Assembly: GCF_016287535.1 (NCBI RefSeq)
Contig: NZ_JAEFAJ010000009.1
Span: forward strand, 1-64,000
Reading direction: 5' to 3'
Source: Ruminococcus sp.
GTDB taxonomy: Bacteria; Bacillota; Clostridia; Oscillospirales; Ruminococcaceae
DNA length: 64,000 nt
Shown here: positions 1-64,000 of the stretch, one piece after another
Numbering within the stretch: position 1 is the stretch's first letter
Layout: every line of letters begins with the position of its first letter
Notes under the pieces: model-generated
What the model saw: the letters and a program-made list of their open reading frames with translations, nothing else
What the model was told of the DNA's origin: nothing
Databases searched by the model: none
Program-made: the position numbers and the translations under genes

Positions 1-191
1 ATATGCGCTACGCAATAGACCCTACAAAGATACACAACGAGCTTGGCTGGCTGCCTGAGACAAAGTTCGAGGACGGCATAAAGAAGACTATCAAGTGGTA
101 CCTTGAGAACCGCGAGTGGTGGGAGACAATCATCAGCGGCGAGTATCAGAACTACTATGAGAAAATGTACGGAAACCGTGCAGAGGTGTGA
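1..191 (+). CDS. rfbB: dTDP-glucose 4,6-dehydratase, C-terminal end only
   Basis: This is the last ~62 codons of a reading frame that enters from the left edge, so the Rossmann core and catalytic residues are outside the window. The visible tail (DPTKIHNELGW, then a helix ending in KWYLENREWW) is typical of the end of RmlB/RfbB, which converts dTDP-glucose to dTDP-4-keto-6-deoxyglucose in the dTDP-L-rhamnose pathway. The next gene, rfbD, begins 3 bases after the stop, so the two are surely one operon. Family recognition rests on the tail and on the neighbours. Confidence 0.85.
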   Translation, partial: MRYAIDPTKIHNELGWLPETKFEDGIKKTIKWYLENREWWETIISGEYQNYYEKMYGNRAEV

Positions 192-194
192 GGA

Positions 195-1082
195 ATGAAA
201 GCATTTGTAACAGGCGTGGGCGGACAGCTCGGACATGACGTAATGGACGAGCTGGCAAAGCGCGGCTATGAGGGCGTCGGAAGCGATATCCTTGAGTCAG
301 TGGATACAAAATATCCCTACGTAAAGCTTGATATAACAGACGCGAAAGCAGTAGATAAGGCGATATCAGAGGCAAAGCCTGATATAGTTATACACTGCGC
401 TGCATGGACAGCTGTTGATGCGGCTGAGGACGAGGAGAACCAGCCCAAGGTAAGAGCAATAAATGTGGACGGAACGCAGAATATAGCCAATGTCTGCAAA
501 AAGCTGGGCTGCAAGATGATATATATTTCCACTGACTACGTTTTCAACGGTCAGGGAACAGAGCCGTGGAAGCCGGACTGCAAGGACTACGCTCCGCAGA
601 ACGTCTACGGACAGACAAAGCTTGACGGAGAGCTTGCGGTAGCGAATACCATAGACAAATACTTCATCGTCCGTATCGCATGGGTGTTCGGTGTAAACGG
701 AAAGAACTTCATCAAGACCATGATAAACGTGGGAAAGACCCACGACGAGGTGAGAGTTGTCAGCGACCAGATAGGAACTCCCACATATACCCTCGACCTT
801 TCAAGACTTCTTGTGGATATGGCAGAGACCGAAAAGTACGGCTACTACCACGCCACAAACGAGGGCGGCTATATATCATGGTATGACTTTACCGTTGAGA
901 TATACAGGCAGGCAGGAATGTCAACAAAGGTAACTCCTGTTACTACAGCAGAATATGGACTCTCAAAGGCAGCAAGGCCATTCAACAGCAGGCTGGACAA
1001 GTCAAAGCTTGCCGAGAACGGCTTCAGACCCCTTCCGTCATGGCAGGACGCACTTGCAAGATATTTAAAGGAGATACGGTAA
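195..1082 (+). CDS. rfbD: dTDP-4-dehydrorhamnose reductase
   Basis: A 295-residue short-chain-dehydrogenase-like reductase that makes dTDP-L-rhamnose, the last step of the pathway, using NAD(P)H in the cytoplasm. Visible are the N-terminal nucleotide-binding loop GVGGQLGHDV, the STDYVFNG segment and the catalytic YGQTK (YxxxK) motif, and the length is normal for RmlD. It starts 3 bases after rfbB. Its TAA shares a base with the ATG of rfbC (TAATG), which suggests translational coupling. Rhamnose made here would feed surface polysaccharide; a BY-kinase for polysaccharide assembly lies 10 kb downstream. Confidence 0.95.
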   Translation: MKAFVTGVGGQLGHDVMDELAKRGYEGVGSDILESVDTKYPYVKLDITDAKAVDKAISEAKPDIVIHCAAWTAVDAAEDEENQPKVRAINVDGTQNIANVCKKLGCKMIYISTDYVFNGQGTEPWKPDCKDYAPQNVYGQTKLDGELAVANTIDKYFIVRIAWVFGVNGKNFIKTMINVGKTHDEVRVVSDQIGTPTYTLDLSRLLVDMAETEKYGYYHATNEGGYISWYDFTVEIYRQAGMSTKVTPVTTAEYGLSKAARPFNSRLDKSKLAENGFRPLPSWQDALARYLKEIR

Positions 1083-1690
1083 TGGGACAGATAACAGTTG
1101 AGAAGAACGTGGGAGGCATAGAAGGTCTTTGCGTTATAACTCCTGCTGTACATGGTGACAGCCGCGGCTATTTCATGGAGACCTACAGCCAGAGAGATAT
1201 GGAAGAAGCCGGCATTGATATCGTATTCGTACAGGACAACCAGAGCTGTTCCACAAAGGGAGTGCTGAGAGGACTGCACTTCCAGAAGCAGTACCCTCAG
1301 ACAAAGCTGGTGCGTGTTATAAAGGGAAGAGTGTTCGACGTAGCGGTCGATCTCAGAAGCGGAAGCGGGACCTACGGAAAGTGGTACGGAGTTGAACTCA
1401 CTGAGGAGAACAAGAAGCAGTTCCTGATACCAAAGGGATTTGCACACGGATTCCTCGTACTCACTGATGTGGCAGAGTTCTGCTACAAGTGCGATGACTT
1501 CTATCACCCCAACGACGAGGGCGGACTTGCGTGGAACGACCCTTCCATAGGCATAAAGTGGCCCGAGCTCACAGGAGAGTATCCGGGCAGTGCTGACAGT
1601 GAGGGCTATGCTCTTGAGGACGGCACCAAGCTCAATCTTTCCGATAAGGACAAGAAGTGGGATACCCTTGGTAATACTTTCAGGTTCTGA
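1082..1690 (+). CDS. rfbC: dTDP-4-dehydrorhamnose 3,5-epimerase
   Basis: A 202-residue cupin-fold epimerase acting on dTDP-4-keto-6-deoxyglucose, the step between RfbB and RfbD. Family landmarks are DNQSCSTKGVLRGLHFQ near residue 50, with the catalytic His in LRGLHF, the DVAVDLRSGSGTYGKW strand, and the IPKGFAHGFLVL segment. I chose the ATG at 1082 because AAAGGAG lies 7-14 bases upstream and it overlaps the rfbD stop by one base; a longer in-frame start at 1040 would run deep into rfbD. It is the last gene of the operon and is followed by a strong terminator. Confidence 0.95.
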   Translation: MGQITVEKNVGGIEGLCVITPAVHGDSRGYFMETYSQRDMEEAGIDIVFVQDNQSCSTKGVLRGLHFQKQYPQTKLVRVIKGRVFDVAVDLRSGSGTYGKWYGVELTEENKKQFLIPKGFAHGFLVLTDVAEFCYKCDDFYHPNDEGGLAWNDPSIGIKWPELTGEYPGSADSEGYALEDGTKLNLSDKDKKWDTLGNTFRF

Positions 1691-1694
1691 AAAT

Positions 1695-1722
1695 AAAAGG
1701 AACAGCATTTGCTGTTCCTTTT
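1695..1722. terminator. Terminator between rfbC and the convergent GGDEF gene
   Basis: A perfect 12-base-pair stem (AAAAGGAACAGC with its complement) around an ATTT loop, flanked by A and T runs, so it can serve both converging transcripts. Confidence 0.9.
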
Positions 1723-1732
1723 TATTATGCTG

Positions 1733-3034
1733 TTATACTGATTTTACGCAGTTTCTGCCGCTGGATTTTGCGTTGTAAAGCGCACGGTCCATGCGGTTGA
1801 AGGCATCGTCGAAGGTGTCGGCGGTGTTCAGTGTGGTAACGCCTATACTGCAGGTTATCTGACCGATATTGCCGAATTTTTCGGCTGCAACGGTGCTGCG
1901 TATATCTTCTGCGATTTTCTGCGCTTCTTCGCTGGATGTATCATACCATACGATTACAAACTCTTCACCGCCCCAGCGTCCGAGGACCGCATCGCGTCCG
2001 TTTATGTATCCTGATACTATATTCGTGAACTGTACAAGAGTTGCATCTCCTGTGGCATGTCCGAATTTATCGTTTACGTGCTTGAAGAAGTCGATATCAA
2101 GTATCATAAGAGAGATGTCATTGTTATGTGCCTTTTTCATGGTGATGGCGTTGCCTATCTCGGTCTCCATTCTTCCGTGGTTGAAAATTCCTGTAAGAGA
2201 GTCTCTCGATGCGAGCTGCTCATATTTTTTCAGCGTCTGGAGAAGCTCAATGGAGTTTTCATGTATGTTCTGTACCATGAATACAAATCGGAAGTCGTCG
2301 GCGTTACTTGTTTCAGCACGGCAGAATATGAGCTTTACCCATATATACTTTCCTTCAAGGTTCATCATAAGACAGTCGAAAGATGATGTGCGTCCCGGAG
2401 CGAAGTTCTTTTTGAGATATTCGGGATCAGTCCTTTCAAGGAAGAGAGGCTTATCCTTCTCGTCGATCATATTTACGATCATCATTCTCCATTCGGAGTA
2501 TTTCAGCTGCTGGTTCATTACCTCGTCGGATATTTCGGTAACGCTTATGCTGCTGGTTGTATCCTTCACGAGGTCTATATACATCGAGAAAAGGTATGTA
2601 TTCTGTATCGCAGCTACCTTTTTCGTTGTTAGCTCCTCGTCGATGAACATACTCTTGTCCAGCTCGTCGAGAATGAAAAGGTATACCTCTCCGTCTTCGA
2701 TAGGATATATCGTCATCTGGACTATGTGAGTGATATCGTCAACGCTTATATTTATTCTTTTGCTGTATTTTCCCTGAAATTTGCCTGATGTTGGCATGAA
2801 TACATGATAGCCCTCAGCTACGGTCTCGTCACTGTTGTTGAAATGATACCAGAGCTTTTCGATAAGGTCTTTATAAATTCCCTTGTCGGGGATAAATTCA
2901 GAAAACAAACCGCTTTTATGAAGTGCTATGTATTTATTTGCTTCGCCGTCAACGATAAGTACCGCGTCAACATTGTTGTTGATAAAGTCAACGGCATTTT
3001 CGTAAGAATACTTTTCAATATCAAAATTACTCAT
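1733..3034 (-). CDS. Diguanylate cyclase (sensor region + GGDEF)
   Basis: A 433-residue soluble protein. The last ~165 residues form a GGDEF domain that would make cyclic-di-GMP from two GTP: it opens with ASRDSLTGIFNHGRM, has LDIDFFKHVNDKFGH for metal/GTP binding, and an intact active-site loop GRWGGEEF. I do not see the RxxD inhibitory site just before the active loop. The first ~265 residues resemble PAS-type sensor modules but the ligand is not evident. No membrane segment is visible. It faces the rfb operon convergently. An AGGAGG lies about 10 bases before the ATG. Confidence 0.9.
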   Translation of the reverse strand: MSNFDIEKYSYENAVDFINNNVDAVLIVDGEANKYIALHKSGLFSEFIPDKGIYKDLIEKLWYHFNNSDETVAEGYHVFMPTSGKFQGKYSKRINISVDDITHIVQMTIYPIEDGEVYLFILDELDKSMFIDEELTTKKVAAIQNTYLFSMYIDLVKDTTSSISVTEISDEVMNQQLKYSEWRMMIVNMIDEKDKPLFLERTDPEYLKKNFAPGRTSSFDCLMMNLEGKYIWVKLIFCRAETSNADDFRFVFMVQNIHENSIELLQTLKKYEQLASRDSLTGIFNHGRMETEIGNAITMKKAHNNDISLMILDIDFFKHVNDKFGHATGDATLVQFTNIVSGYINGRDAVLGRWGGEEFVIVWYDTSSEEAQKIAEDIRSTVAAEKFGNIGQITCSIGVTTLNTADTFDDAFNRMDRALYNAKSSGRNCVKSV

Positions 3035-3383
3035 ATGGCAGTCTCCTCCTAAAGATGTAAAATATTATACAGACACTGGCAGAAAAGCTTATACCGGTCT
3101 GTTTTTTATGAATAACGATCCCAAAAAGATCATTATATACCTATATTATAATATCATATTTTTTTAAATTAATTGGGAACAAATTGTGAACACGACAGAA
3201 CGCGAGGATTATTTGTTGTTTTTGCTAATATCAGAGTGCGGGGATTGTTGAAATTGACTACCGTTTTTTTTCAATAAAATACAAAAAAGCTCCTGTCTGC
3301 TTTATATGTGCTTCATTGTTATAAATTATTTTTTTACTATTGTTCGGGTAGTTTTATGATTATATTGACGAACAGGAGAAAAA

Positions 3384-3545
3384 ATGATACAATATGATGA
3401 TAGAAAAACAGCAGGACATTTCAGGGGGATAAGATATACCGGTGAAAAGATGTATTTGGGAGCATCTGACAGGGAAGTGTGCCGCAGCGATCACGTTCAG
3501 ATGATATTGAATGAAAGAGAGGAACAAAGAAGATGTCAGCAATAA
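3384..3545 (+). CDS. Possible small ORF (53 aa) ahead of the ABC exporter
   Basis: An ATG with AGGAG five bases upstream opens a 53-codon frame (MIQYDDRKTAGHFRGIRYTG...) that ends 13 bases inside the next gene in another frame. It has no membrane segment and I recognise no family. The ribosome site and the overlap are compatible with a translated leader or small protein coupled to the exporter, but chance is also plausible. The rest of 3035-3532 is AT-rich and probably holds promoters for both flanking genes; I see no gene in it. Confidence 0.3.
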   Translation: MIQYDDRKTAGHFRGIRYTGEKMYLGASDREVCRSDHVQMILNEREEQRRCQQ

Positions 3546-4534
3546 TAGAAATAAAAAACGTAACTAAGGAATTTAAGGTGCTGAACCGCCGCGAAGGTCT
3601 GAAGGGCAGTATCAAGGACCTCTTTTCAAGGAATTACAAAACGGTGCGTGCAGTAGACAACATAAGTCTTACTATAGATCAGGGCGAGATCGTAGGATAC
3701 CTCGGACCCAACGGAGCAGGCAAGTCAACAACTATAAAAATGATGACGGGCGTTCTCGAACCGACCTCTGGAGAGATACTTACAAACGGTATAGTTCCCT
3801 ATGCCAACCGCGCTAAAAATGCACAGGAGATAGGAGTGGTCTTCGGACAGCGCTCACAGCTATGGTGGGCTCTGCCGCTTGTTGAGTCCTTCAAGATACT
3901 GAAGGATATATACTGTATAAGTGATGAAAACTACAGCGGTATGATGGAGCTTTACAGTTCGCTGGTGGATATAGAGCCACTGCTTCACAAGCCGGTGCGT
4001 CAGATGTCACTGGGACAGCGTACCCTCAGCGATATCCTTGCGGCTTTCCTGCATGACCCTAAGATAGTTTTTCTGGACGAACCCACCATAGGTCTTGATG
4101 TTTCGATGAAATCAAAGATACGTAAGCTTATTCAGGCGCTGAACAGGGAAAAGAACACAACCGTCATACTGACTACCCATGATATGGGCGACGTTGACGC
4201 TCTGTGCCACAGGATAGTAATTATCGACAAGGGAAAAATGCTCTATGATAACGATATCGAGCACCTTAAAGGCTTTTTCGGCTCGTACCGCACACTGAAA
4301 ATACGCACCGACGGTGAGCTCTCCGCTCAGGCTGAGAGCATAAAGAAGGAGTTCCCGGACTTTTCCGTAACGGCTGATGAAGAGTGGATATCCGTACTTG
4401 TGGACGAGGAAAAGTCAAAGGTGATAGATGTTCTCGGACAGCTGCAGAAATCCCATAAGATAAAGGATATGCAGCTTGAGGAGATCTCCACCGAGGAGGT
4501 AATAAAAAAGATATACGAGGAGGGTGTGGCATGA
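3533..4534 (+). CDS. ABC-2 type exporter, ATP-binding protein
   Basis: A 333-residue ATPase that powers the two membrane proteins encoded next. Motifs in order: Walker A GPNGAGKST (about residue 62), Q-loop VFGQRSQLWW, an unusual signature MSLGQR in place of LSGGQ, Walker B IVFLDEPTIGLD, and the switch His in TTHDMGD. The LGQR signature and WW after the Q-loop are typical of the subfamily paired with DUF990/ABC2_membrane_6 permeases. Its stop overlaps the next start by 4 bases. The substrate cannot be told from sequence; such systems export drugs, lipids or other small molecules. Confidence 0.92.
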   Translation: MSAIIEIKNVTKEFKVLNRREGLKGSIKDLFSRNYKTVRAVDNISLTIDQGEIVGYLGPNGAGKSTTIKMMTGVLEPTSGEILTNGIVPYANRAKNAQEIGVVFGQRSQLWWALPLVESFKILKDIYCISDENYSGMMELYSSLVDIEPLLHKPVRQMSLGQRTLSDILAAFLHDPKIVFLDEPTIGLDVSMKSKIRKLIQALNREKNTTVILTTHDMGDVDALCHRIVIIDKGKMLYDNDIEHLKGFFGSYRTLKIRTDGELSAQAESIKKEFPDFSVTADEEWISVLVDEEKSKVIDVLGQLQKSHKIKDMQLEEISTEEVIKKIYEEGVA

Positions 4535-5334
4535 AGCTGAAAAAATATCTCACCCTTACCAAAGCAGGCATAATGGAGTCGCTGCAGTTCAGGCTGGGTA
4601 CATTCGTCCTTGCTGCGGGCAATATCCTTTACCTTATTGTTGTGTACTATCTGTGGAAAGCTATATATGCTTCTGTGGGCGGCGGTACAGTCAACGGAAT
4701 GTCTTTTTACGATACCCTTATTTATCTTGTGCTTGCGACTGCGCTTTTCAATTTCATGGAGATGTATACCGTCTGGGAAATGGGAAGATCGATACAGTCC
4801 GGAAAAATAGTCCTTGAACTACTGAAGCCCATGCCTTGCAGGAGCTATCTGTTCTGGTCTTATTCAGGTTCGTTCGTCACGAATTTTTTCCTTACATTTC
4901 TGCCTACCTTTATAGCTGTTACCATAGTTACTCACGGTGCCGTACATCTTGGAGCAAATCTGGTGTTTTTTGTTGTTTCTGTAATAATGGCGATATCGCT
5001 CAATTACAGCATTGACTTCATCGTAGGTACGATATGCGTGTACACTGAGTCGATATGGGGCATAAACATCATGAAACAGGTGATCGTAATGCTTCTTTCA
5101 GGTGCTGCTATCCCTCTTGCGTTTTTTCCGGAACCATTCAGGACAATAACCTATTATCTGCCGTTCCAGTCAATATATAATGCGCCGCTTTCAATACTTC
5201 TCAGCGCTCACCCTGAGCCTGAAAAGCTTGCGGCAACTCTCGGCACTCAGCTTATATGGTGTATCGTCATGTCAGCAGCCGGCAAGCTGTTCTGGAAGAT
5301 ATCCCTGCGGAAGATAACTGTGAACGGAGGCTGA
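4531..5334 (+). CDS. ABC-2 type exporter, membrane subunit 1
   Basis: A 267-residue integral membrane protein with about six hydrophobic segments, for example FVLAAGNILYLIVVYYLW and FFLTFLPTFIAVTIV, and no enzymatic motif. It matches the ABC-2 family (formerly DUF990) in size and in the pattern MESLQFRLG...YDTLIYLVLATALFNFMEMYTVWEMGRSIQSGKI. It overlaps the ATPase gene by 4 bases and is followed 4 bases later by a second, equally long subunit, so the complex is probably a heterodimer of permeases with an ATPase dimer. Confidence 0.9.
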   Translation: MKLKKYLTLTKAGIMESLQFRLGTFVLAAGNILYLIVVYYLWKAIYASVGGGTVNGMSFYDTLIYLVLATALFNFMEMYTVWEMGRSIQSGKIVLELLKPMPCRSYLFWSYSGSFVTNFFLTFLPTFIAVTIVTHGAVHLGANLVFFVVSVIMAISLNYSIDFIVGTICVYTESIWGINIMKQVIVMLLSGAAIPLAFFPEPFRTITYYLPFQSIYNAPLSILLSAHPEPEKLAATLGTQLIWCIVMSAAGKLFWKISLRKITVNGG

Positions 5335-5338
5335 TGAT

Positions 5339-6142
5339 ATGAAAAGTAAGGGTTTAAGATTCTATCTCAGGATATACTTCAAGATACTTGCTCAGGACCT
5401 GAAAAGCAAAATGAGCTACCGTGCGGATTTCATCATCTCTACGATCGGAATAATATTCACGAATATCGCAGGCTTTGTAAGCTTCTGGATACTGTTCCGC
5501 AGCTTCCCTTCAATAAAAGGCTGGAGCTATTATGAGATGCTGTTCCTGTACGGATTCTCTCTGGTCGCCATTACTCCTACACAGTGCCTCTTTGACAATA
5601 ACTGGAGCCTGAGAATGGCTGTTTACTCAGGAGATTTTATAAAATACTGCTTCAGACCGATAAATATATTCTTCTATTATCAGTCAGAGGTGTTCGATAT
5701 CAAGGGGCTCGGACAGCTGGCGTTCGGTATCGGTACGCTTATCTATTCATGGAACAGGATAGGGCTCGGATTTACTCCGCTGATACTCCTGAAAATGACT
5801 GTATTTCTTCTGACGGCTTCACTGGTAATGATAGCCATGCAGAACGCGGCGGCTGCCACCTGTTTCTGGATCATGAATTCATTCTATGTCCTTGATTTTG
5901 TAATGCGCTTCCATGATTACGCAAAGTATCCCATAACCATATTCAGTTCGGTATTCAGGTTCATATTCACATTCATTATGCCTATAGCGTTTATTGCTTA
6001 CTATCCGAGCCTTGTTATACTGAGACCTGACGACGTGCCGCTGCTTTCGTGGCTGTCGCCGTTTGCGGGGGCTTTCCTGTTCTGGGTGAGCTACAGGATA
6101 TGGATGCACGGAGCTCTGAAATACAACGGAACAGGTTCCTGA
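5339..6142 (+). CDS. ABC-2 type exporter, membrane subunit 2
   Basis: A 267-residue membrane protein, related in layout to the preceding subunit: a positively charged cytoplasmic start (DLKSKMSYRADF), then about six hydrophobic segments and a short tail. The YYEMLFLYGFSLVA...LRMAVYSGDFIKYCFRPIN stretch parallels the first permease and is characteristic of the DUF990/ABC2_membrane_6 family. It is the last gene of the exporter operon and is followed by a terminator. Confidence 0.9.
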   Translation: MKSKGLRFYLRIYFKILAQDLKSKMSYRADFIISTIGIIFTNIAGFVSFWILFRSFPSIKGWSYYEMLFLYGFSLVAITPTQCLFDNNWSLRMAVYSGDFIKYCFRPINIFFYYQSEVFDIKGLGQLAFGIGTLIYSWNRIGLGFTPLILLKMTVFLLTASLVMIAMQNAAAATCFWIMNSFYVLDFVMRFHDYAKYPITIFSSVFRFIFTFIMPIAFIAYYPSLVILRPDDVPLLSWLSPFAGAFLFWVSYRIWMHGALKYNGTGS

Positions 6143-6163
6143 TATACTATATAATATAGTAAA

Positions 6164-6196
6164 AAAGCTGTGGAAGAATAACCGTTCCACAGCTTT
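6164..6196. terminator. Bidirectional terminator
   Basis: A 12-base-pair stem (AAAGCTGTGGAA and complement) with an 8-9 base loop, T-rich on the right and A-rich on the left. It serves the exporter operon and the convergent macro-NADAR gene. Confidence 0.9.
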
Positions 6197-6201
6197 GTTT
6201 T

Positions 6202-7284
6202 TTATTCGTGAGCTTTCAGCATATCCCGGACTTCCATAAGCGCGAATCCGAGAATGTTCTGTCCGGACCACTTGTCGGCGTATTTTCTGCTGTCGTCCCG
6301 CAGGTCTATGCCGCAGGCCCATATTTTATCCTTTACGGCACACTCTACAAGATAAGCGTCGCCGGTATCAAGGAGCTTCTTTTTTAGCTCGGTGTTCTGC
6401 GAGAATTTCTCATACAGCCCCTTTAACGCAATGAGCTGTCGCTTTCCTGCCCATACATTATCTATGTAGTTCTGAGCGTTCCTGCCGATATTCTTCTGCT
6501 CGGCAACATCGTCGGTGGAGAGTACGTCCTTTGCGGAAATGCTGTCCCCGAAGCAGAGACACTTGTTATACATTATATACTGCTCCATTGAGGTGAACTT
6601 TATCCCGTCAACTGTGAAATCAGACAGGTACCAGTTGCTGAGGAAGCCAAACTGTTCGTCGGCATTGTGGAAGAAGCAGGCGTCATATACCTGATCTCCT
6701 ATATACAGTTTTTCATAAACGGGACTGTCATTATCGCCGGTGTTTTCAGCCTTGCAGCCGCATGAGGATATGCTGAGCTGTTTAATTATATCGTTTCCCA
6801 TATCGTAAAGTTCGTCAAGAATAACTGAAAATACCACTTTGATATCTGAATTTTCATTCTTCTGGAAATCACAGCAGGCAGTAAGAGCAGTTTCCCATGC
6901 CGCCTTCTGAGGGTAGCCGTATATTCCCGCTGATACCAGCGGAAATGCTATGGACTCACAGCCGTTTTCCTTTGCCACCTTCAGCGACTCATAGTAGGTG
7001 CTGTAAAGCAGCTTCTCCTCATCCTGATCGCCGCCGCGCCAGATAGGACCTACAGCGTGGATGACATATTTTGCTTTCAGCGCAAAACCGGGTGTGATAA
7101 CAGCAGAACCCGTATTGCAGAAACCGATCTTATCGCAGGCGCTTTTCAGCTCGGCATAGCCGGCAGCTGAGAAAATAGCTCCGCATACGCCGCCGCCTGC
7201 TGAAAGGTGGTTGTTTGCGGCATTTACTATAGCGTCGGTATCAAGGCTTGTTATATCGGCTTTAACGATAGATATATTTTTCAC
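6202..7284 (-). CDS. Macro domain-NADAR domain fusion (ADP-ribose processing)
   Basis: A 360-residue cytoplasmic fusion. Residues 1-165 are a macro domain: IVNAANNHLSAGGGVCGAI is the ADP-ribose loop, followed by GSAVITPG, YVIHAVGP and FPLVSAGIYGYP. Residues ~195-355 are a NADAR (YbiA/DUF1768) domain: FLSNWYLSDFTVDGIKFTSMEQY, LLDTGDAYLVE, GQNILGFALMEVR. Macro domains remove ADP-ribose or deacetylate O-acetyl-ADP-ribose; NADAR enzymes cleave N-glycosidic ADP-ribose bonds, reported on guanine. The exact substrate is inferred. I chose the GTG at 7284 because GGAGGG sits 6-7 bases upstream; a GTG at 7308 has no good site. No toxin gene is adjacent. Confidence 0.9.
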   Translation of the reverse strand: MKNISIVKADITSLDTDAIVNAANNHLSAGGGVCGAIFSAAGYAELKSACDKIGFCNTGSAVITPGFALKAKYVIHAVGPIWRGGDQDEEKLLYSTYYESLKVAKENGCESIAFPLVSAGIYGYPQKAAWETALTACCDFQKNENSDIKVVFSVILDELYDMGNDIIKQLSISSCGCKAENTGDNDSPVYEKLYIGDQVYDACFFHNADEQFGFLSNWYLSDFTVDGIKFTSMEQYIMYNKCLCFGDSISAKDVLSTDDVAEQKNIGRNAQNYIDNVWAGKRQLIALKGLYEKFSQNTELKKKLLDTGDAYLVECAVKDKIWACGIDLRDDSRKYADKWSGQNILGFALMEVRDMLKAHE

Positions 7285-7313
7285 TGTATTTCCCTCCGTC
7301 TCTGACACATCAT
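7281..7313 (-). CDS. Putative 10-codon leader peptide coupled to the macro-NADAR gene
   Basis: ATGATG preceded at 7 bases by GGAGG encodes MMCQRRREIQ and ends in a TGA overlapping the GTG start of the macro-NADAR gene (GTGA). The CGG-AGG codons inside the peptide double as the ribosome site of the main gene. The peptide's own ribosome site lies in the 3' arm of a CTCCGG/CCGGAG hairpin (7322-7338). Translation is inferred only from these signals. Confidence 0.4.
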   Translation of the reverse strand: MMCQRRREIQ

Positions 7314-7374
7314 AATAATTCCTCCGGTATGGCCGGAGTCAACGGGCGGCAGAGCGTCCGTCGGATTTACAATT

Positions 7375-7403
7375 ATTATACCATTCAGGCTCAGGAAAAT
7401 CAA
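7375..7403 (-). promoter_or_regulatory. Promoter of the macro-NADAR gene
   Basis: On the minus strand TTGATT and TATAAT are separated by exactly 17 bases, about 60 bases upstream of the leader ATG. Confidence 0.7.
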
Positions 7404-7740
7404 TAGCCTGATTGCAGTTGGCTCAAAAAAATTGTTAGTCAAACACATCATGACATGAAATATCCACAAAAATACGGGCAGGTTCAGAGCTGTGCAATGT
7501 GATTATTCTTTATGGCATATTTGAGAAAAAATAAACAAACTGTTATATAAAATTTATATATCAAATTTTTGATATAAAAGTCCTTTCACAGTTAGCATAC
7601 TGATTTATCACGATTTATCCACAGAAAAGCCATAGTTTTAACTGTAATTTTTTGCCTGAAAATTAAAGATACATAAGCAACTTTTGAATAAATTGCATAA
7701 TAAGCGCAAATTTTGACTTGTTATTTGAAATTGGTCAGTA

Positions 7741-7746
7741 TATAAT
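7741..7746 (+). promoter_or_regulatory. Candidate -10 box of the xylanase gene
   Basis: A TATAAT lies 84 bases before the start. The nearest TTGACT (7713-7718) is 22 bases away, longer than usual, so an activator or another start point is possible. The remaining AT-rich 7404-7830 contains no gene I can support. Confidence 0.35.
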
Positions 7747-7830
7747 GAGTTCAGATAAAAAAGATCAATTGGCTCATCGGGGATTACTGAAATCATTAAT
7801 TTGCTTTAAAAAAACAAAGGAGTGATTGAA

Positions 7831-10200
7831 GTGAAATCAAAAATCAAAAAGGTCATCAGCGGTACTGTATCCGCATTGATGATCGCCTCCTCAATCCCGA
7901 GCGTAGCATCGGCTGCTGATCAGCAGACCAGAGGCAACATAGGCGGCTACGACTACGAGATGTGGAACCAGAACGGTCAGGGTAATGCTCAGATGAACCC
8001 AAGTGCAGGTTCGTTCACCTGCTCATGGAGCAATATTGAAAACTTCCTGGCTCGTATGGGAAAGAATTTCGACAGCCAGAAGAAGAACTACAAGGCTCTC
8101 GGCGATATCGTGCTCACTTATGACGTTGAGTACACACCAAGAGGAAATTCGTATATGTGTGTATACGGATGGACAAGAAATCCTCTTATGGAATACTATA
8201 TCGTTGAAGGCTGGGGCGACTGGAGACCACCCGGAAATGACGGTGAGAACAAGGGCTCTGTAACTCTCAACGGAAACAAGTACGATATCCGTAAGTCAAT
8301 GAGATACAATCAGCCTTCTCTCGACGGAACCGCTACATTCCCACAATACTGGAGCGTGCGCCAGACAAGTGGTTCAGCAAACAACCAGACAAACTATATG
8401 AAGGGCACTATCGATGTATCCAAGCACTTTGACGCATGGTCACAGGCTGGTCTCGATATGTCCGGTACTCTCTATGAAGTATCACTTAATATTGAAGGTT
8501 ACAGATCCAACGGATCTGCTAATGTAAAGAGCGTAACTGTTGTTACTGACGGCAGCGGTGCAGGTGCATCAAGCACTTCCGAGGCAGGCGGCGGTAATGT
8601 TGGCGGCGGCTTCGATATGGGCGGCGGCCAGGGCGGCTTTGATATGAGTCAGTTCGGCGGCGGAAACGGCGGCGGATTTGACATGAGCCAGTTCGGCGGC
8701 GGCAATGGCGGCGGATTTGACATGAGTCAGTTCGGCGGTCAGGGCGGCTTTGATATGAGCCAGTTCGGCGGCGGAAACGGCGGCGGATTCGACATGAGCC
8801 AGTTTGGCGGCCAGGGCGGTTTCGACATGGGCGGCAGCACAGGCGGCGGCAGCGTAGTTACTACAACAACTACAACTACAAAGCCTGTAACAACAACTAC
8901 TACGACTGTTACAACTATCAAGCAGGCAGATCCCAAGGAAGAGCTCAATGCTAAGGTTTCCAAGTGGGGCGACGCTAACGGCGACGGCACTATCGATATG
9001 GGCGACGCTGTAGCTATCCTTCAGGCACTCGCTAACCCCAACAAGTATAAGCTTTCAGATCAGGGCGCTGCAAATGCAGACGTTTATGAGGCTGGCAGCG
9101 GACTTACTGCAAACGATGCAAATTCTATCCAGCTGTATCTCTTAGGTCTTATAAAGACACTTCCTGAGAGCTATGCATCAAATGTAACAGCTACAACAAA
9201 GGCAACAACAACTACTACTACAACTAAGGCTACAACAACCACAACAACTACAGCTGTTAATAACGGCGGTCAGCAGGGCGGTTTTGATATGAGCCAGTTC
9301 GGCGGTCAGGGCGGCTTCGACATGAGCCAGTTCGGCGGTCAGCAGGGCGGCTTCGACATGAGCCAGTTCGGCGGTCAGCAGGGCGGCTTCGACATGAGCC
9401 AGTTCGGCGGTCAGCAGGGTGGTTTTGATATGAGCCAGTTCGGCGGTCAGCAGGGCGGTTTCGATATGAGCCAGTTCGGCGGTCAGCAGGGCGGCTTCGA
9501 TATGAGCCAGTTCGGCGGTCAGCAGGATGCTGGTCAGCAGACAGGCGGCAACGGCGGTGCTCAGGTACAGTCAGGCAAGAAGCTCTGCGCTATCTCATTC
9601 GATGACGGTGCAAGCGCACAGAGCAAGTCAGACCCCGGCTACAGAATAATCGACGCTCTTATCAAGAACAACATGACAGCTACATTCTTTATCGTAGGTG
9701 ACTGGATCAAGACAAACGACCAGATCAAGTATGAGTACCAGAACGGTATGGAAGTAGCTAACCATACACAGTCACATCCTCACCTTGGTTCAATGGGCGC
9801 ATCCCAGATCAGAAGCGAGTGGGAGAACTGTAACAGCAAGCTCAAGGGCATCATCGGCACAGAGCCTTCACACCTTATGAGACTTCCTTACCTTGAGAGC
9901 AACGCAACAGTTCAGTCAGCTCTTAACGATGTACCGCTTATCAGCTGTGCGATCGATACTCAGGACTGGAACAATGCTTCCAAGGATCAGATCGTAAATA
10001 CAATCAAGCAGGCAGCACAGAACGGTTCACTTGAGGGTGCTATCGTACTTTGCCACGAGAACTATGCTACAACAGCAGCAGCTATGGAAGAGGTTCTTCC
10101 CTGGCTCGCACAGAATGGTTACCAGAACGTAAACATCTCTGATATGGCAAAGGCTCACGGCAAGACACTTGCAGGCGGTCAGGTTCATACAAGAGCTTGA
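7831..10200 (+). CDS. Cellulosomal xylanase/esterase: GH11 - dockerin - CE4
   Basis: A 789-residue secreted enzyme. Signal peptide to about residue 30 (cut near VASA/A). GH11 xylanase 30-240, with nucleophile Glu121 in PLMEYYIV and acid/base Glu222 in NIEGYRSNGSA. Then a Gly-rich GGFDMSQFGG repeat and a Thr-rich linker; a type I dockerin at ~379-447 (GDANGDGTIDMGDA calcium loop, second loop degenerate); a second Thr linker and repeat block; and a CE4 (NodB) deacetylase from ~584 with FDDG (591-592), HTQSHP, RLPY and LCHEN motifs. It would bind a cohesin scaffold and both cut xylan and remove acetyl groups. The GTG at 7831 is chosen because AAAGGAG lies 8 bases upstream. Confidence 0.95.
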   Translation: MKSKIKKVISGTVSALMIASSIPSVASAADQQTRGNIGGYDYEMWNQNGQGNAQMNPSAGSFTCSWSNIENFLARMGKNFDSQKKNYKALGDIVLTYDVEYTPRGNSYMCVYGWTRNPLMEYYIVEGWGDWRPPGNDGENKGSVTLNGNKYDIRKSMRYNQPSLDGTATFPQYWSVRQTSGSANNQTNYMKGTIDVSKHFDAWSQAGLDMSGTLYEVSLNIEGYRSNGSANVKSVTVVTDGSGAGASSTSEAGGGNVGGGFDMGGGQGGFDMSQFGGGNGGGFDMSQFGGGNGGGFDMSQFGGQGGFDMSQFGGGNGGGFDMSQFGGQGGFDMGGSTGGGSVVTTTTTTTKPVTTTTTTVTTIKQADPKEELNAKVSKWGDANGDGTIDMGDAVAILQALANPNKYKLSDQGAANADVYEAGSGLTANDANSIQLYLLGLIKTLPESYASNVTATTKATTTTTTTKATTTTTTTAVNNGGQQGGFDMSQFGGQGGFDMSQFGGQQGGFDMSQFGGQQGGFDMSQFGGQQGGFDMSQFGGQQGGFDMSQFGGQQGGFDMSQFGGQQDAGQQTGGNGGAQVQSGKKLCAISFDDGASAQSKSDPGYRIIDALIKNNMTATFFIVGDWIKTNDQIKYEYQNGMEVANHTQSHPHLGSMGASQIRSEWENCNSKLKGIIGTEPSHLMRLPYLESNATVQSALNDVPLISCAIDTQDWNNASKDQIVNTIKQAAQNGSLEGAIVLCHENYATTAAAMEEVLPWLAQNGYQNVNISDMAKAHGKTLAGGQVHTRA
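8605..8835 (+). repeat. GGFDMSQFGG-coding repeats, block 1
   Basis: Five GGFDMSQFGG units plus two FDMGG variants in the linker between GH11 and the dockerin. Spacers alternate between GGN and Q. The DNA copies differ by synonymous changes. Confidence 0.95.
9277..9525 (+). repeat. GGFDMSQFGG-coding repeats, block 2
   Basis: Seven near-identical units spaced by QQ or Q between the second Thr-rich linker and the CE4 domain. The copies are more uniform than in block 1, suggesting recent expansion or gene conversion. Confidence 0.95.
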
Positions 10201-10289
10201 TCGGATTCAAGAATATAAATAACGTGCCGATCGCTGTATCGGTGGTCGGCACACTTATTTAAGATTTCTCCAATTTTTAATATCCCCTG

Positions 10290-10324
10290 AAAGGCAGTCG
10301 GTAATAATCGGCTGTCTTTTCATT
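10290..10324 (+). terminator. Terminator after the xylanase gene
   Basis: The GGCAGTCG/CGGCTGTC stem (two G-T pairs) is followed by TTTTCATTTT. A second inverted repeat, GTGCCGA/TCGGCAC, lies just upstream at 10224-10252 but lacks a good T run. Confidence 0.7.
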
Positions 10325-10383
10325 TTATATGGCAGCTTTTTTGTATCATATGCCGTATTTGAACAGCGGTGCGGCTGTTATTG

Positions 10384-10412
10384 TTGATTTCAGATAATTA
10401 ATGTGATATACT
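10384..10412 (+). promoter_or_regulatory. Promoter of the DAHP synthase gene
   Basis: TTGATT and TATACT with a 17-base spacer, about 70 bases before the start codon. I see no T-box or other leader in the intervening sequence. Confidence 0.7.
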
Positions 10413-10481
10413 AAGGATATATTAATCGTTAATGGTCAGACATTTAAGGAAGAAATAAGGATAAACAAAGAGGGTCATGCT

Positions 10482-11510
10482 ATGAATATGAATTTTAAAT
10501 GCAAATTACCGATACCTGCAGAAGTCAAGGGACAGTATCCTGTTTCGGAGGAGCTTCAGAAGGTTATCAATGCAAGAAACGCCCAGATAGCAGATGTTAT
10601 CAGCAGCAAGGATGACAGGCTCATGCTTATAATCGGTCCCTGTTCCGCCGATAACGAGGACAGCGTAATGGACTACATTATGCGTCTCCGCGGCGTTCAG
10701 GAAAAGGTAGAGGAAAAGATCCTCATAGTACCGAGAATATACACCAATAAGCCAAGAACTACCGGAAAGGGCTACAAGGGTATGCTCCATCAGCCTGATC
10801 CGAGCCAGAAGCCGGATATGTACAAGGGTATTGTCGCTATCCGTAAACTGCACCTTCGCGCTATAGCTGAAACAGGCTTTACCTGTGCTGACGAGATGCT
10901 CTACCCGGAGAATCACCGTTATCTCAACGACCTTCTCGGATATGTTGCTGTGGGCGCACGATCTGTTGAAAATCAGCAGCACCGCCTCACTGCAAGCGGA
11001 CTCAATATCCCTGTAGGAATGAAAAATCCCGTAAGCGGAAGTATGCCTGTGCTCATGAATTCGATCGAAGCTGCACAGTCAGGGCATACCTTCCTTTACC
11101 GCGGCTGGGAGGTAAGCACCAGCGGCAATCCTCTCGCTCATGCCATACTCAGGGGCTTTGAGAATAACCACAGTCAGTGTATGCCGAATTACCACTACGA
11201 GCACCTTGAACTCCTTCATGGACTTTATGTGCAGAAGGGCTTCGAGAATCCTGCCGCGATCATAGATACCAACCACTGCAATTCCGGCAAGCACCCCTTT
11301 GAACAGCCAAGGATCGTCAAGGAGGTCCTCAGCAGCCGCAGATACAATGAGGATATCCGCAAACTGGTCAAGGGCTTTATGATCGAAAGCTACATCGAGG
11401 ACGGCTCTCAGAAGATAGACGAGCACATCTACGGAAAGTCCATAACCGACCCCTGTCTCGGCTGGGAAAAGACAGAAAAGCTTATACTCGAAATAGCTGA
11501 CAGAGTATGA
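10482..11510 (+). CDS. aroF: 3-deoxy-7-phosphoheptulonate (DAHP) synthase
   Basis: A 342-residue type I DAHP synthase that condenses phosphoenolpyruvate with erythrose-4-phosphate, the first step to aromatic amino acids. Landmarks: LIIGPCSADNEDSV, VPRIYTNKPRTTGKGYKG (substrate-binding KPRT), ADEMLYPEN, GARSVENQQHR, GMKNPVSG, and IDTNHCNSGK. It is close to the length of the feedback-regulated E. coli AroF/G/H enzymes; which amino acid controls it cannot be read here. The symbol denotes the family and not a particular isoenzyme. It appears to be a single-gene unit with its own promoter and terminator. Confidence 0.93.
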   Translation: MNMNFKCKLPIPAEVKGQYPVSEELQKVINARNAQIADVISSKDDRLMLIIGPCSADNEDSVMDYIMRLRGVQEKVEEKILIVPRIYTNKPRTTGKGYKGMLHQPDPSQKPDMYKGIVAIRKLHLRAIAETGFTCADEMLYPENHRYLNDLLGYVAVGARSVENQQHRLTASGLNIPVGMKNPVSGSMPVLMNSIEAAQSGHTFLYRGWEVSTSGNPLAHAILRGFENNHSQCMPNYHYEHLELLHGLYVQKGFENPAAIIDTNHCNSGKHPFEQPRIVKEVLSSRRYNEDIRKLVKGFMIESYIEDGSQKIDEHIYGKSITDPCLGWEKTEKLILEIADRV

Positions 11511-11544
11511 TCTTTCCTGTGGGATAAGCGCATGATATGAAAAT

Positions 11545-11569
11545 AAAGAGCGGTTTTTTACCGCTCTTT
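11545..11569 (+). terminator. Terminator after DAHP synthase
   Basis: A 10-base-pair stem, AAAGAGCGGT/ACCGCTCTTT, with a T5 loop and a following T run. Confidence 0.9.
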
Positions 11570-11651
11570 TTATTATTTGTGAAAAGCAGCTTCCATAATT
11601 AATGAATATATATGCTATTTGCGCAAATAATGCGGTTCTTCCAAATATTTC

Positions 11652-11680
11652 TTGACTTTGACGGTGCAATATGATACAAT
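11652..11680 (+). promoter_or_regulatory. Promoter of the BY-kinase/phosphatase operon
   Basis: TTGACT and TACAAT separated by 17 bases, 81 bases upstream of the start. Confidence 0.75.
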
Positions 11681-11760
11681 AATCAAGGTATGGTCCTTTT
11701 TGGAAGGAATATTATTAACTCATTTATTTCAATCTGTATGAGTAAAGGATGTAATGGAGA

Positions 11761-13242
11761 ATGAATAATACGTATACAATCAAAGACATTGTCAAGCTTT
11801 TGATGAGCAAGATATGGCTGATACTGCTGTTTATGATCCTGGGCGGTATCGCAGCGTTCGGTATGTCAAAATTCATGCTGCCGCTTATGTATGAATCACA
11901 TATAACCATGTATGTGCAGAGCTATCAGGGCGTTTCCGAAACGGCAAGCAACGTCAACAACATAAGCAACTCAAAGCAGCTCGTTAATACGTATATGGAA
12001 GTGCTGAAGGACGATGCTGTGATGACTTCCGTCGGAGAGATTCTTTCTAAGAATTTCAGCAACTCGACTCTTTCAGAGTGCTTTTCTTTATCAAACGGAA
12101 AGGTTTCTCCCGCTTCTATCCGCAGTACGCTGAATATCACCTCTGTAGTCGATACTTCGGCTGTCAAGGTCTCTTCTGTTACACGTAATCCTGAAGTTTC
12201 TGCGGCTGTCTGCAATTACCTTACACTTGTTGCTCCGAAATATGTTCAGCAGGCTGTAGGCGTAGGTTCTATAAATACTATCGACAAGGCAAAGGTATAT
12301 ACCAGTCCTGTCGCTCCTAAGGTAATGAAGAATACCGTTCTCGGTGCTGCAGCTGCTTTTCTTATCATCGTACTCATTATTTTCCTCATAGACTTCTTTG
12401 ACAATACTGTCAAGGAGACAGATAAGATCACCAAAAAGTACGGAAAAGCCATTATGGGTGAGATACAGCAGTTCAGTGAAGCAAGAAAGCACAAGGGCAA
12501 GCCCAAGAGCGCTCAGGCTGACGGCAGAGCTCTCATTACAGATCAGAATATTCCCTTCAATGTTGCAGAAAGCTATAAGTCGATACGTACCAACGTAATG
12601 TTTGCAATGGGTACTTCGGACAAAAAGATAGTCGCTATTTCAAGCCCGAATCCCGGCGACGGAAAATCGACCTCCGCTGCTAATATCGCTATCGCTTTTG
12701 CTCAGACCAACAGCAAGGTCCTCCTCATCGACGCGGATATGAGAAAGCCTGTACAGCACAGGGTATTCAAGGTAAAGAATTCTGAAGGTCTTTCAACTCT
12801 TATCATAAAGAAGTCCACACCTGCAAGGTCAATAAAGGAAAGTGTTATGAAGAACCTCGACCTGCTTCCGTCAGGTCCTACTCCTCCTAACCCGTCCGAG
12901 CTGCTTGCTTCGGAGCAGTTTGCTTCACTGCTTGAACAGTTTGCCATTATGTATGATTATATCATCATAGATACTCCGCCTCTCAATGTTGTGAGCGACG
13001 CTATGGTAATGAATGAATCAATAAATGGTATCCTCCTTGTTTTCAAGCACGGTCAGACCACTTATGACGATATCGACAACTGCATGAAGCAGATGGAACT
13101 CACACATACGAATCTTATCGGCTTCCTCATGAATGAGGTCGCTCAGAAGCGGTATTCGTCATACTATTCAAAGTACAAGGACTACGGATACGGCTCGGCA
13201 GACAGGTCTTCTAAGAAAGGCGTAAAGGAAAATGCTGACTGA
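11761..13242 (+). CDS. Polysaccharide co-polymerase fused to BY-type tyrosine kinase
   Basis: A 493-residue membrane protein combining a Wzz-like chain-length domain with a bacterial tyrosine kinase. Two membrane segments (~residues 18-42 and ~192-212) flank an extracellular loop. The cytoplasmic kinase has Walker A SSPNPGDGKST, Walker A' VLLIDADMRKP and Walker B YIIIDTPP. The C-terminus carries a tyrosine cluster (RYSSYYSKYKDYGYG), the usual autophosphorylation tail. Firmicutes generally split this into two proteins (CpsC/CpsD); here it is one chain, as in proteobacterial Wzc. It controls polymer length and export of surface polysaccharide. The gene overlaps its cognate phosphatase by 11 bases. 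Confidence 0.93.
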   Translation: MNNTYTIKDIVKLLMSKIWLILLFMILGGIAAFGMSKFMLPLMYESHITMYVQSYQGVSETASNVNNISNSKQLVNTYMEVLKDDAVMTSVGEILSKNFSNSTLSECFSLSNGKVSPASIRSTLNITSVVDTSAVKVSSVTRNPEVSAAVCNYLTLVAPKYVQQAVGVGSINTIDKAKVYTSPVAPKVMKNTVLGAAAAFLIIVLIIFLIDFFDNTVKETDKITKKYGKAIMGEIQQFSEARKHKGKPKSAQADGRALITDQNIPFNVAESYKSIRTNVMFAMGTSDKKIVAISSPNPGDGKSTSAANIAIAFAQTNSKVLLIDADMRKPVQHRVFKVKNSEGLSTLIIKKSTPARSIKESVMKNLDLLPSGPTPPNPSELLASEQFASLLEQFAIMYDYIIIDTPPLNVVSDAMVMNESINGILLVFKHGQTTYDDIDNCMKQMELTHTNLIGFLMNEVAQKRYSSYYSKYKDYGYGSADRSSKKGVKENAD

Positions 13243-13900
13243 TCATCATTGTCATATCCTTCCAAAGATCGATGACGGCTCCGACAGTGTGGAGACATCA
13301 CTCAGAATGATCCGTACAATGAGAGAACAGGGCGTTGAAAGAATAGTTGCTACTCCTCACTTCTATGCTCACAGAGAACACGGCGTGAAAGCTTATCTCG
13401 AAAAGAGACAGCACGCCTATGATAAGCTCGTTCAGGAGGATCCTGAAAACGCGGATATCATTCTCGGAGCTGAAGTCGCGGTGGAGCATGGTATCAGCAA
13501 GCTCCCGGATATAGAAAAACTCTGCATAACCGGTACAAAATATATTCTCCTTGAGTTTCAGTATACATCATTCGGTAAATGGATGCTTGAAGAAGTAAAC
13601 GATATTGCGTTTGAATACGGTCTTGTTCCGATACTTGCGCATATCCACAGATACCTTGAATATTACACCAAGTCAGAACTGGAGGAAGTCCTGAAGACAG
13701 AGGCTGTATTCCAGTTCAATAATGAAGCCTTTGAAAGCTTTAAGGAAAAACGCTTCGTAAAGTCAGTGATAAAAAGCGGATATCCTTACATTTTCGGCAG
13801 CGACGCCCATAATATGGGCAGCAGGAAACCAAACTGGGATATGCTGCAGAAAAAGGCAAAGCCGGAAATACTCAGAAATGTTGAGGATATTTTCGGGTGA
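13232..13900 (+). CDS. PHP-family tyrosine-protein phosphatase (CpsB/YwqE type)
   Basis: A 222-residue metal-dependent phosphatase. It opens with the PHP metal motif TDHHCHILPKIDDGS, followed by ATPHFYAHREHG, an EVAVEHGI segment, HIHRY and the GSDAHN metal ligands near the end. These enzymes dephosphorylate the tyrosine tail of the partner BY-kinase, letting polymerisation cycle. It overlaps the kinase gene and has an AAAGGA ribosome site 2-7 bases before the ATG. No glycosyltransferases follow, so this regulatory pair stands apart from the polysaccharide genes it presumably controls. Confidence 0.93.
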   Translation: MLTDHHCHILPKIDDGSDSVETSLRMIRTMREQGVERIVATPHFYAHREHGVKAYLEKRQHAYDKLVQEDPENADIILGAEVAVEHGISKLPDIEKLCITGTKYILLEFQYTSFGKWMLEEVNDIAFEYGLVPILAHIHRYLEYYTKSELEEVLKTEAVFQFNNEAFESFKEKRFVKSVIKSGYPYIFGSDAHNMGSRKPNWDMLQKKAKPEILRNVEDIFG

Positions 13901-13920
13901 TTAAACAATACAGCAAAGAA

Positions 13921-13956
13921 AAAGCCATAAAGAAGTATTTACTTCTTTATGGCTTT
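13921..13956. terminator. Bidirectional terminator
   Basis: A 17-base-pair near-perfect palindrome (AAAGCCATAAAGAAGTA and complement) between the phosphatase gene and the convergent CotH gene, with A and T runs outside. Confidence 0.92.
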
Positions 13957-13962
13957 TGATGT

Positions 13963-15570
13963 TTATTTATGCCATTGCGAATTGAGGAACGCTATTCGTT
14001 TATTGAGCCAGTCATAGAGATAATCCGCACATTCCTTTTCGTCACGGCATTTTTTTGAGCCTTCCGAAAGCTCGCTTGCAATGATCTCATTATCCTTGAT
14101 ATTGTTCCATGTGTCGTAATTCTTGTTAAAATCCCCTGTAAAGGCATCGCTGTCAGCTTTTACCATTTGGCAGACACGGGCGAAAACACCATTGTCATAG
14201 GCTTTTGTCCATTTTTTCTTTATCATGTCCTGATACCAGTCCTCATAAGCGAGCAGTGCGAACCAGGGATTTATGGAATCCATTCCCATGCTCGGATCGG
14301 GTATGATATTTGCTGCATGGAAGCCCTGACCGTCCTCAGAGTACGGTCTGTTGCCCATTGAGGAGTCGAAGTCCCATGGAGCCTCAAAGGTGAGCTTTTT
14401 GGTATGCTCAGGACTGAAATCTATATCCATGTAGAAGCTTGACCAAGCAACGTCTGCGTCACAGGCAAGCTCGCTGATGATGTACATATCGACAAGCGAA
14501 TCCAGATCAACGACCTTTTCTACTGCCTGCTGCGGAGTAAGCTCGCTGCTTTCGGAAATACTGTCGTTGTTCTCATCGAATACGAAGGCTTTATGGTTGT
14601 AGCCAGCCTCGTACATTATCCTGTATACGTTATTTATGTATTTCGCTATAAAATCGTGCTGTTCCTGAGAGTATACATCGCTTTTTATTGTGATGCCTAC
14701 TACGGGTATCATATATTCGGACGCCTTGGGGATACACTTTATAGTCCGTCCGCTGCCTCCGTTTCCGTCGAAGGGCGTGAGGGGAGCGTTGTCGGCATAG
14801 TCGAGAGAGAAGCCGTGAAGCTCGTCTTCGTTGGTGAAATAGCCGTCAAATTCAAGGAAATAGCCTATATCAGTACCTGTATAGTCCTTTTCGGGCTTTG
14901 TCACGTTTACTCTGTCCTCAGCGACCTGCTGTGACTCTGTAAGGAGATAGAGCCCGCGGTATTCGCCGTTTATCTCTACCTGAACGAGCTTGGCGTCGGC
15001 AGCGTATAGTCCGTCCGCGCCGAGTATCTGGCGTGAAGCGTAAAGCGCAGCCTTGTTCCTGAGCATGGAGCCGTCCTTGTATTCGGCGAGCAGGAGCCAG
15101 TTCTTGAATTCAGCGCCGTTATTCAGTCCGAGGAGATTCTGCTTTTCGGTGAATTTTATTTTCAGCGGCTTTTTGGGATACGTCGTTGTCCAGTTGCCGC
15201 GTACCTTGACCTGACCGTCAGACGCAGCCATAAGCTCGTTTCCGTCAGAGCCTTTCAGCGTGATCGTGCAGTCCTCATAATAAGGAGCCGGAGGATCAAA
15301 CGGCGGCTCGACCCACATTTTCATGAGCTCTGAAACGTGTTCCGCTATGGGCTCGTTAACGAAATCCATGACGTTGGGATCGGTGCTCTTTGTCTGTATG
15401 GACAGCACCGGCAGGGGAGCGGTCTCAGGGGTATACGAATCTGCGGAAGTAAGAGTTGATTCATAAGATACCGTTGGTTTTGAAGAGTTATTGCTGTTCT
15501 TTTGGGCAGTGCAGCCGAAGAGCATTACTGCCGCGGCTGAGATAGAGCATATTTTTTTGATCGTATTCAT
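13963..15570 (-). CDS. CotH kinase-family lipoprotein
   Basis: A 535-residue protein with a lipoprotein signal (SAAAVMLFGC, lipid on the Cys) and a low-complexity Ser/Thr linker. The main body is CotH-like: KVRGNWTTTYPKKPLKIKF, AEYKDGSMLRNKAALYASRQ, NGEYRGLYLLTESQQV and the metal-binding EAPWDFDSSMG. CotH of Bacillus spores is an atypical protein kinase; relatives in gut Firmicutes are secreted and often linked with fibre-degradation proteins, so a surface role is inferred. The second of two ATGs is chosen because GAGG lies 7 bases before it. It is a single-gene unit. Confidence 0.88.
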   Translation of the reverse strand: MNTIKKICSISAAAVMLFGCTAQKNSNNSSKPTVSYESTLTSADSYTPETAPLPVLSIQTKSTDPNVMDFVNEPIAEHVSELMKMWVEPPFDPPAPYYEDCTITLKGSDGNELMAASDGQVKVRGNWTTTYPKKPLKIKFTEKQNLLGLNNGAEFKNWLLLAEYKDGSMLRNKAALYASRQILGADGLYAADAKLVQVEINGEYRGLYLLTESQQVAEDRVNVTKPEKDYTGTDIGYFLEFDGYFTNEDELHGFSLDYADNAPLTPFDGNGGSGRTIKCIPKASEYMIPVVGITIKSDVYSQEQHDFIAKYINNVYRIMYEAGYNHKAFVFDENNDSISESSELTPQQAVEKVVDLDSLVDMYIISELACDADVAWSSFYMDIDFSPEHTKKLTFEAPWDFDSSMGNRPYSEDGQGFHAANIIPDPSMGMDSINPWFALLAYEDWYQDMIKKKWTKAYDNGVFARVCQMVKADSDAFTGDFNKNYDTWNNIKDNEIIASELSEGSKKCRDEKECADYLYDWLNKRIAFLNSQWHK

Positions 15571-15607
15571 AATCATACCTCATAATATAAGAAAAGAATG
15601 TACATTC

Positions 15608-15636
15608 ATTGTAGCATATTATTCCGCGAATGGCAA
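15608..15636 (-). promoter_or_regulatory. Promoter of the CotH gene
   Basis: Minus strand: TTGCCA, 17 bases, TACAAT, about 38 bases before the start. Confidence 0.7.
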
Positions 15637-15699
15637 TAATTGCCGGAGATAGTCACTGTATTGTAAACCGATTGTAACACTTGCTACAAAACCATAACA

Positions 15700-15724
15700 A
15701 AAAGCGGAGCATTGCTCCGCTTTT
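15700..15724 (-). terminator. Terminator after the GGDEF-EAL gene
   Basis: An 11-base-pair stem (AAAAGCGGAGC and complement) with a 3-base loop. Read on the minus strand it ends in TTTTTGTTA. Confidence 0.88.
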
Positions 15725-15733
15725 ATCATATTA

Positions 15734-17425
15734 TCATGTATCTATCTTGTAGAAATGCTTATCCATTCTTTGCTCGAACTCATCAAGAGGCAGTGGCTTG
15801 TCAAACAGGAAGCCCTGTGCGAAAACGCAGTTGTTGTCGCGGAGTACCTTTACCTGACTGGAGGTCTCGACTCCTTCCGCTACACATTCAAGACCGAGAT
15901 CCTTAGCCATAGCCACAACGTATCTGAACATCACGCTTCTTGTGCTTTCAGATCCTTCGGCGTCCATAGGCAGAAAGCTCCTGTCAACTTTAAGGACGTT
16001 CCACGGTATATCGCGTATCAGATTCAGTGAGGAATAGCCCATACCGAAGTCGTCTACCGATGTGTAGATACCTTTCTGCTGAAGGCTGCTTACGACTCGC
16101 TTCAGGTCACGGAACTCAACGTCGGTCGTGGTCTCGGTAAGCTCTATCTCTATATACTCATGGGGAACATTGTTCCTGTCGATGACTTCTATGATATGTT
16201 CAAGCAGATCAACGTCCATCATGTGCTTGCGTGAAAGGTTTACAGATATTCTTACGACCTTTCTGCCCTCGCCCAGCCAGCGGCGTATATCCTTGCAGAC
16301 GTGGTCAAGCATATAGAAATCAAGGAGACATATATCAGAGTTTTGTTCAAGGATAGGGATAAATTCCATTGGCGGAATGATCTTTCCGTCCTTGAACCAG
16401 CGGCAGAGCGCTTCTGCGCCGGCAAGTTCTCCGGTCTCGATATCTATTTTAGGCTGATAAAATACCTTGAACTCTTCGTTTGCGAGAGCAAGCGGGAAGA
16501 GCTGCTGTATCTGCATACGCTTTTCCTTGCCGATCTCCATCTGTTCGTCGAAGAAGACAACACTGTCCTTTCCGCCGAGCTTTGCAGCCTGCGAGGAGGA
16601 AAGTATCCTGTCCATTATATCGCCGGGAGTGTCAAAGGTATAGCCGGGAGGCATACGGAATACTCCCGTGCTTCCGGAGAGCATTATGCGCTTGCCGGTG
16701 ACGTTGTCGTATACGACAGGCACTCCTTTCAATATGGGGAGTATATCGTCAAGAAGCTGATCCTCAAACGCAGCGACGAAGTTATCTCCGCCGACTCTGC
16801 ATATAATACCCTTGTTTCCTATGACATTTTCGATCATATCAAAGTAGTTGCGCATAGCGATATCGCCGGCGCTTCTGCCGATGTCGCGGTTTATGAGGGT
16901 ATAGTGACGAAGATTGTAGTATATTGCAGTATGACCGCCGAGGGAATGCTCCTCATTAAGCTGTTCGAGATACCTGAGAAACGAGCGCACATTGCGGTAG
17001 CCTGTATCGTCGTAGAATGTGAACTTTTCAATTACGCCTTCAAGTCTGTACCGGCTTATGAAGCTCAGCAGCATCCTTATTATCAGGCGCAGCTTGCTCT
17101 CGTCCTCTTCTGAAATGGGAGGAGCGTCCTTTGACATGGCAAAAGTACCCTTTATTATAGCCATTGATCTGGTATGTATGCGTTCACACAGTATCACATC
17201 GCCCGAATTTCCGTCGTCATAGCCTATGATAGTTTCTCCCTTGTTCTGTTTTTCAAATGTAATGCTCTGATAGAACTCGGAAACGGCTCTGGAAATATGG
17301 AATTCCTTGCAGAATTCGGCTACAGCGCGCAGAACAGCGTACTTGTCTATGCGGTCTGTTCCTGTCATGGCTCTTACGAGCTTTTCCATGAGCAGATGGA
17401 AATGTTCATCTCTTTCATTTAACAT
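15734..17425 (-). CDS. GGDEF-EAL protein, probable cyclic-di-GMP phosphodiesterase
   Basis: A 563-residue soluble protein. The N-terminal ~150 residues are of unclear type. The GGDEF domain has a degenerate loop (VGGDNF), so it probably binds GTP and makes no product. The C-terminal EAL domain looks active: FYQPKIDIETGELAGAEALCRW, SVNLSRKHM, IELTET, DDFGMGYSSLNLI, KVDRSF and VAEGVET. It would hydrolyse cyclic-di-GMP, opposing the three GGDEF proteins in the window. Transcribed alone; GGAGAG lies ~6 bases before the ATG. Confidence 0.92.
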   Translation of the reverse strand: MLNERDEHFHLLMEKLVRAMTGTDRIDKYAVLRAVAEFCKEFHISRAVSEFYQSITFEKQNKGETIIGYDDGNSGDVILCERIHTRSMAIIKGTFAMSKDAPPISEEDESKLRLIIRMLLSFISRYRLEGVIEKFTFYDDTGYRNVRSFLRYLEQLNEEHSLGGHTAIYYNLRHYTLINRDIGRSAGDIAMRNYFDMIENVIGNKGIICRVGGDNFVAAFEDQLLDDILPILKGVPVVYDNVTGKRIMLSGSTGVFRMPPGYTFDTPGDIMDRILSSSQAAKLGGKDSVVFFDEQMEIGKEKRMQIQQLFPLALANEEFKVFYQPKIDIETGELAGAEALCRWFKDGKIIPPMEFIPILEQNSDICLLDFYMLDHVCKDIRRWLGEGRKVVRISVNLSRKHMMDVDLLEHIIEVIDRNNVPHEYIEIELTETTTDVEFRDLKRVVSSLQQKGIYTSVDDFGMGYSSLNLIRDIPWNVLKVDRSFLPMDAEGSESTRSVMFRYVVAMAKDLGLECVAEGVETSSQVKVLRDNNCVFAQGFLFDKPLPLDEFEQRMDKHFYKIDT

Positions 17426-17480
17426 ATAAATCTCTCCATTCCGATCTCAGAAAGAGATCAAAATCGAACCCCTTAATGTC

Positions 17481-17509
17481 ATTATAACATTAAATTATTA
17501 ATAAAGCAA
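17481..17509 (-). promoter_or_regulatory. Promoter of the GGDEF-EAL gene
   Basis: Minus strand: TTGCTT, 17 bases, TATAAT. A small GATCTC/GAGATC hairpin (17443-17459) lies in the leader. Confidence 0.7.
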
Positions 17510-17664
17510 GTCGTTTGGCGGCTCTGAAGCCTTAATTTGGAAACTTGCTGATAATTAGAAAAAAGATTTTTTAATCAATAGTAACAAATGCATAATATTT
17601 GGCTTTAAAATTTTAATATAACGTCGAATATCATGCTGCTTTTGCTATAAATGTATAAAAACAA

Positions 17665-17693
17665 TTGACAATAAACATATATAAGTGTATAAT
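17665..17693 (+). promoter_or_regulatory. Consensus promoter of the RTX hydrolase gene
   Basis: TTGACA, 17 bases, TATAAT, giving a leader of about 100 bases before the ATG. The rest of 17510-17798 is AT-rich with no gene. Confidence 0.8.
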
Positions 17694-17798
17694 AAAAATA
17701 TATTTGCCGCAGTAAGGTATGTTGTATTAATATCATTTTACATTATACAGCAGGACTGCTGTATGATCACGATTAGGAAAAACAGGGGGTAAGAGGTC

Positions 17799-19889
17799 AT
17801 GGCGGATTTTATTGAAAGCTTCGGTATATCAAGGGAAGCGAGAATTTCTATAATACTCAATACATTCATGTATATCGACAAATGTACGAAGTGTGATACA
17901 ATGCCTTCGCTGAGGACGGTTGTTCAGGAGCTTATCAGGGATGATTCCCTGAATGACGAGCAGATGGCGGCGCTGAACGTGATGCGCAAGTGCATGAGGA
18001 TAATGCAGGATTCGGAAGTCTGGGACTTCAGGGTAATAAGCTTTTCGGAGCATATGGAGGAAAAGTACAGGGGAGCGTATGCGGCGGCTTTCAAAAAGGC
18101 TGATGATTCGGAGATATATGTGGTCTTCCGCGGCACAGGAAGCGGACGCTGGTACGACAACGGGGATGGTCTGTCAAATGAGCGTACAAGATATCAGCTT
18201 GCGGCACTTCTGTACTTCAATAACCTGATGAGATCTGAAAAATGTTCGCCAAATGCAAGGCTGATAGTTACAGGACATTCAAAGGGCGGAAATCTTTCGC
18301 AGTATGTGACTCTTGCTTCTGAGTACGGAACAAGAGTAAAATACTGTATCTCCTTCGACGGACAGGGCTTTTCGCCGGAGTTCCTCAGAAGTATCAATTA
18401 TCCCAACAGCAGCGCGATCGAGCGGTGCAACAGAATGTATTCCATATGCGGTGACAACGATTACGTCAATGTGCTCGGAAAAAAGGTAATTCCGGACGAT
18501 CAGACTGTTTTTATAAAGACAAGGACAAGACTGACTGACCTTTACGGCGCTCATTCCATTATACCTCCGGGAACAAGGGAGGTTGACGCTCACTGGTGTG
18601 ATTACCTCTTTGATTTCAGCGCGAACAGATTCAACGATCAGACATCAGACGAGCAGCGTGAGCTGGCAAACTGCGCAAAGGCTGTAAGCATGAACGCGAT
18701 GGAGATGCCTCACGATGAGAGAGAGGACGTTTGCAGGACTCTTATGACGCTTGCCGAAAAATTCATAGGCGGTAATAATTCATCTGGCGGTCTTAACGGA
18801 GAAAAGGCTGAGCTGGAAGAAAGCGTCGGATTTGTGACTAATCTTTGCGAGATAATCCGTCCGCTGACACTTCGCCTTACAAGCAAGATCAAAAATGATG
18901 TGATATACTCGCTTCTGGTAGTGCCTGCCGGAAACGGTGCGGATCCGAGCATGGGTTCGGCTCCTATGGATAAGAAGATAAAGTATATACTGTCCGATCC
19001 GGAAATAATGAAGCTATACTATCTTGGAGCCTCCGTAGCGCTGGAAAGCTTCGCGGAAAATGTGACGCAGGCAGGTTCGGCTTTGAGTCTGGGCGGCATT
19101 TCAGGCTTCAGCTCGAAGATCGAAGAGCTTGTAAGCTCCTGCGATAACGCTGTAGATGCCGTCAGCTCGTCCTGCGAAAGCTCTGATAACGCGCTTTCAG
19201 GCTATATCTCCGAATTCTTTTCAGTGAGAGACAGGTTCCTTAAACAGTCAGGCGGCAGCAACGGTGATATGGGTACGTCTTACAGTGAGTGGAAAAGCTA
19301 TTTCACATATCAGGACGCCGAGGGCAGGAAAGTCACAAGAGTAAGCGGCAATCAGAGATCGGTGCTTGGCAGTGACAATGATGATGTGATCCGCGGTTTC
19401 ACGACAAATGACACTATCCACGGCTACGGCGGAAATGATGTGCTTTACGGCGGCCCCGGCAACGACGCTGTCTACGGAGCAGGCGGGAATGACGTGATAT
19501 ACGGCGAAGAAGGTGACGACGACCTGTACGGCGGCAATGACTCTGATATTATATACGGCGGACCGGGCAATGATCTTATACGCGGCGGAGGCGGCAGTGA
19601 CACTCTTTACGGCGGACCGGGAGATGATATTTACCTCTTCAGCCCCGGCTGCGGAAGAGATGTTATAAGCGACAATGAGGGCTGCAATACCATTATGTTC
19701 AGCAAGGTGCAGCCTTCTCAGCTGAGGTCTTCGATAAACGGCAGCGGAGAGCTTGTAATAGAAATGCAGGGGACTTCCGACTGCATAAGGATACAGAATT
19801 ATTCTTCCGGAAGATACAGATTCGTCTTCGACGATGATAGCTATATCCTTACGGGACAGGGAAGCGAGCTTGCTTTTACAAGACAGTAA
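17799..19889 (+). CDS. Lipase-like alpha/beta hydrolase with C-terminal RTX calcium repeats
   Basis: A 696-residue protein. The first ~290 residues resemble the class-3-lipase/Mbeg1-like (DUF2974) family: YVVFRGTG, the nucleophile elbow GHSKGGNLSQY (Ser161), FDGQGF, and a late His in EVDAHWCDYL. The middle is helical and unassigned. Residues ~524-613 hold at least six GGxGxDxLxGG-type RTX nonapeptides such as GGNDVLYGGPGNDAVYG. The terminal domain is beta-rich. RTX repeats bind calcium and normally fold outside the cell, yet I see no signal peptide or type I secretion genes nearby. Substrate unknown. The ATG follows an AGGGGG site. Confidence 0.85.
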   Translation: MADFIESFGISREARISIILNTFMYIDKCTKCDTMPSLRTVVQELIRDDSLNDEQMAALNVMRKCMRIMQDSEVWDFRVISFSEHMEEKYRGAYAAAFKKADDSEIYVVFRGTGSGRWYDNGDGLSNERTRYQLAALLYFNNLMRSEKCSPNARLIVTGHSKGGNLSQYVTLASEYGTRVKYCISFDGQGFSPEFLRSINYPNSSAIERCNRMYSICGDNDYVNVLGKKVIPDDQTVFIKTRTRLTDLYGAHSIIPPGTREVDAHWCDYLFDFSANRFNDQTSDEQRELANCAKAVSMNAMEMPHDEREDVCRTLMTLAEKFIGGNNSSGGLNGEKAELEESVGFVTNLCEIIRPLTLRLTSKIKNDVIYSLLVVPAGNGADPSMGSAPMDKKIKYILSDPEIMKLYYLGASVALESFAENVTQAGSALSLGGISGFSSKIEELVSSCDNAVDAVSSSCESSDNALSGYISEFFSVRDRFLKQSGGSNGDMGTSYSEWKSYFTYQDAEGRKVTRVSGNQRSVLGSDNDDVIRGFTTNDTIHGYGGNDVLYGGPGNDAVYGAGGNDVIYGEEGDDDLYGGNDSDIIYGGPGNDLIRGGGGSDTLYGGPGDDIYLFSPGCGRDVISDNEGCNTIMFSKVQPSQLRSSINGSGELVIEMQGTSDCIRIQNYSSGRYRFVFDDDSYILTGQGSELAFTRQ

Positions 19890-19892
19890 AAT

Positions 19893-19922
19893 AACGGCAC
19901 AGCCGGTACCGGCTGTGCCGTT
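19893..19922. terminator. Bidirectional terminator
   Basis: A perfect 30-base palindrome built from AACGGCACAGCCGG and its complement, shared by the RTX gene and convergent thiM. Confidence 0.88.
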
Positions 19923-19928
19923 TGTGTT

Positions 19929-20741
19929 CTATAGTTTTTCTATTCTTGCAGCGGTATCCATCTTTTCGGTGCTGAGCCGGTATACCGAGTCTATCATACG
20001 GCTTCGGCAGCCGGCATTGCCCTCATAAGGCAGAAGATGTTCTGCTGCGGTCTCGCCGCATACGTCCATAGCGGCTACCGCTGCTGTGGCGGCTTTGAGC
20101 ATATCCTCCGAAACAGCAGAGAAAGCTCCCATAAGTGCCGAGAGCATACAGCCGCAGCCTGTAATACTGCCCATTATAGGGTGTCCGTTTCTTATACAGT
20201 AAGCTGAGGAGCTGTCGGCAACGATATCTGTTTCGCCTGTAACAGCGATGACTGCGCCTGTTTGTGCGGAGAATTTCTCAGCAAGGGCAGCGCATGAGAC
20301 TATTGAACTGTCGCTGACGATATCGGCTGTATCAACGCCGTGGCTGTGGGAGGTCGTTCCCGCAATGCTCCTTATCTCTGAAAGATTTCCGCGTATGATA
20401 CTGAGTTTAACTTCTTTCAGAAGCTTTTCGGCAAAGTCTGTGCGGAAGCGTGATGCGCCTGCGCCAACGGGATCAAATATCACCGGGAGTCCGATTTCAT
20501 TTGCTTTTTTGCCTGATATCAGCATAGCTTCAAGTCTTTGCGGAGAAGGTGTGCCGAGATTTATCACAAGCGATTTGCAAATGGCGGTTATCTCTGCGCT
20601 TTCATCTGGGCAGTCAGCCATTATCGGTGAAGCTCCGCAGGCAAGAAGTATGTTTGCACAGTCATTGGCTGTGACGTAGTTGGTTATACAATGTACACGC
20701 GGCTTGCTGCGCCGCACTTCTTCAATGATATTGTCAAACAT
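19929..20741 (-). CDS. thiM: Hydroxyethylthiazole kinase
   Basis: A 270-residue kinase that phosphorylates the thiazole alcohol so that it can be re-used for thiamine. Recognisable segments are VHCITNYVTANDCANILLACGASPIMAD, LVINLGTPS, LPVIFDPVGAGASRFR, SIIRGNLSEI, VAVTGETD and the C-terminal GSITGCGCMLSAL, which supplies the catalytic Cys region. It lies 2 bases after thiW in the same transcript, so salvage enzyme and uptake component are made together. No thiE or thiD is next to it. Confidence 0.95.
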   Translation of the reverse strand: MFDNIIEEVRRSKPRVHCITNYVTANDCANILLACGASPIMADCPDESAEITAICKSLVINLGTPSPQRLEAMLISGKKANEIGLPVIFDPVGAGASRFRTDFAEKLLKEVKLSIIRGNLSEIRSIAGTTSHSHGVDTADIVSDSSIVSCAALAEKFSAQTGAVIAVTGETDIVADSSSAYCIRNGHPIMGSITGCGCMLSALMGAFSAVSEDMLKAATAAVAAMDVCGETAAEHLLPYEGNAGCRSRMIDSVYRLSTEKMDTAARIEKL

Positions 20742-20743
20742 GG

Positions 20744-21250
20744 TCAGTTATTTTCCGGCTTGAGGACTTTTGCCTTTTTGAGCCCTTCGATTATCACCGC
20801 TGACAGGACCGCGCCTGCGGCAGTTGATATGAGAAATGGTATGACATAGGCGTAGAATGCCACGTCTGCGGCGCTTACGCCCATTAAAAGCACAGCTACA
20901 GGATATGCGCAGAGTCCGCCGAGTACGGCTGTGCCGAATACCTCTGCGATATATGTCAGCCACGTATTCTTCGTCCTGTGAAAAACTATGCCGCACAGGA
21001 GCGCTCCGAACATACTTCCCGGAAAAGCCATAAGGCTGCCGAGACCGAGAAGATTACGTATCAGACTTGTTGCAAAGGCAACTCCCACACCGTAAAACGG
21101 TCCGAGCAGAACTGCACAGATAATATTGACCATATGCTGTACAGGAGCGCATTTGCTGCCGAATACCGGAAATGAGAAAAAGCTGCCCACAACTCCCACG
21201 GCGCAAAGCAGACCTGCAAGCGCTAATTTTCGTGTACGGATGTTTTTCAT
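20744..21250 (-). CDS. thiW: Thiazole/thiamine-precursor ECF transporter S component
   Basis: A 168-residue membrane protein with about five or six hydrophobic segments. The pattern RKLALAGLLCAVGVV..FSFPVFGSKCAPVQHMVNIICAVLLGPFYG matches ThiW, the substrate-capture subunit of an energy-coupling-factor transporter thought to import the thiazole moiety. It needs a shared EcfA/A'/T module encoded elsewhere. Next to thiM, the substrate assignment is strong. A hairpin with a T run lies between its likely promoter and its start. Confidence 0.92.
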   Translation of the reverse strand: MKNIRTRKLALAGLLCAVGVVGSFFSFPVFGSKCAPVQHMVNIICAVLLGPFYGVGVAFATSLIRNLLGLGSLMAFPGSMFGALLCGIVFHRTKNTWLTYIAEVFGTAVLGGLCAYPVAVLLMGVSAADVAFYAYVIPFLISTAAGAVLSAVIIEGLKKAKVLKPENN

Positions 21251-21272
21251 AGTTTACACTCCTTCGGAAAAT

Positions 21273-21300
21273 AAAAAGGGGCATTTCGGAGAATGTCCCT
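21273..21300 (-). promoter_or_regulatory. Hairpin plus T run in the thiW leader (attenuator or terminator)
   Basis: On the minus strand AGGG-A-CATT pairs with AATG-C-CCCT around a six-base loop (one mismatch) and is followed by TTTTTATTTT, 23 bases before the thiW start. I looked for TPP riboswitch core sequences in 21300-21440 and did not find them. Confidence 0.5.
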
Positions 21301-21404
21301 GCAAATTCAAAAGTATTATAATAAGAATAAGTGTTGGCATGATGATGATTTTGTGTCTGATATGTGATAAAAGTTCCCGTTCAGCCGTTAGCCCATAGTA
21401 AAAA

Positions 21405-21427
21405 GCCCCGGAGCAATGCTTCGGGGC
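21405..21427 (-). terminator. Terminator after the four-helix membrane protein gene
   Basis: An 11-base-pair stem (GCCCCGGAGCA with TGCTTCGGGGC, one G-T pair), ending in TTTT on the minus strand. Confidence 0.85.
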
Positions 21428-21441
21428 AAAACTTATTTATA

Positions 21442-21906
21442 TCAGTTCTTTCTGAAAAGCTCTCTGAGCACGAGTCCTCCGCCGGCAGCCACAAGTCCGA
21501 ACATTACTATGAATACATATGCGTTGGTCGTGCGCCAATGGAGATGAGTGGTCATCATTACGCTGAGGAGTACGATCACTATTCCGATAGAGAGCACTAC
21601 CCAGCCGAATATCTTTCTGTCCATAAGGAAGAGCATTGCGATACCTATAACGATAGGAAGCATTATCAGTCCGTTTGGAAGGCCAAAGCCGCCTATCCTG
21701 AAGAAGTAACCGCCGTAGCCCCATGAACTTGTGACCTCGATATTCTGGAATATCATGAATAAGCCGCCGCCCAGCATGAGCAGCCCCACAAAGAATTTCA
21801 GCAGACGATTTCCTTCATCTTTTGAAGAAGCACGAGCGCCGTCCCTTGTTTCAAGGAGATCCTTGTACATTTTATCGAGCTCTTTGTCTTTTGTTGTTTT
21901 TGGCAT
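21442..21906 (-). CDS. Membrane protein of unknown function
   Basis: A 154-residue protein I do not recognise. It has a charged N-terminus (MPKTTKDKELDKMYKDLLETRDGA...) predicted to be cytoplasmic, then four hydrophobic segments (about residues 38-56, 75-94, 98-117 and 128-146) and an RELFRKN tail. A Gly/aromatic loop (SWGYGGYFFRIGGFGLP) lies between the first two segments. It is a single-gene unit with a consensus promoter and a terminator, so it is very likely real. Confidence 0.8.
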   Translation of the reverse strand: MPKTTKDKELDKMYKDLLETRDGARASSKDEGNRLLKFFVGLLMLGGGLFMIFQNIEVTSSWGYGGYFFRIGGFGLPNGLIMLPIVIGIAMLFLMDRKIFGWVVLSIGIVIVLLSVMMTTHLHWRTTNAYVFIVMFGLVAAGGGLVLRELFRKN

Positions 21907-21939
21907 AATACCGCCCCCCTATATCAAATTTACAAGGAT

Positions 21940-21968
21940 ATTATACATTAAAAGTAATATATTGTCAA
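21940..21968 (-). promoter_or_regulatory. Consensus promoter of the membrane protein gene
   Basis: Minus strand: TTGACA, 17 bases, TATAAT, about 34 bases before the start, which also has a GGGGGG ribosome site. Confidence 0.8.
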
Positions 21969-22052
21969 GTATACCACCGAAAAAATCATCATTTTTTCAC
22001 CTTGCCACTGCGGTCAGAGCAGTGAAATCTGCATGAAATTTACGGACAGCTA

Positions 22053-22081
22053 TTGACATACGAACTCAAATAAAGTATAAT
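22053..22081 (+). promoter_or_regulatory. Consensus promoter of the metal-type ABC transporter
   Basis: TTGACA, 17 bases, TATAAT, directly followed by a palindromic operator. Confidence 0.85.
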
Positions 22082-22084
22082 ATG

Positions 22085-22111
22085 ATTTGAAATTGATTAT
22101 CAAATTCAAAT
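22085..22111 (+). promoter_or_regulatory. Palindromic operator, Fur/Zur-like
   Basis: The arms ATTTGAA-a-TTGAT and ATCAA-a-TTCAAAT are symmetric around a single T at 22098. The TTGAT-T-ATCAA core resembles Fur-family boxes. It covers the expected transcription start, so a bound repressor would block initiation. Zinc regulation is inferred from the downstream ABC family. Confidence 0.65.
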
Positions 22112-22158
22112 GCCGATAATACTTCAGGCACAGTCCGCCGATAATTTATATCTGATGC

Positions 22159-22183
22159 AGCAGCTGCGTTAATTGCAGCTGCT
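22159..22183 (+). other. Leader hairpin ahead of the transporter genes
   Basis: A 9-base-pair stem (AGCAGCTGC/GCAGCTGCT) with a 7-base loop, about 60 bases before the start. It lacks a proper T run, so it is more likely an mRNA structure than a terminator. Confidence 0.5.
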
Positions 22184-22253
22184 TCTCTTACGGTCTGTGC
22201 AAGCTGAACAGTATACTATTATATATGATCCTGTAAAGAAGGTGCTTGACTGA

Positions 22254-22976
22254 ATGGGCGCATTACTGAAATGCGAAAACGTGGCTCTAGGCTATGAGGG
22301 CGACGTTATCACAAAAGATCTTGATTTTACCGTGAGCAGCGGTGATTATCTTTGTATAGTCGGCGAGAACGGCTCCGGAAAGAGTACGCTTATCAAGGCT
22401 CTTCTGGGACTGAAGCCGCCCCTCAGCGGAAAAATTGAGCTCTGCGGCGAAGTCGGAAAGAACGAGATAGGCTATCTCCCTCAGCAGACTCTTGTACAGC
22501 GTGATTTTCCTGCCTCGGTGCGTGAGATAGTGCTGTCAGGCTGCATGAACCGCTGCGGTCTCCGTCCTTTTTATAATAAGGAAGAGAAGAAGCTCGCTCA
22601 TGACATGATGAGGAGACTTGATATCGAGCCCCTGACAAAGCGCTGCTACCGCGAGCTGTCAGGCGGACAGCAGCAGCGTGTTCTCCTCGCGAGAGCGCTT
22701 TGCGCGGCGAGGAAAATGATACTTCTTGACGAGCCTGTAACTGGTCTTGACCCCAAGGCTACAAACGAGATGTACGAGCTTATAGACAGTCTCAACAAAA
22801 AGGACAAGATCACCGTCATTATGGTATCCCACGACATGAACGCAGCCGTAAGATACGCCTCGCATATACTCCACATCGGCAGAAAGCAGATGTTTTTCGG
22901 TACTAAGGAGGACTACATGACCAGCAAGATAGGTCAGGCCTTCCTTTCAGTAATGGGAGGTGAGGAAAATGAGTGA
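22254..22976 (+). CDS. Zinc/manganese-type ABC transporter, ATP-binding protein (ZnuC-like)
   Basis: A 240-residue ATPase: Walker A GENGSGKST (about residue 40), signature LSGGQQQR, Walker B MILLDEPVTGLD and switch His in VSHDMN. GYLPQQTLVQRDFPASVREIVLSG after the Q-loop is typical of the ZnuC/MntB (metal ABC) family. It is encoded with a family-3 permease and lies under a Fur/Zur-like operator, which supports divalent-metal import, most likely zinc. No substrate-binding lipoprotein gene is adjacent. Confidence 0.9.
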   Translation: MGALLKCENVALGYEGDVITKDLDFTVSSGDYLCIVGENGSGKSTLIKALLGLKPPLSGKIELCGEVGKNEIGYLPQQTLVQRDFPASVREIVLSGCMNRCGLRPFYNKEEKKLAHDMMRRLDIEPLTKRCYRELSGGQQQRVLLARALCAARKMILLDEPVTGLDPKATNEMYELIDSLNKKDKITVIMVSHDMNAAVRYASHILHIGRKQMFFGTKEDYMTSKIGQAFLSVMGGEENE

Positions 22977-23838
22977 GATGTTTGACAAGCTTCACAGTTA
23001 CTTTCAGCTGCCGGCAGTAAGATACGCCCTTATAGTAGGACTTCTTATAGCTCTCTGCTCGTCTCTCCTCGGAGTTACCCTTGTAATGAAGCGCTTTTCC
23101 TTCATCGGTGACGGACTTTCACACGTTGCCTTCGGAGCGATGGCAGTCGCCACCATAACCGGCGTCACAAACAATATGCTCATAATCATGCCAGTCACTA
23201 TCATTTCCGCGGTACTGCTCCTCAGGACAGGAAACAATACAAAGATAAAGGGCGACGCGGCAGTTGCAATGATATCCGTGGGAGCTCTGGCGCTTGGCTA
23301 TATGATGATGAATATAGCCGCTCAGAAAGGCAGCGGCAGGACCTCCAGCAACGTCACAGCCGACGTGTGCAGCACCCTTTTCGGCTCCACCGCGATACTT
23401 ACTTTAAAGCCTGCCGATGTATGGATATGCATAGCGATGTCAATAATAGTAGTATCGGTATTCCTTGTATTCTACAACAAGATATTCGCAGTCACCTTTG
23501 ACGAGAGCTTTGCAAAGGCAACAGGAGTACGTTCAGATGCGTACAATCTGCTCATAGCGGTAGTCATCGCAGTAATAATAGTGATAGCAATGAACTTCGT
23601 AGGCTCTCTGCTCATATCGGCACTGATAATATTCCCGGCTCTTTCGGCGATGAGGGTGTTCAAGAGCTTCCGCAGCGTAATAATATGCTCTGTGGTAATA
23701 TCCCTTTTATGTGCCTTTTTCGGCATAATAATCTCCATACTTGCGGGAACTCCCGTGGGTTCTACAATAGTTTCCGCGGATATCACGGTATTCTTTATTT
23801 TCTGCATTATATCCTTTGTACTGAAGCGCGGGAAATAA
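22969..23838 (+). CDS. Zinc/manganese-type ABC transporter, permease (ZnuB-like)
   Basis: A 289-residue ABC-3 family permease with about eight or nine hydrophobic segments. Hallmarks include GVTLVMKRFSFIGDGLSHVAFGAMA near the start and FDESFAKATGVRSDAYNLL in the cytoplasmic loop. The ATG at 22969 is chosen because GGGAGGTGAGG lies just upstream; it overlaps the ATPase gene by 8 bases. A GTG at 22960 is less likely. It is the last gene of the unit and a strong hairpin terminator follows. Confidence 0.9.
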   Translation: MSEMFDKLHSYFQLPAVRYALIVGLLIALCSSLLGVTLVMKRFSFIGDGLSHVAFGAMAVATITGVTNNMLIIMPVTIISAVLLLRTGNNTKIKGDAAVAMISVGALALGYMMMNIAAQKGSGRTSSNVTADVCSTLFGSTAILTLKPADVWICIAMSIIVVSVFLVFYNKIFAVTFDESFAKATGVRSDAYNLLIAVVIAVIIVIAMNFVGSLLISALIIFPALSAMRVFKSFRSVIICSVVISLLCAFFGIIISILAGTPVGSTIVSADITVFFIFCIISFVLKRGK

Positions 23839-23858
23839 ATGAAATTGTAAAAAACGTC

Positions 23859-23892
23859 AAAACACTTTCACTTTTTAAAGTGAAAGTGTTTT
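23859..23892 (+). terminator. Terminator after the metal transporter
   Basis: A 16-base-pair perfect stem (AAAACACTTTCACTTT and complement) with a two-base loop, followed by TTTTCTTT. Confidence 0.92.
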
Positions 23893-23916
23893 CTTTATCA
23901 TAAATAGTCCTTTGTC

Positions 23917-23946
23917 TTGACAAAGCAGACATTTTTGTGATATCAT
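23917..23946 (+). promoter_or_regulatory. Promoter of the cupin regulator-acyl-CoA synthetase operon
   Basis: TTGACA, 18 bases, TATCAT. Confidence 0.7.
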
Positions 23947-23985
23947 TATTAATGTATACATTATTTTCAAAAAGGAGGTTGCGCT

Positions 23986-24531
23986 ATGGAAGCCATTAAC
24001 GAGATCGCAGCACGTATCCGCGAGCTGCGCGAGGTGTGCGACTACACACAGGAAAAGCTTGCACAGGAGCTCGGACTATCCGCAGAACAGTATGCAGGCT
24101 ATGAAGAGAACGGTGATTTTCCCATAAGCGTCATCTATGAGATCGCAAACAAATTCGGAGTCGATTTTAACGAGCTGGTCACAGGAGAACCCAGCCGTAT
24201 TGATACATTTCAGGTCGTCCGCCGCGGCAAGGGCAGAAGCATAAGCCGTTTCCCCGGATACCGTTTCAAGGATCTTGCCTTCCGCTATGCGGATAAGGTC
24301 ATGCAGCCCCTTTTGGTCACACTTGAGCCCTCTGACGAGCCGGCAAAGCTTGTAAGCCATTCCGGTCAGGAGTTCAACCTCGTCCTGAAAGGTACAATAG
24401 CCGTAGTATTTGAGGATCAGGAGATAATCCTCAACGAAGGCGATTCTATATACTTCAACCCGACATACCTCCACGGACAGCGCTGCGTTGGTGATTCCAA
24501 GGCAAGGTTCCTCACAATGATCGCTGAATAA
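23986..24531 (+). CDS. XRE-family regulator with C-terminal cupin domain
   Basis: A 181-residue protein. Residues 1-66 are a helix-turn-helix of the XRE/Cro type (IRELREVCDYTQEKLAQELGLSAEQYAGYEENGDFP). Residues ~105-180 are a cupin (HSGQEFNLVLKGTIAVVFEDQEIILNEGDSIYFNPTYLHGQR) likely to bind a small ligand. It lies 39 bases upstream of an acyl-CoA synthetase gene, so it probably regulates or responds to that pathway; in related Firmicutes the same two genes are found together. A strong AAAGGAGG site precedes the ATG. Confidence 0.9.
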   Translation: MEAINEIAARIRELREVCDYTQEKLAQELGLSAEQYAGYEENGDFPISVIYEIANKFGVDFNELVTGEPSRIDTFQVVRRGKGRSISRFPGYRFKDLAFRYADKVMQPLLVTLEPSDEPAKLVSHSGQEFNLVLKGTIAVVFEDQEIILNEGDSIYFNPTYLHGQRCVGDSKARFLTMIAE

Positions 24532-24570
24532 TATGCCTGTTAAGGCTAAAACAAAGGAGTTCTTAATATC

Positions 24571-26247
24571 ATGCTTTTAGACCGATACCTTCCCCGTATA
24601 GATTTTGATTCATACGAGGATTTCAAGGAAAATTACCGTGTTAATGTTCCTGATGATTTCAATTTCGGCTGGGATATAGTTGATGAATGGGCTAAACAGG
24701 AGCCCGATAAAAAAGCGCTTGTATGGCTCAGTCACGACAAACAGGAAAAGACATTCACTTTTACGGATATATCCAGGCTCTCAAACCAGACCTGCCACTA
24801 CTTCCGCAGTCTTGGTCTCAAAAAGGGCGACGTTGTGCTTCTTATACTCCGCCGCCGCTGGGAATACTGGGTAATAGCCACCGCTCTCCATAAGCTGGGC
24901 GTTATACTTATCCCCGGAAACCTTCTTTTCACGACCCACGACATCGCTTACCGCGGCAATATGGCTGAGATATCCGCCATCATCGCCTGCGACGACGAAT
25001 ACATAAGAGGACAGATAGACGCAGCCGCTCCGGAGATAAAGACTCTCCGCAAGAAGATAGCTGTAGCAGAGCCCCGTGAGGGCTGGGACTTCTTCGAGGA
25101 CGAGATAGCAAAGTATCCCGATACCTTTGAGCGTCCCACCGGTGAAGAGGCTACAAAGGTCAATGATACCATGCTCATATACTTCACCTCAGGCTCTACA
25201 GGTATGCCAAAGATGGTATGTCATAACTTCGCACACCCGCTTGGTCATATCGTTACCGCCAAATACTGGCATCAGGTACAGGAAAACAAGCTCCATATGT
25301 CCATATCCGACTCAGGCTGGGCTAAGTTCGGCTGGGGCAAGATATACGGACAGTGGATATGCGGCGCTATACAGTTCGCATACGACTTCACGGGCAGATT
25401 CAACGCAAAGGATATCCTTGAGGTAATCAGCCATTACAAGCTGACCACCTTCTGCGCTCCGCCTACTATGTACAGATTCATGCTTCAGGAGGATATGACA
25501 AAGTACGATCTCTCCTCCATACAGAACTTCTGCAACGCCGGCGAGCCCCTCAACCCTGAGGTATTCAACCGTATCTACGAGCTCACGGGCAAGAAGATGC
25601 GCGAGGGCTTCGGACAGACAGAGGGTACCGTACTTATCGCTAATTTCCCGTGGATAGACCCGAAGCCGGGCTCTACAGGAAAGCCTTCTCCGCTTTATAA
25701 TATCCACCTTCTCCGCGCTGACGGAACAGAGGCTGACGACGGCGAAGAGGGAAGCATAATGGTATGCGGTATTGATAAGGAGCGTCCCACAGGTCTGTTC
25801 TGCAAATACTACAAGAACCCTGAGCTGACAGAGGCTGTTCTCGGCGGCAAGAACTACGACACCGGCGACGTTGCATGGCGTGATTCAAAGGGCTATTACT
25901 GGTTCGTAGGCAGAAACGACGACGTTATCAAATGTTCCGGCTACCGTATAGGACCATTCGAGGTAGAGAGCGCTCTGCTCACTCACCCTGCTGTAGTCGA
26001 GTCCGCTATAACAGGAGCTCCCGACCCAATAAGAGGTCAGGTCGTAAAGGCTACAGTCGTACTCGCAGAGGGCTATACTCCCTCGCCTGAGCTCACAAAG
26101 GAGCTGCAGGATCACGTAAAGCGTGAAACAGCGCCTTACAAGTACCCCCGCGTTATTGAATATGTAAAGGAGCTTCCCAAAACTCTCGGCGGCAAGATCA
26201 AGCGTGCCCAGATACGTCATCAGGACGAGGAAAACTCCGCAAAGTGA
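24571..26247 (+). CDS. AMP-forming acyl-CoA synthetase
   Basis: A 558-residue adenylate-forming ligase that activates a carboxylic acid to its CoA thioester through an acyl-AMP. Motifs: the phosphate loop YFTSGSTGMPKMV (about residue 207), GEPLNPEV, MREGFGQTEGT, YDTGDVAWRDSKGYYWFVGRNDDVIKCSGYRIGPFEVE (hinge), and the C-terminal catalytic Lys in LPKTLGGKIKR. It is most like medium-chain (ACSM) synthetases; the actual acid is not determined. Same transcript as the cupin regulator, followed by a terminator. Confidence 0.92.
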   Translation: MLLDRYLPRIDFDSYEDFKENYRVNVPDDFNFGWDIVDEWAKQEPDKKALVWLSHDKQEKTFTFTDISRLSNQTCHYFRSLGLKKGDVVLLILRRRWEYWVIATALHKLGVILIPGNLLFTTHDIAYRGNMAEISAIIACDDEYIRGQIDAAAPEIKTLRKKIAVAEPREGWDFFEDEIAKYPDTFERPTGEEATKVNDTMLIYFTSGSTGMPKMVCHNFAHPLGHIVTAKYWHQVQENKLHMSISDSGWAKFGWGKIYGQWICGAIQFAYDFTGRFNAKDILEVISHYKLTTFCAPPTMYRFMLQEDMTKYDLSSIQNFCNAGEPLNPEVFNRIYELTGKKMREGFGQTEGTVLIANFPWIDPKPGSTGKPSPLYNIHLLRADGTEADDGEEGSIMVCGIDKERPTGLFCKYYKNPELTEAVLGGKNYDTGDVAWRDSKGYYWFVGRNDDVIKCSGYRIGPFEVESALLTHPAVVESAITGAPDPIRGQVVKATVVLAEGYTPSPELTKELQDHVKRETAPYKYPRVIEYVKELPKTLGGKIKRAQIRHQDEENSAK

Positions 26248-26255
26248 CACAATTT

Positions 26256-26282
26256 AAAGTCCGATCAGAATGGTCGGACTTT
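26256..26282 (+). terminator. Terminator after the acyl-CoA synthetase
   Basis: An 11-base-pair stem (AAAGTCCGATC/GGTCGGACTTT, one G-T pair) followed by TTTTTT. Confidence 0.9.
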
Positions 26283-26326
26283 TTTGTAAACTAAAAAATT
26301 AATTTTTTATAAAACTTTTTTGCATT

Positions 26327-26356
26327 ACCCCGTTTTGCATTCGGGGGGCTGCGTAT
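26327..26356 (+). promoter_or_regulatory. Candidate SigI-type promoter of sigI-rsgI
   Basis: ATTACCCCG (ACCCCG at 26327-26332) is followed after 19 bases by CGTAT, with an A/T-tract upstream. The same pattern precedes the gene at 28639. It resembles the C-rich -35 and CG-containing -10 promoters described for sigma-I, suggesting autoregulation. CCCCG and CGGGG inside it can also pair as a hairpin. Confidence 0.5.
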
Positions 26357-26384
26357 ACTATTATTAATATTGGGGGTGGCAAAT

Positions 26385-27107
26385 ATGACTTCTGATGTAC
26401 ATCAAATCATATCCCAGGTCTATAAGGCTAAAAAGGACAGCCACGCAGCAGATGAACTCATATCTGCTTATATGCCCTTTATAAAGTCTGAAACTGCCAG
26501 GTTTCTTAACCGTCCGCCCGATCAGAGCGATGATGAACTTAGCATTGCTATGTTTGCATTTTATGAAGCGATAAAGAATTATTCACGACTACGCGGTTCA
26601 TTTCTGAAATTTGCCGCATTACAGATAAAGAATCGCCTGATAGATAATTACCGAAAAGAGAAAAAGAATAAAGGTCAAATATCACTGGACGTTAATGACG
26701 ATGACAAAACCGACCTGAAAGAAACGATCCGAGATGAACACGACGATTACGCAGAAAACGAACTACGAGATGCAACAAAACAGGAGATCGAAGAGCTTTC
26801 GGCACAAATGACAGAATTCGGCGTCACCATGAGCGACGTCGCGGAGAATTCGCCCCGTCAGAGGCGTACTCTCGAAATATGTCAGAAGGCCGTATCATAC
26901 GCAAGAAACAATCCTGAGATCCTCGATGACTTTCTCAGAACAAAGCGCGTTCCGCTGGCAAAGCTCGCAGAAGGCGCAAATGTGGAAAGAAAGTCTCTTG
27001 AAAGACACCGACGCTATCTTGTCGCCGTACTGCTTATATGTACCAACGGTTACGAGATAATGCGGGGCCATATAATGCAAGTATTAAAAGGTGGTGAGAA
27101 AAAATGA
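26385..27107 (+). CDS. sigI: RNA polymerase sigma factor, SigI family
   Basis: A 240-residue sigma factor. Region 2 is visible as FIKSETARFLNRPPDQSDDELSIAMFAFYEAIKNYSRLRGSFLKFAALQIKNRLIDNYRKEKK, characteristic of SigI (short sigma-70 lacking a normal region 3/4). The C-terminal half (TLEICQKAVSYARNNPEILDDFLRTKRVPLAKLAEGANVERKSLERHRRYLVAVLLI) is the SigI-C DNA-binding part. The ATG at 26385 follows GGGGG by 8 bases; an in-frame TTG at 26370 has no such site. It overlaps rsgI by 4 bases, the standard arrangement. In cellulosomal clostridia this pair senses polysaccharide outside the cell. Confidence 0.9.
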   Translation: MTSDVHQIISQVYKAKKDSHAADELISAYMPFIKSETARFLNRPPDQSDDELSIAMFAFYEAIKNYSRLRGSFLKFAALQIKNRLIDNYRKEKKNKGQISLDVNDDDKTDLKETIRDEHDDYAENELRDATKQEIEELSAQMTEFGVTMSDVAENSPRQRRTLEICQKAVSYARNNPEILDDFLRTKRVPLAKLAEGANVERKSLERHRRYLVAVLLICTNGYEIMRGHIMQVLKGGEKK

Positions 27108-28390
27108 AATATATCGTTATGGAATGTCACGAAGGATACGCTTTACTAATGGACGAAGAATCACGCGTCGTAAAAGCAGCAAACCTCAGATACGAAGTAG
27201 GACAGCATATCACCTCTCCGGTGCTGATGAAATGCGCTGATGAGGGTGAAAGAAAGATCAGCTTCTATGTCACAAGATTTGCCGCAGCCGCTGCTTGTCT
27301 TGCACTTGCGGTCTCAGCAGGTTCATTCTATTATTCACGAAATTTCAAAACTCACTCTACCGTCTTAATATCTGCCAAAGCAAATATCCGTATGGATCTT
27401 AACAAAAAGGGAGAAGTTCTCAGTCTCAGCGGCGGAGATTCCAAGGCCAATGAACTGCTCAAGGATTATGTACTTAGCAGGAAGGACAAGATCACCGTTG
27501 CAAAAGAGATCATTGAGCTCGAAACCTCAAAGGGTTATTATTCCGAAGACGATGTACCCGATCTTTATATAAAAGCTGAAGATACCGAGGAATACAATTC
27601 GTTGAAGGAAGAATTTGAAACAGGTTTCAACGATACCCAGATAAATGTTTACGAATACGGTACTCCGCTGGCAAAGGTCCCGGAAGCTCCGGCACCTCCG
27701 GCAAGTCAACCGGTCAAGGATGAACCCAAACCGGATGCTCCTCAGCCTCCGGGCAATGAGGCGGATTCACCGGCGCCTCCGAAACCGGCTGAAAACGGCG
27801 GTCCGGCTGCGCCTGCGGCGCCCGGAAATCCCGCGGCACCGGTTCCTCCAGGAGAATCATCTCCTCCGGCAGCGCCTTCCGTTCACGGAAATGATCCGGT
27901 AAAGCCGGCTGATGACGGAAAAAATACAGTCAAGCCAAATGACAAGGCTGATCCGCCAAAGCCCGCTGAGCCAAACGCTCCTCAGCCTCCGGCACCCAAA
28001 AAGACATCTTATATGTCTGCACCCTATGAGGCTGCAGATGCCAATACGCTTCTTACCGCGCCTGCCCCTCCTGCAGCGGCTGCGGATATAAATATAGAAG
28101 AACCCCGGGAGACACTTCCCGGACAGGGAGTAAACAGCTTATTGCCTGAACCGGAAGTTCCGAAAGCAGCAGCACCTGCTCCGGAACAGGAAAGCTATAC
28201 TCTGAAAATATCGACAACAGCTCCGGGTCCTGAAACAGCAGACGAAAAAACAGAACATCTGCAGGTACAGGAAGCGGCGTCGGTCAGAGTCAGGGTATTA
28301 GCTTTGCAACCAAATAATACAGCACCAAAAACCGGAACAAAAGCCCCGGCACCAGAAGCTGCACCTAAGGTAAAAGCACCTGCCCCCTGA
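27104..28390 (+). CDS. rsgI: RsgI-like membrane anti-sigma factor with Pro-rich ectodomain
   Basis: A 428-residue single-pass protein. Residues 1-45 match the RsgI N-terminal anti-sigma domain (VMECHEGYALLMDEESRVVKAA), the membrane span is ~54-77, and residues ~84-190 form the conserved RsgI outer domain (VLISAKANIRMDLNKKGEVLSLSGG). From residue ~193 to the end it is a Pro/Ala-rich low-complexity stalk with no recognisable carbohydrate-binding module, unlike clostridial RsgI sensors. At the site where clostridial RsgI carries an Asn-Pro bond I read Asn94-Ile. It would hold SigI inactive at the membrane. Confidence 0.88.
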   Translation: MKYIVMECHEGYALLMDEESRVVKAANLRYEVGQHITSPVLMKCADEGERKISFYVTRFAAAAACLALAVSAGSFYYSRNFKTHSTVLISAKANIRMDLNKKGEVLSLSGGDSKANELLKDYVLSRKDKITVAKEIIELETSKGYYSEDDVPDLYIKAEDTEEYNSLKEEFETGFNDTQINVYEYGTPLAKVPEAPAPPASQPVKDEPKPDAPQPPGNEADSPAPPKPAENGGPAAPAAPGNPAAPVPPGESSPPAAPSVHGNDPVKPADDGKNTVKPNDKADPPKPAEPNAPQPPAPKKTSYMSAPYEAADANTLLTAPAPPAAAADINIEEPRETLPGQGVNSLLPEPEVPKAAAPAPEQESYTLKISTTAPGPETADEKTEHLQVQEAASVRVRVLALQPNNTAPKTGTKAPAPEAAPKVKAPAP

Positions 28391-28441
28391 GCAACCATCC
28401 CTTTAATCCCCCCCTTCCCTTAGAAAACATGAATTTCGATA

Positions 28442-28476
28442 AGAAGAAAGGCACTGCTCAGCAGTGCCTTTCTTCT
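28442..28476 (+). terminator. Terminator after rsgI
   Basis: A 16-base-pair perfect stem (AGAAGAAAGGCACTGC and complement) with a TCA loop, followed by GTTTT. Confidence 0.92.
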
Positions 28477-28540
28477 GTTTTAAGCCTTATACGGGCAATT
28501 CAAAAAAATATCTCATTTTTTTCAAAAAAAATTCATAATT

Positions 28541-28569
28541 ACCCCGCTTTTTAAAATCCCTTTTCGTAT
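28541..28569 (+). promoter_or_regulatory. Second candidate SigI-type promoter
   Basis: ATTACCCCG (ACCCCG at 28541-28546) followed after 18 bases by CGTAT, with a long A-tract upstream, 70 bases before the start of the secreted protein gene. No ordinary TTGACA/TATAAT pair is visible here. Confidence 0.5.
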
Positions 28570-28638
28570 CCTGTTTATGTAAAGCAAATAAAGCTTATAT
28601 CTCCAAAAGGAGAAATATAATTTAAAGGAGTAATTCAA

Positions 28639-29676
28639 ATGAGAAACAAGAACCGTGTTCTCGCTGCAATCGCTGCAATGTCAGTTATGGCATCAGCAAC
28701 AAGCATCAGCGCTTTCGCAGCTGAGGCAAACGAAGAAGCAACTACTGAATCTGTTGTATCAACAGCTATCGAAGAAGTTGCTGAAGAAGCTGAAGAACTC
28801 ATCTTTATCGCTACAAACGATGCTGCTGAAGAGACAGCAGAAGATGCTGCTGAAGAAGCAGTTGTTGAAGAAGAGACAACTGTTGCTGAAGAGACAGTAG
28901 CTGAGGAAGCAGTAGTTGAGGAAGCAGTTGTTGAAGAAGAAACAACAGATGCTGAAGAGGCTGTTGCTGAGGAAGAGGTTGAAGCTCCTACAGCTCCCGT
29001 TCCTCCTGTTATTGTTGATGTAACAGATATTCTTGAGCAGATCCGCAGCTTCATCGAGGCTACAGATTTAGAGATCCTCAACGATACAATCATCGAGAAC
29101 TGGGATCAGATCGAGAAAGTTGATATTCACTTCCATGCAAATGAGAAGCCCGTTCCTCCTGTTCCTCCTGTAGCTGAGGAAGCTGAGGACGCAGAGGACG
29201 CTACAGAGGCATCTGAGGACGCTGAGTCTGAGGAAGCTGAGAAGCCCGCTAAGCCTCTCGGACCTGTTCACATTGATCTTACAGACCTCTTTGCTGAGAT
29301 TCGTGGCATGATCGATATGGACAAGATCGATTTCATAGATGACGAAGTTAAGGAGCAGATCCTTAATGCTAAGGATATCCACGCTGACGTACACTTCAAG
29401 CACGTTGCTCCGGAGCCTCCGACTCCTCCTGTTCCGCCTGTAGAGGACGAGAACGCTGAGAAGCCTGAGCCTCCTACACCTCCCGTTCCTCCTGTAGAGG
29501 ACGAGAATGCTGAGAAGCTTGAGCCGCCCGTTCCTCCTGTACACGAGGAGCTTGCTAAGCCTGAGCCGCCCAAGGGACCGACTCACATCAAGATAGGTCA
29601 GGACGAACTCAGCGCAGCAATCGCAGCAGGTGCTTTCAATATACCTGGTGCTCAGACAGCTGAGGCTGCTGAATAA
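28639..29676 (+). CDS. Secreted acidic, Pro-rich protein with a duplicated domain
   Basis: A 345-residue exported protein of no family I know. Signal peptide to ~residue 28 (MASATSISAFA/A). Residues 30-117 are a Glu/Ala/Val/Thr-rich acidic stretch. Two related units follow: residues 121-178 and 207-268, each running VDVTDI or IDLTDL, a helix, then an IH(F)H or VHFKH strand, and ending in PPxPPVPPV. The C-terminal third has repeats of PEPPTPPVPPVEDENAEK. No anchor motif is visible. The gene follows sigI-rsgI and shares their promoter pattern. The Pro-rich stretches resemble RsgI's stalk. AAAGGAG lies just upstream of the ATG. Confidence 0.85.
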   Translation: MRNKNRVLAAIAAMSVMASATSISAFAAEANEEATTESVVSTAIEEVAEEAEELIFIATNDAAEETAEDAAEEAVVEEETTVAEETVAEEAVVEEAVVEEETTDAEEAVAEEEVEAPTAPVPPVIVDVTDILEQIRSFIEATDLEILNDTIIENWDQIEKVDIHFHANEKPVPPVPPVAEEAEDAEDATEASEDAESEEAEKPAKPLGPVHIDLTDLFAEIRGMIDMDKIDFIDDEVKEQILNAKDIHADVHFKHVAPEPPTPPVPPVEDENAEKPEPPTPPVPPVEDENAEKLEPPVPPVHEELAKPEPPKGPTHIKIGQDELSAAIAAGAFNIPGAQTAEAAE

Positions 29677-29863
29677 TTAAATGAACAGTTGAAAAACTGA
29701 TTCATATATGATTTGCCCTTGCCTGCAAAGGTATTCCCCGAAGGGCAGGTCACTTCACAATCCAATCCCAATCCCCTTATCCTCTTTTACCCCTTTTACC
29801 CGCTTGATATCTGCACATCTCGGTAAAAGCGCGGATAATCAAGATCTAACATGATAAAAGGAC

Positions 29864-29897
29864 ACGCCGCAGAATTTATTTTTGCGGCGTCTTTTTT
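29864..29897 (+). terminator. Terminator after the secreted protein gene
   Basis: An 8-base-pair ACGCCGCA/TGCGGCGT stem plus an outer GC pair, followed by TTTTTTT. It lies 190 bases after the stop; weaker inverted repeats (TGCCCTT/AAGGGCA at 29714-29747) lie between, and no gene is seen there. Confidence 0.85.
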
Positions 29898-29949
29898 TAT
29901 TTCAGGAGCTGTATACAACTAAAAAACGGCTGCTTTTTCTCCGCGTGCC

Positions 29950-29978
29950 TTGCTATTTCTGAAAAACTATGATATAAT
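29950..29978 (+). promoter_or_regulatory. Promoter of the U32-like gene
   Basis: TTGCTA, 17 bases, TATAAT. Confidence 0.75.
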
Positions 29979-30033
29979 TAATATGCTTATTATTTCTGCC
30001 GTGATATATGGCAAGTATTAAGGAGGACAACCA

Positions 30034-30996
30034 ATGAAAGTAAGGTTCCATCTGCCTGATTTTGCAAGGCTTTTTAAATTCAACGTCGTATTTCTCTCTA
30101 TGCTCGAAAACAGCCCCGAACTCTTCCGCGAGGGAGTTGAGATAGCGTCAATATATGGCATATTCCCGCCTTCACTCTGGAACGGCGGACGGGTTATGCA
30201 CGGTATGTGCCAGAAGGACTTTGTCAGGGGAGTTACCAAGCATTTCAACAGCAAGGGCATACCACTCCGCTTTACCTTCACCAACCCCATGCTCGAAAAG
30301 AAGCATCTCAGCGATGAATTCTGCAATATGGTAATGCACATCGCCGACAACGGAATGAATGAATGTATCGTGGTATCTCCCATACTTGAGGACTACATAA
30401 GAAAGAACTATCCCGGCTTCAAGCTCACAAGCTCCACCTGCAAAAGAATAACCGACCCGGAAACTCTTTACAAGGAAGTCGAAAAGGATTACCATATAGT
30501 TGTCCTCGATTACGACCTCAACAACAAGTTCGATATCCTCGAAAAGATACCCAACAAGGAAAAGTGCGAGATACTTGTAAACGCCTGCTGCAATCCCGGC
30601 TGCGTGAACCGTTCTCTCCACTATCAGACAATAGGCACCGAGCAGATAGCCTATGCCAACCACGTAAGGAAATACCCCAATGCTCCCTTTGATTCTGACA
30701 GGTTCGCAAAGGAGCACCCGGAGGCAAAGGCTGTATTTGAATGTAAGTGTGAGCACAGGAGCCTTTATGACATACAGTCTCTCAGCACACACATAACTCC
30801 TGATGATATATGGAACAAGTATGTTCCCATGGGCTTCAACCAGTTCAAGATAGAGGGCAGGACCTTTGATATGTTCAATCTTATGGAACACTACCTCTAT
30901 TACATGGTGAAGCCGGAATGTATCGGTCAGGCAAGACTTATATTCCTGCGCAACCTCAGCCTCAACGGAGCTATTATCATACCGGATCAGGCTTGA
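30034..30996 (+). CDS. Cys-rich, U32-like hypothetical protein
   Basis: A 320-residue soluble protein without a firm family. The layout recalls U32-peptidase-like TIM barrels: HMPMLEKK-type strand/helix alternation in the N-terminal half and a Cys cluster NACCNPGCVNRSLHY near residue 190, then FECKCEHRSL and a final FKIEGR segment. The Cys residues (CC, C, C-x-C) could bind a metal or Fe-S cluster. U32-family proteins in bacteria act in RNA or cofactor modification, but that link is only inferred. It has its own promoter and terminator. GGAGG precedes the ATG. Confidence 0.65.
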   Translation: MKVRFHLPDFARLFKFNVVFLSMLENSPELFREGVEIASIYGIFPPSLWNGGRVMHGMCQKDFVRGVTKHFNSKGIPLRFTFTNPMLEKKHLSDEFCNMVMHIADNGMNECIVVSPILEDYIRKNYPGFKLTSSTCKRITDPETLYKEVEKDYHIVVLDYDLNNKFDILEKIPNKEKCEILVNACCNPGCVNRSLHYQTIGTEQIAYANHVRKYPNAPFDSDRFAKEHPEAKAVFECKCEHRSLYDIQSLSTHITPDDIWNKYVPMGFNQFKIEGRTFDMFNLMEHYLYYMVKPECIGQARLIFLRNLSLNGAIIIPDQA

Positions 30997-31015
30997 TAGA
31001 CAGTATATCACAAAA

Positions 31016-31041
31016 AAATGCCTCCCTTGCGGGAGGCATTT
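31016..31041 (+). terminator. Terminator after the U32-like gene
   Basis: An 11-base-pair stem (AAATGCCTCCC/GGGAGGCATTT) with a TTGC loop. Confidence 0.88.
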
Positions 31042-31179
31042 GTATTAGTATATGAAATTTCAAAGCATATCCGAAAAACTCCTGCCCGTTAACATATTAT
31101 TCATATTCTGCTGATATAATATCAATGTATCTTATCTGAGCTTTCAGAAAGGTAACATCTTTTAAGGAGAAAACTGAAT

Positions 31180-32019
31180 ATGAAAAACACGGTCTCAACT
31201 CTGCTTGAGCAGAAGCAATCGGGCGACAGGATCACGATGCTTACTGCCTATGACTCGACCACAGCCGCTATCATGGACGAATGCGGCGTCAACGCCATAC
31301 TCGTCGGGGATTCCCTCGGTATGGTGATGCTTGGCTATGAGAACACGCTTCCCGTCACTATGGAGGATATGATACATCATACCGCCGCAGTATCACGGGG
31401 AGCAAGAAACGCCTTTATCGTAGCCGATATGCCATTCATGTCCTACCAGACAGACGTCCGGGACGCCGTCATCAACGCCGGCAGACTTGTAAAGGAGGGC
31501 GGCGCGAACGCTGTAAAGCTGGAGGGCGGCGCTGAGGTATGTCAGCAGATACGGGCGATCGTAAACGCTTCAATACCTGTTGTTGCTCACCTCGGACTTA
31601 CACCGCAGTCGGTAAACGCTTTCGGCGGCTTCAGGGTACAGGGCAGAAGCCTTGACAAAGCAAGGAAGCTCATAAACGACGCTCTGGAAATACAGGAGGC
31701 AGGCGCCTGCGCGGTTGTGCTTGAGGGTATCCCCTCAAAGCTTGCGGAGATAATCACACAAAAGCTTGTTATCCCGACTATCGGTATCGGCGCTGGCAGC
31801 GGCTGCGACGGACAGGTGCTGGTATATCAGGATATGCTCGGACTGTCAACAGGTCACACGCCAAAATTCGTAAAGCGCTTTGCAGATGCGGGAGCCCTCA
31901 TGCGCAAAGGCATTTCGGAATACATCTCTGAAACGAAGTCGGGAGCTTTTCCCTCGGAGGAGCATACCTACTCCGCGGAAGAAGATGTGATAGAACAGCT
32001 TATGAAGGAGTGTGGCTGA
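31180..32019 (+). CDS. panB: 3-methyl-2-oxobutanoate hydroxymethyltransferase
   Basis: A 279-residue ketopantoate-forming enzyme, first step of pantothenate (vitamin B5, CoA) synthesis, using methylene-tetrahydrofolate. Landmarks: [45 protein letters not shown] (substrate and Mg sites), [41 protein letters not shown] and [16 protein letters not shown]. Length is typical. It begins panBCD, whose genes follow at 1 and 10 bases. A TATAAT at 31115-31120 is a possible -10 box. Confidence 0.96.
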
Positions 32020-32020
32020 T

Positions 32021-32869
32021 ATGAGGATAGTAAAAACTATAGATGAAGTGCGCAGACAGGTAAAGGAATGGAGAGCTCAGGGACTTACCGTAGGGCTTGT
32101 CCCTACAATGGGCTATCTCCACGAGGGACACGCAAGCCTTATCGATGCTTCACACAGGGACAATGACAGGACAGTGGTATCGGATTTCGTAAATCCCATG
32201 CAGTTCGGTCCGGCGGAGGATCTTGAAAGCTATCCACGTGATATTGAACATGACGCACAGCTCGTTGAAGCTCACGGCGGCGATATCATATTCGCTCCTG
32301 AGCCTGAGGAAATGTATCATAAAGGCTTCTCTTCCTTTGTTGATATGACTGTTCTCACAGAGGAGCTCTGCGGTCTTAGCCGTCCCGTACACTTCCGGGG
32401 AGTATGCACCGTGGTATCGAAGCTGTTCAATATAGTACAGCCTGACCGTGCCTACTTCGGTAAAAAGGACGCACAGCAGCTTGCTGTTATCAGGCACCTG
32501 GCAGATGACCTGAATATGGATATAGAGATAATCGGCTGTCCCATAGTCCGCGAAGCCGACGGACTTGCGAGGAGCTCAAGGAACACCTATCTCAGTGAAG
32601 CCGAAAGGAAGGCTGCTCCCGTGCTCTCACAGGCAATAGCTCTCGGAGCGGATATGGTCAGAAAAGGGGAGAAAAACTGCTCGGTCATAATCTCCGCCAT
32701 GAAAAAGCATATAGATGCCGAGCCCCTTGCCCGTACCGACTACGTAAAAATAGTTGACTGCGATACGATGCAGCAGATAAGCACTCTCGACCGTCCCGCG
32801 CTCTGCGCCATAGCGGTATATATCGGCAGTACACGCCTTATAGACAATTTCTTCACAGAGGACGTATGA
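32021..32869 (+). CDS. panC: Pantothenate synthetase (pantoate-beta-alanine ligase)
   Basis: A 282-residue ATP-dependent ligase joining pantoate and beta-alanine. The HIGH-like motif is in [16 protein letters not shown], with [51 protein letters not shown], and the KMSKS-like SSRNTYLS loop near residue 185. I use the ATG at 32021, preceded by AAGGAG at 10 bases; a GTG at 32012 abuts the ribosome site and overlaps panB. Second gene of panBCD. Confidence 0.96.
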
Positions 32870-32879
32870 GGAGGCTGCA

Positions 32880-33263
32880 ATGGAAATATCAATACTCAAA
32901 AGCAAGATACACCGCGCTGTTATAACTCAGGCTGAACTGAATTACGTCGGCAGCGTCACTATAGACGAAGAGCTCATGGAAGCCGCAGGACTTTACGAAT
33001 ATGAACACGTACATATAGTCAATGTAAACAACGGCAGCCGTATAGAGACCTACGTTATAGCAGGCAGGCGCGGCAGCGGAGTTATATGCCTCAACGGAGC
33101 GGCGGCACGCTCCGGACAGAAGGGCGACCCGGTGATAATCATGTCCTACGCGGCGATTACACCGGCAGAAATAAAGGCTCACCGCCCGAAGGTAGTCTTT
33201 GTGGGCGAAAGAAACGAAATAATCAGAGTTGCCGATTATGAAAAGCATGGATTACTGATGTAA
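32880..33263 (+). CDS. panD: Aspartate 1-decarboxylase (pro-enzyme)
   Basis: A 127-residue pyruvoyl-dependent enzyme that supplies beta-alanine for PanC. Self-cleavage is expected between Gly24 and Ser25 (YVGSVTID), making the pyruvoyl group on the new chain. Other landmarks are [14 protein letters not shown] at the start, [30 protein letters not shown] and PKVVFV. No separate maturation factor is expected in Firmicutes. Last gene of panBCD, AGGAGG before the ATG. Confidence 0.96.
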
Positions 33264-33274
33264 TGATACAGAAA

Positions 33275-33312
33275 AAGTCCGGGAGCGATAAAATGTCACC
33301 GCTTCCGGACTT
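33275..33312. terminator. Bidirectional terminator between panD and the DUF2520 gene
   Basis: A 13-base-pair stem (AAGTCCGGGAGCG/CGCTTCCGGACTT, one G-T pair) with a 12-base loop. Confidence 0.85.
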
Positions 33313-33316
33313 ACTG

Positions 33317-34162
33317 TTATTTCAAAAGCTTTTTCATTTCAGAATAATCATTTTCAGGGTGCTTATACTGAGCTATTTCGACCAGCTTCCTTGAAACCGC
33401 CCGGTACATTTCCCTGTCGGTATCATTATCCATGCACTGTATATGCCTTGCGACGGTCTCAATGTCGTTTCTTTCCACAGGGCCGGTCAGTGCCTCCTGC
33501 GGACCTACTGCCAGTATACGCCTGATATTGCTCATTATCAGCGGCTCAAAGGCTTTGAGTGCCTCAGTCTCTGAAAATCCGCATTTTTTCATGAGTGAAA
33601 GGCTCTTTGCCGCAAGAGCGCATACCAGATTGCTTGATATGGCACAGGCTGCGTGGTATTCGCTCTTCATACTGCCCGGAATAATCCTGATATCGTTTCC
33701 GAGCCTTCCGAAAAGCTTTTCCCAGTCGCCGAGATGCTCTTCGCTTCCCTCTATGCAGAAGAAAGCGCTCTGCAGCTCCTTGAAGGACTCATACTTGCTG
33801 CTTATGGGGAACAGGGGATGTATGGAATAGCCGCTTGCGCCGTATTCGCTGATATCAGGAAATGTCTCTTCCGCGGACATTGCTCCGCTGCAGTGACAGA
33901 TACATTTTCCCTCTATCCCCATTTCCTTTATGCTCTCATAGACCTCCGCCACAGAAGTGTCAGGCACCGTTATGAAGATAACGCCGCTGTCCCTGACTAT
34001 ATCTGCAAGCTCATAATATACCTCGCTGCCAGTGAATTTTGCAGCCTCGGCGGCAGACTGCACATGAAGGCTGTAATAACCGGACAGTGGTATCCCGTTT
34101 TCGGCAAAATATCTGCCGAGGGAAAAGCCGACCTTTCCCGCGCCGATAAATCCTATGTTCAT
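33317..34162 (-). CDS. Rossmann/DUF2520 dehydrogenase, candidate ketopantoate reductase (PanG-like)
   Basis: A 281-residue NAD(P)-binding protein. It begins MNIGFIGAGKVGFSLGRYF (GxGxxG nucleotide loop) with Rossmann strands through VIFITVPD and KCICHCSGAMS, then the DUF2520 helical domain (SIHPLFPI, AACAISSNLVCALAAKSLSLMKKCGFSE, LTGPVERND). DUF2520 proteins include PanG-type enzymes reported to reduce ketopantoate. It lies next to and convergent with panBCD, in which the usual panE is missing, so that role is a reasonable inference. An AGGAGG ribosome site precedes the ATG. Confidence 0.8.
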   Translation of the reverse strand: MNIGFIGAGKVGFSLGRYFAENGIPLSGYYSLHVQSAAEAAKFTGSEVYYELADIVRDSGVIFITVPDTSVAEVYESIKEMGIEGKCICHCSGAMSAEETFPDISEYGASGYSIHPLFPISSKYESFKELQSAFFCIEGSEEHLGDWEKLFGRLGNDIRIIPGSMKSEYHAACAISSNLVCALAAKSLSLMKKCGFSETEALKAFEPLIMSNIRRILAVGPQEALTGPVERNDIETVARHIQCMDNDTDREMYRAVSRKLVEIAQYKHPENDYSEMKKLLK

Positions 34163-34325
34163 TTTAATATCCTCCTGTAAGCTGATTCATAATTCCTAAA
34201 AATTATAGCACAACATTATTTATTATACAAGCAATTATATATGTTATATATCAAAAATCATACTATTTTCATAAAATGATACAGTCTTTCGTTTGCGCGG
34301 AAGATACGGCAGTATGTATTTATTC

Positions 34326-34354
34326 TTGAATTTGTCCGAAAAATATGCTATCAT
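34326..34354 (+). promoter_or_regulatory. Promoter of the ECF sigma operon
   Basis: TTGAAT, 17 bases, TATCAT, about 100 bases before the start. The A/T-rich 34163-34325 holds nothing else I can name. Confidence 0.6.
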
Positions 34355-34454
34355 AGTCACAGTTCCTATTTCACTTCCGAGTATATATAACAGAGCGTGA
34401 CAAATGCATTTGAATGCTTCGCAGCAGTGCTGCGCGGTATCATGGAGGAATAAA

Positions 34455-35021
34455 ATGACCGACCAGCAGGTAAGGGAGCTCCTGAAAAGCTCTCCGCAGA
34501 CAGCCCACAGGCTTGTTTTCAACGAATACTACAGCTATGTCTATACGATAGTCTTCAATCGCCTGAGAAGCTGCGCTTCAAGGGAGGATATCGACGAATG
34601 CGTCAGCGACGTTTTCTCGGATGTATTTATAAAATACAACTCGAACAGCGCATACAGCGGCGATATAAAGGGCTTTATAGCATTTATCGCCAAACGGCGC
34701 AGTATAGATATGTTCCGCAGGCTGTGCTCAAAGAAAGCCGATACTCTGTCTATCGACGGTGACGAGGCTATGCAGCTCTCCTCTGACGAAAGAGTTGACG
34801 AGCTTGCCGAAAGAGCGGAAACAGGTCATGCTCTCCTTGACGCGGTAAGGTCCCTCGGTGAACCCGACAGCACGATAATAATACAGAAATACTACTACGG
34901 AAGGAATTCCGCGGATATAGCCGGTATGGTGGGTATGAAGCCTGCCGCGGTGCGGAAAAGGACAAGCCGCGCAATGGACAAGCTGAAAAAGCTGCTCACG
35001 GATATCGGCGAAGGAAGGTGA
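34455..35021 (+). CDS. ECF-type RNA polymerase sigma factor
   Basis: A 188-residue sigma factor. Region 2: AHRLVFNEYYSYVYTIVFNRLRSCASREDIDECVSDVFSDVFIKY, then AFIAKRRSIDMFR. Region 4: DSTIIIQKYYYGRNSADIAGMVGMKPAAVRKRTSRAMDKLKKLL, ending in a helix-turn-helix. The ATG at 34455 follows GGAGG by 7 bases; the frame is open upstream to 34404 but without a good site. The next gene, 4 bases on, encodes a single-pass membrane protein, the usual position for its anti-sigma partner. Confidence 0.92.
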   Translation: MTDQQVRELLKSSPQTAHRLVFNEYYSYVYTIVFNRLRSCASREDIDECVSDVFSDVFIKYNSNSAYSGDIKGFIAFIAKRRSIDMFRRLCSKKADTLSIDGDEAMQLSSDERVDELAERAETGHALLDAVRSLGEPDSTIIIQKYYYGRNSADIAGMVGMKPAAVRKRTSRAMDKLKKLLTDIGEGR

Positions 35022-35025
35022 TGTC

Positions 35026-36525
35026 ATGAATTTAAAAAAAGAGTTCGATGTACTTGAAGATACCGGGCAGAGCGTAATTGACAGACTGGCTTCGGAATTT
35101 CCTCCCGCTGATGAAAGTGAAAAGGAGAGAATATTCAGTATGAGCGAAGGAAAGTTCAATAAGCATTTCAGCGAGCTCCCTGAGGATGGTGAGAATACCG
35201 TCAGTGGCGTTGAAGTATATAAAAGACCGGTATGGCAGAGGATAGTCAGCACAGCCGCCGCGGCAGTCCTGATAGCAGGCGGCATTACAGGCGGAGCCTT
35301 TGCAATGAAGCGTTTCAGGAGCGCAGCCAATGTTGCGTCAGACGCCGGAGCGGAGGACACAGCTCAGCAGGATCAGAAAAAGATCGCACCATTCGGCGAT
35401 TTTGCCGAGCTGGAATATCAGCTCTGCGATCTCAGTGATGAAGGCAGGCAGGATATAATCAACAGGATACAGAATGACACTTTGTCTCAGGTACTCATCG
35501 ACGAAACAGAAGAAATAAAGAGCTATTTCGGGCTTGTGGGCGGAAAGGAAATAAGCGCCGACAAGCGCGAAAAGCTTGCGGAGTTCTTCAATAATTATGA
35601 TTACAGCGATTCTCAGTTTGAGTTTAACGATGAAGACGGGACCCCCTATATCGGCTCAATAGCAACTGTAACATTTGAGCCGCAGGACAGTTTGTCAGCT
35701 GTTGACGATTCAAAAATTACTCCTGAATCCTTGTCAAAATACTCGTCATTCAAATTCTTTAACGAAGAAGAAAGTGACTGTAAATACTGCTTCTGCTGGC
35801 AGAGCGACGATGAGGTAAGGTATCTGGGCTTTTACACTCTGAAAGACGGAACAGGTATAATTAATTACACCCATTTCCATTACGCGGAAAAATACGGACA
35901 GCTCGTTATGACGGATGATAAAATATCAGTTGAGGGCTGGAAGGTAGACTATGACCTCTTCACATCAACTATTGAGGATATTCTTGCAGATGACACAGAA
36001 GAGACCGAGGAGACGACAGCTTATACTCCTGCATCGGACATAAGCTTTACCGACGAACGCTTCTTCACCGAGAATAACTGGGGATATTGTGTAGATGGAC
36101 AGAATCAGGATTATACACAAATGGATATAGCCGCGATCTGCACACGCCCTGACGGCAGCGAAGGCATGAGCAACATGGCGGAGATACTGTACAACAACAG
36201 TCTCTCAGATGAACAGGCTAAGGAAATAGCAGCTATCCTCAGTGAATGTGAATGGAGACGCTGCGAGGAATCAGACAAATATCCCATGGTACCGAATGAA
36301 AACAGTGTTCAGTTCACCGCTAAGACCACCGACAGTTATCTCTCTATGATAATTGCCTATAACGAGCAGCCGTTCGCAATGTTCAGCTCGGTAAGATTTA
36401 CCGAAAGTAACGGCAAATACTATGAGTCATACTCAGGAGTGCCTTATGCTTTCCTGGAAGAAAGCCTTATCTATTTTTGCAGCGATCCTGATATAGTACA
36501 GAAAATATCAGCTGTCCTTTCATAA
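35026..36525 (+). CDS. Single-pass membrane protein, probable anti-sigma factor with ectodomain
   Basis: A 499-residue protein. An acidic cytoplasmic part (residues 1-~68) precedes one membrane span at ~75-92 (VSTAAAAVLIAGGITGGAF), then a large outer region. Two similar outer modules are visible: about residues 180-235 (SADKREKLAEFFNNYDY...) and ~395-470 (SDEQAKEIAAILSECEW...VQFTAK). An acidic Thr/Glu linker (DDTEETEETTAYTP) separates them. Position after an ECF sigma gene suggests an anti-sigma role, although I do not see a named anti-sigma domain. The same module recurs in the next gene. Confidence 0.75.
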   Translation: MNLKKEFDVLEDTGQSVIDRLASEFPPADESEKERIFSMSEGKFNKHFSELPEDGENTVSGVEVYKRPVWQRIVSTAAAAVLIAGGITGGAFAMKRFRSAANVASDAGAEDTAQQDQKKIAPFGDFAELEYQLCDLSDEGRQDIINRIQNDTLSQVLIDETEEIKSYFGLVGGKEISADKREKLAEFFNNYDYSDSQFEFNDEDGTPYIGSIATVTFEPQDSLSAVDDSKITPESLSKYSSFKFFNEEESDCKYCFCWQSDDEVRYLGFYTLKDGTGIINYTHFHYAEKYGQLVMTDDKISVEGWKVDYDLFTSTIEDILADDTEETEETTAYTPASDISFTDERFFTENNWGYCVDGQNQDYTQMDIAAICTRPDGSEGMSNMAEILYNNSLSDEQAKEIAAILSECEWRRCEESDKYPMVPNENSVQFTAKTTDSYLSMIIAYNEQPFAMFSSVRFTESNGKYYESYSGVPYAFLEESLIYFCSDPDIVQKISAVLS

Positions 36526-36539
36526 TAATTAAACTTCTT

Positions 36540-36563
36540 GCCGCCTTTTTCACAAAAGGCGGC
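36540..36563 (+). terminator. Terminator after the ECF operon
   Basis: A 10-base-pair stem (GCCGCCTTTT/AAAAGGCGGC) followed by GTTCTTTG. Confidence 0.85.
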
Positions 36564-36586
36564 GTTCTTTGTTAACAAAATATACC

Positions 36587-36615
36587 TTGAATTTCAACAT
36601 AATATATGATATAAT
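36587..36615 (+). promoter_or_regulatory. Promoter of the lipoprotein gene
   Basis: TTGAAT, 17 bases, TATAAT. Confidence 0.8.
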
Positions 36616-36655
36616 TACTTTACAATAATACACTATGTTGGGATGGTGAAGTAAT

Positions 36656-37915
36656 ATGAAAAAAATTACTGCTTTGCTCCTTGCTGTTTTTACAGCAGTT
36701 TTCTGCTGCTCATCCTGCAGCGGATCATCAAATAACGGTACAGAAGGCACTACTGAACCAGCTGCCTCGGATACCGGAAATGAAGAGGTTACTTCCGAGG
36801 ATACTACCGCTGACGAGGAAACTACGGAAGAGCCTGAAGAAACTACAACTGCCGAAGCTACTACAACAGAAGCTTCCACAACAGAAACCGCAACGACTGA
36901 AGATACAACTGATGAAACTCGCGATAATGCAGCTCCCTTCGGAGATTTCTATGACGCCGGATATAACGGTGATTATTCCTATGGCGGCAGCGAAAGCGAA
37001 TTGCTCACATTCTCCGCAGGAAGTCAGAACTACAGCTTCAGCTACGGAAAGAATTACAGCGATGAAAAGCGTATCAGACTTGCTGAATTCTTCAACAGAT
37101 GCGAATGGAAGCCGAAAAACGTGTCCGGAGATGTTCCGCCATGGCTCGCAAACGATCAGTTTATCCAGTTCATGGCAAAGAAAGGCGATGAGATAGACTT
37201 CATCTCGCTTAGAAAGGATACATCGAGCCTCACTTATATCCACTCAGCATATGAGTACGAGCCGTCAGGCAGCTCGAACACGATCAAGCTCATATCTCCT
37301 GAAATAACAAACTATGCGATCGACTATAACTATATGGAGTCAAATATTTCCGATATCCTCGGTATGGGAATGGTCGTAAGCGAGGACGATTTCTCGATCC
37401 TTGATGATTCAGAGCTTTATTTCAATATGTCGCCGTATTATCATCCTGAAAACATGACGCTTTATCCGGAGGACGCAGGCGATTCCTTCGGCTCATTCGA
37501 GATACCGAACTATGGAGCGTTCAAGGTAGAAAAGAACACAGCAGGCGCTATAAATCTTCTGAATTCACGCAAATATACCAAGATAACGAATGAGAGCGAG
37601 ATACCCTCACAGAAGACAGGCGCAGATATTGCCAAGTGCTACAAGCTCGGCGGAAATCCAAAGATAACTGCAAAGAGCGACAGGACATATGACCATGTCA
37701 TCATTATGTGCAACAGCACAAGAGGCTACTATATCATAAATATCGTCAGCGGAAGCGATACAGTGGTTTCATGTGCGAAATACAGGTTCCGTACTGAGGG
37801 CGACAGAAAGATCTGTATCAATATGGACGAAGTAAAGAGCGGCCATAATATCGAATGGTTCAGATGTAGCGGCGACCTTGCAGGCGATATAAGGAACGCT
37901 GTAGAAAAGAAGTAA
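36656..37915 (+). CDS. Lipoprotein with the same outer module as the ECF partner
   Basis: A 419-residue lipoprotein. The signal (LLLAVFTAVFCCSSC) ends in a lipidated Cys around residue 20-21, then a Thr/Glu-rich linker to ~residue 85. The body starts NAAPFGDFYDAGY, matching APFGDFAELEY of the preceding membrane protein, and contains YSDEKRIRLAEFFNRCEW...QFIQFMAKK, the module seen there twice. The rest is beta-rich and unassigned. Lies 130 bases after the ECF operon with its own promoter, so it may be a regulon member. Function unknown. Confidence 0.8.
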   Translation: MKKITALLLAVFTAVFCCSSCSGSSNNGTEGTTEPAASDTGNEEVTSEDTTADEETTEEPEETTTAEATTTEASTTETATTEDTTDETRDNAAPFGDFYDAGYNGDYSYGGSESELLTFSAGSQNYSFSYGKNYSDEKRIRLAEFFNRCEWKPKNVSGDVPPWLANDQFIQFMAKKGDEIDFISLRKDTSSLTYIHSAYEYEPSGSSNTIKLISPEITNYAIDYNYMESNISDILGMGMVVSEDDFSILDDSELYFNMSPYYHPENMTLYPEDAGDSFGSFEIPNYGAFKVEKNTAGAINLLNSRKYTKITNESEIPSQKTGADIAKCYKLGGNPKITAKSDRTYDHVIIMCNSTRGYYIINIVSGSDTVVSCAKYRFRTEGDRKICINMDEVKSGHNIEWFRCSGDLAGDIRNAVEKK

Positions 37916-37925
37916 ATCAAAAGAC

Positions 37926-37954
37926 AAGCCGGTTTCCATTAAGGAAGCCGGCTT
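37926..37954 (+). terminator. Terminator after the lipoprotein gene
   Basis: A 12-base-pair stem (AAGCCGGTTTCC/GGAAGCCGGCTT, one G-T pair), ATTAA loop, followed by TTTTTG. Confidence 0.9.
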
Positions 37955-38004
37955 TTTGAATTGTGCGGCAAAATAAAAGCGAAAGACGGAACAGACCAAA
38001 AAAT

Positions 38005-38022
38005 CCGGGGCTTTCGCCCCGG
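38005..38022 (-). terminator. Terminator after the small membrane protein gene
   Basis: A CCGGGGC/GCCCCGG stem with a four-base loop, followed on the minus strand by ATTTTTT. Confidence 0.88.
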
Positions 38023-38048
38023 CACAGAACAGATATCAAGACCGCTTA

Positions 38049-38252
38049 CTACTGTCTGCTTGCACGTTCACGCTGCATCATGCGCTTCTGGCGCTCCTGC
38101 TCGGCAAGCTGCTTCTGACGTTCCTCTCCTCTTCTTATCTGCTCCTGATAATAAGTGGCGTCAGCCTGCTGTTTATGCCTGGTGGTAAAAAAGACTATTG
38201 CAGCAACTGCGACCAGCAAAACGACGCCCATGACAATAAAAACCGGGTCCAT
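38049..38252 (-). CDS. Small single-pass membrane protein (67 aa)
   Basis: A 67-residue protein with one N-terminal membrane span (MDPVFIVMGVVLLVAVAAIVFF) and a highly charged, Gln/Arg/Glu-rich tail (YYQEQIRRGEERQKQLAEQERQKRMMQ) that should form a cytoplasmic helix or coiled coil. I do not recognise a family. A strong AAGGAGGG ribosome site and a matching terminator support it as a real single-gene unit. 38253-38532 upstream is AT-rich without a gene. Confidence 0.75.
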   Translation of the reverse strand: MDPVFIVMGVVLLVAVAAIVFFTTRHKQQADATYYQEQIRRGEERQKQLAEQERQKRMMQRERASRQ

Positions 38253-38532
38253 AGAATTTCCCTCCTTTTTCTGAAATTTTCAACATAAATTCTACTCTAA
38301 TTTTATCACATCGGACGGAATGGTTCAATTTATTTTTATTACAAAATTTGAAACTGTTAATTGTGCATTTGTAATAAAGTTTTTATATTTTAATAAATAT
38401 TTGCCTAATATGATAAAATACAGGCAAGAATACAGAAAAATATATTAACATAAAATTGCAAATAAAATGCTCAAATGTGTTTTCCTCCCTTTCGGAAATC
38501 ATTCATCTTTATTGCATTCACATAAAATTAAC

Positions 38533-38561
38533 TGGACATTTATATAAATTTATGATATAAT
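38533..38561 (+). promoter_or_regulatory. Promoter of GGDEF gene copy 1
   Basis: TGGACA, 17 bases, TATAAT, within a stretch nearly repeated before copy 2. Confidence 0.85.
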
Positions 38562-38612
38562 ATAACAGGAGTAAAGGCGTGTTAAAAACTCGTCTATGGA
38601 AGGAGTCTTTTT

Positions 38613-40040
38613 ATGGATTTTCAAGCATTTGTAGATACATTCTCAAATATGACGTGTATAATCTCAATAGAAAAATTACCTAACGGTCATTACGGAAACA
38701 TCCGTCTTGTTGCGGGAAACAGAGCTTATGTTGCTTCTATTGAAGATACCAAGAATAACATGATCGCAAATCAGATGGTCAGCAATAAGTTCATTCCCGA
38801 CTCACCCTATGAAAACTATATCCCGAAAGATCTCAATTTTGAGGACAAATGCTACCGCTGTGCCGTCCTGAAAAAGCCTTCTCATGAGTATATCCATCCC
38901 GACAGATATTCATTCTGGCTGGATATGTATTTTATGCCCCTTGAATCTGATGAACCTAACAAGTTTTACTGCTCATATTCGCAGCAGGTAACCATAAAGG
39001 CTGATTCGGGAATGATGTCCAATCTTTCCGCAGAGACTTCTTCTGCTGTCCTTGAGACCTGTATCAAGCTCAGAGGAACAAAGAATTTCAAGAATACCAT
39101 GGAAGAGGTAATAGATGACATCCGTTCTATCTGCGGCGCAAAGCTCAGCTGTATACTGCTTACAGACGAGCAGGAGCGCAGATGCTCAGTGCTCTGTCAG
39201 TCTTCCGCTCCGGAGGTACACGTTATACCTATGGAAGATTATATCGAAAAATGCTTCGATAACTTCTATGATATAGTAGAAACCTGGAAGGGGACCATCG
39301 CGGGAAGTACCTGCCTCATCATCAAGGATAAGTATGATATGGGCGTACTGCAGGAGCGCAATCCTGTATGGTTCGAGTCGATGCAGGGAGCGGACATAGA
39401 CAGCCTCGTATTGTTCCCGCTGGAGTATAATGATATACTTCTCGGTTATATATGGGCAATAAACTTTGATGTCAACAATACCATGAAGATCAAGGAGATA
39501 CTTGAGATAACCTCCTTCTTCCTCGCTTCCGAGATATCGAACTATCAGCTCTTCAACAAGCTTGAGATAATGAGCTCGGTAGATCAGCTCACCGGCACCT
39601 ATAACCGTAACGCCATGAATAACCGTATCATACGCTTCGTTTCCGAGCAGGATCCCAAGCCGAACTGCTACAGTGTTGTATTTGCCGATCTCAACGGTCT
39701 GAAGCAGGCAAACGATAACAACGGACATATCGCAGGTGATACTCTGCTGAAAAACGCAGCTCTGAAGCTCATGGAGGTATTCCCTGAATGTGAGATATAC
39801 CGCGCAGGCGGAGACGAATTCATGATAATCGCTGTCGATATGCCTGAACAGCTCATCACAGACCGCGTGGAAAGGCTGAGAAAGGAATCGGAAGATCCGG
39901 ACAGTATCAGCTTCGCCCTCGGAACATTCTTCGATGACAAGGGAGAGGATATCCGTGTAGCAATGCGTACCGCAGATGAAAGAATGTATGCGGACAAGGA
40001 GCGTTACTATGCTAAATTCCCCGAACGCAAGCGCAAATAA
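38613..40040 (+). CDS. GGDEF diguanylate cyclase, tandem copy 1
   Basis: A 475-residue soluble protein. The first ~135 residues form a PAS-like sensor (TCIISIEKLPNGHYGNIRLVAGNRAYVASIED). Residues ~150-310 look like a GAF domain (VLETCIKLRG...LSCILLTDEQERRCSVL). The C-terminal GGDEF has SSVDQLTGTYNRNAMNNR, FADLNGLKQANDNNGH and an intact GGDEF at residues 399-403, so cyclic-di-GMP synthesis is expected. The signal sensed is unknown. It is followed by a close paralogue of the same architecture. Confidence 0.92.
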   Translation: MDFQAFVDTFSNMTCIISIEKLPNGHYGNIRLVAGNRAYVASIEDTKNNMIANQMVSNKFIPDSPYENYIPKDLNFEDKCYRCAVLKKPSHEYIHPDRYSFWLDMYFMPLESDEPNKFYCSYSQQVTIKADSGMMSNLSAETSSAVLETCIKLRGTKNFKNTMEEVIDDIRSICGAKLSCILLTDEQERRCSVLCQSSAPEVHVIPMEDYIEKCFDNFYDIVETWKGTIAGSTCLIIKDKYDMGVLQERNPVWFESMQGADIDSLVLFPLEYNDILLGYIWAINFDVNNTMKIKEILEITSFFLASEISNYQLFNKLEIMSSVDQLTGTYNRNAMNNRIIRFVSEQDPKPNCYSVVFADLNGLKQANDNNGHIAGDTLLKNAALKLMEVFPECEIYRAGGDEFMIIAVDMPEQLITDRVERLRKESEDPDSISFALGTFFDDKGEDIRVAMRTADERMYADKERYYAKFPERKRK

Positions 40041-40056
40041 ATAAAATATATTATTT

Positions 40057-40082
40057 AAGCTCCCTCACAGACGAGGGAGCTT
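40057..40082 (+). terminator. Terminator after GGDEF copy 1
   Basis: A 10-base-pair stem (AAGCTCCCTC/GAGGGAGCTT) with a 6-base loop. Confidence 0.85.
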
Positions 40083-40107
40083 CTTGCATTATTAACATAA
40101 AATTCAC

Positions 40108-40136
40108 TGGACATCGCAAAAATTATATGATATAAT
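40108..40136 (+). promoter_or_regulatory. Promoter of GGDEF gene copy 2
   Basis: TGGACA, 17 bases, TATAAT. The surrounding ACATAAAATTcACTGGACAT and TATGATATAATATAA match the copy 1 promoter region, so it was duplicated with the gene. Confidence 0.85.
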
Positions 40137-40226
40137 ATAAATGCAGAAATAATATGCCATATTTCAGTATGTGCCGTTCCGGTACATCTCTTCTGCGTTA
40201 ATTCACTATGGCTGAAAGGAGTTGCC

Positions 40227-41642
40227 ATGAACTATCAGGATTTTGTAAACGGCTTTGAACTTACCACTTGCATTATCTCCGTAGAAAAGTTCCCTAACGG
40301 CGGTTATGGAAATATACGTATCGTTGCAGGTAACAAGCCATATATCGACTCTATAGAGAATCCCTTCAACGGCGCTTCTGCTCATATGCTCAACAATAAA
40401 TTTGTTCCGAATTCTCCTTATGAAAAGTATATCCCAAAGGATCTGAATTTTGAGCAGACCTGCTACCGCTGCGCTTTTGAAAAAAAGCCTATTCATACCT
40501 ACCTCAGACCGGAACGCTTTGCCTGCTGGCTCAATCAGTACATCATGCCGGTGGAGTCAGACGATCCCAATATAGGCTACTGTTCATATACTCTGGATAT
40601 AACTATGGAAGCGGACACCGAGATAATGACACACGTTTCCGCGTCAACTGCTTCAAGCGTACTTGAGACCTGTATAAAGCTCCGCGGAAGCAATGATTTT
40701 AAACAGGCTATAAATGACGTTATTAAAGATATCTGCAAGCTCAGCGGCGCTCAGAAATGTGCATTGCTGCTCACCGATTTCAAGGAAGGCACCTGTTCGG
40801 TGCTTGCGGAATCCACTCCTGACGACGCAAGAAACTCTATAGACAATTATGAATCGGACAAATCTTTCTTTGAAGTAGTAAAAACATGGAACGATACTAT
40901 CGCCGGCAGCAACTGTCTTATTCTTCAGGACAGTCAGGATATGGATATACTCAAATCACGCAATCCGCTGTGGCATCAGTCGCTCGCAGACGCAGACGTT
41001 ACAAGTCTCGTGCTTTTCCCGCTGAATTATAACGGCGAAACACTCGGATATATCTGGGCGATCAATTTCGACGAGTCAAAAGCCTCAAAAATAAAGGAAA
41101 CTCTTGAACTCACCACATATTTCATCGCGTCTGAGATAGCCAACTATCAGCTCCTGAAACGTCTGGAGATAATGAGCTCCATAGACCTGCTGACAGGTAT
41201 ATATAACCGTAACGCTATGAACAACAGGGTAGACAGGTATATTGCAGGTACAGACCCTATGCCGAGGTCATACAGTGTTGTTTTCGCCGACCTGAACGGT
41301 CTGAAGATAATGAACGATACGGAAGGTCACGGAGCAGGCGACAGGCTCCTGAAAAATGCGGCTTCAAAGCTCAGTGAGATGTTCTACGACAGTGATATCT
41401 ACCGTGCAGGCGGCGACGAATTCATGATTATCGCCGTTAATGTACCGGAGGACGTCATAGAGGAACGTATTGAAAAGCTCAGAAAGGATTCGGAAGATCC
41501 TGACAATATCAGCTTTGCCATAGGCGGCTATTATGATGACAAGGGCGGCGATATACGTTTTGCGATGCGTACTGCCGATGAAAGAATGTACGCCGACAAG
41601 GACCGCTATTACAGTAAATTCCCGGAGCGTAAACGCAAGTGA
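40227..41642 (+). CDS. GGDEF diguanylate cyclase, tandem copy 2
   Basis: A 471-residue paralogue of the preceding gene with the same PAS-like, GAF-like and GGDEF order. It begins NGFELTTCIISVEKFPNGGYGNIRIVAGNKPYIDSIE; the GGDEF half has SSIDLLTGIYNRNAMNNR, FADLNGLKIMNDTEGH and YRAGGDEFMIIAV. Both proteins end in the same KFPERKRK tail. The GGDEF half is better conserved between copies than the sensor half, which suggests different input signals with the same output. A hairpin terminator follows. Confidence 0.92.
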   Translation: MNYQDFVNGFELTTCIISVEKFPNGGYGNIRIVAGNKPYIDSIENPFNGASAHMLNNKFVPNSPYEKYIPKDLNFEQTCYRCAFEKKPIHTYLRPERFACWLNQYIMPVESDDPNIGYCSYTLDITMEADTEIMTHVSASTASSVLETCIKLRGSNDFKQAINDVIKDICKLSGAQKCALLLTDFKEGTCSVLAESTPDDARNSIDNYESDKSFFEVVKTWNDTIAGSNCLILQDSQDMDILKSRNPLWHQSLADADVTSLVLFPLNYNGETLGYIWAINFDESKASKIKETLELTTYFIASEIANYQLLKRLEIMSSIDLLTGIYNRNAMNNRVDRYIAGTDPMPRSYSVVFADLNGLKIMNDTEGHGAGDRLLKNAASKLSEMFYDSDIYRAGGDEFMIIAVNVPEDVIEERIEKLRKDSEDPDNISFAIGGYYDDKGGDIRFAMRTADERMYADKDRYYSKFPERKRK

Positions 41643-41728
41643 CGTTCAGCCACCTTCGCAAAGTCAGCTTTTTATGTATCGTATAATAAAAGAGCCGGTG
41701 TACATGACGGATATCCATACAGAAGTTT

Positions 41729-41760
41729 TGCCCCGAAGCGTTTTAATGCACTTCGGGGCA
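41729..41760. terminator. Terminator between GGDEF copy 2 and the GNAT gene
   Basis: A 10-base-pair stem (TGCCCCGAAG/CTTCGGGGCA) with a 12-base loop. Confidence 0.8.
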
Positions 41761-41784
41761 TCGTATTTTTCCTGTTCAGTTAAA

Positions 41785-42267
41785 TCAGAAGTTATTACGG
41801 CTATCAATGATGTATTTCATGTCATGATATTTTGAAACGACATCTTCAAAGCCCAACGATCTGTAAAGGGGATATCCTGCGTCTGTCGCTTTCAGTTCCA
41901 CATAGTCCAGACTATGATCCTGGGCTTCTGCAAGAAGTAATTTCATAAGCTCTCCCGCGATCCCTCGTTTCCGGAACTGCGGCTTGGTATATACATTCAG
42001 AACCGCACCTGTTTTCCCGTTGATAAAAGTAGGATTGGAAGGCTTTTCTGATATATATAGAAAGCAGCAGCCTGCAATGGTATTTTCATTTCTGCATACA
42101 AATGCAAACAGATCATGATCGAGGTGCTTTTGAAAATAGTCAGGGAGCTTATCCGCGATCAATGCTGTTTTGTCCTGTGGTATCTCACCGTAATCCTCTG
42201 ATAAATAAGCGATTCTTAACGCAACTAAATCTGCTATATCCTCTGTATTTGCTTTTTCAAATATCAT
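41785..42267 (-). CDS. GNAT-family N-acetyltransferase
   Basis: A 160-residue acetyl-CoA-dependent transferase. The N-terminal strand/helix MIFEKANTEDIADLVALRIAYLSEDYG, the strand IAGCCFLYI, the VLNVYTKPQFRKRGIAGELM acetyl-CoA loop (R/Q-x-x-G-x-G/A type), and the C-terminal ATDAGYPLYRSLGFE are typical. The acceptor is unknown. It is transcribed away from the duplicated GGDEF genes and towards a shared terminator. Confidence 0.88.
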   Translation of the reverse strand: MIFEKANTEDIADLVALRIAYLSEDYGEIPQDKTALIADKLPDYFQKHLDHDLFAFVCRNENTIAGCCFLYISEKPSNPTFINGKTGAVLNVYTKPQFRKRGIAGELMKLLLAEAQDHSLDYVELKATDAGYPLYRSLGFEDVVSKYHDMKYIIDSRNNF

Positions 42268-42341
42268 AATACACCTCTAAATTCTGATTTGGTTTATGTT
42301 AGTAATGATTTTAGCACAACACCGCTGCATTGTCAATATAA

Positions 42342-42384
42342 AAGCCATAGTACCTCTGACGATAGATCAGAAATACTATGGCTT
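42342..42384 (-). terminator. Terminator after the flavodoxin gene
   Basis: An 11-base-pair outer stem (AAGCCATAGTA/TACTATGGCTT) with an inner TCTGA/TCAGA pairing; T-rich on the minus strand. Confidence 0.8.
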
Positions 42385-42429
42385 AATATTTTTATTTAAG
42401 TAATGTCCTTAATTCGCCGGCTTTTGATT

Positions 42430-42960
42430 TTATCCGTTTATATATGCCACTATGGGCTTGATGTATTTGGGATCTGTGCTGTCAAAGGAGTGGGAGATAT
42501 ATTCAGCCCTTTCGGTCTCCTCTTTAGTATTGCCTTTCTTGTTTTTGAGCATTGCCACGTATGCCTTCATCAGCATTCTTGTGCCAAGTGACATTTTTTC
42601 ATATGCAAATCCGCCCTCGCAGTAAAATGCCTTTGCGTACTTTTTCTGCTCGGCGGTAAGAGATCTGTCCAAAAGTGCCTGTACGCCGGAATAACCCGCC
42701 GGACTTGAACCCACTCCGAATATAGCGAGCTTCTTGTTCTTCCATGCAGCGATGTGCTTGGTGAACCAGTCAGCCTTGTGTATTTTTTCAACTGATACCC
42801 AGCCGCCGTAGATCACGGCGTCGTACTGATCAAAGAAGCTGTCGTCCTTCTTGAAAGCTTCCTTTATTGTCATTGTGTCTGCGTTGAGTTCTTTTGCGAG
42901 CCATTCGGCATATTTCTGAGTGAAACCTGTTTGTGAAGAATATACTACGATCGTTTTCAT
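42430..42960 (-). CDS. Flavodoxin-domain protein
   Basis: A 176-residue FMN-binding electron-transfer protein. The phosphate loop YSSQTGFTQKYA is at the N-terminus, followed by DAVIYGGWVSVEKIH and LAIFGVGSSPAGY in the usual FMN-contact places. It belongs to the flavodoxin-like group that includes HemG-type proteins, and a haem role cannot be excluded, although no haem genes are nearby. It is immediately downstream of metY (36 bases), possibly co-transcribed. Confidence 0.88.
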   Translation of the reverse strand: MKTIVVYSSQTGFTQKYAEWLAKELNADTMTIKEAFKKDDSFFDQYDAVIYGGWVSVEKIHKADWFTKHIAAWKNKKLAIFGVGSSPAGYSGVQALLDRSLTAEQKKYAKAFYCEGGFAYEKMSLGTRMLMKAYVAMLKNKKGNTKEETERAEYISHSFDSTDPKYIKPIVAYING

Positions 42961-42996
42961 AATTGATACCTCAGTTTGTAAAGTTGTTTAGTGTAT

Positions 42997-44262
42997 TTAG
43001 ATAGCTGCGAATGCCTGTTTGAGATCGTCGATTATGTCGTCAACATTTTCAAGACCTACTGAGAAACGGATAAGTCCTCCGTTTATTCCGCAGGCAACGA
43101 GCTGTTCGTCTGTGAGCTGACGGTGGGTCGCGCTTGCGGGGTGGAGTACACAGGTACGGATATCCGCAACGTGAACTTCGTTTGAAGCAAGCTTGAGAGA
43201 ATCCATGAATTTAATGGCTGTATTTCTGCCGCCTTTGATAATGAAGGATATAACTCCGCTTGTACCGTCGGGGAGATACTTCTTTGCGAGCTCGTGATAC
43301 TTATTGCTTGCGAGTCCGGGGTAGTTTACGGATTCAACCTTTTCGCTGGATTCGAGATACTCGGCTACCTTCATTGCGTTCTCGCAGTACTGCTTCATAC
43401 GGATATGGAGCGTTTCAAGACCGAGATTAAGGTAGAATGCGGACTGTGCTGAAGGATAGCAGCCGAAGTCTCTCATGAGCTGCATCCTTGCCTTTATGAT
43501 ATAGGCTGCCTTGCCGTATGTCTTTGTATATACCGTTCCGTGATAGCTCTCGTCGGGCTCTGTGAATTCCGGGAACTTGCCGTTTGTCCAGTCGAAATTG
43601 CCTGAGTCAACGATAACTCCGCCGCCCTGTACGGCATGGCCGTCCATATACTTTGTTGTGGAGTGAACGATTATATCAGCTCCGTGCTCGAAGGGTCTGC
43701 AGAGTATAGGGGTGGGGAAGGTGTTGTCGATGATGAGCGGAACACCGTTCTTGTGAGCGATATTTGCGAACTTCTCGATATCGAATACAGCCAGTGCGGG
43801 ATTGGCGAGGGTCTCGCCGAAAACAGCCTTTGTATTGGGCTTGAAAGCTGCCTGTATCTCCTCTTCGGGAGCGTCTGCGTCAACGAATATGCACTCGATA
43901 CCCAGCTTTTTGAGGGTATACGCAAAGAGGTTGACAGTGCCTCCGTAGATAGTAGCTGCGGAAATGAAGCTGTCTCCTGCCTTCAGGATATTCAGGAGAG
44001 AGAGAAGAGAAGCTGCCTGGCCGCTGGAAGTACACATGGCTCCGATACCGCCTTCGAGGGCGTTGATCTTTTCCTCAACCGCCATAACTGTGGGGTTCTC
44101 AAAGCGTGAATAGATAAGGCTCTTGGTAGGATCATCGAATACAGCCGCAACATCGTCTGTTGAATCATAGACGTAAGTAGTGCTCTGTACGATAGGGACT
44201 ACTCTCGGCTCGGTATTCTTTGGGGTGTAGCCTGCGTGCAGGCATTTGGTTTCAATCTTCAT
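42997..44262 (-). CDS. metY: O-acetylhomoserine sulfhydrylase (PLP enzyme)
   Basis: A 421-residue enzyme that makes homocysteine from O-acetylhomoserine and sulfide. Fold-type I PLP landmarks: SRFENPTVMAVEEKINALEGG, CTSSGQAA, the aspartate pair in NTFPTPILCRPFEHGADIIVHSTTKYMDGHAV with the PLP Lys in STTKY, and HPASATHRQLTDEQL. MetB-like cystathionine synthases share these motifs; the length and insertions favour MetY. Transcribed after the HD-domain gene with 27 bases between them. No SAM riboswitch is evident upstream. Confidence 0.92.
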   Translation of the reverse strand: MKIETKCLHAGYTPKNTEPRVVPIVQSTTYVYDSTDDVAAVFDDPTKSLIYSRFENPTVMAVEEKINALEGGIGAMCTSSGQAASLLSLLNILKAGDSFISAATIYGGTVNLFAYTLKKLGIECIFVDADAPEEEIQAAFKPNTKAVFGETLANPALAVFDIEKFANIAHKNGVPLIIDNTFPTPILCRPFEHGADIIVHSTTKYMDGHAVQGGGVIVDSGNFDWTNGKFPEFTEPDESYHGTVYTKTYGKAAYIIKARMQLMRDFGCYPSAQSAFYLNLGLETLHIRMKQYCENAMKVAEYLESSEKVESVNYPGLASNKYHELAKKYLPDGTSGVISFIIKGGRNTAIKFMDSLKLASNEVHVADIRTCVLHPASATHRQLTDEQLVACGINGGLIRFSVGLENVDDIIDDLKQAFAAI

Positions 44263-44289
44263 TGTTGGGGTACCTCCGTTAAATATATG

Positions 44290-44799
44290 TTACTGTGCTT
44301 TCCCTCGTACTATCCTTTGTACCTTTGGCACGCAGAACTCAAGGACAGCGCAGTATTTGTCTATAATAGTGATTATGTATGTCTCCTTGTATTTCGGCAT
44401 CGGTCTTGTGGCGGGCCACATATGCTTTTCTATCATGTCCCGTTCGAGCATTGTGATATCGGTCACCTCCGCAGCGTTCGCGCAGGCCTCCATTGAATGC
44501 TTCCTGCTGTGGGAAGCCTGCCCCCTGGACTTTGTGGAGTTGTACTCTCTGCGGTCATAGTAGAAAAGGTCGTGGAGAAGTCCGGCCCTTGCGGCTGAAC
44601 GGGCGTTAAGGCTGAATCTTCTGCAGACTATGTAGCTGTAGTATGAAACATTGAGACAATGCTGAAAACGAGTGGTAGAGACATGGTGTGTGATGGCTTT
44701 GAGCTCCTGCAGCTGCTGACAGTCTATTATATCTTTTACGCAGTCATAGTAGCTGTTTCCTGTGAGCTCCTTTGATGAGCATATCGCTTTTAACATCAT
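44290..44799 (-). CDS. HD-domain protein
   Basis: A 169-residue metal-dependent phosphohydrolase-type protein. The HD signature spans FQHCLNVSYYSYIVCRR, then AARAGLLHDLFYYDR (His-Asp) and a later HMWPATRP. The His/Asp order fits the HD superfamily, which includes nucleotide phosphohydrolases, but the substrate is not known. Upstream 44800-45050 is AT-rich; it must hold promoters for this gene and gdhA. No other gene is seen there. Confidence 0.82.
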   Translation of the reverse strand: MMLKAICSSKELTGNSYYDCVKDIIDCQQLQELKAITHHVSTTRFQHCLNVSYYSYIVCRRFSLNARSAARAGLLHDLFYYDRREYNSTKSRGQASHSRKHSMEACANAAEVTDITMLERDMIEKHMWPATRPMPKYKETYIITIIDKYCAVLEFCVPKVQRIVRGKAQ

Positions 44800-45050
44800 A
44801 CTGGTCTCCTTATATAATGATTCCCTCTCATTATACGGTTATGCCGTTATGAATATTATACAATACAATCAATAAAAAATCAATATAAATTCCAAAAAAA
44901 CTGCTTGCATTACCAAAAACAGTGTGGAACAGCCGGGACATGGAGGGGAGATTGTTGAAAAAAATATAGACAGTATGCACAAACTTATGCTTTAAATTTG
45001 TGCGTTGGGGATTAAAACGAAGAAATTTGCAAATTCACAGCAATAAAGTA

Positions 45051-46498
<1,448 letters not shown>

Positions 46499-46543
46499 TT
46501 GATACTGATACGATCTGTCAGTAACAGCAGTAAAGTAAAGAAT

Positions 46544-46572
46544 GTCTCCCGTTGTAATATCCGACGGGAGAC
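46544..46572 (+). terminator. Terminator after gdhA
   Basis: A 9-base-pair stem (GTCTCCCGT/ACGGGAGAC) followed by TTTTTAT. Confidence 0.9.
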
Positions 46573-46659
46573 TTTTTATATAATGCACAATTAATAATAC
46601 TTTGAATTGGTGAAAACATAGAATTTTAACTATTTAAACAATTATTATCGTTGACGAGG

Positions 46660-46687
46660 TTGAAATATGTGCAAAATGTGATATAAT
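46660..46687 (+). promoter_or_regulatory. Promoter of the cytidylate-kinase-like gene
   Basis: TTGAAA, 16 bases, TATAAT. Confidence 0.65.
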
Positions 46688-46749
46688 GTAAAATATAGTT
46701 ATTATATCAATATTTGTAATAAGAATTTTGCCATGGGGGTAATCAACTA

Positions 46750-47373
46750 ATGAAAAAAAACATAATTACTATCGAAAGACAATACGGAAGCGGCGGCAGT
46801 ATAATCGGCAAGCTCGCTGCGGATAAACTCGGAATCAATTGCTATAACAGGCAGATACTTGAAATGACAGCCGAAAGATGCGGTATTGCTCCCGAATATC
46901 TTGAAAACGCAGAGGAGAATGTCCCTACAAGCTTTCTCTATTCGCTGCTCCTGTCAGCAAACCCTGCAAGAACTATGGAGGAGAATCTTCCTCTTTCAGA
47001 TAAGGTGTTCCTTATGGAAAGCCGTATCATCAATGAGATCGCCGAAAAAGAAAACAGCTTCGTTATCGTTGGAAGATGCGGCAGCTATATCCTTGAGGAA
47101 AAGGGCTGCTTCAATGTATATATCTATGCTGACCCTGCGTACCGTGTCAAGCGTGCGGTATCAGAATACGGTGTCGGTGAGAACAAGGCTGAGTCTATAA
47201 TGAAGAAGGCTGACAAGCGGCGTGAGACATTCTATAATGTCAATACCGGCAGAGTCTGGCAGGACAAGGATCAGTATTCCCTCTGTCTTAACAGCGGAGT
47301 GCTCGGAGACGAGCTCTGCGCCGAGATCATAGTAAAGGCTTATCGGGAGTACAATGAACGATTTAAGGACTGA
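46750..47373 (+). CDS. Cytidylate-kinase-like protein
   Basis: A 207-residue P-loop protein of the cytidylate-kinase-like family (distinct from Cmk). The N-terminal ITIERQYGSGGSIIGKLAADKLG is the nucleotide loop, followed by FVIVGRCGSYIL and a C-terminal Arg-rich lid region (DPAYRVKRAVSEYG...KKADKRRETFYNVNTGR). These proteins are common in Firmicutes; a nucleotide kinase role is likely but the substrate is uncertain. GGGGG lies 8 bases before the ATG. Confidence 0.85.
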   Translation: MKKNIITIERQYGSGGSIIGKLAADKLGINCYNRQILEMTAERCGIAPEYLENAEENVPTSFLYSLLLSANPARTMEENLPLSDKVFLMESRIINEIAEKENSFVIVGRCGSYILEEKGCFNVYIYADPAYRVKRAVSEYGVGENKAESIMKKADKRRETFYNVNTGRVWQDKDQYSLCLNSGVLGDELCAEIIVKAYREYNERFKD

Positions 47374-47386
47374 TAAAGTATAATAA

Positions 47387-47420
47387 AGCTCCTTTGCGGA
47401 AGAATAACCGTAAAGGAGCT
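47387..47420 (+). promoter_or_regulatory. 13-bp hairpin that contains the DUF421 ribosome site
   Basis: AGCTCCTTTGCGG pairs with CCGTAAAGGAGCT around an 8-base loop (one G-T pair). The 3' arm includes the GGAG (47415-47418) that serves the ATG at 47427. A short GTTTTC follows, so it could be the upstream gene's terminator, a translational switch, or both. Confidence 0.6.
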
Positions 47421-47426
47421 GTTTTC

Positions 47427-48134
47427 ATGTGCGTTGTTCTTATTCGTTCTTTAATGCTTTATTTACTGGTAATATTCGCTGTGAGACTAATGGGAAAGCG
47501 TCAGCTCGGAGAGCTTCAGCCCTCGGAACTGGTGATAACCATACTTGTATCAAATATAGCCACTCTTCCCATAGAAGATGTCAATATCCCCGTTATAGTC
47601 GGTGTTACGCCGATACTGTCCCTTGTGTGCTTTGAGGTCATAGTTTCATGGGCTGACCTTCGCTTTCCCAGGCTCAGGCGACTTATTTCCGGAAGTCCGA
47701 AAATAATTATCAGGGACGGCTGTATTGAACGTGATGTCATGCGGGAACTGCGCTTCTCTGTGGACGACCTGCTCATGGCTCTGAGAAGCAAGGATATATT
47801 TGACCTTGATGAAGTGCAGTTCGCTATCGTCGAAACAACAGGCAGCGTTTCCGTAATGAAAAAGCAGACCGAGGATACCCCGACACGGAGCGATACCGGC
47901 ATAGCTGCGGATATTGCCGATCCGCCGGTGCTTATAATCTCGGACGGGATTTTCGTGGGAAAGGCTATGCAGTCCTTGAAATTGAGCAGAAGTACCATTG
48001 AGATGCTTCTTGGAGCATACAATATAAAATTGAGGGACGTTTTTATAATGACCGTTGACAGCTCAGGAAAATGCTTTGTGGCGGACAAGCAGGGAAGTAC
48101 GCCGCAAATATTGTTTCTCGGAGGTAAAAAATGA
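47427..48134 (+). CDS. DUF421 membrane protein (YetF-like)
   Basis: A 235-residue protein. Three N-terminal membrane segments (LIRSLMLYLLVIFAVRLMG, LVITILVSNIATLPI, VIVGVTPILSLVCFEVIV) are followed by the conserved DUF421 cytoplasmic domain (SGSPKIIIRDGCIERDVMRELRFSVDDLLMALRSKDIFDLDEVQFAIVETTGSVSV). Function is unknown; the family is linked with membrane stress and spores in Bacillus. The start at 47427 has GGAG 8 bases upstream; a longer frame from 47394 begins inside the hairpin. It overlaps the DUF4363 gene by 4 bases, a known pairing. Confidence 0.87.
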   Translation: MCVVLIRSLMLYLLVIFAVRLMGKRQLGELQPSELVITILVSNIATLPIEDVNIPVIVGVTPILSLVCFEVIVSWADLRFPRLRRLISGSPKIIIRDGCIERDVMRELRFSVDDLLMALRSKDIFDLDEVQFAIVETTGSVSVMKKQTEDTPTRSDTGIAADIADPPVLIISDGIFVGKAMQSLKLSRSTIEMLLGAYNIKLRDVFIMTVDSSGKCFVADKQGSTPQILFLGGKK

Positions 48135-48508
48135 CAAGGGTAAGGATCAGTGCAGGCGTGCTTTTACTTCTTGTGCTCGCAAGCGCTTTTATGAGTTCAT
48201 GGGTGAACCGCCGCTGTGATGAAATGCTTTTCGATATCAACAGACTGAGCATTGCTGCGGAAAATGGTGAGTGTGAGATACTTGCAGACGGAACAGATGA
48301 GCTTAACAGAAAGTGGGAGAGATTCCGTGACAAGGCTTCTGTGCTGCTGAAATACGACAAGCTGGTGGAAGCGGACAGGATAAGCGCAAGGATAGTCAGG
48401 CTTGCGGATAATGACAGCGAAGAGCTGAAAGCCGGTCTCGCAGAGCTCAGGGAACTGCTTGAAATGCTGAAAAGCGGCGAAACGCCGAGCCTTACCAGTA
48501 TCTTTTAG
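48131..48508 (+). CDS. DUF4363 protein
   Basis: A 125-residue protein with one N-terminal membrane span (ISAGVLLLLVLASAFMSSWV) and a helical outer part (RRCDEMLFDINRLSIAAENGE...ELNRKWERFRDKASVLLKYDKL...ELRELLEMLKSGE). This matches DUF4363, repeatedly found next to DUF421 in Firmicutes. Overlaps DUF421 by 4 bases, so the two are translationally coupled. Function unknown. Confidence 0.85.
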   Translation: MTRVRISAGVLLLLVLASAFMSSWVNRRCDEMLFDINRLSIAAENGECEILADGTDELNRKWERFRDKASVLLKYDKLVEADRISARIVRLADNDSEELKAGLAELRELLEMLKSGETPSLTSIF

Positions 48509-48556
48509 CTGAAAGCGCAGAGAGCCGAGTTGCCATTTACGGCAAGATATAAAAAA

Positions 48557-48574
48557 GGGCGGAGTGTTCCGCCC
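48557..48574 (-). terminator. Terminator downstream of prfB
   Basis: A GGGCGGA/TCCGCCC stem; on the minus strand it is followed by TTTTTT. Between it and prfB (48625-48671) lies an ACTCTCAACTCTCCACTC tract related to the repeats at 50.4 kb. Confidence 0.8.
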
Positions 48575-48671
48575 TGTAGTTTACTATGCATATTTAGTTT
48601 ATGACTGTACAGTCGAAAGTTCCCTTTGTTTTTAGGAAAAAACTCTCAACTCTCCACTCTTGACTCTCAGC

Positions 48672-49790
48672 TTACTTTTCAAGTGTTCCGTGTGAAAGAG
48701 ACTTCAGGTAAGCATTTATAAAGCCGTCAAGGTCGCCGTCCATAACAGCCTGTATATTACCGTTTTCAAAGCCTGTACGGTGATCCTTTACAAGTGTGTA
48801 CGGCATGAATACATATGAGCGTATCTGCGAGCCCCATGCTATCTGGTTCTGAACGCCCTTGATATCCTCGATCTTTTCGAGGTGTTCACGCTCCTTGATC
48901 TCAATGAGCTTTGAACGGAGCATCTTCATTGCGTAGTCCTTGTTCTGGTACTGGCTTCGCTGTGTCTGACAGGAAACTACGATACCGGTGGGCTTATGGA
49001 TAAGACGTACGGCAGAGCTGGTCTTGTTTACCTTCTGACCGCCTGCGCCGCTTGAACGGTATACTTCCATTTCAATGTCCTCTGGACGGATATCCACCTC
49101 GATGGAGTCATCTATTTCGGGCATAACTTCAAGAGCGGCAAAAGAGGTGTGTCTTCTTCCGGAAGCGTCAAATGGAGAGATACGCACAAGTCTGTGAACT
49201 CCCGATTCAGACTTCATATAGCCGTAGGCGTTGTCACCCTCGATAAGTATGGAAGCTGACTTCATACCTGCGTCGTCGCCGTCGAGGTAGTCAAGGAGTT
49301 CCACCTTGAAGTCGTGGCGTTCAGCCCAGTGGTTGTACATACGGTAGAGCATTTCCGCCCAGTCCTGAGCCTCGGTGCCGCCTGCGCCTGCGTGGAAGGT
49401 GAGGATAGCGTTTGCGTTGTCATACTCGCCTGTGAGCAGGGTAGAGAGCTTTTCGTCCTCCAGCTTTGTCTTGAAGGACTCAGACTCGTTCTTTATCTCT
49501 TCGATATCGCTTTCGTCCTCGGCTTCTATGGAAAGCTCGATAAGAGTTATGATATCCTCAAGATTGTCGTTGAGCTTGTTGAACTTCTCGATCTTTCTTT
49601 CAAGGGATTTCTGCTCTTTCAGAACCTTCTGGGAGTTTTCAAGGTCGTCCCAGAAGCCTTCCTTTGCGGTCTCGTCACCAAGCTCCGCAACTCTTTTCTT
49701 TGCGGCTTCTATATTCAGGACGTCTGCAAGCTCCGCCATTTCTTTGCGGTAGCCGGTCATTTCGACTCTGAGTTCGTCAAGTATTATCAT
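48672..49790 (-). CDS. prfB: Peptide chain release factor 2
   Basis: A 372-residue class I release factor for UAA/UGA codons. The stop-recognition SPF motif is in RISPFDASGRRHTSF, and the catalytic GGQ in SSGAGGQKVNKTSSAVR. N-terminal coiled region (residues 1-~100) as usual. The ATG at 49790 follows AAAGGA by 9 bases. The common programmed frameshift (CTTTGAC) is absent and the gene reads in one frame throughout. Confidence 0.95.
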   Translation of the reverse strand: MIILDELRVEMTGYRKEMAELADVLNIEAAKKRVAELGDETAKEGFWDDLENSQKVLKEQKSLERKIEKFNKLNDNLEDIITLIELSIEAEDESDIEEIKNESESFKTKLEDEKLSTLLTGEYDNANAILTFHAGAGGTEAQDWAEMLYRMYNHWAERHDFKVELLDYLDGDDAGMKSASILIEGDNAYGYMKSESGVHRLVRISPFDASGRRHTSFAALEVMPEIDDSIEVDIRPEDIEMEVYRSSGAGGQKVNKTSSAVRLIHKPTGIVVSCQTQRSQYQNKDYAMKMLRSKLIEIKEREHLEKIEDIKGVQNQIAWGSQIRSYVFMPYTLVKDHRTGFENGNIQAVMDGDLDGFINAYLKSLSHGTLEK

Positions 49791-49919
49791 GGTTTCAAAT
49801 CCTTTCAAACATAGATACATACATTATATCATAGTTTTGGACTGAACGCAAGTGGAAATTCGATTTTTTTACGGGCATTTTTTAGCCTTTAGCTGTTAAG
49901 ACTAAGAGCTAAGAACTAA

Positions 49920-49994
49920 GTAGGGAACGCCGCCCTCGGCGTTCCATTTGTTACGTAATATGTTTCGCGGAACTGCGGGGGCGCCGTTCCCTAC
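49920..49994. repeat. Short inverted-end repeat element (75 bp)
   Basis: Begins GTAGGGAACG-C-CGCCC and ends with the complement GGGCG-C-CGTTCCCTAC, 16 of 17 end bases pairing; an inner CGCC..GGCG stem is present. It is preceded by TAAGAGCTAAGAACTAAG, which is found in opposite orientation near 60.7 kb. No ORF; MITE-like by appearance. Confidence 0.6.
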
Positions 49995-50090
49995 ACATGG
50001 TTTCGGCATACATAACGGTTACGGGACACGGGCGGATAATATCCGCCTCTACTACTCTCTACTTTCTGTTCACTACTAATTTTTTTGGTC

Positions 50091-50119
50091 TTGACAAACA
50101 GGATTTTATCGTGTATAAT
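50091..50119 (+). promoter_or_regulatory. Consensus promoter of valS
   Basis: TTGACA, 17 bases, TATAAT, directly upstream of the T-box leader. Confidence 0.88.
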
Positions 50120-50129
50120 AGTAAAGTAT

Positions 50130-50397
50130 TCAAAGGCGATGATGAAGAGGAGTACGCAGGACCCCCGATTTTCAGAGAGCTGCCGGGCGGTGAAAGGCAG
50201 TATGACGAACCTGCGGAAGTAGCTTCGGAGCTTCGCGTGCCAACGGCTCAGGCTCAGTAGTATGCGGCGTGTTCCTCACGTTACAGGGGAAGAGGTTTTG
50301 CGACCTCGCAGAGTGCGGGAGCATATTCCCGAATTCAGGTGGTAACACGGACAATCGTTCGCCCTGAGCCGACAATGCGGCTTTGGCGGACTTTTTT
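50130..50397 (+). promoter_or_regulatory. T-box riboswitch for tRNA-Val
   Basis: Stem I is seen as GAGGAGTA with CGCAGG pairing to CCTGCG; the specifier loop holds GAA-GTA-G, giving the valine codon GTA at 50219-50221. The AG-bulge region (AGAGAGCTG...GGTGAAAGGCAGTA) follows the usual plan. The T-box AGGTGGTAACACGG is at 50337-50350, with TGGT matching tRNA-Val ACCA. The terminator stem GTTCGCC/GGCGGAC (50357-50391) ends in a T7 run. Uncharged tRNA-Val should switch it to antitermination. Confidence 0.93.
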
Positions 50398-50404
50398 TAT
50401 TGTA

Positions 50405-50521
50405 AGTTGAGAGTTCAGAGTTGAGAATTGAGAGTTATGGTGCCGTCAAAGACGGAATATTTAAATAGATCTGCGGAAACAGATACAATAACTTTCAACT
50501 CTCCGCTTTCAACTCTCAACT
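50405..50521. repeat. MITE-like element between the T-box and valS
   Basis: A 117-bp element whose 34-base ends are imperfect inverted repeats (AGTTGAGAGTT... and its complement; 28 of 34 match). The centre contains ATGGTGCCGTC-AAA-GACGGAAT. It lies wholly between the T-box terminator and the valS ribosome site, so it is part of the valS mRNA leader. Confidence 0.6.
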
Positions 50522-50560
50522 CATGACCGAAAAATGATTTCTAAAGGAGAATTGATCACG

Positions 50561-53182
50561 ATGGCAAAGGAACTTGCAAAGGCTTATAATCCCAAGGACT
50601 TTGAGGATCGTATCTATGCGGCATGGAACGACAAGGGCTGCTTCCGTGCAGAGGCTGATCCCAAGAAAACGCCCTACACTATAGTTATACCCCCTCCGAA
50701 CATAACAGGACAGCTCCACATGGGACACGCTCTCGACGAGACGCTGCAGGATATCCTTATCCGCTGGAAGAGAATGAGCGGCTACAGCGCACTTTGGCTT
50801 CCCGGCACCGACCACGCCGCTATCGCTACAGAGGCAAAGATAGTTGAGGCTATGCGCAAGGAAGGCGTTACCAAGGAGGACCTGGGACGTGAGGGCTTCA
50901 TGAAGCGTGCATGGGAGTGGAAGAAGCAGTACGGCGGACGTATCGTTGAACAGCTCAAGAAGCTGGGCTCTTCCTGCGACTGGTCACGTGAGCGCTTTAC
51001 TATGGACGAGGGCTGCTCAAAGGCTGTAAAGGAAGTATTCATAAAGTACTACGAAAAAGGTCTCATCTACAGAGGCGAGCGTATAATCAACTGGTGCCCC
51101 AAGTGCCGCACATCGCTTTCCGACGCTGAGGTAACATATGAGGATCAGGCTGGTCATTTCTGGCACCTCCGCTACAAGATAAAGGACAGCGACGGTTACC
51201 TTGAACTGGCTACAACACGTCCGGAAACTCTCCTCGGCGATACAGCTGTTGCAGTAAATCCAAAGGACGAGCGCTATACAGCTCTTGTTGGCAAGACAGT
51301 GATACTTCCTATCGTACATCGTGAGATACCGATAGTTGCAGATGACTACGTTGAAATGGATTTCGGTACCGGCGTAGTTAAGATAACTCCTGCTCACGAC
51401 CCCAACGACTTTGAGGTAGGTCTCCGTCATAATCTGCCCGTTATAAACGTAATGAACGACGACGCCACTATCAACGACGATTATCCCGCATACGCAGGCA
51501 TGGACCGCTATGAGGCAAGAAAGAAGATAGTTGAGGATCTCGAAAAGGAAGGCGCTCTCGTAAAGATAGAGGAGTACAGCCATAACGTAGGTACCTGCTA
51601 CCGCTGCGGAACTACCGTAGAGCCTAAGGTATCAACTCAGTGGTTCGTTAAGATGCAGCCCCTTGCAGAGCCGGCTATAAAGGCTGTAAAGAACGGCGAT
51701 ACAAAGTTCGTTCCGGAGCGCTTCGACAAGATATACTTCCACTGGCTGGAAAATATCAAGGACTGGTGTATCTCCCGTCAGATCTGGTGGGGACATCAGA
51801 TACCCGCGTTCTACTGCGACGAGTGCGGCGAAATGGTAGTTACAAAGGAGAACAGCGCGGTTTGTTCCAAGTGCGGAAAGCCCATGAGACAGGATCCAGA
51901 TACTCTCGATACATGGTTCAGCTCGGCGCTGTGGCCATTCTCAACTCTCGGCTGGCCTGAGAATACAGAGGACCTTAAATACTTCTACCCCACAAATACC
52001 CTTGTAACAGGTTATGATATCATATTCTTCTGGGTAATAAGAATGATGTTCAGCGGTCTGGAGAACATGGGCAAGGTTCCTTTTGATACAGTTCTTATCC
52101 ACGGTCTCGTTCGTGACGCGCAGGGACGCAAGATGTCCAAGTCTCTCGGAAACGGTATCGACCCTCTTGAAGTCATCAACGAGTACGGCGCTGACGCTCT
52201 CCGCTTCATGCTGGCTACAGGCAACTCTCCCGGAAACGATATGCGCTATATCGACGACAAGGTAAAGGCTGCCCGTAACTTCGCAAACAAGCTCTGGAAC
52301 GCTTCACGTTTCATTATGATGAATCTCCCGGAGGACTTTGAGTTCACTGGACTTCCCGCAGAGCTTGAATTAGAGGACAAGTGGCTGGTCAACAAGTTCA
52401 ATCAGCTTGCAAAGGAGGTAGGCGAGAACCTTGAAAGATATGAGCTGGGCGTTGCTTCACAGAAGATATACGACTTTATCTGGGACGTATTCTGCGACTG
52501 GTATATCGAGCTCACAAAGCCACGTATACAGGCAGGCGGCGAGACAATGGCAAAGGCTCAGGCTGTTCTTGTATGGGCTATGCAGGGTATGCTGAAGCTT
52601 CTTCACCCATTCATGCCGTTCATCACTGAGGAGATATGGCAGGTACTCACAAACGAGAAGTCCATGATAATCCTCGAAACATATCCGACCTATGACGCTT
52701 CCATCGACTTCAATGCCGAGGAGAAGGCATTCGAGAAGATAATCTCGGCTATCAAGGCTGTAAGAAATACACGTACAGAAATGAACGTACCTCCGTCTGT
52801 AAAGGCTAAGCTCTTCATCGAGACCGCCGACAAGGAGCTCTTCAACTCCTGCGCGGTATTTTTCGAGAAGCTCGCTTCCGCTTCCGCAGTTGAGACAGGT
52901 GATAAGTTCGATATCCCCGATTCCGCAAACGCTGTTACAGACTCGGCTCGTATATTCATTCCTATGGACGAGCTTGTTGACAGTGAAAAGGAGATAGCAC
53001 GTCTTGAAAAGGAAAAGGCAAAGGTCCAGAAGGATATCGACTTCCTCAGCGGAAAGCTGAATAATCAGGGATTTATCGCAAAGGCTCCGGCTCAGCTCAT
53101 AGACGCTGAAAAGGCAAAGCTTGCAAAGGCTGAAGAAAAAATGGCCAAGATAGAGCAGTCTATCGCAGCATTCAGAAAGTGA
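50561..53182 (+). CDS. valS: Valyl-tRNA synthetase
   Basis: An 873-residue class I synthetase. HIGH is present as PPNITGQLHMGHAL and KMSKS as GRKMSKSLGNGIDP. The editing domain (TTRPETLLGDTAVAVNP...HDPNDFEVG) removes threonyl errors. Zn-type Cys clusters (CYRCGT; CDECGE..CSKCGK) lie mid-chain, and the C-terminus ends in the typical coiled coil (SEKEIARLEKEKAKVQKDIDF). The ATG at 50561 is chosen by homology with usual ValS starts (MAKELAKAYNPK); AAGGAGA is 11-12 bases upstream, a long spacing. Regulated by the T-box. Confidence 0.97.
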   Translation: MAKELAKAYNPKDFEDRIYAAWNDKGCFRAEADPKKTPYTIVIPPPNITGQLHMGHALDETLQDILIRWKRMSGYSALWLPGTDHAAIATEAKIVEAMRKEGVTKEDLGREGFMKRAWEWKKQYGGRIVEQLKKLGSSCDWSRERFTMDEGCSKAVKEVFIKYYEKGLIYRGERIINWCPKCRTSLSDAEVTYEDQAGHFWHLRYKIKDSDGYLELATTRPETLLGDTAVAVNPKDERYTALVGKTVILPIVHREIPIVADDYVEMDFGTGVVKITPAHDPNDFEVGLRHNLPVINVMNDDATINDDYPAYAGMDRYEARKKIVEDLEKEGALVKIEEYSHNVGTCYRCGTTVEPKVSTQWFVKMQPLAEPAIKAVKNGDTKFVPERFDKIYFHWLENIKDWCISRQIWWGHQIPAFYCDECGEMVVTKENSAVCSKCGKPMRQDPDTLDTWFSSALWPFSTLGWPENTEDLKYFYPTNTLVTGYDIIFFWVIRMMFSGLENMGKVPFDTVLIHGLVRDAQGRKMSKSLGNGIDPLEVINEYGADALRFMLATGNSPGNDMRYIDDKVKAARNFANKLWNASRFIMMNLPEDFEFTGLPAELELEDKWLVNKFNQLAKEVGENLERYELGVASQKIYDFIWDVFCDWYIELTKPRIQAGGETMAKAQAVLVWAMQGMLKLLHPFMPFITEEIWQVLTNEKSMIILETYPTYDASIDFNAEEKAFEKIISAIKAVRNTRTEMNVPPSVKAKLFIETADKELFNSCAVFFEKLASASAVETGDKFDIPDSANAVTDSARIFIPMDELVDSEKEIARLEKEKAKVQKDIDFLSGKLNNQGFIAKAPAQLIDAEKAKLAKAEEKMAKIEQSIAAFRK

Positions 53183-53190
53183 TACAAAGA

Positions 53191-53216
53191 AAAAGCTCCC
53201 AGAACGGGAGCTTTTT
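53191..53216. terminator. Bidirectional terminator between valS and htrA
   Basis: A 10-base-pair AAAAGCTCCC/GGGAGCTTTT stem with a 5-base loop, A- and T-runs on the two sides. Confidence 0.9.
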
Positions 53217-53255
53217 CTTATTTTATTATTATAAAGGAGTTGAAAATGAAGATAC

Positions 53256-54725
53256 TTAGTTATCTGTTTCTGATCTGCGCTTTTTCTGAGTTGTTTCCTC
53301 TTCTTCGTCTGCCTCGGAATCGCTGTTTTTCTTTGACTTTTCCTGAGTCTTTTCTTCAAGTGTGATCTCCAAGGTCTTTTCATCACCGTTTCTTACGACT
53401 GTTACCTCTACCTTGTCGCCTGCGGATAAAGCGTTCAGTTCAGCAAGCAGGTCGGAATCCGACTTTATCTTCTGACCGTTGAAGGAAACGATTATATCGT
53501 TTTCCTTTATACCTGCCTTTTCAGCTGCGCTGCCTTCATTGACCTTTGCTACGAATACTCCTACAGGGAGATTGTACATCTGTGAAGCTGTCTCAGTAAC
53601 ATTGCGGCAGGAGATTCCCAGCTGTGCCTTGCCTGTAACATAGCCGTATTTCATAAGATCATCAATGATGCTTGCCGTTGCATTTGAGGGGATAGCAAAT
53701 CCGATACCCTCGATGGAAGCCTCAGACGAACCGTATGATGAGGACATCTTTGAAGAATTGATACCGATGACCTGACCGTACTTATTGATAAGAGGACCGC
53801 CGGAGTTTCCTGAATTTATTGCGGCGTCGGTCTGGATAAGGTTCATCGCCTTGTTGTTGATTGTAATGTGACGGCCGAGACCGGAGATCATACCGCCGGT
53901 TACTGTGTCCATCAGATCAAAGCCGAGAGGATTTCCGATAGCGATAACGGATTCTCCGAGCTTCAACTCGTCGCTGTTGCCGAATTCAGCGGCTGTAAGG
54001 CCTGTCTCGTCTATCTTTAATACTGCAAGGTCGCAGTCAACGTCGTATCCGATTACCTCAGCGTCATAGGTCTTTTCATTTTCAAGGAGAACAGAAACAC
54101 TGTCTGCTTCGCCTGCACCGTATTCGCTGTCATAGATAACATGGGCGTTTGTTACGATATAGCCGTTTTCAGATATGATAACGCCTGTACCGGTACCCTT
54201 GTACTCCTGTGTTGAAGAACCGCTGTTTCCGTTTCTGCCGCTGCCGTAACCGAAGTCAAATCCGCCGAAGCCAAAGTCGTCGAAACCAAAGTCGGAGAAA
54301 GGATTTACCGACTGCTGTACTTCCATGGAGAATGTGGACTCAACACCTACTACTGAGGGGATCATCTTTTCTACGATCTCTTCGGTGGAGAGTGCGCTGC
54401 CGCCGACCTCTTCGGGCTTTATGATGCTTACAGCCTGAGCGGCAAGCGTATCGTTCCTGTTTTCCTTTGTATCCTTGCCGTTATCATCCTCAGCTTCCTG
54501 AACGGTAGCTGTGCTGCGGAGAGAATTCTCACGTGAGAATATGCGGTAGCCCTCGATGGAGCCTGCGGAAACGATTCCCATTGCAACTACGAATGCAGCG
54601 ATCTTGAGGAATGAATGCTTTTTTTCTTTCTTTGCAGCAACGGGAGTATCTGTACTGAAGCCGTTGTAGCTCTCACCGTTCTGCTGATCTTCGTTATTAT
54701 TGAAATTGTAATTGTACTCACTCAT
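53256..54725 (-). CDS. htrA: HtrA/DegP-type serine protease with PDZ domain
   Basis: A 489-residue membrane-anchored protease for misfolded exported proteins. One N-terminal membrane span (FLKIAAFVVAMGIVSAGS) precedes a flexible region with a Gly/Phe stretch (FGFDDFGFGGFDFGYGSG). Catalytic triad: His in VTNAHVIYD, Asp in DVDCDLAVLKID, Ser in INSGNSGGPLIN. A C-terminal PDZ (AEKAGIKENDIIVSFNGQKI) precedes an acidic tail. I chose the ATG at 54725 over a GTG at 54734, which is too near the AAGGAAA site. Confidence 0.93.
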   Translation of the reverse strand: MSEYNYNFNNNEDQQNGESYNGFSTDTPVAAKKEKKHSFLKIAAFVVAMGIVSAGSIEGYRIFSRENSLRSTATVQEAEDDNGKDTKENRNDTLAAQAVSIIKPEEVGGSALSTEEIVEKMIPSVVGVESTFSMEVQQSVNPFSDFGFDDFGFGGFDFGYGSGRNGNSGSSTQEYKGTGTGVIISENGYIVTNAHVIYDSEYGAGEADSVSVLLENEKTYDAEVIGYDVDCDLAVLKIDETGLTAAEFGNSDELKLGESVIAIGNPLGFDLMDTVTGGMISGLGRHITINNKAMNLIQTDAAINSGNSGGPLINKYGQVIGINSSKMSSSYGSSEASIEGIGFAIPSNATASIIDDLMKYGYVTGKAQLGISCRNVTETASQMYNLPVGVFVAKVNEGSAAEKAGIKENDIIVSFNGQKIKSDSDLLAELNALSAGDKVEVTVVRNGDEKTLEITLEEKTQEKSKKNSDSEADEEEETTQKKRRSETDN

Positions 54726-54847
54726 ATTATCCACTTTCCTTTTCGTTTTTTTCTGAGGTCCTCCCTCAGCCTGTGATTATATTATATTCAGCCATTGTGA
54801 TACTGATTTGCGGTAATTGTATAGCTTTTGAGAAGTTTTTGTGTAAT

Positions 54848-54878
54848 TTTTTTCACATTTCTGCGGTCAATGTGAAAA
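54848..54878. promoter_or_regulatory. Inverted repeat in the htrA-corC intergenic region
   Basis: TTTTTCACATT and AATGTGAAAAA are separated by 9 bases. A further ATGTGAAAA follows directly (54879-54887), and TCACATTTCTCACAT recurs at 54984-54998. This could be an operator for either divergent gene; the regulator is unknown. Nothing else is seen in 54735-55062. Confidence 0.45.
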
Positions 54879-55062
54879 ATGTGAAAAGGAGATAACAGAA
54901 AACAGCGCGGTATATCACGTTTTTCAGCGCTTTTTATCCACGCGGCGGAAATCTGAGCGGAAATTCACGCTGTGACGGTATCATCACATTTCTCACATAT
55001 TCGCAGTTACGGGAGTTATAACCTATGCAATAAAAAGGTATGCAAGTTTTTCTGAACTTGTC

Positions 55063-55091
55063 TTGCTATTTTCGGTAATGTATGGTATAAT
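55063..55091 (+). promoter_or_regulatory. Promoter of the CorC-type gene
   Basis: TTGCTA, 17 bases, TATAAT. Confidence 0.8.
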
Positions 55092-55123
55092 AAAAAATAT
55101 TATTATATAAGGAAAGGAAATTT

Positions 55124-56395
55124 ATGGACAATTCAGATATATGGAAGATAGTTCTCGTCATTGCGATGATGATATTTTCAGCCCTGTTTTCAGGTACTGA
55201 GACCGCTTTTTCCAGTGTAAACAAGCTCCGCCTCAAAAATTATGAGGCTCAGGGCAGCAAAAAGGCTAAAAAGGCTCTGAAGCTCGCCAACCGCTTCGAT
55301 GAGGTGCTGACGGCAGTGCTTATAGGCAACAATATCGTAAATATCGCTACATCATCAGTGAGCACACTGTTGTTCATAAAATTGGTGGGAAGCAAGGGAC
55401 CGGCTGTTTCTACTATAGTCGTTACTGTGCTTGTGCTGATATTCTGTGAGGTGCTGCCAAAGTCCTACGCCAAGAAGAACGCGGAGAAGCTTGCCCTTGC
55501 TTTTGCGCCGCCGCTGACCTTCCTTGTTACGGTGTTCAAGCCCTTTGTATGGCTGCTCAACAAGCTTTCATCTGTTATATCCAAGGGCGATGAAGCTCCG
55601 AGCGTAACTGAGGACGAGCTGAAGTATATGATCGACGAGATCGAGGAGCAGGGCGTTATCGAGGAGCAGGAGAGCGAGCTGGTCAAGAGCGCTCTTGAAT
55701 TTGACGAGATTACCGTAAATGAGATACTTATTCCGAGAGTCAAGGTCATAGGCGTTGAGCTGGGCTCGACTATCGACGAGATAAAGGAGCTTTTCAGCAG
55801 GGAGATGTACTCCCGTCTGCCGGTATATGAGAAGAGCCTCGATGATATCAAGGGTATCATTACCAACAAGGCGTTCTTCAAGATGCTTATTGAGGGCGGC
55901 AGCGATATCACTCCTATAATACAGGAGGTACCGCATATTGCCGATACCAAGCTCATAAGCGAGGCTATGCGCGATATGCAGCGCTCAAAGGTACACCTTG
56001 CCGTGGTCATCGACCAGTACGGCGGCACAAAGGGCATAGTTACCCTTGAAGACATAATCGAGGAGCTCGTTGGCGAGATTTACGACGAGGACGACGAGAT
56101 AGAGACCAATATAATGATGCTTGCTCCCGACAAATACGAGGTGGCAGGAGATATGAGCATAAGCGATATGCTGGAAATGCTCGACCTCGACGAGAATATG
56201 ATAACTACGGATTATACCTCGGTCGGAGGCTGGGTGACCGACGTTATGGAGCATATCCCGGAGGCAGGCGAAACTGCCGAGTGCGGCATCTTCCGTATCA
56301 CAGTCGCAGAAGTTAATGAGCAGACTGTGGAAAAGGTCATAATAGAGGTTCTCCCTGTTGATGACAATGAGGAAGAGGACGAGGATGAAGAATGA
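55124..56395 (+). CDS. CNNM/CorC-type transporter-associated protein (HlyC/CorC family)
   Basis: A 423-residue protein. An N-terminal DUF21/CNNM membrane domain with three or four segments (IVLVIAMMIFSALFSGTETAFSSVNKLRLKNYEAQGSKKAKKAL, LIGNNIVNIATSSVSTLLFI, IVVTVLVLIFCEVLPKSYA) is followed by a CBS pair (ILIPRVKVIGVE...LPVYEKSLDDIKGIITNK...VHLAVVIDQYGGTKGIVTLEDIIEELVGEIYDEDDE) and a C-terminal transporter-associated domain. The family is linked to magnesium/cobalt efflux or homeostasis. Acidic tail EEEDEDEE. Confidence is high for family, lower for ion. Confidence 0.9.
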   Translation: MDNSDIWKIVLVIAMMIFSALFSGTETAFSSVNKLRLKNYEAQGSKKAKKALKLANRFDEVLTAVLIGNNIVNIATSSVSTLLFIKLVGSKGPAVSTIVVTVLVLIFCEVLPKSYAKKNAEKLALAFAPPLTFLVTVFKPFVWLLNKLSSVISKGDEAPSVTEDELKYMIDEIEEQGVIEEQESELVKSALEFDEITVNEILIPRVKVIGVELGSTIDEIKELFSREMYSRLPVYEKSLDDIKGIITNKAFFKMLIEGGSDITPIIQEVPHIADTKLISEAMRDMQRSKVHLAVVIDQYGGTKGIVTLEDIIEELVGEIYDEDDEIETNIMMLAPDKYEVAGDMSISDMLEMLDLDENMITTDYTSVGGWVTDVMEHIPEAGETAECGIFRITVAEVNEQTVEKVIIEVLPVDDNEEEDEDEE

Positions 56396-56422
56396 AAAAG
56401 GGACTGTATACAGTCCCTTTTT
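56395..56422. terminator. Bidirectional terminator
   Basis: A 12-base-pair AAAAAGGGACTG/CAGTCCCTTTTT stem with a TATA loop, at the very end of the CorC-type gene and serving the convergent kinase gene. Confidence 0.92.
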
Positions 56423-56424
56423 AT

Positions 56425-57741
56425 TTATTCTACTGTTCCTTCGCTTCTGCCGATAGTGAGGACAAAGTCCTTGTTTATAGGCATAATGCCGTTAGGATCA
56501 ACTGTTTTTACTGTATTGTCAGGAAGCTTTACGTTCCATGTCTGCTGTGTGAGATTGCGGAGAGCGTGTTTGCTGGGGTCCTTCTTGTTGCGGACTACCT
56601 CGCCGATGATCTTGTGGAAGTCGCCCTCGGTATCGCTTGCCATACCCTCGTACAGCTTGGCTCCGCCGAATGCAGGGAGCTCAAAGCGCTTGAACTTTAT
56701 ACTCTCGGTGCAGGTCAGCTGACCGCCGCAGTACATACAGCTTACCGAGTATTTGGGAGTTATGAATGTCTCCTTGCCGCAGTGAGGGCAGGGAACTGTC
56801 TCGCTCCTGAGCTTTACGAAAGCGTCGAGCCATGTCATTTCGATAACACGGTCATAGGGAGGCTGTACCGACTTCTTTCCGAAGGACTCTATGAACAGGT
56901 CACGGATATAGTCGGGATATATCTTCCAGAAGCGGAGAGTATTTGTATTCAGCTGATTGTTTGCAGCGTTGCGGTCGTCCTCAGGGTCGAGAACGAATAC
57001 AGGGTCGGAGCCGTAGAATTTCTTTTCAAGCTCCGGCGTCATACATGGCGGAGTGGAATATTTTCCCTCCAGCGGGTGCTCTATGAATAGCATACGGAAG
57101 AGTATTACAGCCAGTGAGAAGCGGTCCGAGCGCTTGTCGGGAGAGCCGCCGAGGACTACCTCCGGAGCCATATAGCGCTGCTTGCCGGCAATGCCGAAGT
57201 TCACGCCGCGCTCAGAGACATTGTCGTTGTCGCATATAAGCACATCGCCGTTCTTAGGGTCGATGAAGAAGTTTCCGTTATTGAGGTCCTGATAGCTGTA
57301 ACCGTCGTTATGCAGGGCGCGGAAGCCTTCTATTATATTTATAGCTGCGTTGCAGCGAGCGGTTATATTTGCGAAGCTTGCCTTCATGCGGCGTGTTTTA
57401 GGGTCCCACAGGAGAAAGCGTGTGAGCTCCTCGTATCCTGCAGGACGAAGAGGCATGATATAACCGAAGGAACCGTCTATCCAGTCTGAAAGCTCCTCTG
57501 GCCAGAGGAAAGCCTTGGTGGGAGCGCCTTTTTTTATGTTTGCCTTGAGGTTCTCATAGAATTCCTGAGGATTCTTCATCTTGTCAACGGTGGACTTGTG
57601 ATACCATTTGAGCGCCATTTGTTTACCGTTGCACTCGACTCTGTATACGTTTCCCTGTCCGCCTCCGCCGAGGAATTCAAGGATAGTGAATGTGGAATTA
57701 TATATAGTTCTGCCTGTGTAGCCTACTTTGAGTTCTGCCAT
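56425..57741 (-). CDS. Atypical Ser/Thr-type kinase with zinc ribbon
   Basis: A 438-residue cytoplasmic protein. Kinase core: Gly loop LGGGGQGNVYRV, Lys in MALKWYHK, catalytic loop GYSYQDLNNGNFFID (replacing HRDLKPxN; no Lys), a DND in place of DFG (ICDNDNV), and APE in RYMAPEVV. A C-terminal zinc ribbon (CPHCGK...CMYCGG) follows around residue 330-350, then a short beta region that may be a degenerate FHA-like tail. It resembles kinases linked with TerY/phosphatase modules, but none is adjacent. It is the last gene after an SGNH-MBOAT pair. Confidence 0.82.
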   Translation of the reverse strand: MAELKVGYTGRTIYNSTFTILEFLGGGGQGNVYRVECNGKQMALKWYHKSTVDKMKNPQEFYENLKANIKKGAPTKAFLWPEELSDWIDGSFGYIMPLRPAGYEELTRFLLWDPKTRRMKASFANITARCNAAINIIEGFRALHNDGYSYQDLNNGNFFIDPKNGDVLICDNDNVSERGVNFGIAGKQRYMAPEVVLGGSPDKRSDRFSLAVILFRMLFIEHPLEGKYSTPPCMTPELEKKFYGSDPVFVLDPEDDRNAANNQLNTNTLRFWKIYPDYIRDLFIESFGKKSVQPPYDRVIEMTWLDAFVKLRSETVPCPHCGKETFITPKYSVSCMYCGGQLTCTESIKFKRFELPAFGGAKLYEGMASDTEGDFHKIIGEVVRNKKDPSKHALRNLTQQTWNVKLPDNTVKTVDPNGIMPINKDFVLTIGRSEGTVE

Positions 57742-57765
57742 GATATGCTCCTTTCGCTTTTAAGA

Positions 57766-58710
57766 TCAAAGGTTGGAAAATTCTTCGTTCTGCGGTTTTT
57801 TGTTGGAAGTGGTGGTCTCGGCTGCTTCGGAAGTATATTCAGTCTGAGACTTATTATCTGCTGCCGGGGCAGTTGCCGCAGCCGGGCTGACAGCGACCGT
57901 ATTCTGACAGAGCCAGTCGCACCAGTCGGTGTAGTACCTTGCTAAAACGTGTAAGCCGTCACTTGTGATGTCCGCCTGAAGAGCGCCGTTTTCATCATCG
58001 AATACCGGGTTTACATCTATATAGTATATCCTGCTGTTGTCAGCCATTGCCTGAAGATTGCCGTTGAGGGTGTTTATCCTCTCGTTGTTTATGACAGAAT
58101 CCTCCTTGTATGAAGCAACGTGGAGATTTGCCTGTAAATAGATGACAGCGTTTGGCTGCGCCTCCTTGATGCCGTCGATGAAGCGTCTGTACTTTGCCGT
58201 AGTGCCCTCGATGTCGTTTCCGATCTCGTTTACGCCGAGCATTACGTATATTTTAGCATACTGCTTCTTGCGGAGCTTGTCCCATGCCGTCATATTGTCC
58301 ACAGTCGAATCATCTATGCGTGATACCATAAGACCCTTGTCGCAGAAATAATCCGCGTTTTTCAGCGTGCCGTAGAGCTTTATGCCGACTGTACGCGAGT
58401 CTCCTATGAACAGAGCGTCATCGAAGTATTCCGGACCGCTTGCTGTGAAAATGTTATGCGAAGTATCAGGTTCAGTAGACGGTTCTGTTGGAGCAGTTTC
58501 ACCATCGGAGGAGGGCTGCGCTTCGGTAGTTCCCTCCTGAGGAGCGGTTGAAGCTTCAGATGGCTGAGTTGCGGCAACGGTCTCCTTTGCCGCTGCCTTC
58601 TGCTTTTTTATTTCACTGTTGTTCCATATCTGCTTATATATGAAAGGTGAAGCGACAAAGCAGGTGATAAGAAGTATCACTGTATATATGCATTGTTTTA
58701 ACTTGCTCAA
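57766..58710 (-). CDS. SGNH/GDSL hydrolase with N-terminal membrane anchor
   Basis: A 314-residue protein. A TTG start (58710) with GGAGAG 6 bases upstream opens KQCIYTVILLITCFVASPF, a membrane anchor or uncleaved signal, then a Thr/Glu/Pro-rich linker and an SGNH domain: ALFIGDSRTVG (Ser nucleophile), YVMLGVNEIGND and the TSDGLHV His-containing end. In MBOAT loci such proteins help transfer acyl groups to surface polymers. The gene lies 12 bases after the MBOAT gene. Confidence 0.87.
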   Translation of the reverse strand: MSKLKQCIYTVILLITCFVASPFIYKQIWNNSEIKKQKAAAKETVAATQPSEASTAPQEGTTEAQPSSDGETAPTEPSTEPDTSHNIFTASGPEYFDDALFIGDSRTVGIKLYGTLKNADYFCDKGLMVSRIDDSTVDNMTAWDKLRKKQYAKIYVMLGVNEIGNDIEGTTAKYRRFIDGIKEAQPNAVIYLQANLHVASYKEDSVINNERINTLNGNLQAMADNSRIYYIDVNPVFDDENGALQADITSDGLHVLARYYTDWCDWLCQNTVAVSPAAATAPAADNKSQTEYTSEAAETTTSNKKPQNEEFSNL

Positions 58711-58722
58711 TTTTTTCTCTCC

Positions 58723-60114
58723 TTAAAATCTGAAATACATGAAAGGATCGTCAAGTCCCTTGTACATACAGTATACGGAAGCCCAGAATACCGCAAGCAG
58801 GGCGATGTCGGTGATAAAGGAATTCTTTATTTTCTTGTAAAGTGCTTCCGGCAGCCTTGTTGAGAATACCAGTGCCGCCGCGAAATATTTCCAGTAATCC
58901 TTCCAGTACTGTATATAGTCTCCCTCCATTATCGCGTATGTCTTCTGCGGCAGGAAGGGGAGAAGTCTTTTGAAGTAGATGCCCAGCTCATGGAAGTCGG
59001 TTATTGCGAATATCAGCCACGTAAGCGGTATGATAAGCAGCATATACGCATGACCGAGGGGCTTTATTTTATTGAGGGTCTTGCCCGTCCAGAACTTCTC
59101 GCTCATTATTATGAGGAACAGGACCATTCCCCACAGTACGAAATTCCAGCTGGCGCCGTGCCACAAACCGGTGAACAGCCATACTATAAAGGTATTGAAC
59201 ACCATTCGTCCGCTGCCCTTGCGGTTTCCGCCGAGGGGGATATATATGTAGTCCCTGAACCATGAGCCCAGAGTGATATGCCAGCGTCTCCAGAATTCAG
59301 TCATTGTCAGCGACATATAGGGGTGGTCGAAGTTCCTGGGGATATCAAATCCCATTACTCTTCCGAGACCTATCGCCATGAGGGAGTAGCCGCAGAAGTC
59401 GAAGTAAAGCTGGAATGAGTAGGCGAATATGCCCAGCCACGCAAGACGGGAGGACACGCTTTCATATCCTATCATAGCGATATCGCTCCACAGACCGCCT
59501 ATCTGGTTGGCGATAAGCACCTTGTAGCCGAGACCTATGGTAAAGGTCTTGAGACCGTCCTCAACTCTCTGAATGGTGTGTGTCCTGCTTTTCAGCTCCT
59601 TTGCAACGTGGTCGTAGGTCACGATAGGACCTGCTATGAGCTGAGGGAACATGGTTATATAGGCTCCGTAGTTTATCAGGTTCTTTTCGGCTTTAGCCTT
59701 GCCTCTGAAAACGTCTATTATGTATGAGACGTTCTGGAAGGTGTAGAAGCTGATACCTATTGGGAGGATAATATCCTTTACGGTGAAGCTCTGGTGGAAG
59801 AAATGATTGATATTCTCAGTGCCGAAGGTCCAGTATTTGAAGAATATCAGCCACCAGAAGTTGAATAGTATGCCGAAGGTAAGCCAAAGCTTTTTAGTAT
59901 GCCGGCTGTGCTCTATGAACTGCCCGACTATGAAGTTGAGCAGTACCGTCAGCAGGAAAAGAAGTATATAGACCGGCTTTTTTACGCCAAAGCTGTAGAA
60001 TACAACGCTTCCGGTGAATAACACGAAATTCTTGTACTCTTTTCGTACAGCCGCGTAAGCTATCATAAAAACAGGCAGGAATATAAAAATAAATTCCAAG
60101 CTGCTGAATACCAA
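58723..60114 (-). CDS. MBOAT O-acyltransferase (AlgI/DltB-type)
   Basis: A 463-residue membrane enzyme with about ten hydrophobic segments. Family landmarks: MVFSSLEFIFIFLPVF at the start, FGILFNFWWLIFFKYW, LPIGISFYTFQNVSYIIDVFRGK, FPQLIAGPIV, EFWRRWHITLGSWFRDYIYIPLGGNR and the catalytic-His segment FTGLWHGASWNFVLWG. It would acylate (probably acetylate) a surface polysaccharide together with the SGNH protein. I chose the TTG start at 60114, which gives the usual MVFSSLEF start and has AAAGGG at a proper distance; a GTG at 60123 abuts the ribosome site. Confidence 0.92.
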   Translation of the reverse strand: MVFSSLEFIFIFLPVFMIAYAAVRKEYKNFVLFTGSVVFYSFGVKKPVYILLFLLTVLLNFIVGQFIEHSRHTKKLWLTFGILFNFWWLIFFKYWTFGTENINHFFHQSFTVKDIILPIGISFYTFQNVSYIIDVFRGKAKAEKNLINYGAYITMFPQLIAGPIVTYDHVAKELKSRTHTIQRVEDGLKTFTIGLGYKVLIANQIGGLWSDIAMIGYESVSSRLAWLGIFAYSFQLYFDFCGYSLMAIGLGRVMGFDIPRNFDHPYMSLTMTEFWRRWHITLGSWFRDYIYIPLGGNRKGSGRMVFNTFIVWLFTGLWHGASWNFVLWGMVLFLIIMSEKFWTGKTLNKIKPLGHAYMLLIIPLTWLIFAITDFHELGIYFKRLLPFLPQKTYAIMEGDYIQYWKDYWKYFAAALVFSTRLPEALYKKIKNSFITDIALLAVFWASVYCMYKGLDDPFMYFRF

Positions 60115-60289
60115 ATATATCACCCTTTAGTTAATTCATTTGTTAGAGCTTCTGCAATTTTATTGTTTCTGCAATCAGCGAAAAATAGCATTATAAAAAC
60201 TCATACATTATTATTTTACACGTTTGACGATAAATTGTCAATAGCTTTGGGATAATGTAGCAATTTGCAGTAAATCGCCGCTTTTTAGT

Positions 60290-60718
60290 AATCAGTTATT
60301 AGTGATTAGTATGGGCGCACAGAGTGCGCCGAGCCGTTAGCCGTTAGCTTTGCAGGGGCGCTTGACCAGCGCCCGTCAATGCGGAATTCGGAATTATGGT
60401 GTCCGCTTACACGGACGAATTGAGAATATCCACTGATACACACAATCTGCCTTCCTTCCTTTTATCCATGCAATATACTTTCATGATTTAAACTGTTCAA
60501 GAAGGAAAGGAAGAAAGATGGAAACTTTTTATTGTTCCCATAAAAAACAAACCCCAGCAGAGCTGCTGAGGTCTGTGTCATATTCACGGGCGGAAAATTA
60601 TTCCGAATTAACAGGACGCCGAGTGACTTCATGTAGTACAGGGAGATGTCCGCAGGACAGAAAGTCGCGGCGCCTGTTGGCGGTGTTCCCTACTAAGTTC
60701 TTAGTTCTTAGCTCTTAG
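60290..60718. repeat. Mosaic of short intergenic repeats
   Basis: No convincing gene. It contains (a) ATTATGGTGTCCGC...CGGACGAATTGAGAAT, related to the centre and arm of the 50405-50521 element; (b) GAGCCGTTAGCCGTTAGC; (c) near 60685-60718, TTCCCTACTAAG and TTCTTAGTTCTTAGCTCTTAG, the complement of the tract at 49906-49928. The folD terminator lies within it. 60124-60289 is AT-rich with nothing recognised. Confidence 0.5.
60551..60572 (-). terminator. Probable terminator of the lgt-folD transcript
   Basis: An ACCCCAGCAG/CTGCTGAGGT stem; on the minus strand it ends in GTTTGTTTTTT. It is about 160 bases past folD. Confidence 0.75.
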
Positions 60719-60729
60719 TTCTTAACGGC

Positions 60730-61587
60730 TCACTCGATACCTGCCTGCTGTTTAGCGGCTGTGAGGGTGTTCTTCATGAGCATGGCGATAGTCATGGGAC
60801 CAACGCCGCCGGGTACGGGAGTAATGAAGGAAGCCTTCTTCTCCGCTGACTCGAAATCAACGTCGCCGCAGAGCTTGCCGTTGTCGAGACGGTTCATGCC
60901 TACGTCGATAACAACAGCGCCCTCCTTTATCATGTCGCCGGTAACGAAGTTAGCTTTTCCTATTGCAACTACAAGGATATCAGCGCCGAGGCATACTTCC
61001 TTGAGGTTCTTTGTCTTGGAGTGGCAGATAGTAACTGTTCCGTTCTTCTGGAGGAGCAGCATTGCCTGCGGCTTGCCGACGATATTGCTTCTGCCGATGA
61101 CTACGCACTGCTTGCCTGTGATATCAGTTCCCGTGCTCTCGATAAGGCGCATAACTCCGGCAGGAGTGCAGGGGAGGAAGGAATAATCGCCGATCATTAT
61201 CTTTCCTACATTTATGGGGTGGAAGGCGTCAACGTCCTTTTCGGGTGAGATAGCGTTGATTATAGCCTTCTCGTCGATATGCTTGGGGAGCGGGAGCTGT
61301 ACCAGTATGCCGTTTACTCTTGTATCACGGTTGAGCACGTTCACAAGGTCGAGGAGCTGTTCCTGCGTTGTGGACTCCTCCAGTGCGTACTCGTAAGACT
61401 GGAAGCCTACAGCCTCGCAGGCTTTCTTTTTGTTGTTGACGTATACCCTTGAAGCGGGATTGTTTCCCACGATAACTACTGCAAGACCAACTCTGAGTCC
61501 TTTTTCTTCCCTGAGCTTTGCAGCTTCATCGGCTACCTCCTGCTTTACTGCTGCGGATACTGCCTTTCCGTCGATAATCTGTGCCAT
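60730..61587 (-). CDS. folD: Methylenetetrahydrofolate dehydrogenase/cyclohydrolase
   Basis: A 285-residue bifunctional enzyme interconverting methylene-, methenyl- and formyl-tetrahydrofolate. Signatures: [22 protein letters not shown] (catalytic Lys), [49 protein letters not shown] (NADP loop) and the ending [20 protein letters not shown]. The ATG at 61587 has AAGGAGG at 9-10 bases, whereas an ORF open to 61683 would overlap lgt. It is 1 base past lgt and supplies one-carbon units also needed by PanB. Confidence 0.96.
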
Positions 61588-61588
61588 G

Positions 61589-62737
61589 TTATTTATCCTC
61601 CTTGTTATCCCCGGAATTTTCATCCGGGCTGCCGGCTTCTTCAGTTTTGTCGTCACTGCTGTCATTTTCGTCGTCGCCATCATCGCCGAGTATGCTTAGT
61701 TCGGACATATCGAAGTCGTCATCATCATCGTTAAGTATATCAGGATCGCTGTCGCTTCCGTCGATCTTAGCGTCCTCCTTGGAAAGTCCCATGCGCTTCC
61801 TGCGGGATTCCTCTATGAGCTGGTGGGATTCCTCGGTATTTACATATAGCTTCATGCTTTCGGGATCACGTTTCCTCCTTACGAGCAGAAGTATCTGAAG
61901 TATCACGGAAAGTATGAAGAGTACCGCCGAAAGAGCCTGTGATATACGGATATTTCCGAGCATAAGACTGTCTGTGCGGAGTCCTTCGACTATAAAGCGC
62001 TCAATGCCGTACCATGAGAGGTACATAAGGAATATCTGTCCGTCGTACTTCCTGCGCTTTGACCAGAAAGCAAGTATCGCAAAGCCCAGCAGACACCAGA
62101 GCGATTCGTAAAGGAAGCAGGGATGTACCGGCTTTTCCCAGAGCACCTTGACATCATTGAAGTACATATTGCCGCCTATCTGCATATCGTAGCTGATAGA
62201 ACGCTGTATGGTCCCGCCGGTCATGCCGAGGAAATTCTCCGTGTTTATGCCGAATGCCTCCTGATTGACGAAGTTGCCCCAGCGGCCTATGCCCTGACCG
62301 ATAAGGAAGCCGAGGGATACGATATCCAGCATGGGCAGTGCTCTGACCTTGCGGATACGGGCGATAACATAACCAACGATGATAGCGCCGATAAGACCGC
62401 CGTAAATTGCGAGACCGCCGTTCCTTGTATTGATTATGGCTTTCCAGTCCCATTTGTATTCATCCCAGCGCATAAGTACATAATATGCGCGGGCACCGAT
62501 TATTCCGCCTATGACTCCGCCGATTATAACGTCGATCGCTCTGTCGGAGTCAAGTCCGAAGCGTTTCATTTTCGGGAGCACATATATAAGTGCGAGTATC
62601 AGTCCGAATGTAATGATAATTCCGTACCACTGGATATTAAAGCCGAAAATGGTGAAGGCGGTGGGATCAATATTGAAGGACCAGCCCAGCTTCGGGAATT
62701 GTATTACGTGTTCGTCTAAGAATGTTTCGGTTGTCAT
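61589..62737 (-). CDS. lgt: Prolipoprotein diacylglyceryl transferase with acidic tail
   Basis: A 382-residue membrane enzyme that attaches diacylglycerol to lipoproteins such as the two predicted in this window. About seven membrane segments; family motifs are [31 protein letters not shown] and the signature [17 protein letters not shown]. From about residue 300 there is an unusual acidic cytoplasmic extension ([18 protein letters not shown]...) of roughly 80 residues that normal Lgt lacks. AAGGAGG precedes the ATG. Same transcript as folD and probably as the upstream M16 gene (3 bases apart). Confidence 0.95.
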
Positions 62738-62740
62738 TGA

Positions 62741-64000
62741 TTATGCCTCCTTTTCTATTACAGACAGAACGCATCTGTCAGTATGCATTTCATTCCGCAG
62801 GAAATCAGTAACATCGCTGCTGGTAAGTTCATACAGTACGTCTATTGCGTCATAGGGGCCGACGTTATCCATATAGGCGTTTAGCATGAGATTTGATACA
62901 GCTTCCACGTTGTTCAGCTCACGTATCATCATACCATAGGCTGATTTTTTGATACGCTGGAAGTCCTTTTCGCTTATCCCTTCGGATATGAGCCTTGCCG
63001 TTTCGGCGTTTATCGAGTCCATTACCCGTTCGGGATCATCTGATTCCCCGGAGAATATAAGTGAGAAATAGCCGTTTCCGTAGAATACCTCGCCGCAGAA
63101 GGTGGAGTTTATCACTCCTTCTTTGAGCAGGCGGTCATACATGGGCATGGCGGGATCGGTTATAAGTGAAAGTGCTATACAGGCGGCGGAGGTCCTCTTC
63201 AGTCTCTCTATGCCGTCACCGGGAGCGCATTTGTATCCTATGTGGAATATCGAAGCTCCGACAGGCATGGTCTCGCATATCCGGGGAGAAACGATCTCCG
63301 CCGGTTCTTCGGGAAATACTGTTTCAAGGCCGTTGTCCTCGCAGGGCTTCAGGCATTTGTCGCATATTTCAAGCACCTTGCCGGCATTTATGTTTCCTGC
63401 TATTGAAAGCACCATATTGTTCAGATTGTAGAAAGTATCATAGCATTTGTAGAGCAGAGGAGCGTCGATATTCTGTATGCTTCTGACAGTTCCGGTGATA
63501 TCGGTCTTTACCGGGTGGCTGTGGTACATATTCTCCATCATGTTGAAGAATACACGCCATTCCGGGTTATCGTTGGTCATCAGTATCTCCTGGCTGATTA
63601 TGCCCATTTCCTTTTCCACGTTTTCCTCGGTGAAAAAGGGCTTCTGGACAAAATCAAGGAGTATCTCCAGGTTTTCCTCATAATTCTTTGAGCAGCTGAA
63701 CAGGTAGCAGGTCTTGTCGAATGATGTGAAAGCGTTGCACATGGCTCCTGTCTTTGCAAACAGCTCAAAAACGCCGCATTCCTCGTTCTCGAACAGCTTG
63801 TGTTCAAGAAAATGGGCGATACCCTCCGGAACGGTGGTATATCCGCTGTCCGCAGACGTTCTGAACATGGTGTTCACAGAACCGTACTTCGTTCCGAAAA
63901 GCGCGTCTACTCCGCTGAAGCCGGGCATCTCACAGATGTATATTGTCAGCCCGCTGCTGTGCTTTACCTGTATGCAGCTGTCACCTGTGTGCCGGCTGGT
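62741..64000 (-). CDS. M16-family (YmfH-like) zinc metallopeptidase, start cut off
   Basis: The frame stays open to the right edge, so the N-terminus is missing; 420 residues are visible. The zinc motif HFLEH (HxxEH) and EECGVFELFAKTGAMCNAFTSFDKTCYLFSCSKN are typical of pitrilysin-like peptidases, with the second Glu in EKEMGIISQEI. A C-terminal M16 domain follows from ~residue 200. It resembles YmfH, which in Firmicutes is paired with a YmfF-like partner outside this window. Substrate not determined. Confidence 0.9.
   Translation of the reverse strand, partial: TSRHTGDSCIQVKHSSGLTIYICEMPGFSGVDALFGTKYGSVNTMFRTSADSGYTTVPEGIAHFLEHKLFENEECGVFELFAKTGAMCNAFTSFDKTCYLFSCSKNYEENLEILLDFVQKPFFTEENVEKEMGIISQEILMTNDNPEWRVFFNMMENMYHSHPVKTDITGTVRSIQNIDAPLLYKCYDTFYNLNNMVLSIAGNINAGKVLEICDKCLKPCEDNGLETVFPEEPAEIVSPRICETMPVGASIFHIGYKCAPGDGIERLKRTSAACIALSLITDPAMPMYDRLLKEGVINSTFCGEVFYGNGYFSLIFSGESDDPERVMDSINAETARLISEGISEKDFQRIKKSAYGMMIRELNNVEAVSNLMLNAYMDNVGPYDAIDVLYELTSSDVTDFLRNEMHTDRCVLSVIEKEA

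Follow-up and report, generated by a model that had tools for sequence, protein, structure and literature searches.

Putative sigma-I promoters upstream of sigI-rsgI and of a gene for a secreted Pro-rich protein in Ruminococcus sp.

In a 64,000-nucleotide stretch of Ruminococcus sp. DNA (referred to below as the window), two C-rich sites are most probably promoters of the only sigma-I factor of the genome; sigI-rsgI would thus be autoregulated, and the second transcription unit would encode a secreted, acidic, Pro-rich protein. The motif, its conservation, its distribution and co-inheritance with SigI, the gene order and the hairpins between the units can all be read directly from the sequences. 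The initial annotation of the window had proposed SigI autoregulation and at least one target, and this proposal found strong support in cross-species conservation, in a motif distribution that follows that of SigI and in target genes on other contigs that retain the promoter. As a refinement, the "candidate regulon" of that annotation would be better described as an almost minimal regulon.

Two C-rich sites in the window

Both sites lie on the + strand. ACCCCG is followed by CGTAT after 19 nt at site 1 (26327-26332 and 26352-26356) and after 18 nt at site 2 (28541-28546 and 28565-28569), and in each case ATT and an A/T tract are present upstream of ACCCCG; the coordinates, spacers and tracts given in the initial annotation were exact. 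The pattern ACCCCG-N18/19-CGTAT matched twice in the window versus 0 times in 100 dinucleotide-preserving shuffles, and the fuller pattern ACCCCNNTTTN{13,15}CGTANNCT detected exactly the same two sites, again with 0 matches in the shuffles. When the window was scored with a profile of 64 sigI promoters (described below), values of 44.5 and 26.3 were obtained for site 1 and site 2, respectively; the third-best score was 15.0 (position 21282, minus strand), in agreement with the claim that the pattern is found nowhere else in the window, and the reversed window gave no score of 6 or more.

The view that neither site has an ordinary -35/-10 pair also held, as a sigma-70 scan found no such pair at site 1 or site 2 on the + strand. 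One weak match (9 of 12) runs across site 1 on the minus strand (26382-26355), and the total for the window (6) was close to the shuffle mean (4.3). In a genome-wide search for ACCCCG and CGTAT, as suggested in the initial annotation, the loose form of the pattern (ACCCCG-N16-22-CGTAT) was unspecific, since the 5 matches in the window's own genome were at the level of the reversed control (8), whereas the fuller motif was specific. The specificity is supplied by the T-tract after CCCCG and by the CT after CGTA.

The features of the region are listed in Table 1. The strong hairpin behind rsgI suggests that the second promoter starts a transcription unit of its own, and the target gene is therefore probably transcribed separately from sigI-rsgI. 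A simple terminator scan did not list the hairpins at 26256-26282 and 28442-28476.

Table 1. Features of the sigI-rsgI region and of the neighbouring target gene in the window
Feature	Position	Strand	Basis
Hairpin with T-run after AMP-binding-enzyme gene, likely terminator before sigI	26256..26282	+	folding energy -17.5 kcal/mol, z -4.88
A/T tract and flank upstream of site 1 -35 (UP-like)	26315..26326	+	conserved T-rich stretch (-12 to -8) of the 64-site profile
Putative sigI promoter -35, ACCCCG and TTTT tract	26327..26336	+	conserved in 78/80 sigI loci
Putative sigI promoter -10, CGTATACTAT, 19-nt spacer	26352..26361	+	direct reading, relatives and profile
sigI, RNA polymerase sigma-I factor, 240 aa	26385..27107	+	ATG start picked by comparison with relatives
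rsgI, membrane anti-sigma factor, 428 aa	27104..28390	+	RsgI_M E 1.7e-7, solved chains and model
Likely terminator behind rsgI, hairpin with T-rich tail	28442..28476	+	folding energy -27.8 kcal/mol, z -6.76
A/T tract and flank upstream of second -35	28529..28540	+	direct reading and second-site alignment
Putative second promoter -35, ACCCCG and CTTTT	28541..28551	+	profile 26.3; second site in 63/80 loci
Putative second promoter -10, CGTATCCTGT, 18-nt spacer	28565..28574	+	direct reading and profiles
Target gene, secreted acidic Pro-rich protein, 345 aa	28639..29676	+	signal peptide and composition; conserved neighbour
First copy of ~44-residue Trp-containing target domain	29005..29136	+	profile A1 E 2.5e-15, stretch itself a row of A1
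Second, weaker copy of ~44-residue domain	29263..29355	+	profile A1 E 1.8e-7
Terminator-like hairpin downstream of target gene	29864..29890	+	simple terminator scan

The sigI, rsgI and target genes and their relatives

The best NCBIfam matches of the window SigI were NF006178 (E 2.4e-52) and TIGR02895 (E 5.8e-47), both under the curated cut-offs, and Pfam recognized region 2 only. The protein aligned over nearly its full length with the solved SigI6 (chain 8i24_F, E 2.8e-22) and SigI1, and it contains SigIN and SigIC domains and no sigma-4. It is the sole full-length SigI match in its genome, where one other match (E 0.001) covers 81 residues. The full-length similarity places it within the SigI family, as a divergent member whose minor-groove residues deviate (see below). 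The closest named record, with 99% identity in SigI, belongs to a Ruminococcus sp. of yak omasum, and the nearest named isolates are R. flavefaciens.

Among 118 confirmed relatives, the best 80 were taken with their flanks; 79 of these were examined and, together with the window, make up the 80 loci counted below, while a locus beginning inside sigI (L134) is excluded from every such count. An ACCCCG-like hexamer followed by CGTA or, in a few cases, CGCA was present upstream of sigI in 78 of the 80 loci, the exceptions being L060 (truncated by a contig end) and L136 (without a match). The spacer was of 18 nt in 70 loci and of 19 nt in eight, and the distance from the first A to CG was 24 and 25 nt, respectively, so that these sites have the C-rich -35 and CGWA -10, about 24-25 nt apart from first A to CG, of SigI promoters. 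The consensus is TACCCCG-N-TTTT-N13-CGTAWnCTAT, and the profile of 64 non-redundant sites (trained without the window and L132) also contains a T-rich tract at positions -12 to -8 before TACCCCG. The C and G of CGTA are invariant both in this profile and in that of the second sites.

Several spacers of the sigI promoters looked palindromic by eye. An arm-swap dyad test of 59 of these promoters gave z values of 2.9 (exact) and 2.2 (local), with -0.3 for the direct-repeat control, and the exact test of 40 target promoters gave -1.0 (L132 and L074 were left out). The observation was post hoc and unreplicated, and no claim of a dyad is made.

RsgI consists of a cytoplasmic N-terminal domain, one long transmembrane helix, a periplasmic domain of the RsgI type and a Pro-rich tail, and its gene follows sigI. 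Pfam detected RsgI_M (E 1.7e-7) and, under the cut-off, RsgI_N (E 0.08); the best match of an alignment profile to solved RsgI chains had an E of 3.7e-7. The structural model of the first 190 residues (mean pLDDT 89) predicts a small beta domain, a long helix and an alpha/beta domain. No carbohydrate-binding domain was recognized by Pfam in the window RsgI, the Pro-rich tail included. The solved cleaved RsgI chains start at the aligned Asn-Pro column, which we take to be the cleavage site. Asn-Pro is missing at this column in 78 of the 80 loci and is present there only in the distant L135 and L136; the RsgI of L133 has Asn-Pro elsewhere in the region.

In the target protein, a signal peptide, an acidic segment and Pro-rich repeats accompany two copies of a domain of about 44 residues. 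At E 0.001, neither Pfam nor NCBIfam gave a match for it, and names were given for three of its six database relatives, all of them hypothetical or uncharacterised. Scanning of the 80 loci (689 kb) with the 64-site profile yielded 64 non-self matches of at least 14 and none in the reversed sequences. All but one of these correspond to one second site per locus (63 of 80 loci), placed either behind rsgI or in divergent orientation to sigI; the remaining one is the weak site at 21282. Among 61 readable second sites, 60 precede a protein with a signal peptide, an acidic character and a high Pro content, as judged by eye (the ends of every protein and the full length of 17 were viewed), which extends to relatives the claim that the second pattern precedes a secreted Pro-rich protein. 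Filtering by composition (a minimum of 8% Pro and of 3% acid excess) retained 57 of the 61; L085, L089 and L131 were marginal, and L135 was clearly different, the gene behind its second site encoding a lipoprotein that contains RsgI_M and PepSY domains. The proteins behind the 61 sites have a median length of 275 aa and a median net charge of -45. Judging from their consensus, TACCCC(G/A)(C/T)TTTT...CTCCGTAA-CTRTWAACA (45 non-redundant sites), the second sites are a class of their own.

Of the 17 loci without a nearby second site, six (L062, L075, L076, L087, L090 and L099) have one elsewhere in the genome, as matched by coordinates, and in another six the contig extends no further than 1.8 to 3.6 kb beyond the start of sigI; the remaining five are L111, L112, L117, L121 and L136.

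The tails of RsgI and of the target proteins were also compared. Twelve of the 14 RsgI tails inspected were Pro-rich like the targets, whereas the L135 proteins, RsgI and target alike, have tails rich in Gly, Ser, Asp and Tyr. This single contrast is a weak sign that RsgI and the target may share a site of action and may bind or otherwise affect each other.

Distribution of the motif and size of the regulon

The fuller motif was detected in 65 of 125 genomes of the genus and in none of the reversed controls (0/125). It was present in 60 of the 63 genomes with SigI versus five of the 62 without it (Fisher 1e-25, a value that is overstated, related genomes not being independent), and the target domain in 57 of 63 versus one of 62. 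The strict motif occurred twice in 40 of the SigI genomes, once in 14, three times in six and not at all in three. The 117 sites comprise 45 immediately upstream of sigI, 56 upstream of the target domain and 16 in other places. As 48 of the 56 target sites share a contig with sigI, and the two genes are usually neighbours, the co-occurrence partly reflects linkage. However, in the SigI genomes G130, G131, G162, G171, G191, G203 and G224 (loci L138, L139 and L152-L156) the target gene has the same promoter on a different contig, and the same arrangement was found in an eighth, fragmented genome (G146, L157). The retention of the promoter in these cases argues for regulation of the target in trans rather than for an effect of neighbourhood, though the contigs could adjoin in the genome; the distance from the site to the nearer contig end is about 7 kb in G131, 17 kb in G130 and 61 kb in G162. 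A target gene with the same promoter was also found in G193 (53% complete, no SigI found).

Three of the 16 other sites, in G146, G172 (C109) and G190, precede target-family genes missed by the domain profile, and the sequence behind those of G158 and G223 is cut off by the end of the contig (G161 is left out of this breakdown). The remaining ten comprise three antisense to the uvrC 3' end (G127, G128, G139), two in G145 and G205, and single sites in G144, G167, G172 (C9), G176 and G184. A motif copy lies 200-350 bases before a gene whose secreted product contains a Cthe_2159 carbohydrate-binding domain, both in G172 and in G167, a genome that has no SigI match; a "dockerin-like" reading of this protein received no support from Pfam. 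The third sites were also considered as RNA genes, and no Rfam match was obtained at the gathering threshold (L140-L144, L160).

In the window's own genome there were two exact motif sites (control 0), namely sites 1 and 2, neither of them before a fibre or polysaccharide gene, which bears out the statement that the pattern does not precede the xylanase gene. A longer motif with three mismatches allowed detected site 2 alone, as the spacer of site 1 is 19 nt. The short motif with an 18-nt spacer and two mismatches gave 16 sites versus 6 in the control; upon rescoring, only site 2 and C11:38072 (20.4) exceeded 15.0. The latter is located at the uvrC 3' end, with exact copies in the same place in G127, G128 and G139. 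None of the sites found in this genome by the motif searches was linked to xylanase, xylan, cellulose or cellulosome genes, and neither the RsgI Pfam domains nor the targets of biomass-sensing (cellulosomal) SigI/RsgI systems were found.

Mechanism, alternative explanations and known systems

We infer a mechanism in which the cytoplasmic domain of RsgI would hold SigI at the membrane and inhibit it. A signal from the surface or envelope would reach the periplasmic domain and Pro-rich tail of RsgI and cause its proteolysis in a way that does not involve Asn-Pro self-cleavage. The freed SigI would then amplify its own synthesis and that of the secreted protein. The likely place of action of this protein is in or on the cell wall, and the Pro-rich tail of RsgI lies there too. 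A more speculative version, suggested by the contrast between L135 and the other loci in the RsgI and target tails, is that this nearly single-client SigI is part of an extracellular feedback loop without Asn-Pro self-cleavage, in which the secreted, wall-associated protein acts back on the similar Pro-rich tail of RsgI, and that SigIC has been re-coded from His to Gln together with a change from A-tract to T-tract; we consider it rather improbable as a whole.

A larger regulon, in which SigI drives further genes, perhaps for fibre degradation, from degenerate promoters missed by our patterns, would resemble the cellulosomal SigI factors, which are described as controlling many polysaccharide genes (PMC4711584, PMC6056542), and could draw on the extra sites at uvrC and before the Cthe_2159 protein genes. 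We nevertheless regard it as unlikely, given the low strict motif counts in SigI genomes, the two exact sites of the window's own genome with C11:38072 as the sole high-scoring addition to site 2, and an RsgI in which Pfam recognized no carbohydrate-binding domain. Much less probable still is a conserved promoter or operator of another factor (sigma-A, an ECF sigma factor or a regulator), with sigI as merely one of the regulated genes. The TAWACT within the -10 does resemble a weak sigma-A -10, and the -10 elements of ECF and SigI promoters are reported to be alike and ECF promoters to have a T-tract (PMC6056542), but the motif is nearly absent from genomes without SigI, the C and G of CGTA are invariant, no TTGACA-type pair was found on the + strand and the architecture is that of published SigI promoters. 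As for chance likeness of two C-rich intergenic stretches, the loose pattern is indeed at control level, but the empty shuffles and the conservation of both sites over dozens of species already refute it, and its probability is close to nil. Besides the linkage noted above, two observations count against promoters of SigI, which we nonetheless prefer: five SigI-negative genomes carry the motif (one of them, the incomplete G193, with the target gene), and in five of the 17 loci without a nearby second site this lack is accounted for neither by a site elsewhere nor by a contig end.

The SigI group described here deviates from published features of the family. An A-tract has been proposed as a general feature of the SigI -35 (PMC6056542), and H171 of SigI6, one of the minor-groove residues of SigIC (K170-H171-R172-x-S174), is described as entering the minor groove of this tract, its change to Y, F, N, S or A abolishing activity in vivo (PMC10575876). 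In our set, the -35 is followed at its 3' end by a T-tract in 70 of 77 sites, an A-tract in three and a mixed tract in four (L132 excluded), and the residue pattern is not retained: position 171 is Q in 79 of 80 SigI proteins (R in L127), position 170 is K or R in 72, position 172 is R or K in only 40 (the next column being R in 79) and position 174 is T in 76. In a family set, the tract was T in ten, A in three and mixed in one of 14 Q-type SigI, and A-rich in eight, mixed in two and T in one of 11 H/K-type SigI with a recognizable upstream site (tracts read by eye; three of the eight A-rich sites have AGAAT rather than CGAA). Half of the distant loci (25 of 50) were unscored: they had no regex site (among them six class-level Q SigI), carried A or S as residue 171 or could not be aligned. 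Since the contrast is confounded with phylogeny, we put forward as a hypothesis that the changes of residue 171 and of the tract may go together between clades.

Papers on cellulosomes, as far as their available text goes, treat SigI of anaerobes mainly as a sensor of plant polysaccharides. Here, a genus of the cellulosome type has one SigI and a motif that marks chiefly sigI and an uncharacterised family of secreted proteins, so the equation of SigI with fibre regulation does not necessarily carry over. Spread over dozens of species, typically with two promoters in each genome, these loci offer a clean test set for the reading of DNA by SigIC and for RsgI signalling without Asn-Pro, and an initial way into a family of proteins whose only name so far is "hypothetical". 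Among the matches listed in the open literature, no paper deals, by its title or the start of its abstract, with SigI targets or the SigI promoter in Ruminococcus.

The resemblance to sigma-I promoters seen in the initial annotation (C-rich -35, CG-containing -10) agrees with the published Bacillales layout, which is nearly the same and is given as ACCCCC--AA-15N-CGAA----T (PMC4711584). Bacillus subtilis is described as having a single sigI-rsgI operon with an ACCCC -35 and a CG-containing -10 (PMC4711584, PMC12203970), all of which are shared by the system described here. The B. subtilis promoters have CGAA and AA where those of Ruminococcus have CGTA and TTTT, and several envelope-related targets (bcrC, mreBH) stand against one uncharacterised secreted protein and an RsgI without Asn-Pro. 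The SigI regulon of B. subtilis also includes lytE.

With SigI1-SigI8/RsgI of Clostridium thermocellum the likeness extends to nearly the full length of SigI, the promoter layout and the periplasmic domain of RsgI, and the SigI3 consensus (CCCYYAAA / CGWA) is close to the Ruminococcus motif. However, H171 is replaced by Q and the A-tract by a T-tract in Ruminococcus, and C. thermocellum has multiple paralogues, carbohydrate-sensing ectodomains and cellulosome targets, whereas in our genome one SigI, no recognized sensor domain and no fibre targets were found. Compared by RsgI alone, C. cellulolyticum and C. cellulovorans are similar cases of a single RsgI-like protein in a cellulosome producer, in the published description without a recognizable C-terminal binding element (PMC3413522). 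A passage of PMC11557425 states that suites of RsgI sensors are used only by cellulosome bacteria of the Acetivibrio type, and our genome, with no link to xylanase or cellulosome genes found, fits this statement.

A parallel in signalling is RsgI8 of C. thermocellum, for which the account in PMC12203970 reports no self-cleavage motif, no self-cleavage and no distinct carbohydrate-binding domain. Asn-Pro is missing here as well, and Pfam recognized no such domain, although RsgI8 is one of nine RsgI proteins, whereas in our genome a single RsgI is expected beside the single SigI, with a conserved target neighbour. The same source reports that blocking the Asn-Pro site in B. subtilis does not fully stop RsgI signalling. 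On the strength of these two cases, signalling by RsgI without Asn-Pro is plausible in Ruminococcus.

Motif copies away from sigI

The positions of the individual features are compiled in the table. The weak motif-like site within the window is directly followed by a gene for a small membrane protein, and this site probably reflects chance. In the own genome, the weaker copy is located at the 3' end of uvrC and directed antisense into the gene, and an exact copy of the motif was found at the same uvrC position in three relatives (loci L140, L141 and L142); Pfam searches recognised UvrC domains in L140 and in the own-genome locus.

An additional copy is common to two relatives (L143 of genome G145 and L144 of G205) and conserved between them. 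No start codon with a ribosome site was found within 500 bases of it, and an Rfam search of these loci gave no match.

Features located in the window, the own genome and a distant relative
Feature	Location	Strand	Remarks
Weak motif-like site, GCCCCT...TGTAAACTAT	window 21251-21282	(-)	profile score 15.0
Weaker motif copy	G000:C11:38072-38103	(-)	own genome, locus L160; profile score 20.4
Second sigma/anti-sigma-like pair	window 34404-36525		domain content by Pfam
Gene behind second site	L135:5916-7031		distant relative; lipoprotein with RsgI_M and PepSY domains

Promoter spacers and sigma-factor genes

In several relatives (e.g. L075, L085, L109, L117) the spacer of the sigI promoter resembles an inverted repeat centred on ACCCCGTTTT. 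When the arm-swap test was applied, sigI promoters gave a marginal result and target promoters a negative one.

In three genomes (G179, G216, G218) the listed sigI match has one internal TGA. Pfam identified sigma-70 regions 2 and 4 in the first protein of the second pair; the same search gave no match for the second protein (499 aa).

Genes behind the motif in relatives

SigI has no match in one of two genomes, G172 and G167, in which (loci L146 and L147, respectively) a gene whose secreted product contains a Cthe_2159 carbohydrate-binding domain begins 200-350 bases after a motif copy. The second-site lipoprotein of L135 retains the Asn-Pro of RsgI_M, and both this protein and the RsgI of that locus carry tails that are rich in Gly, Ser, Asp and Tyr, not in Pro.
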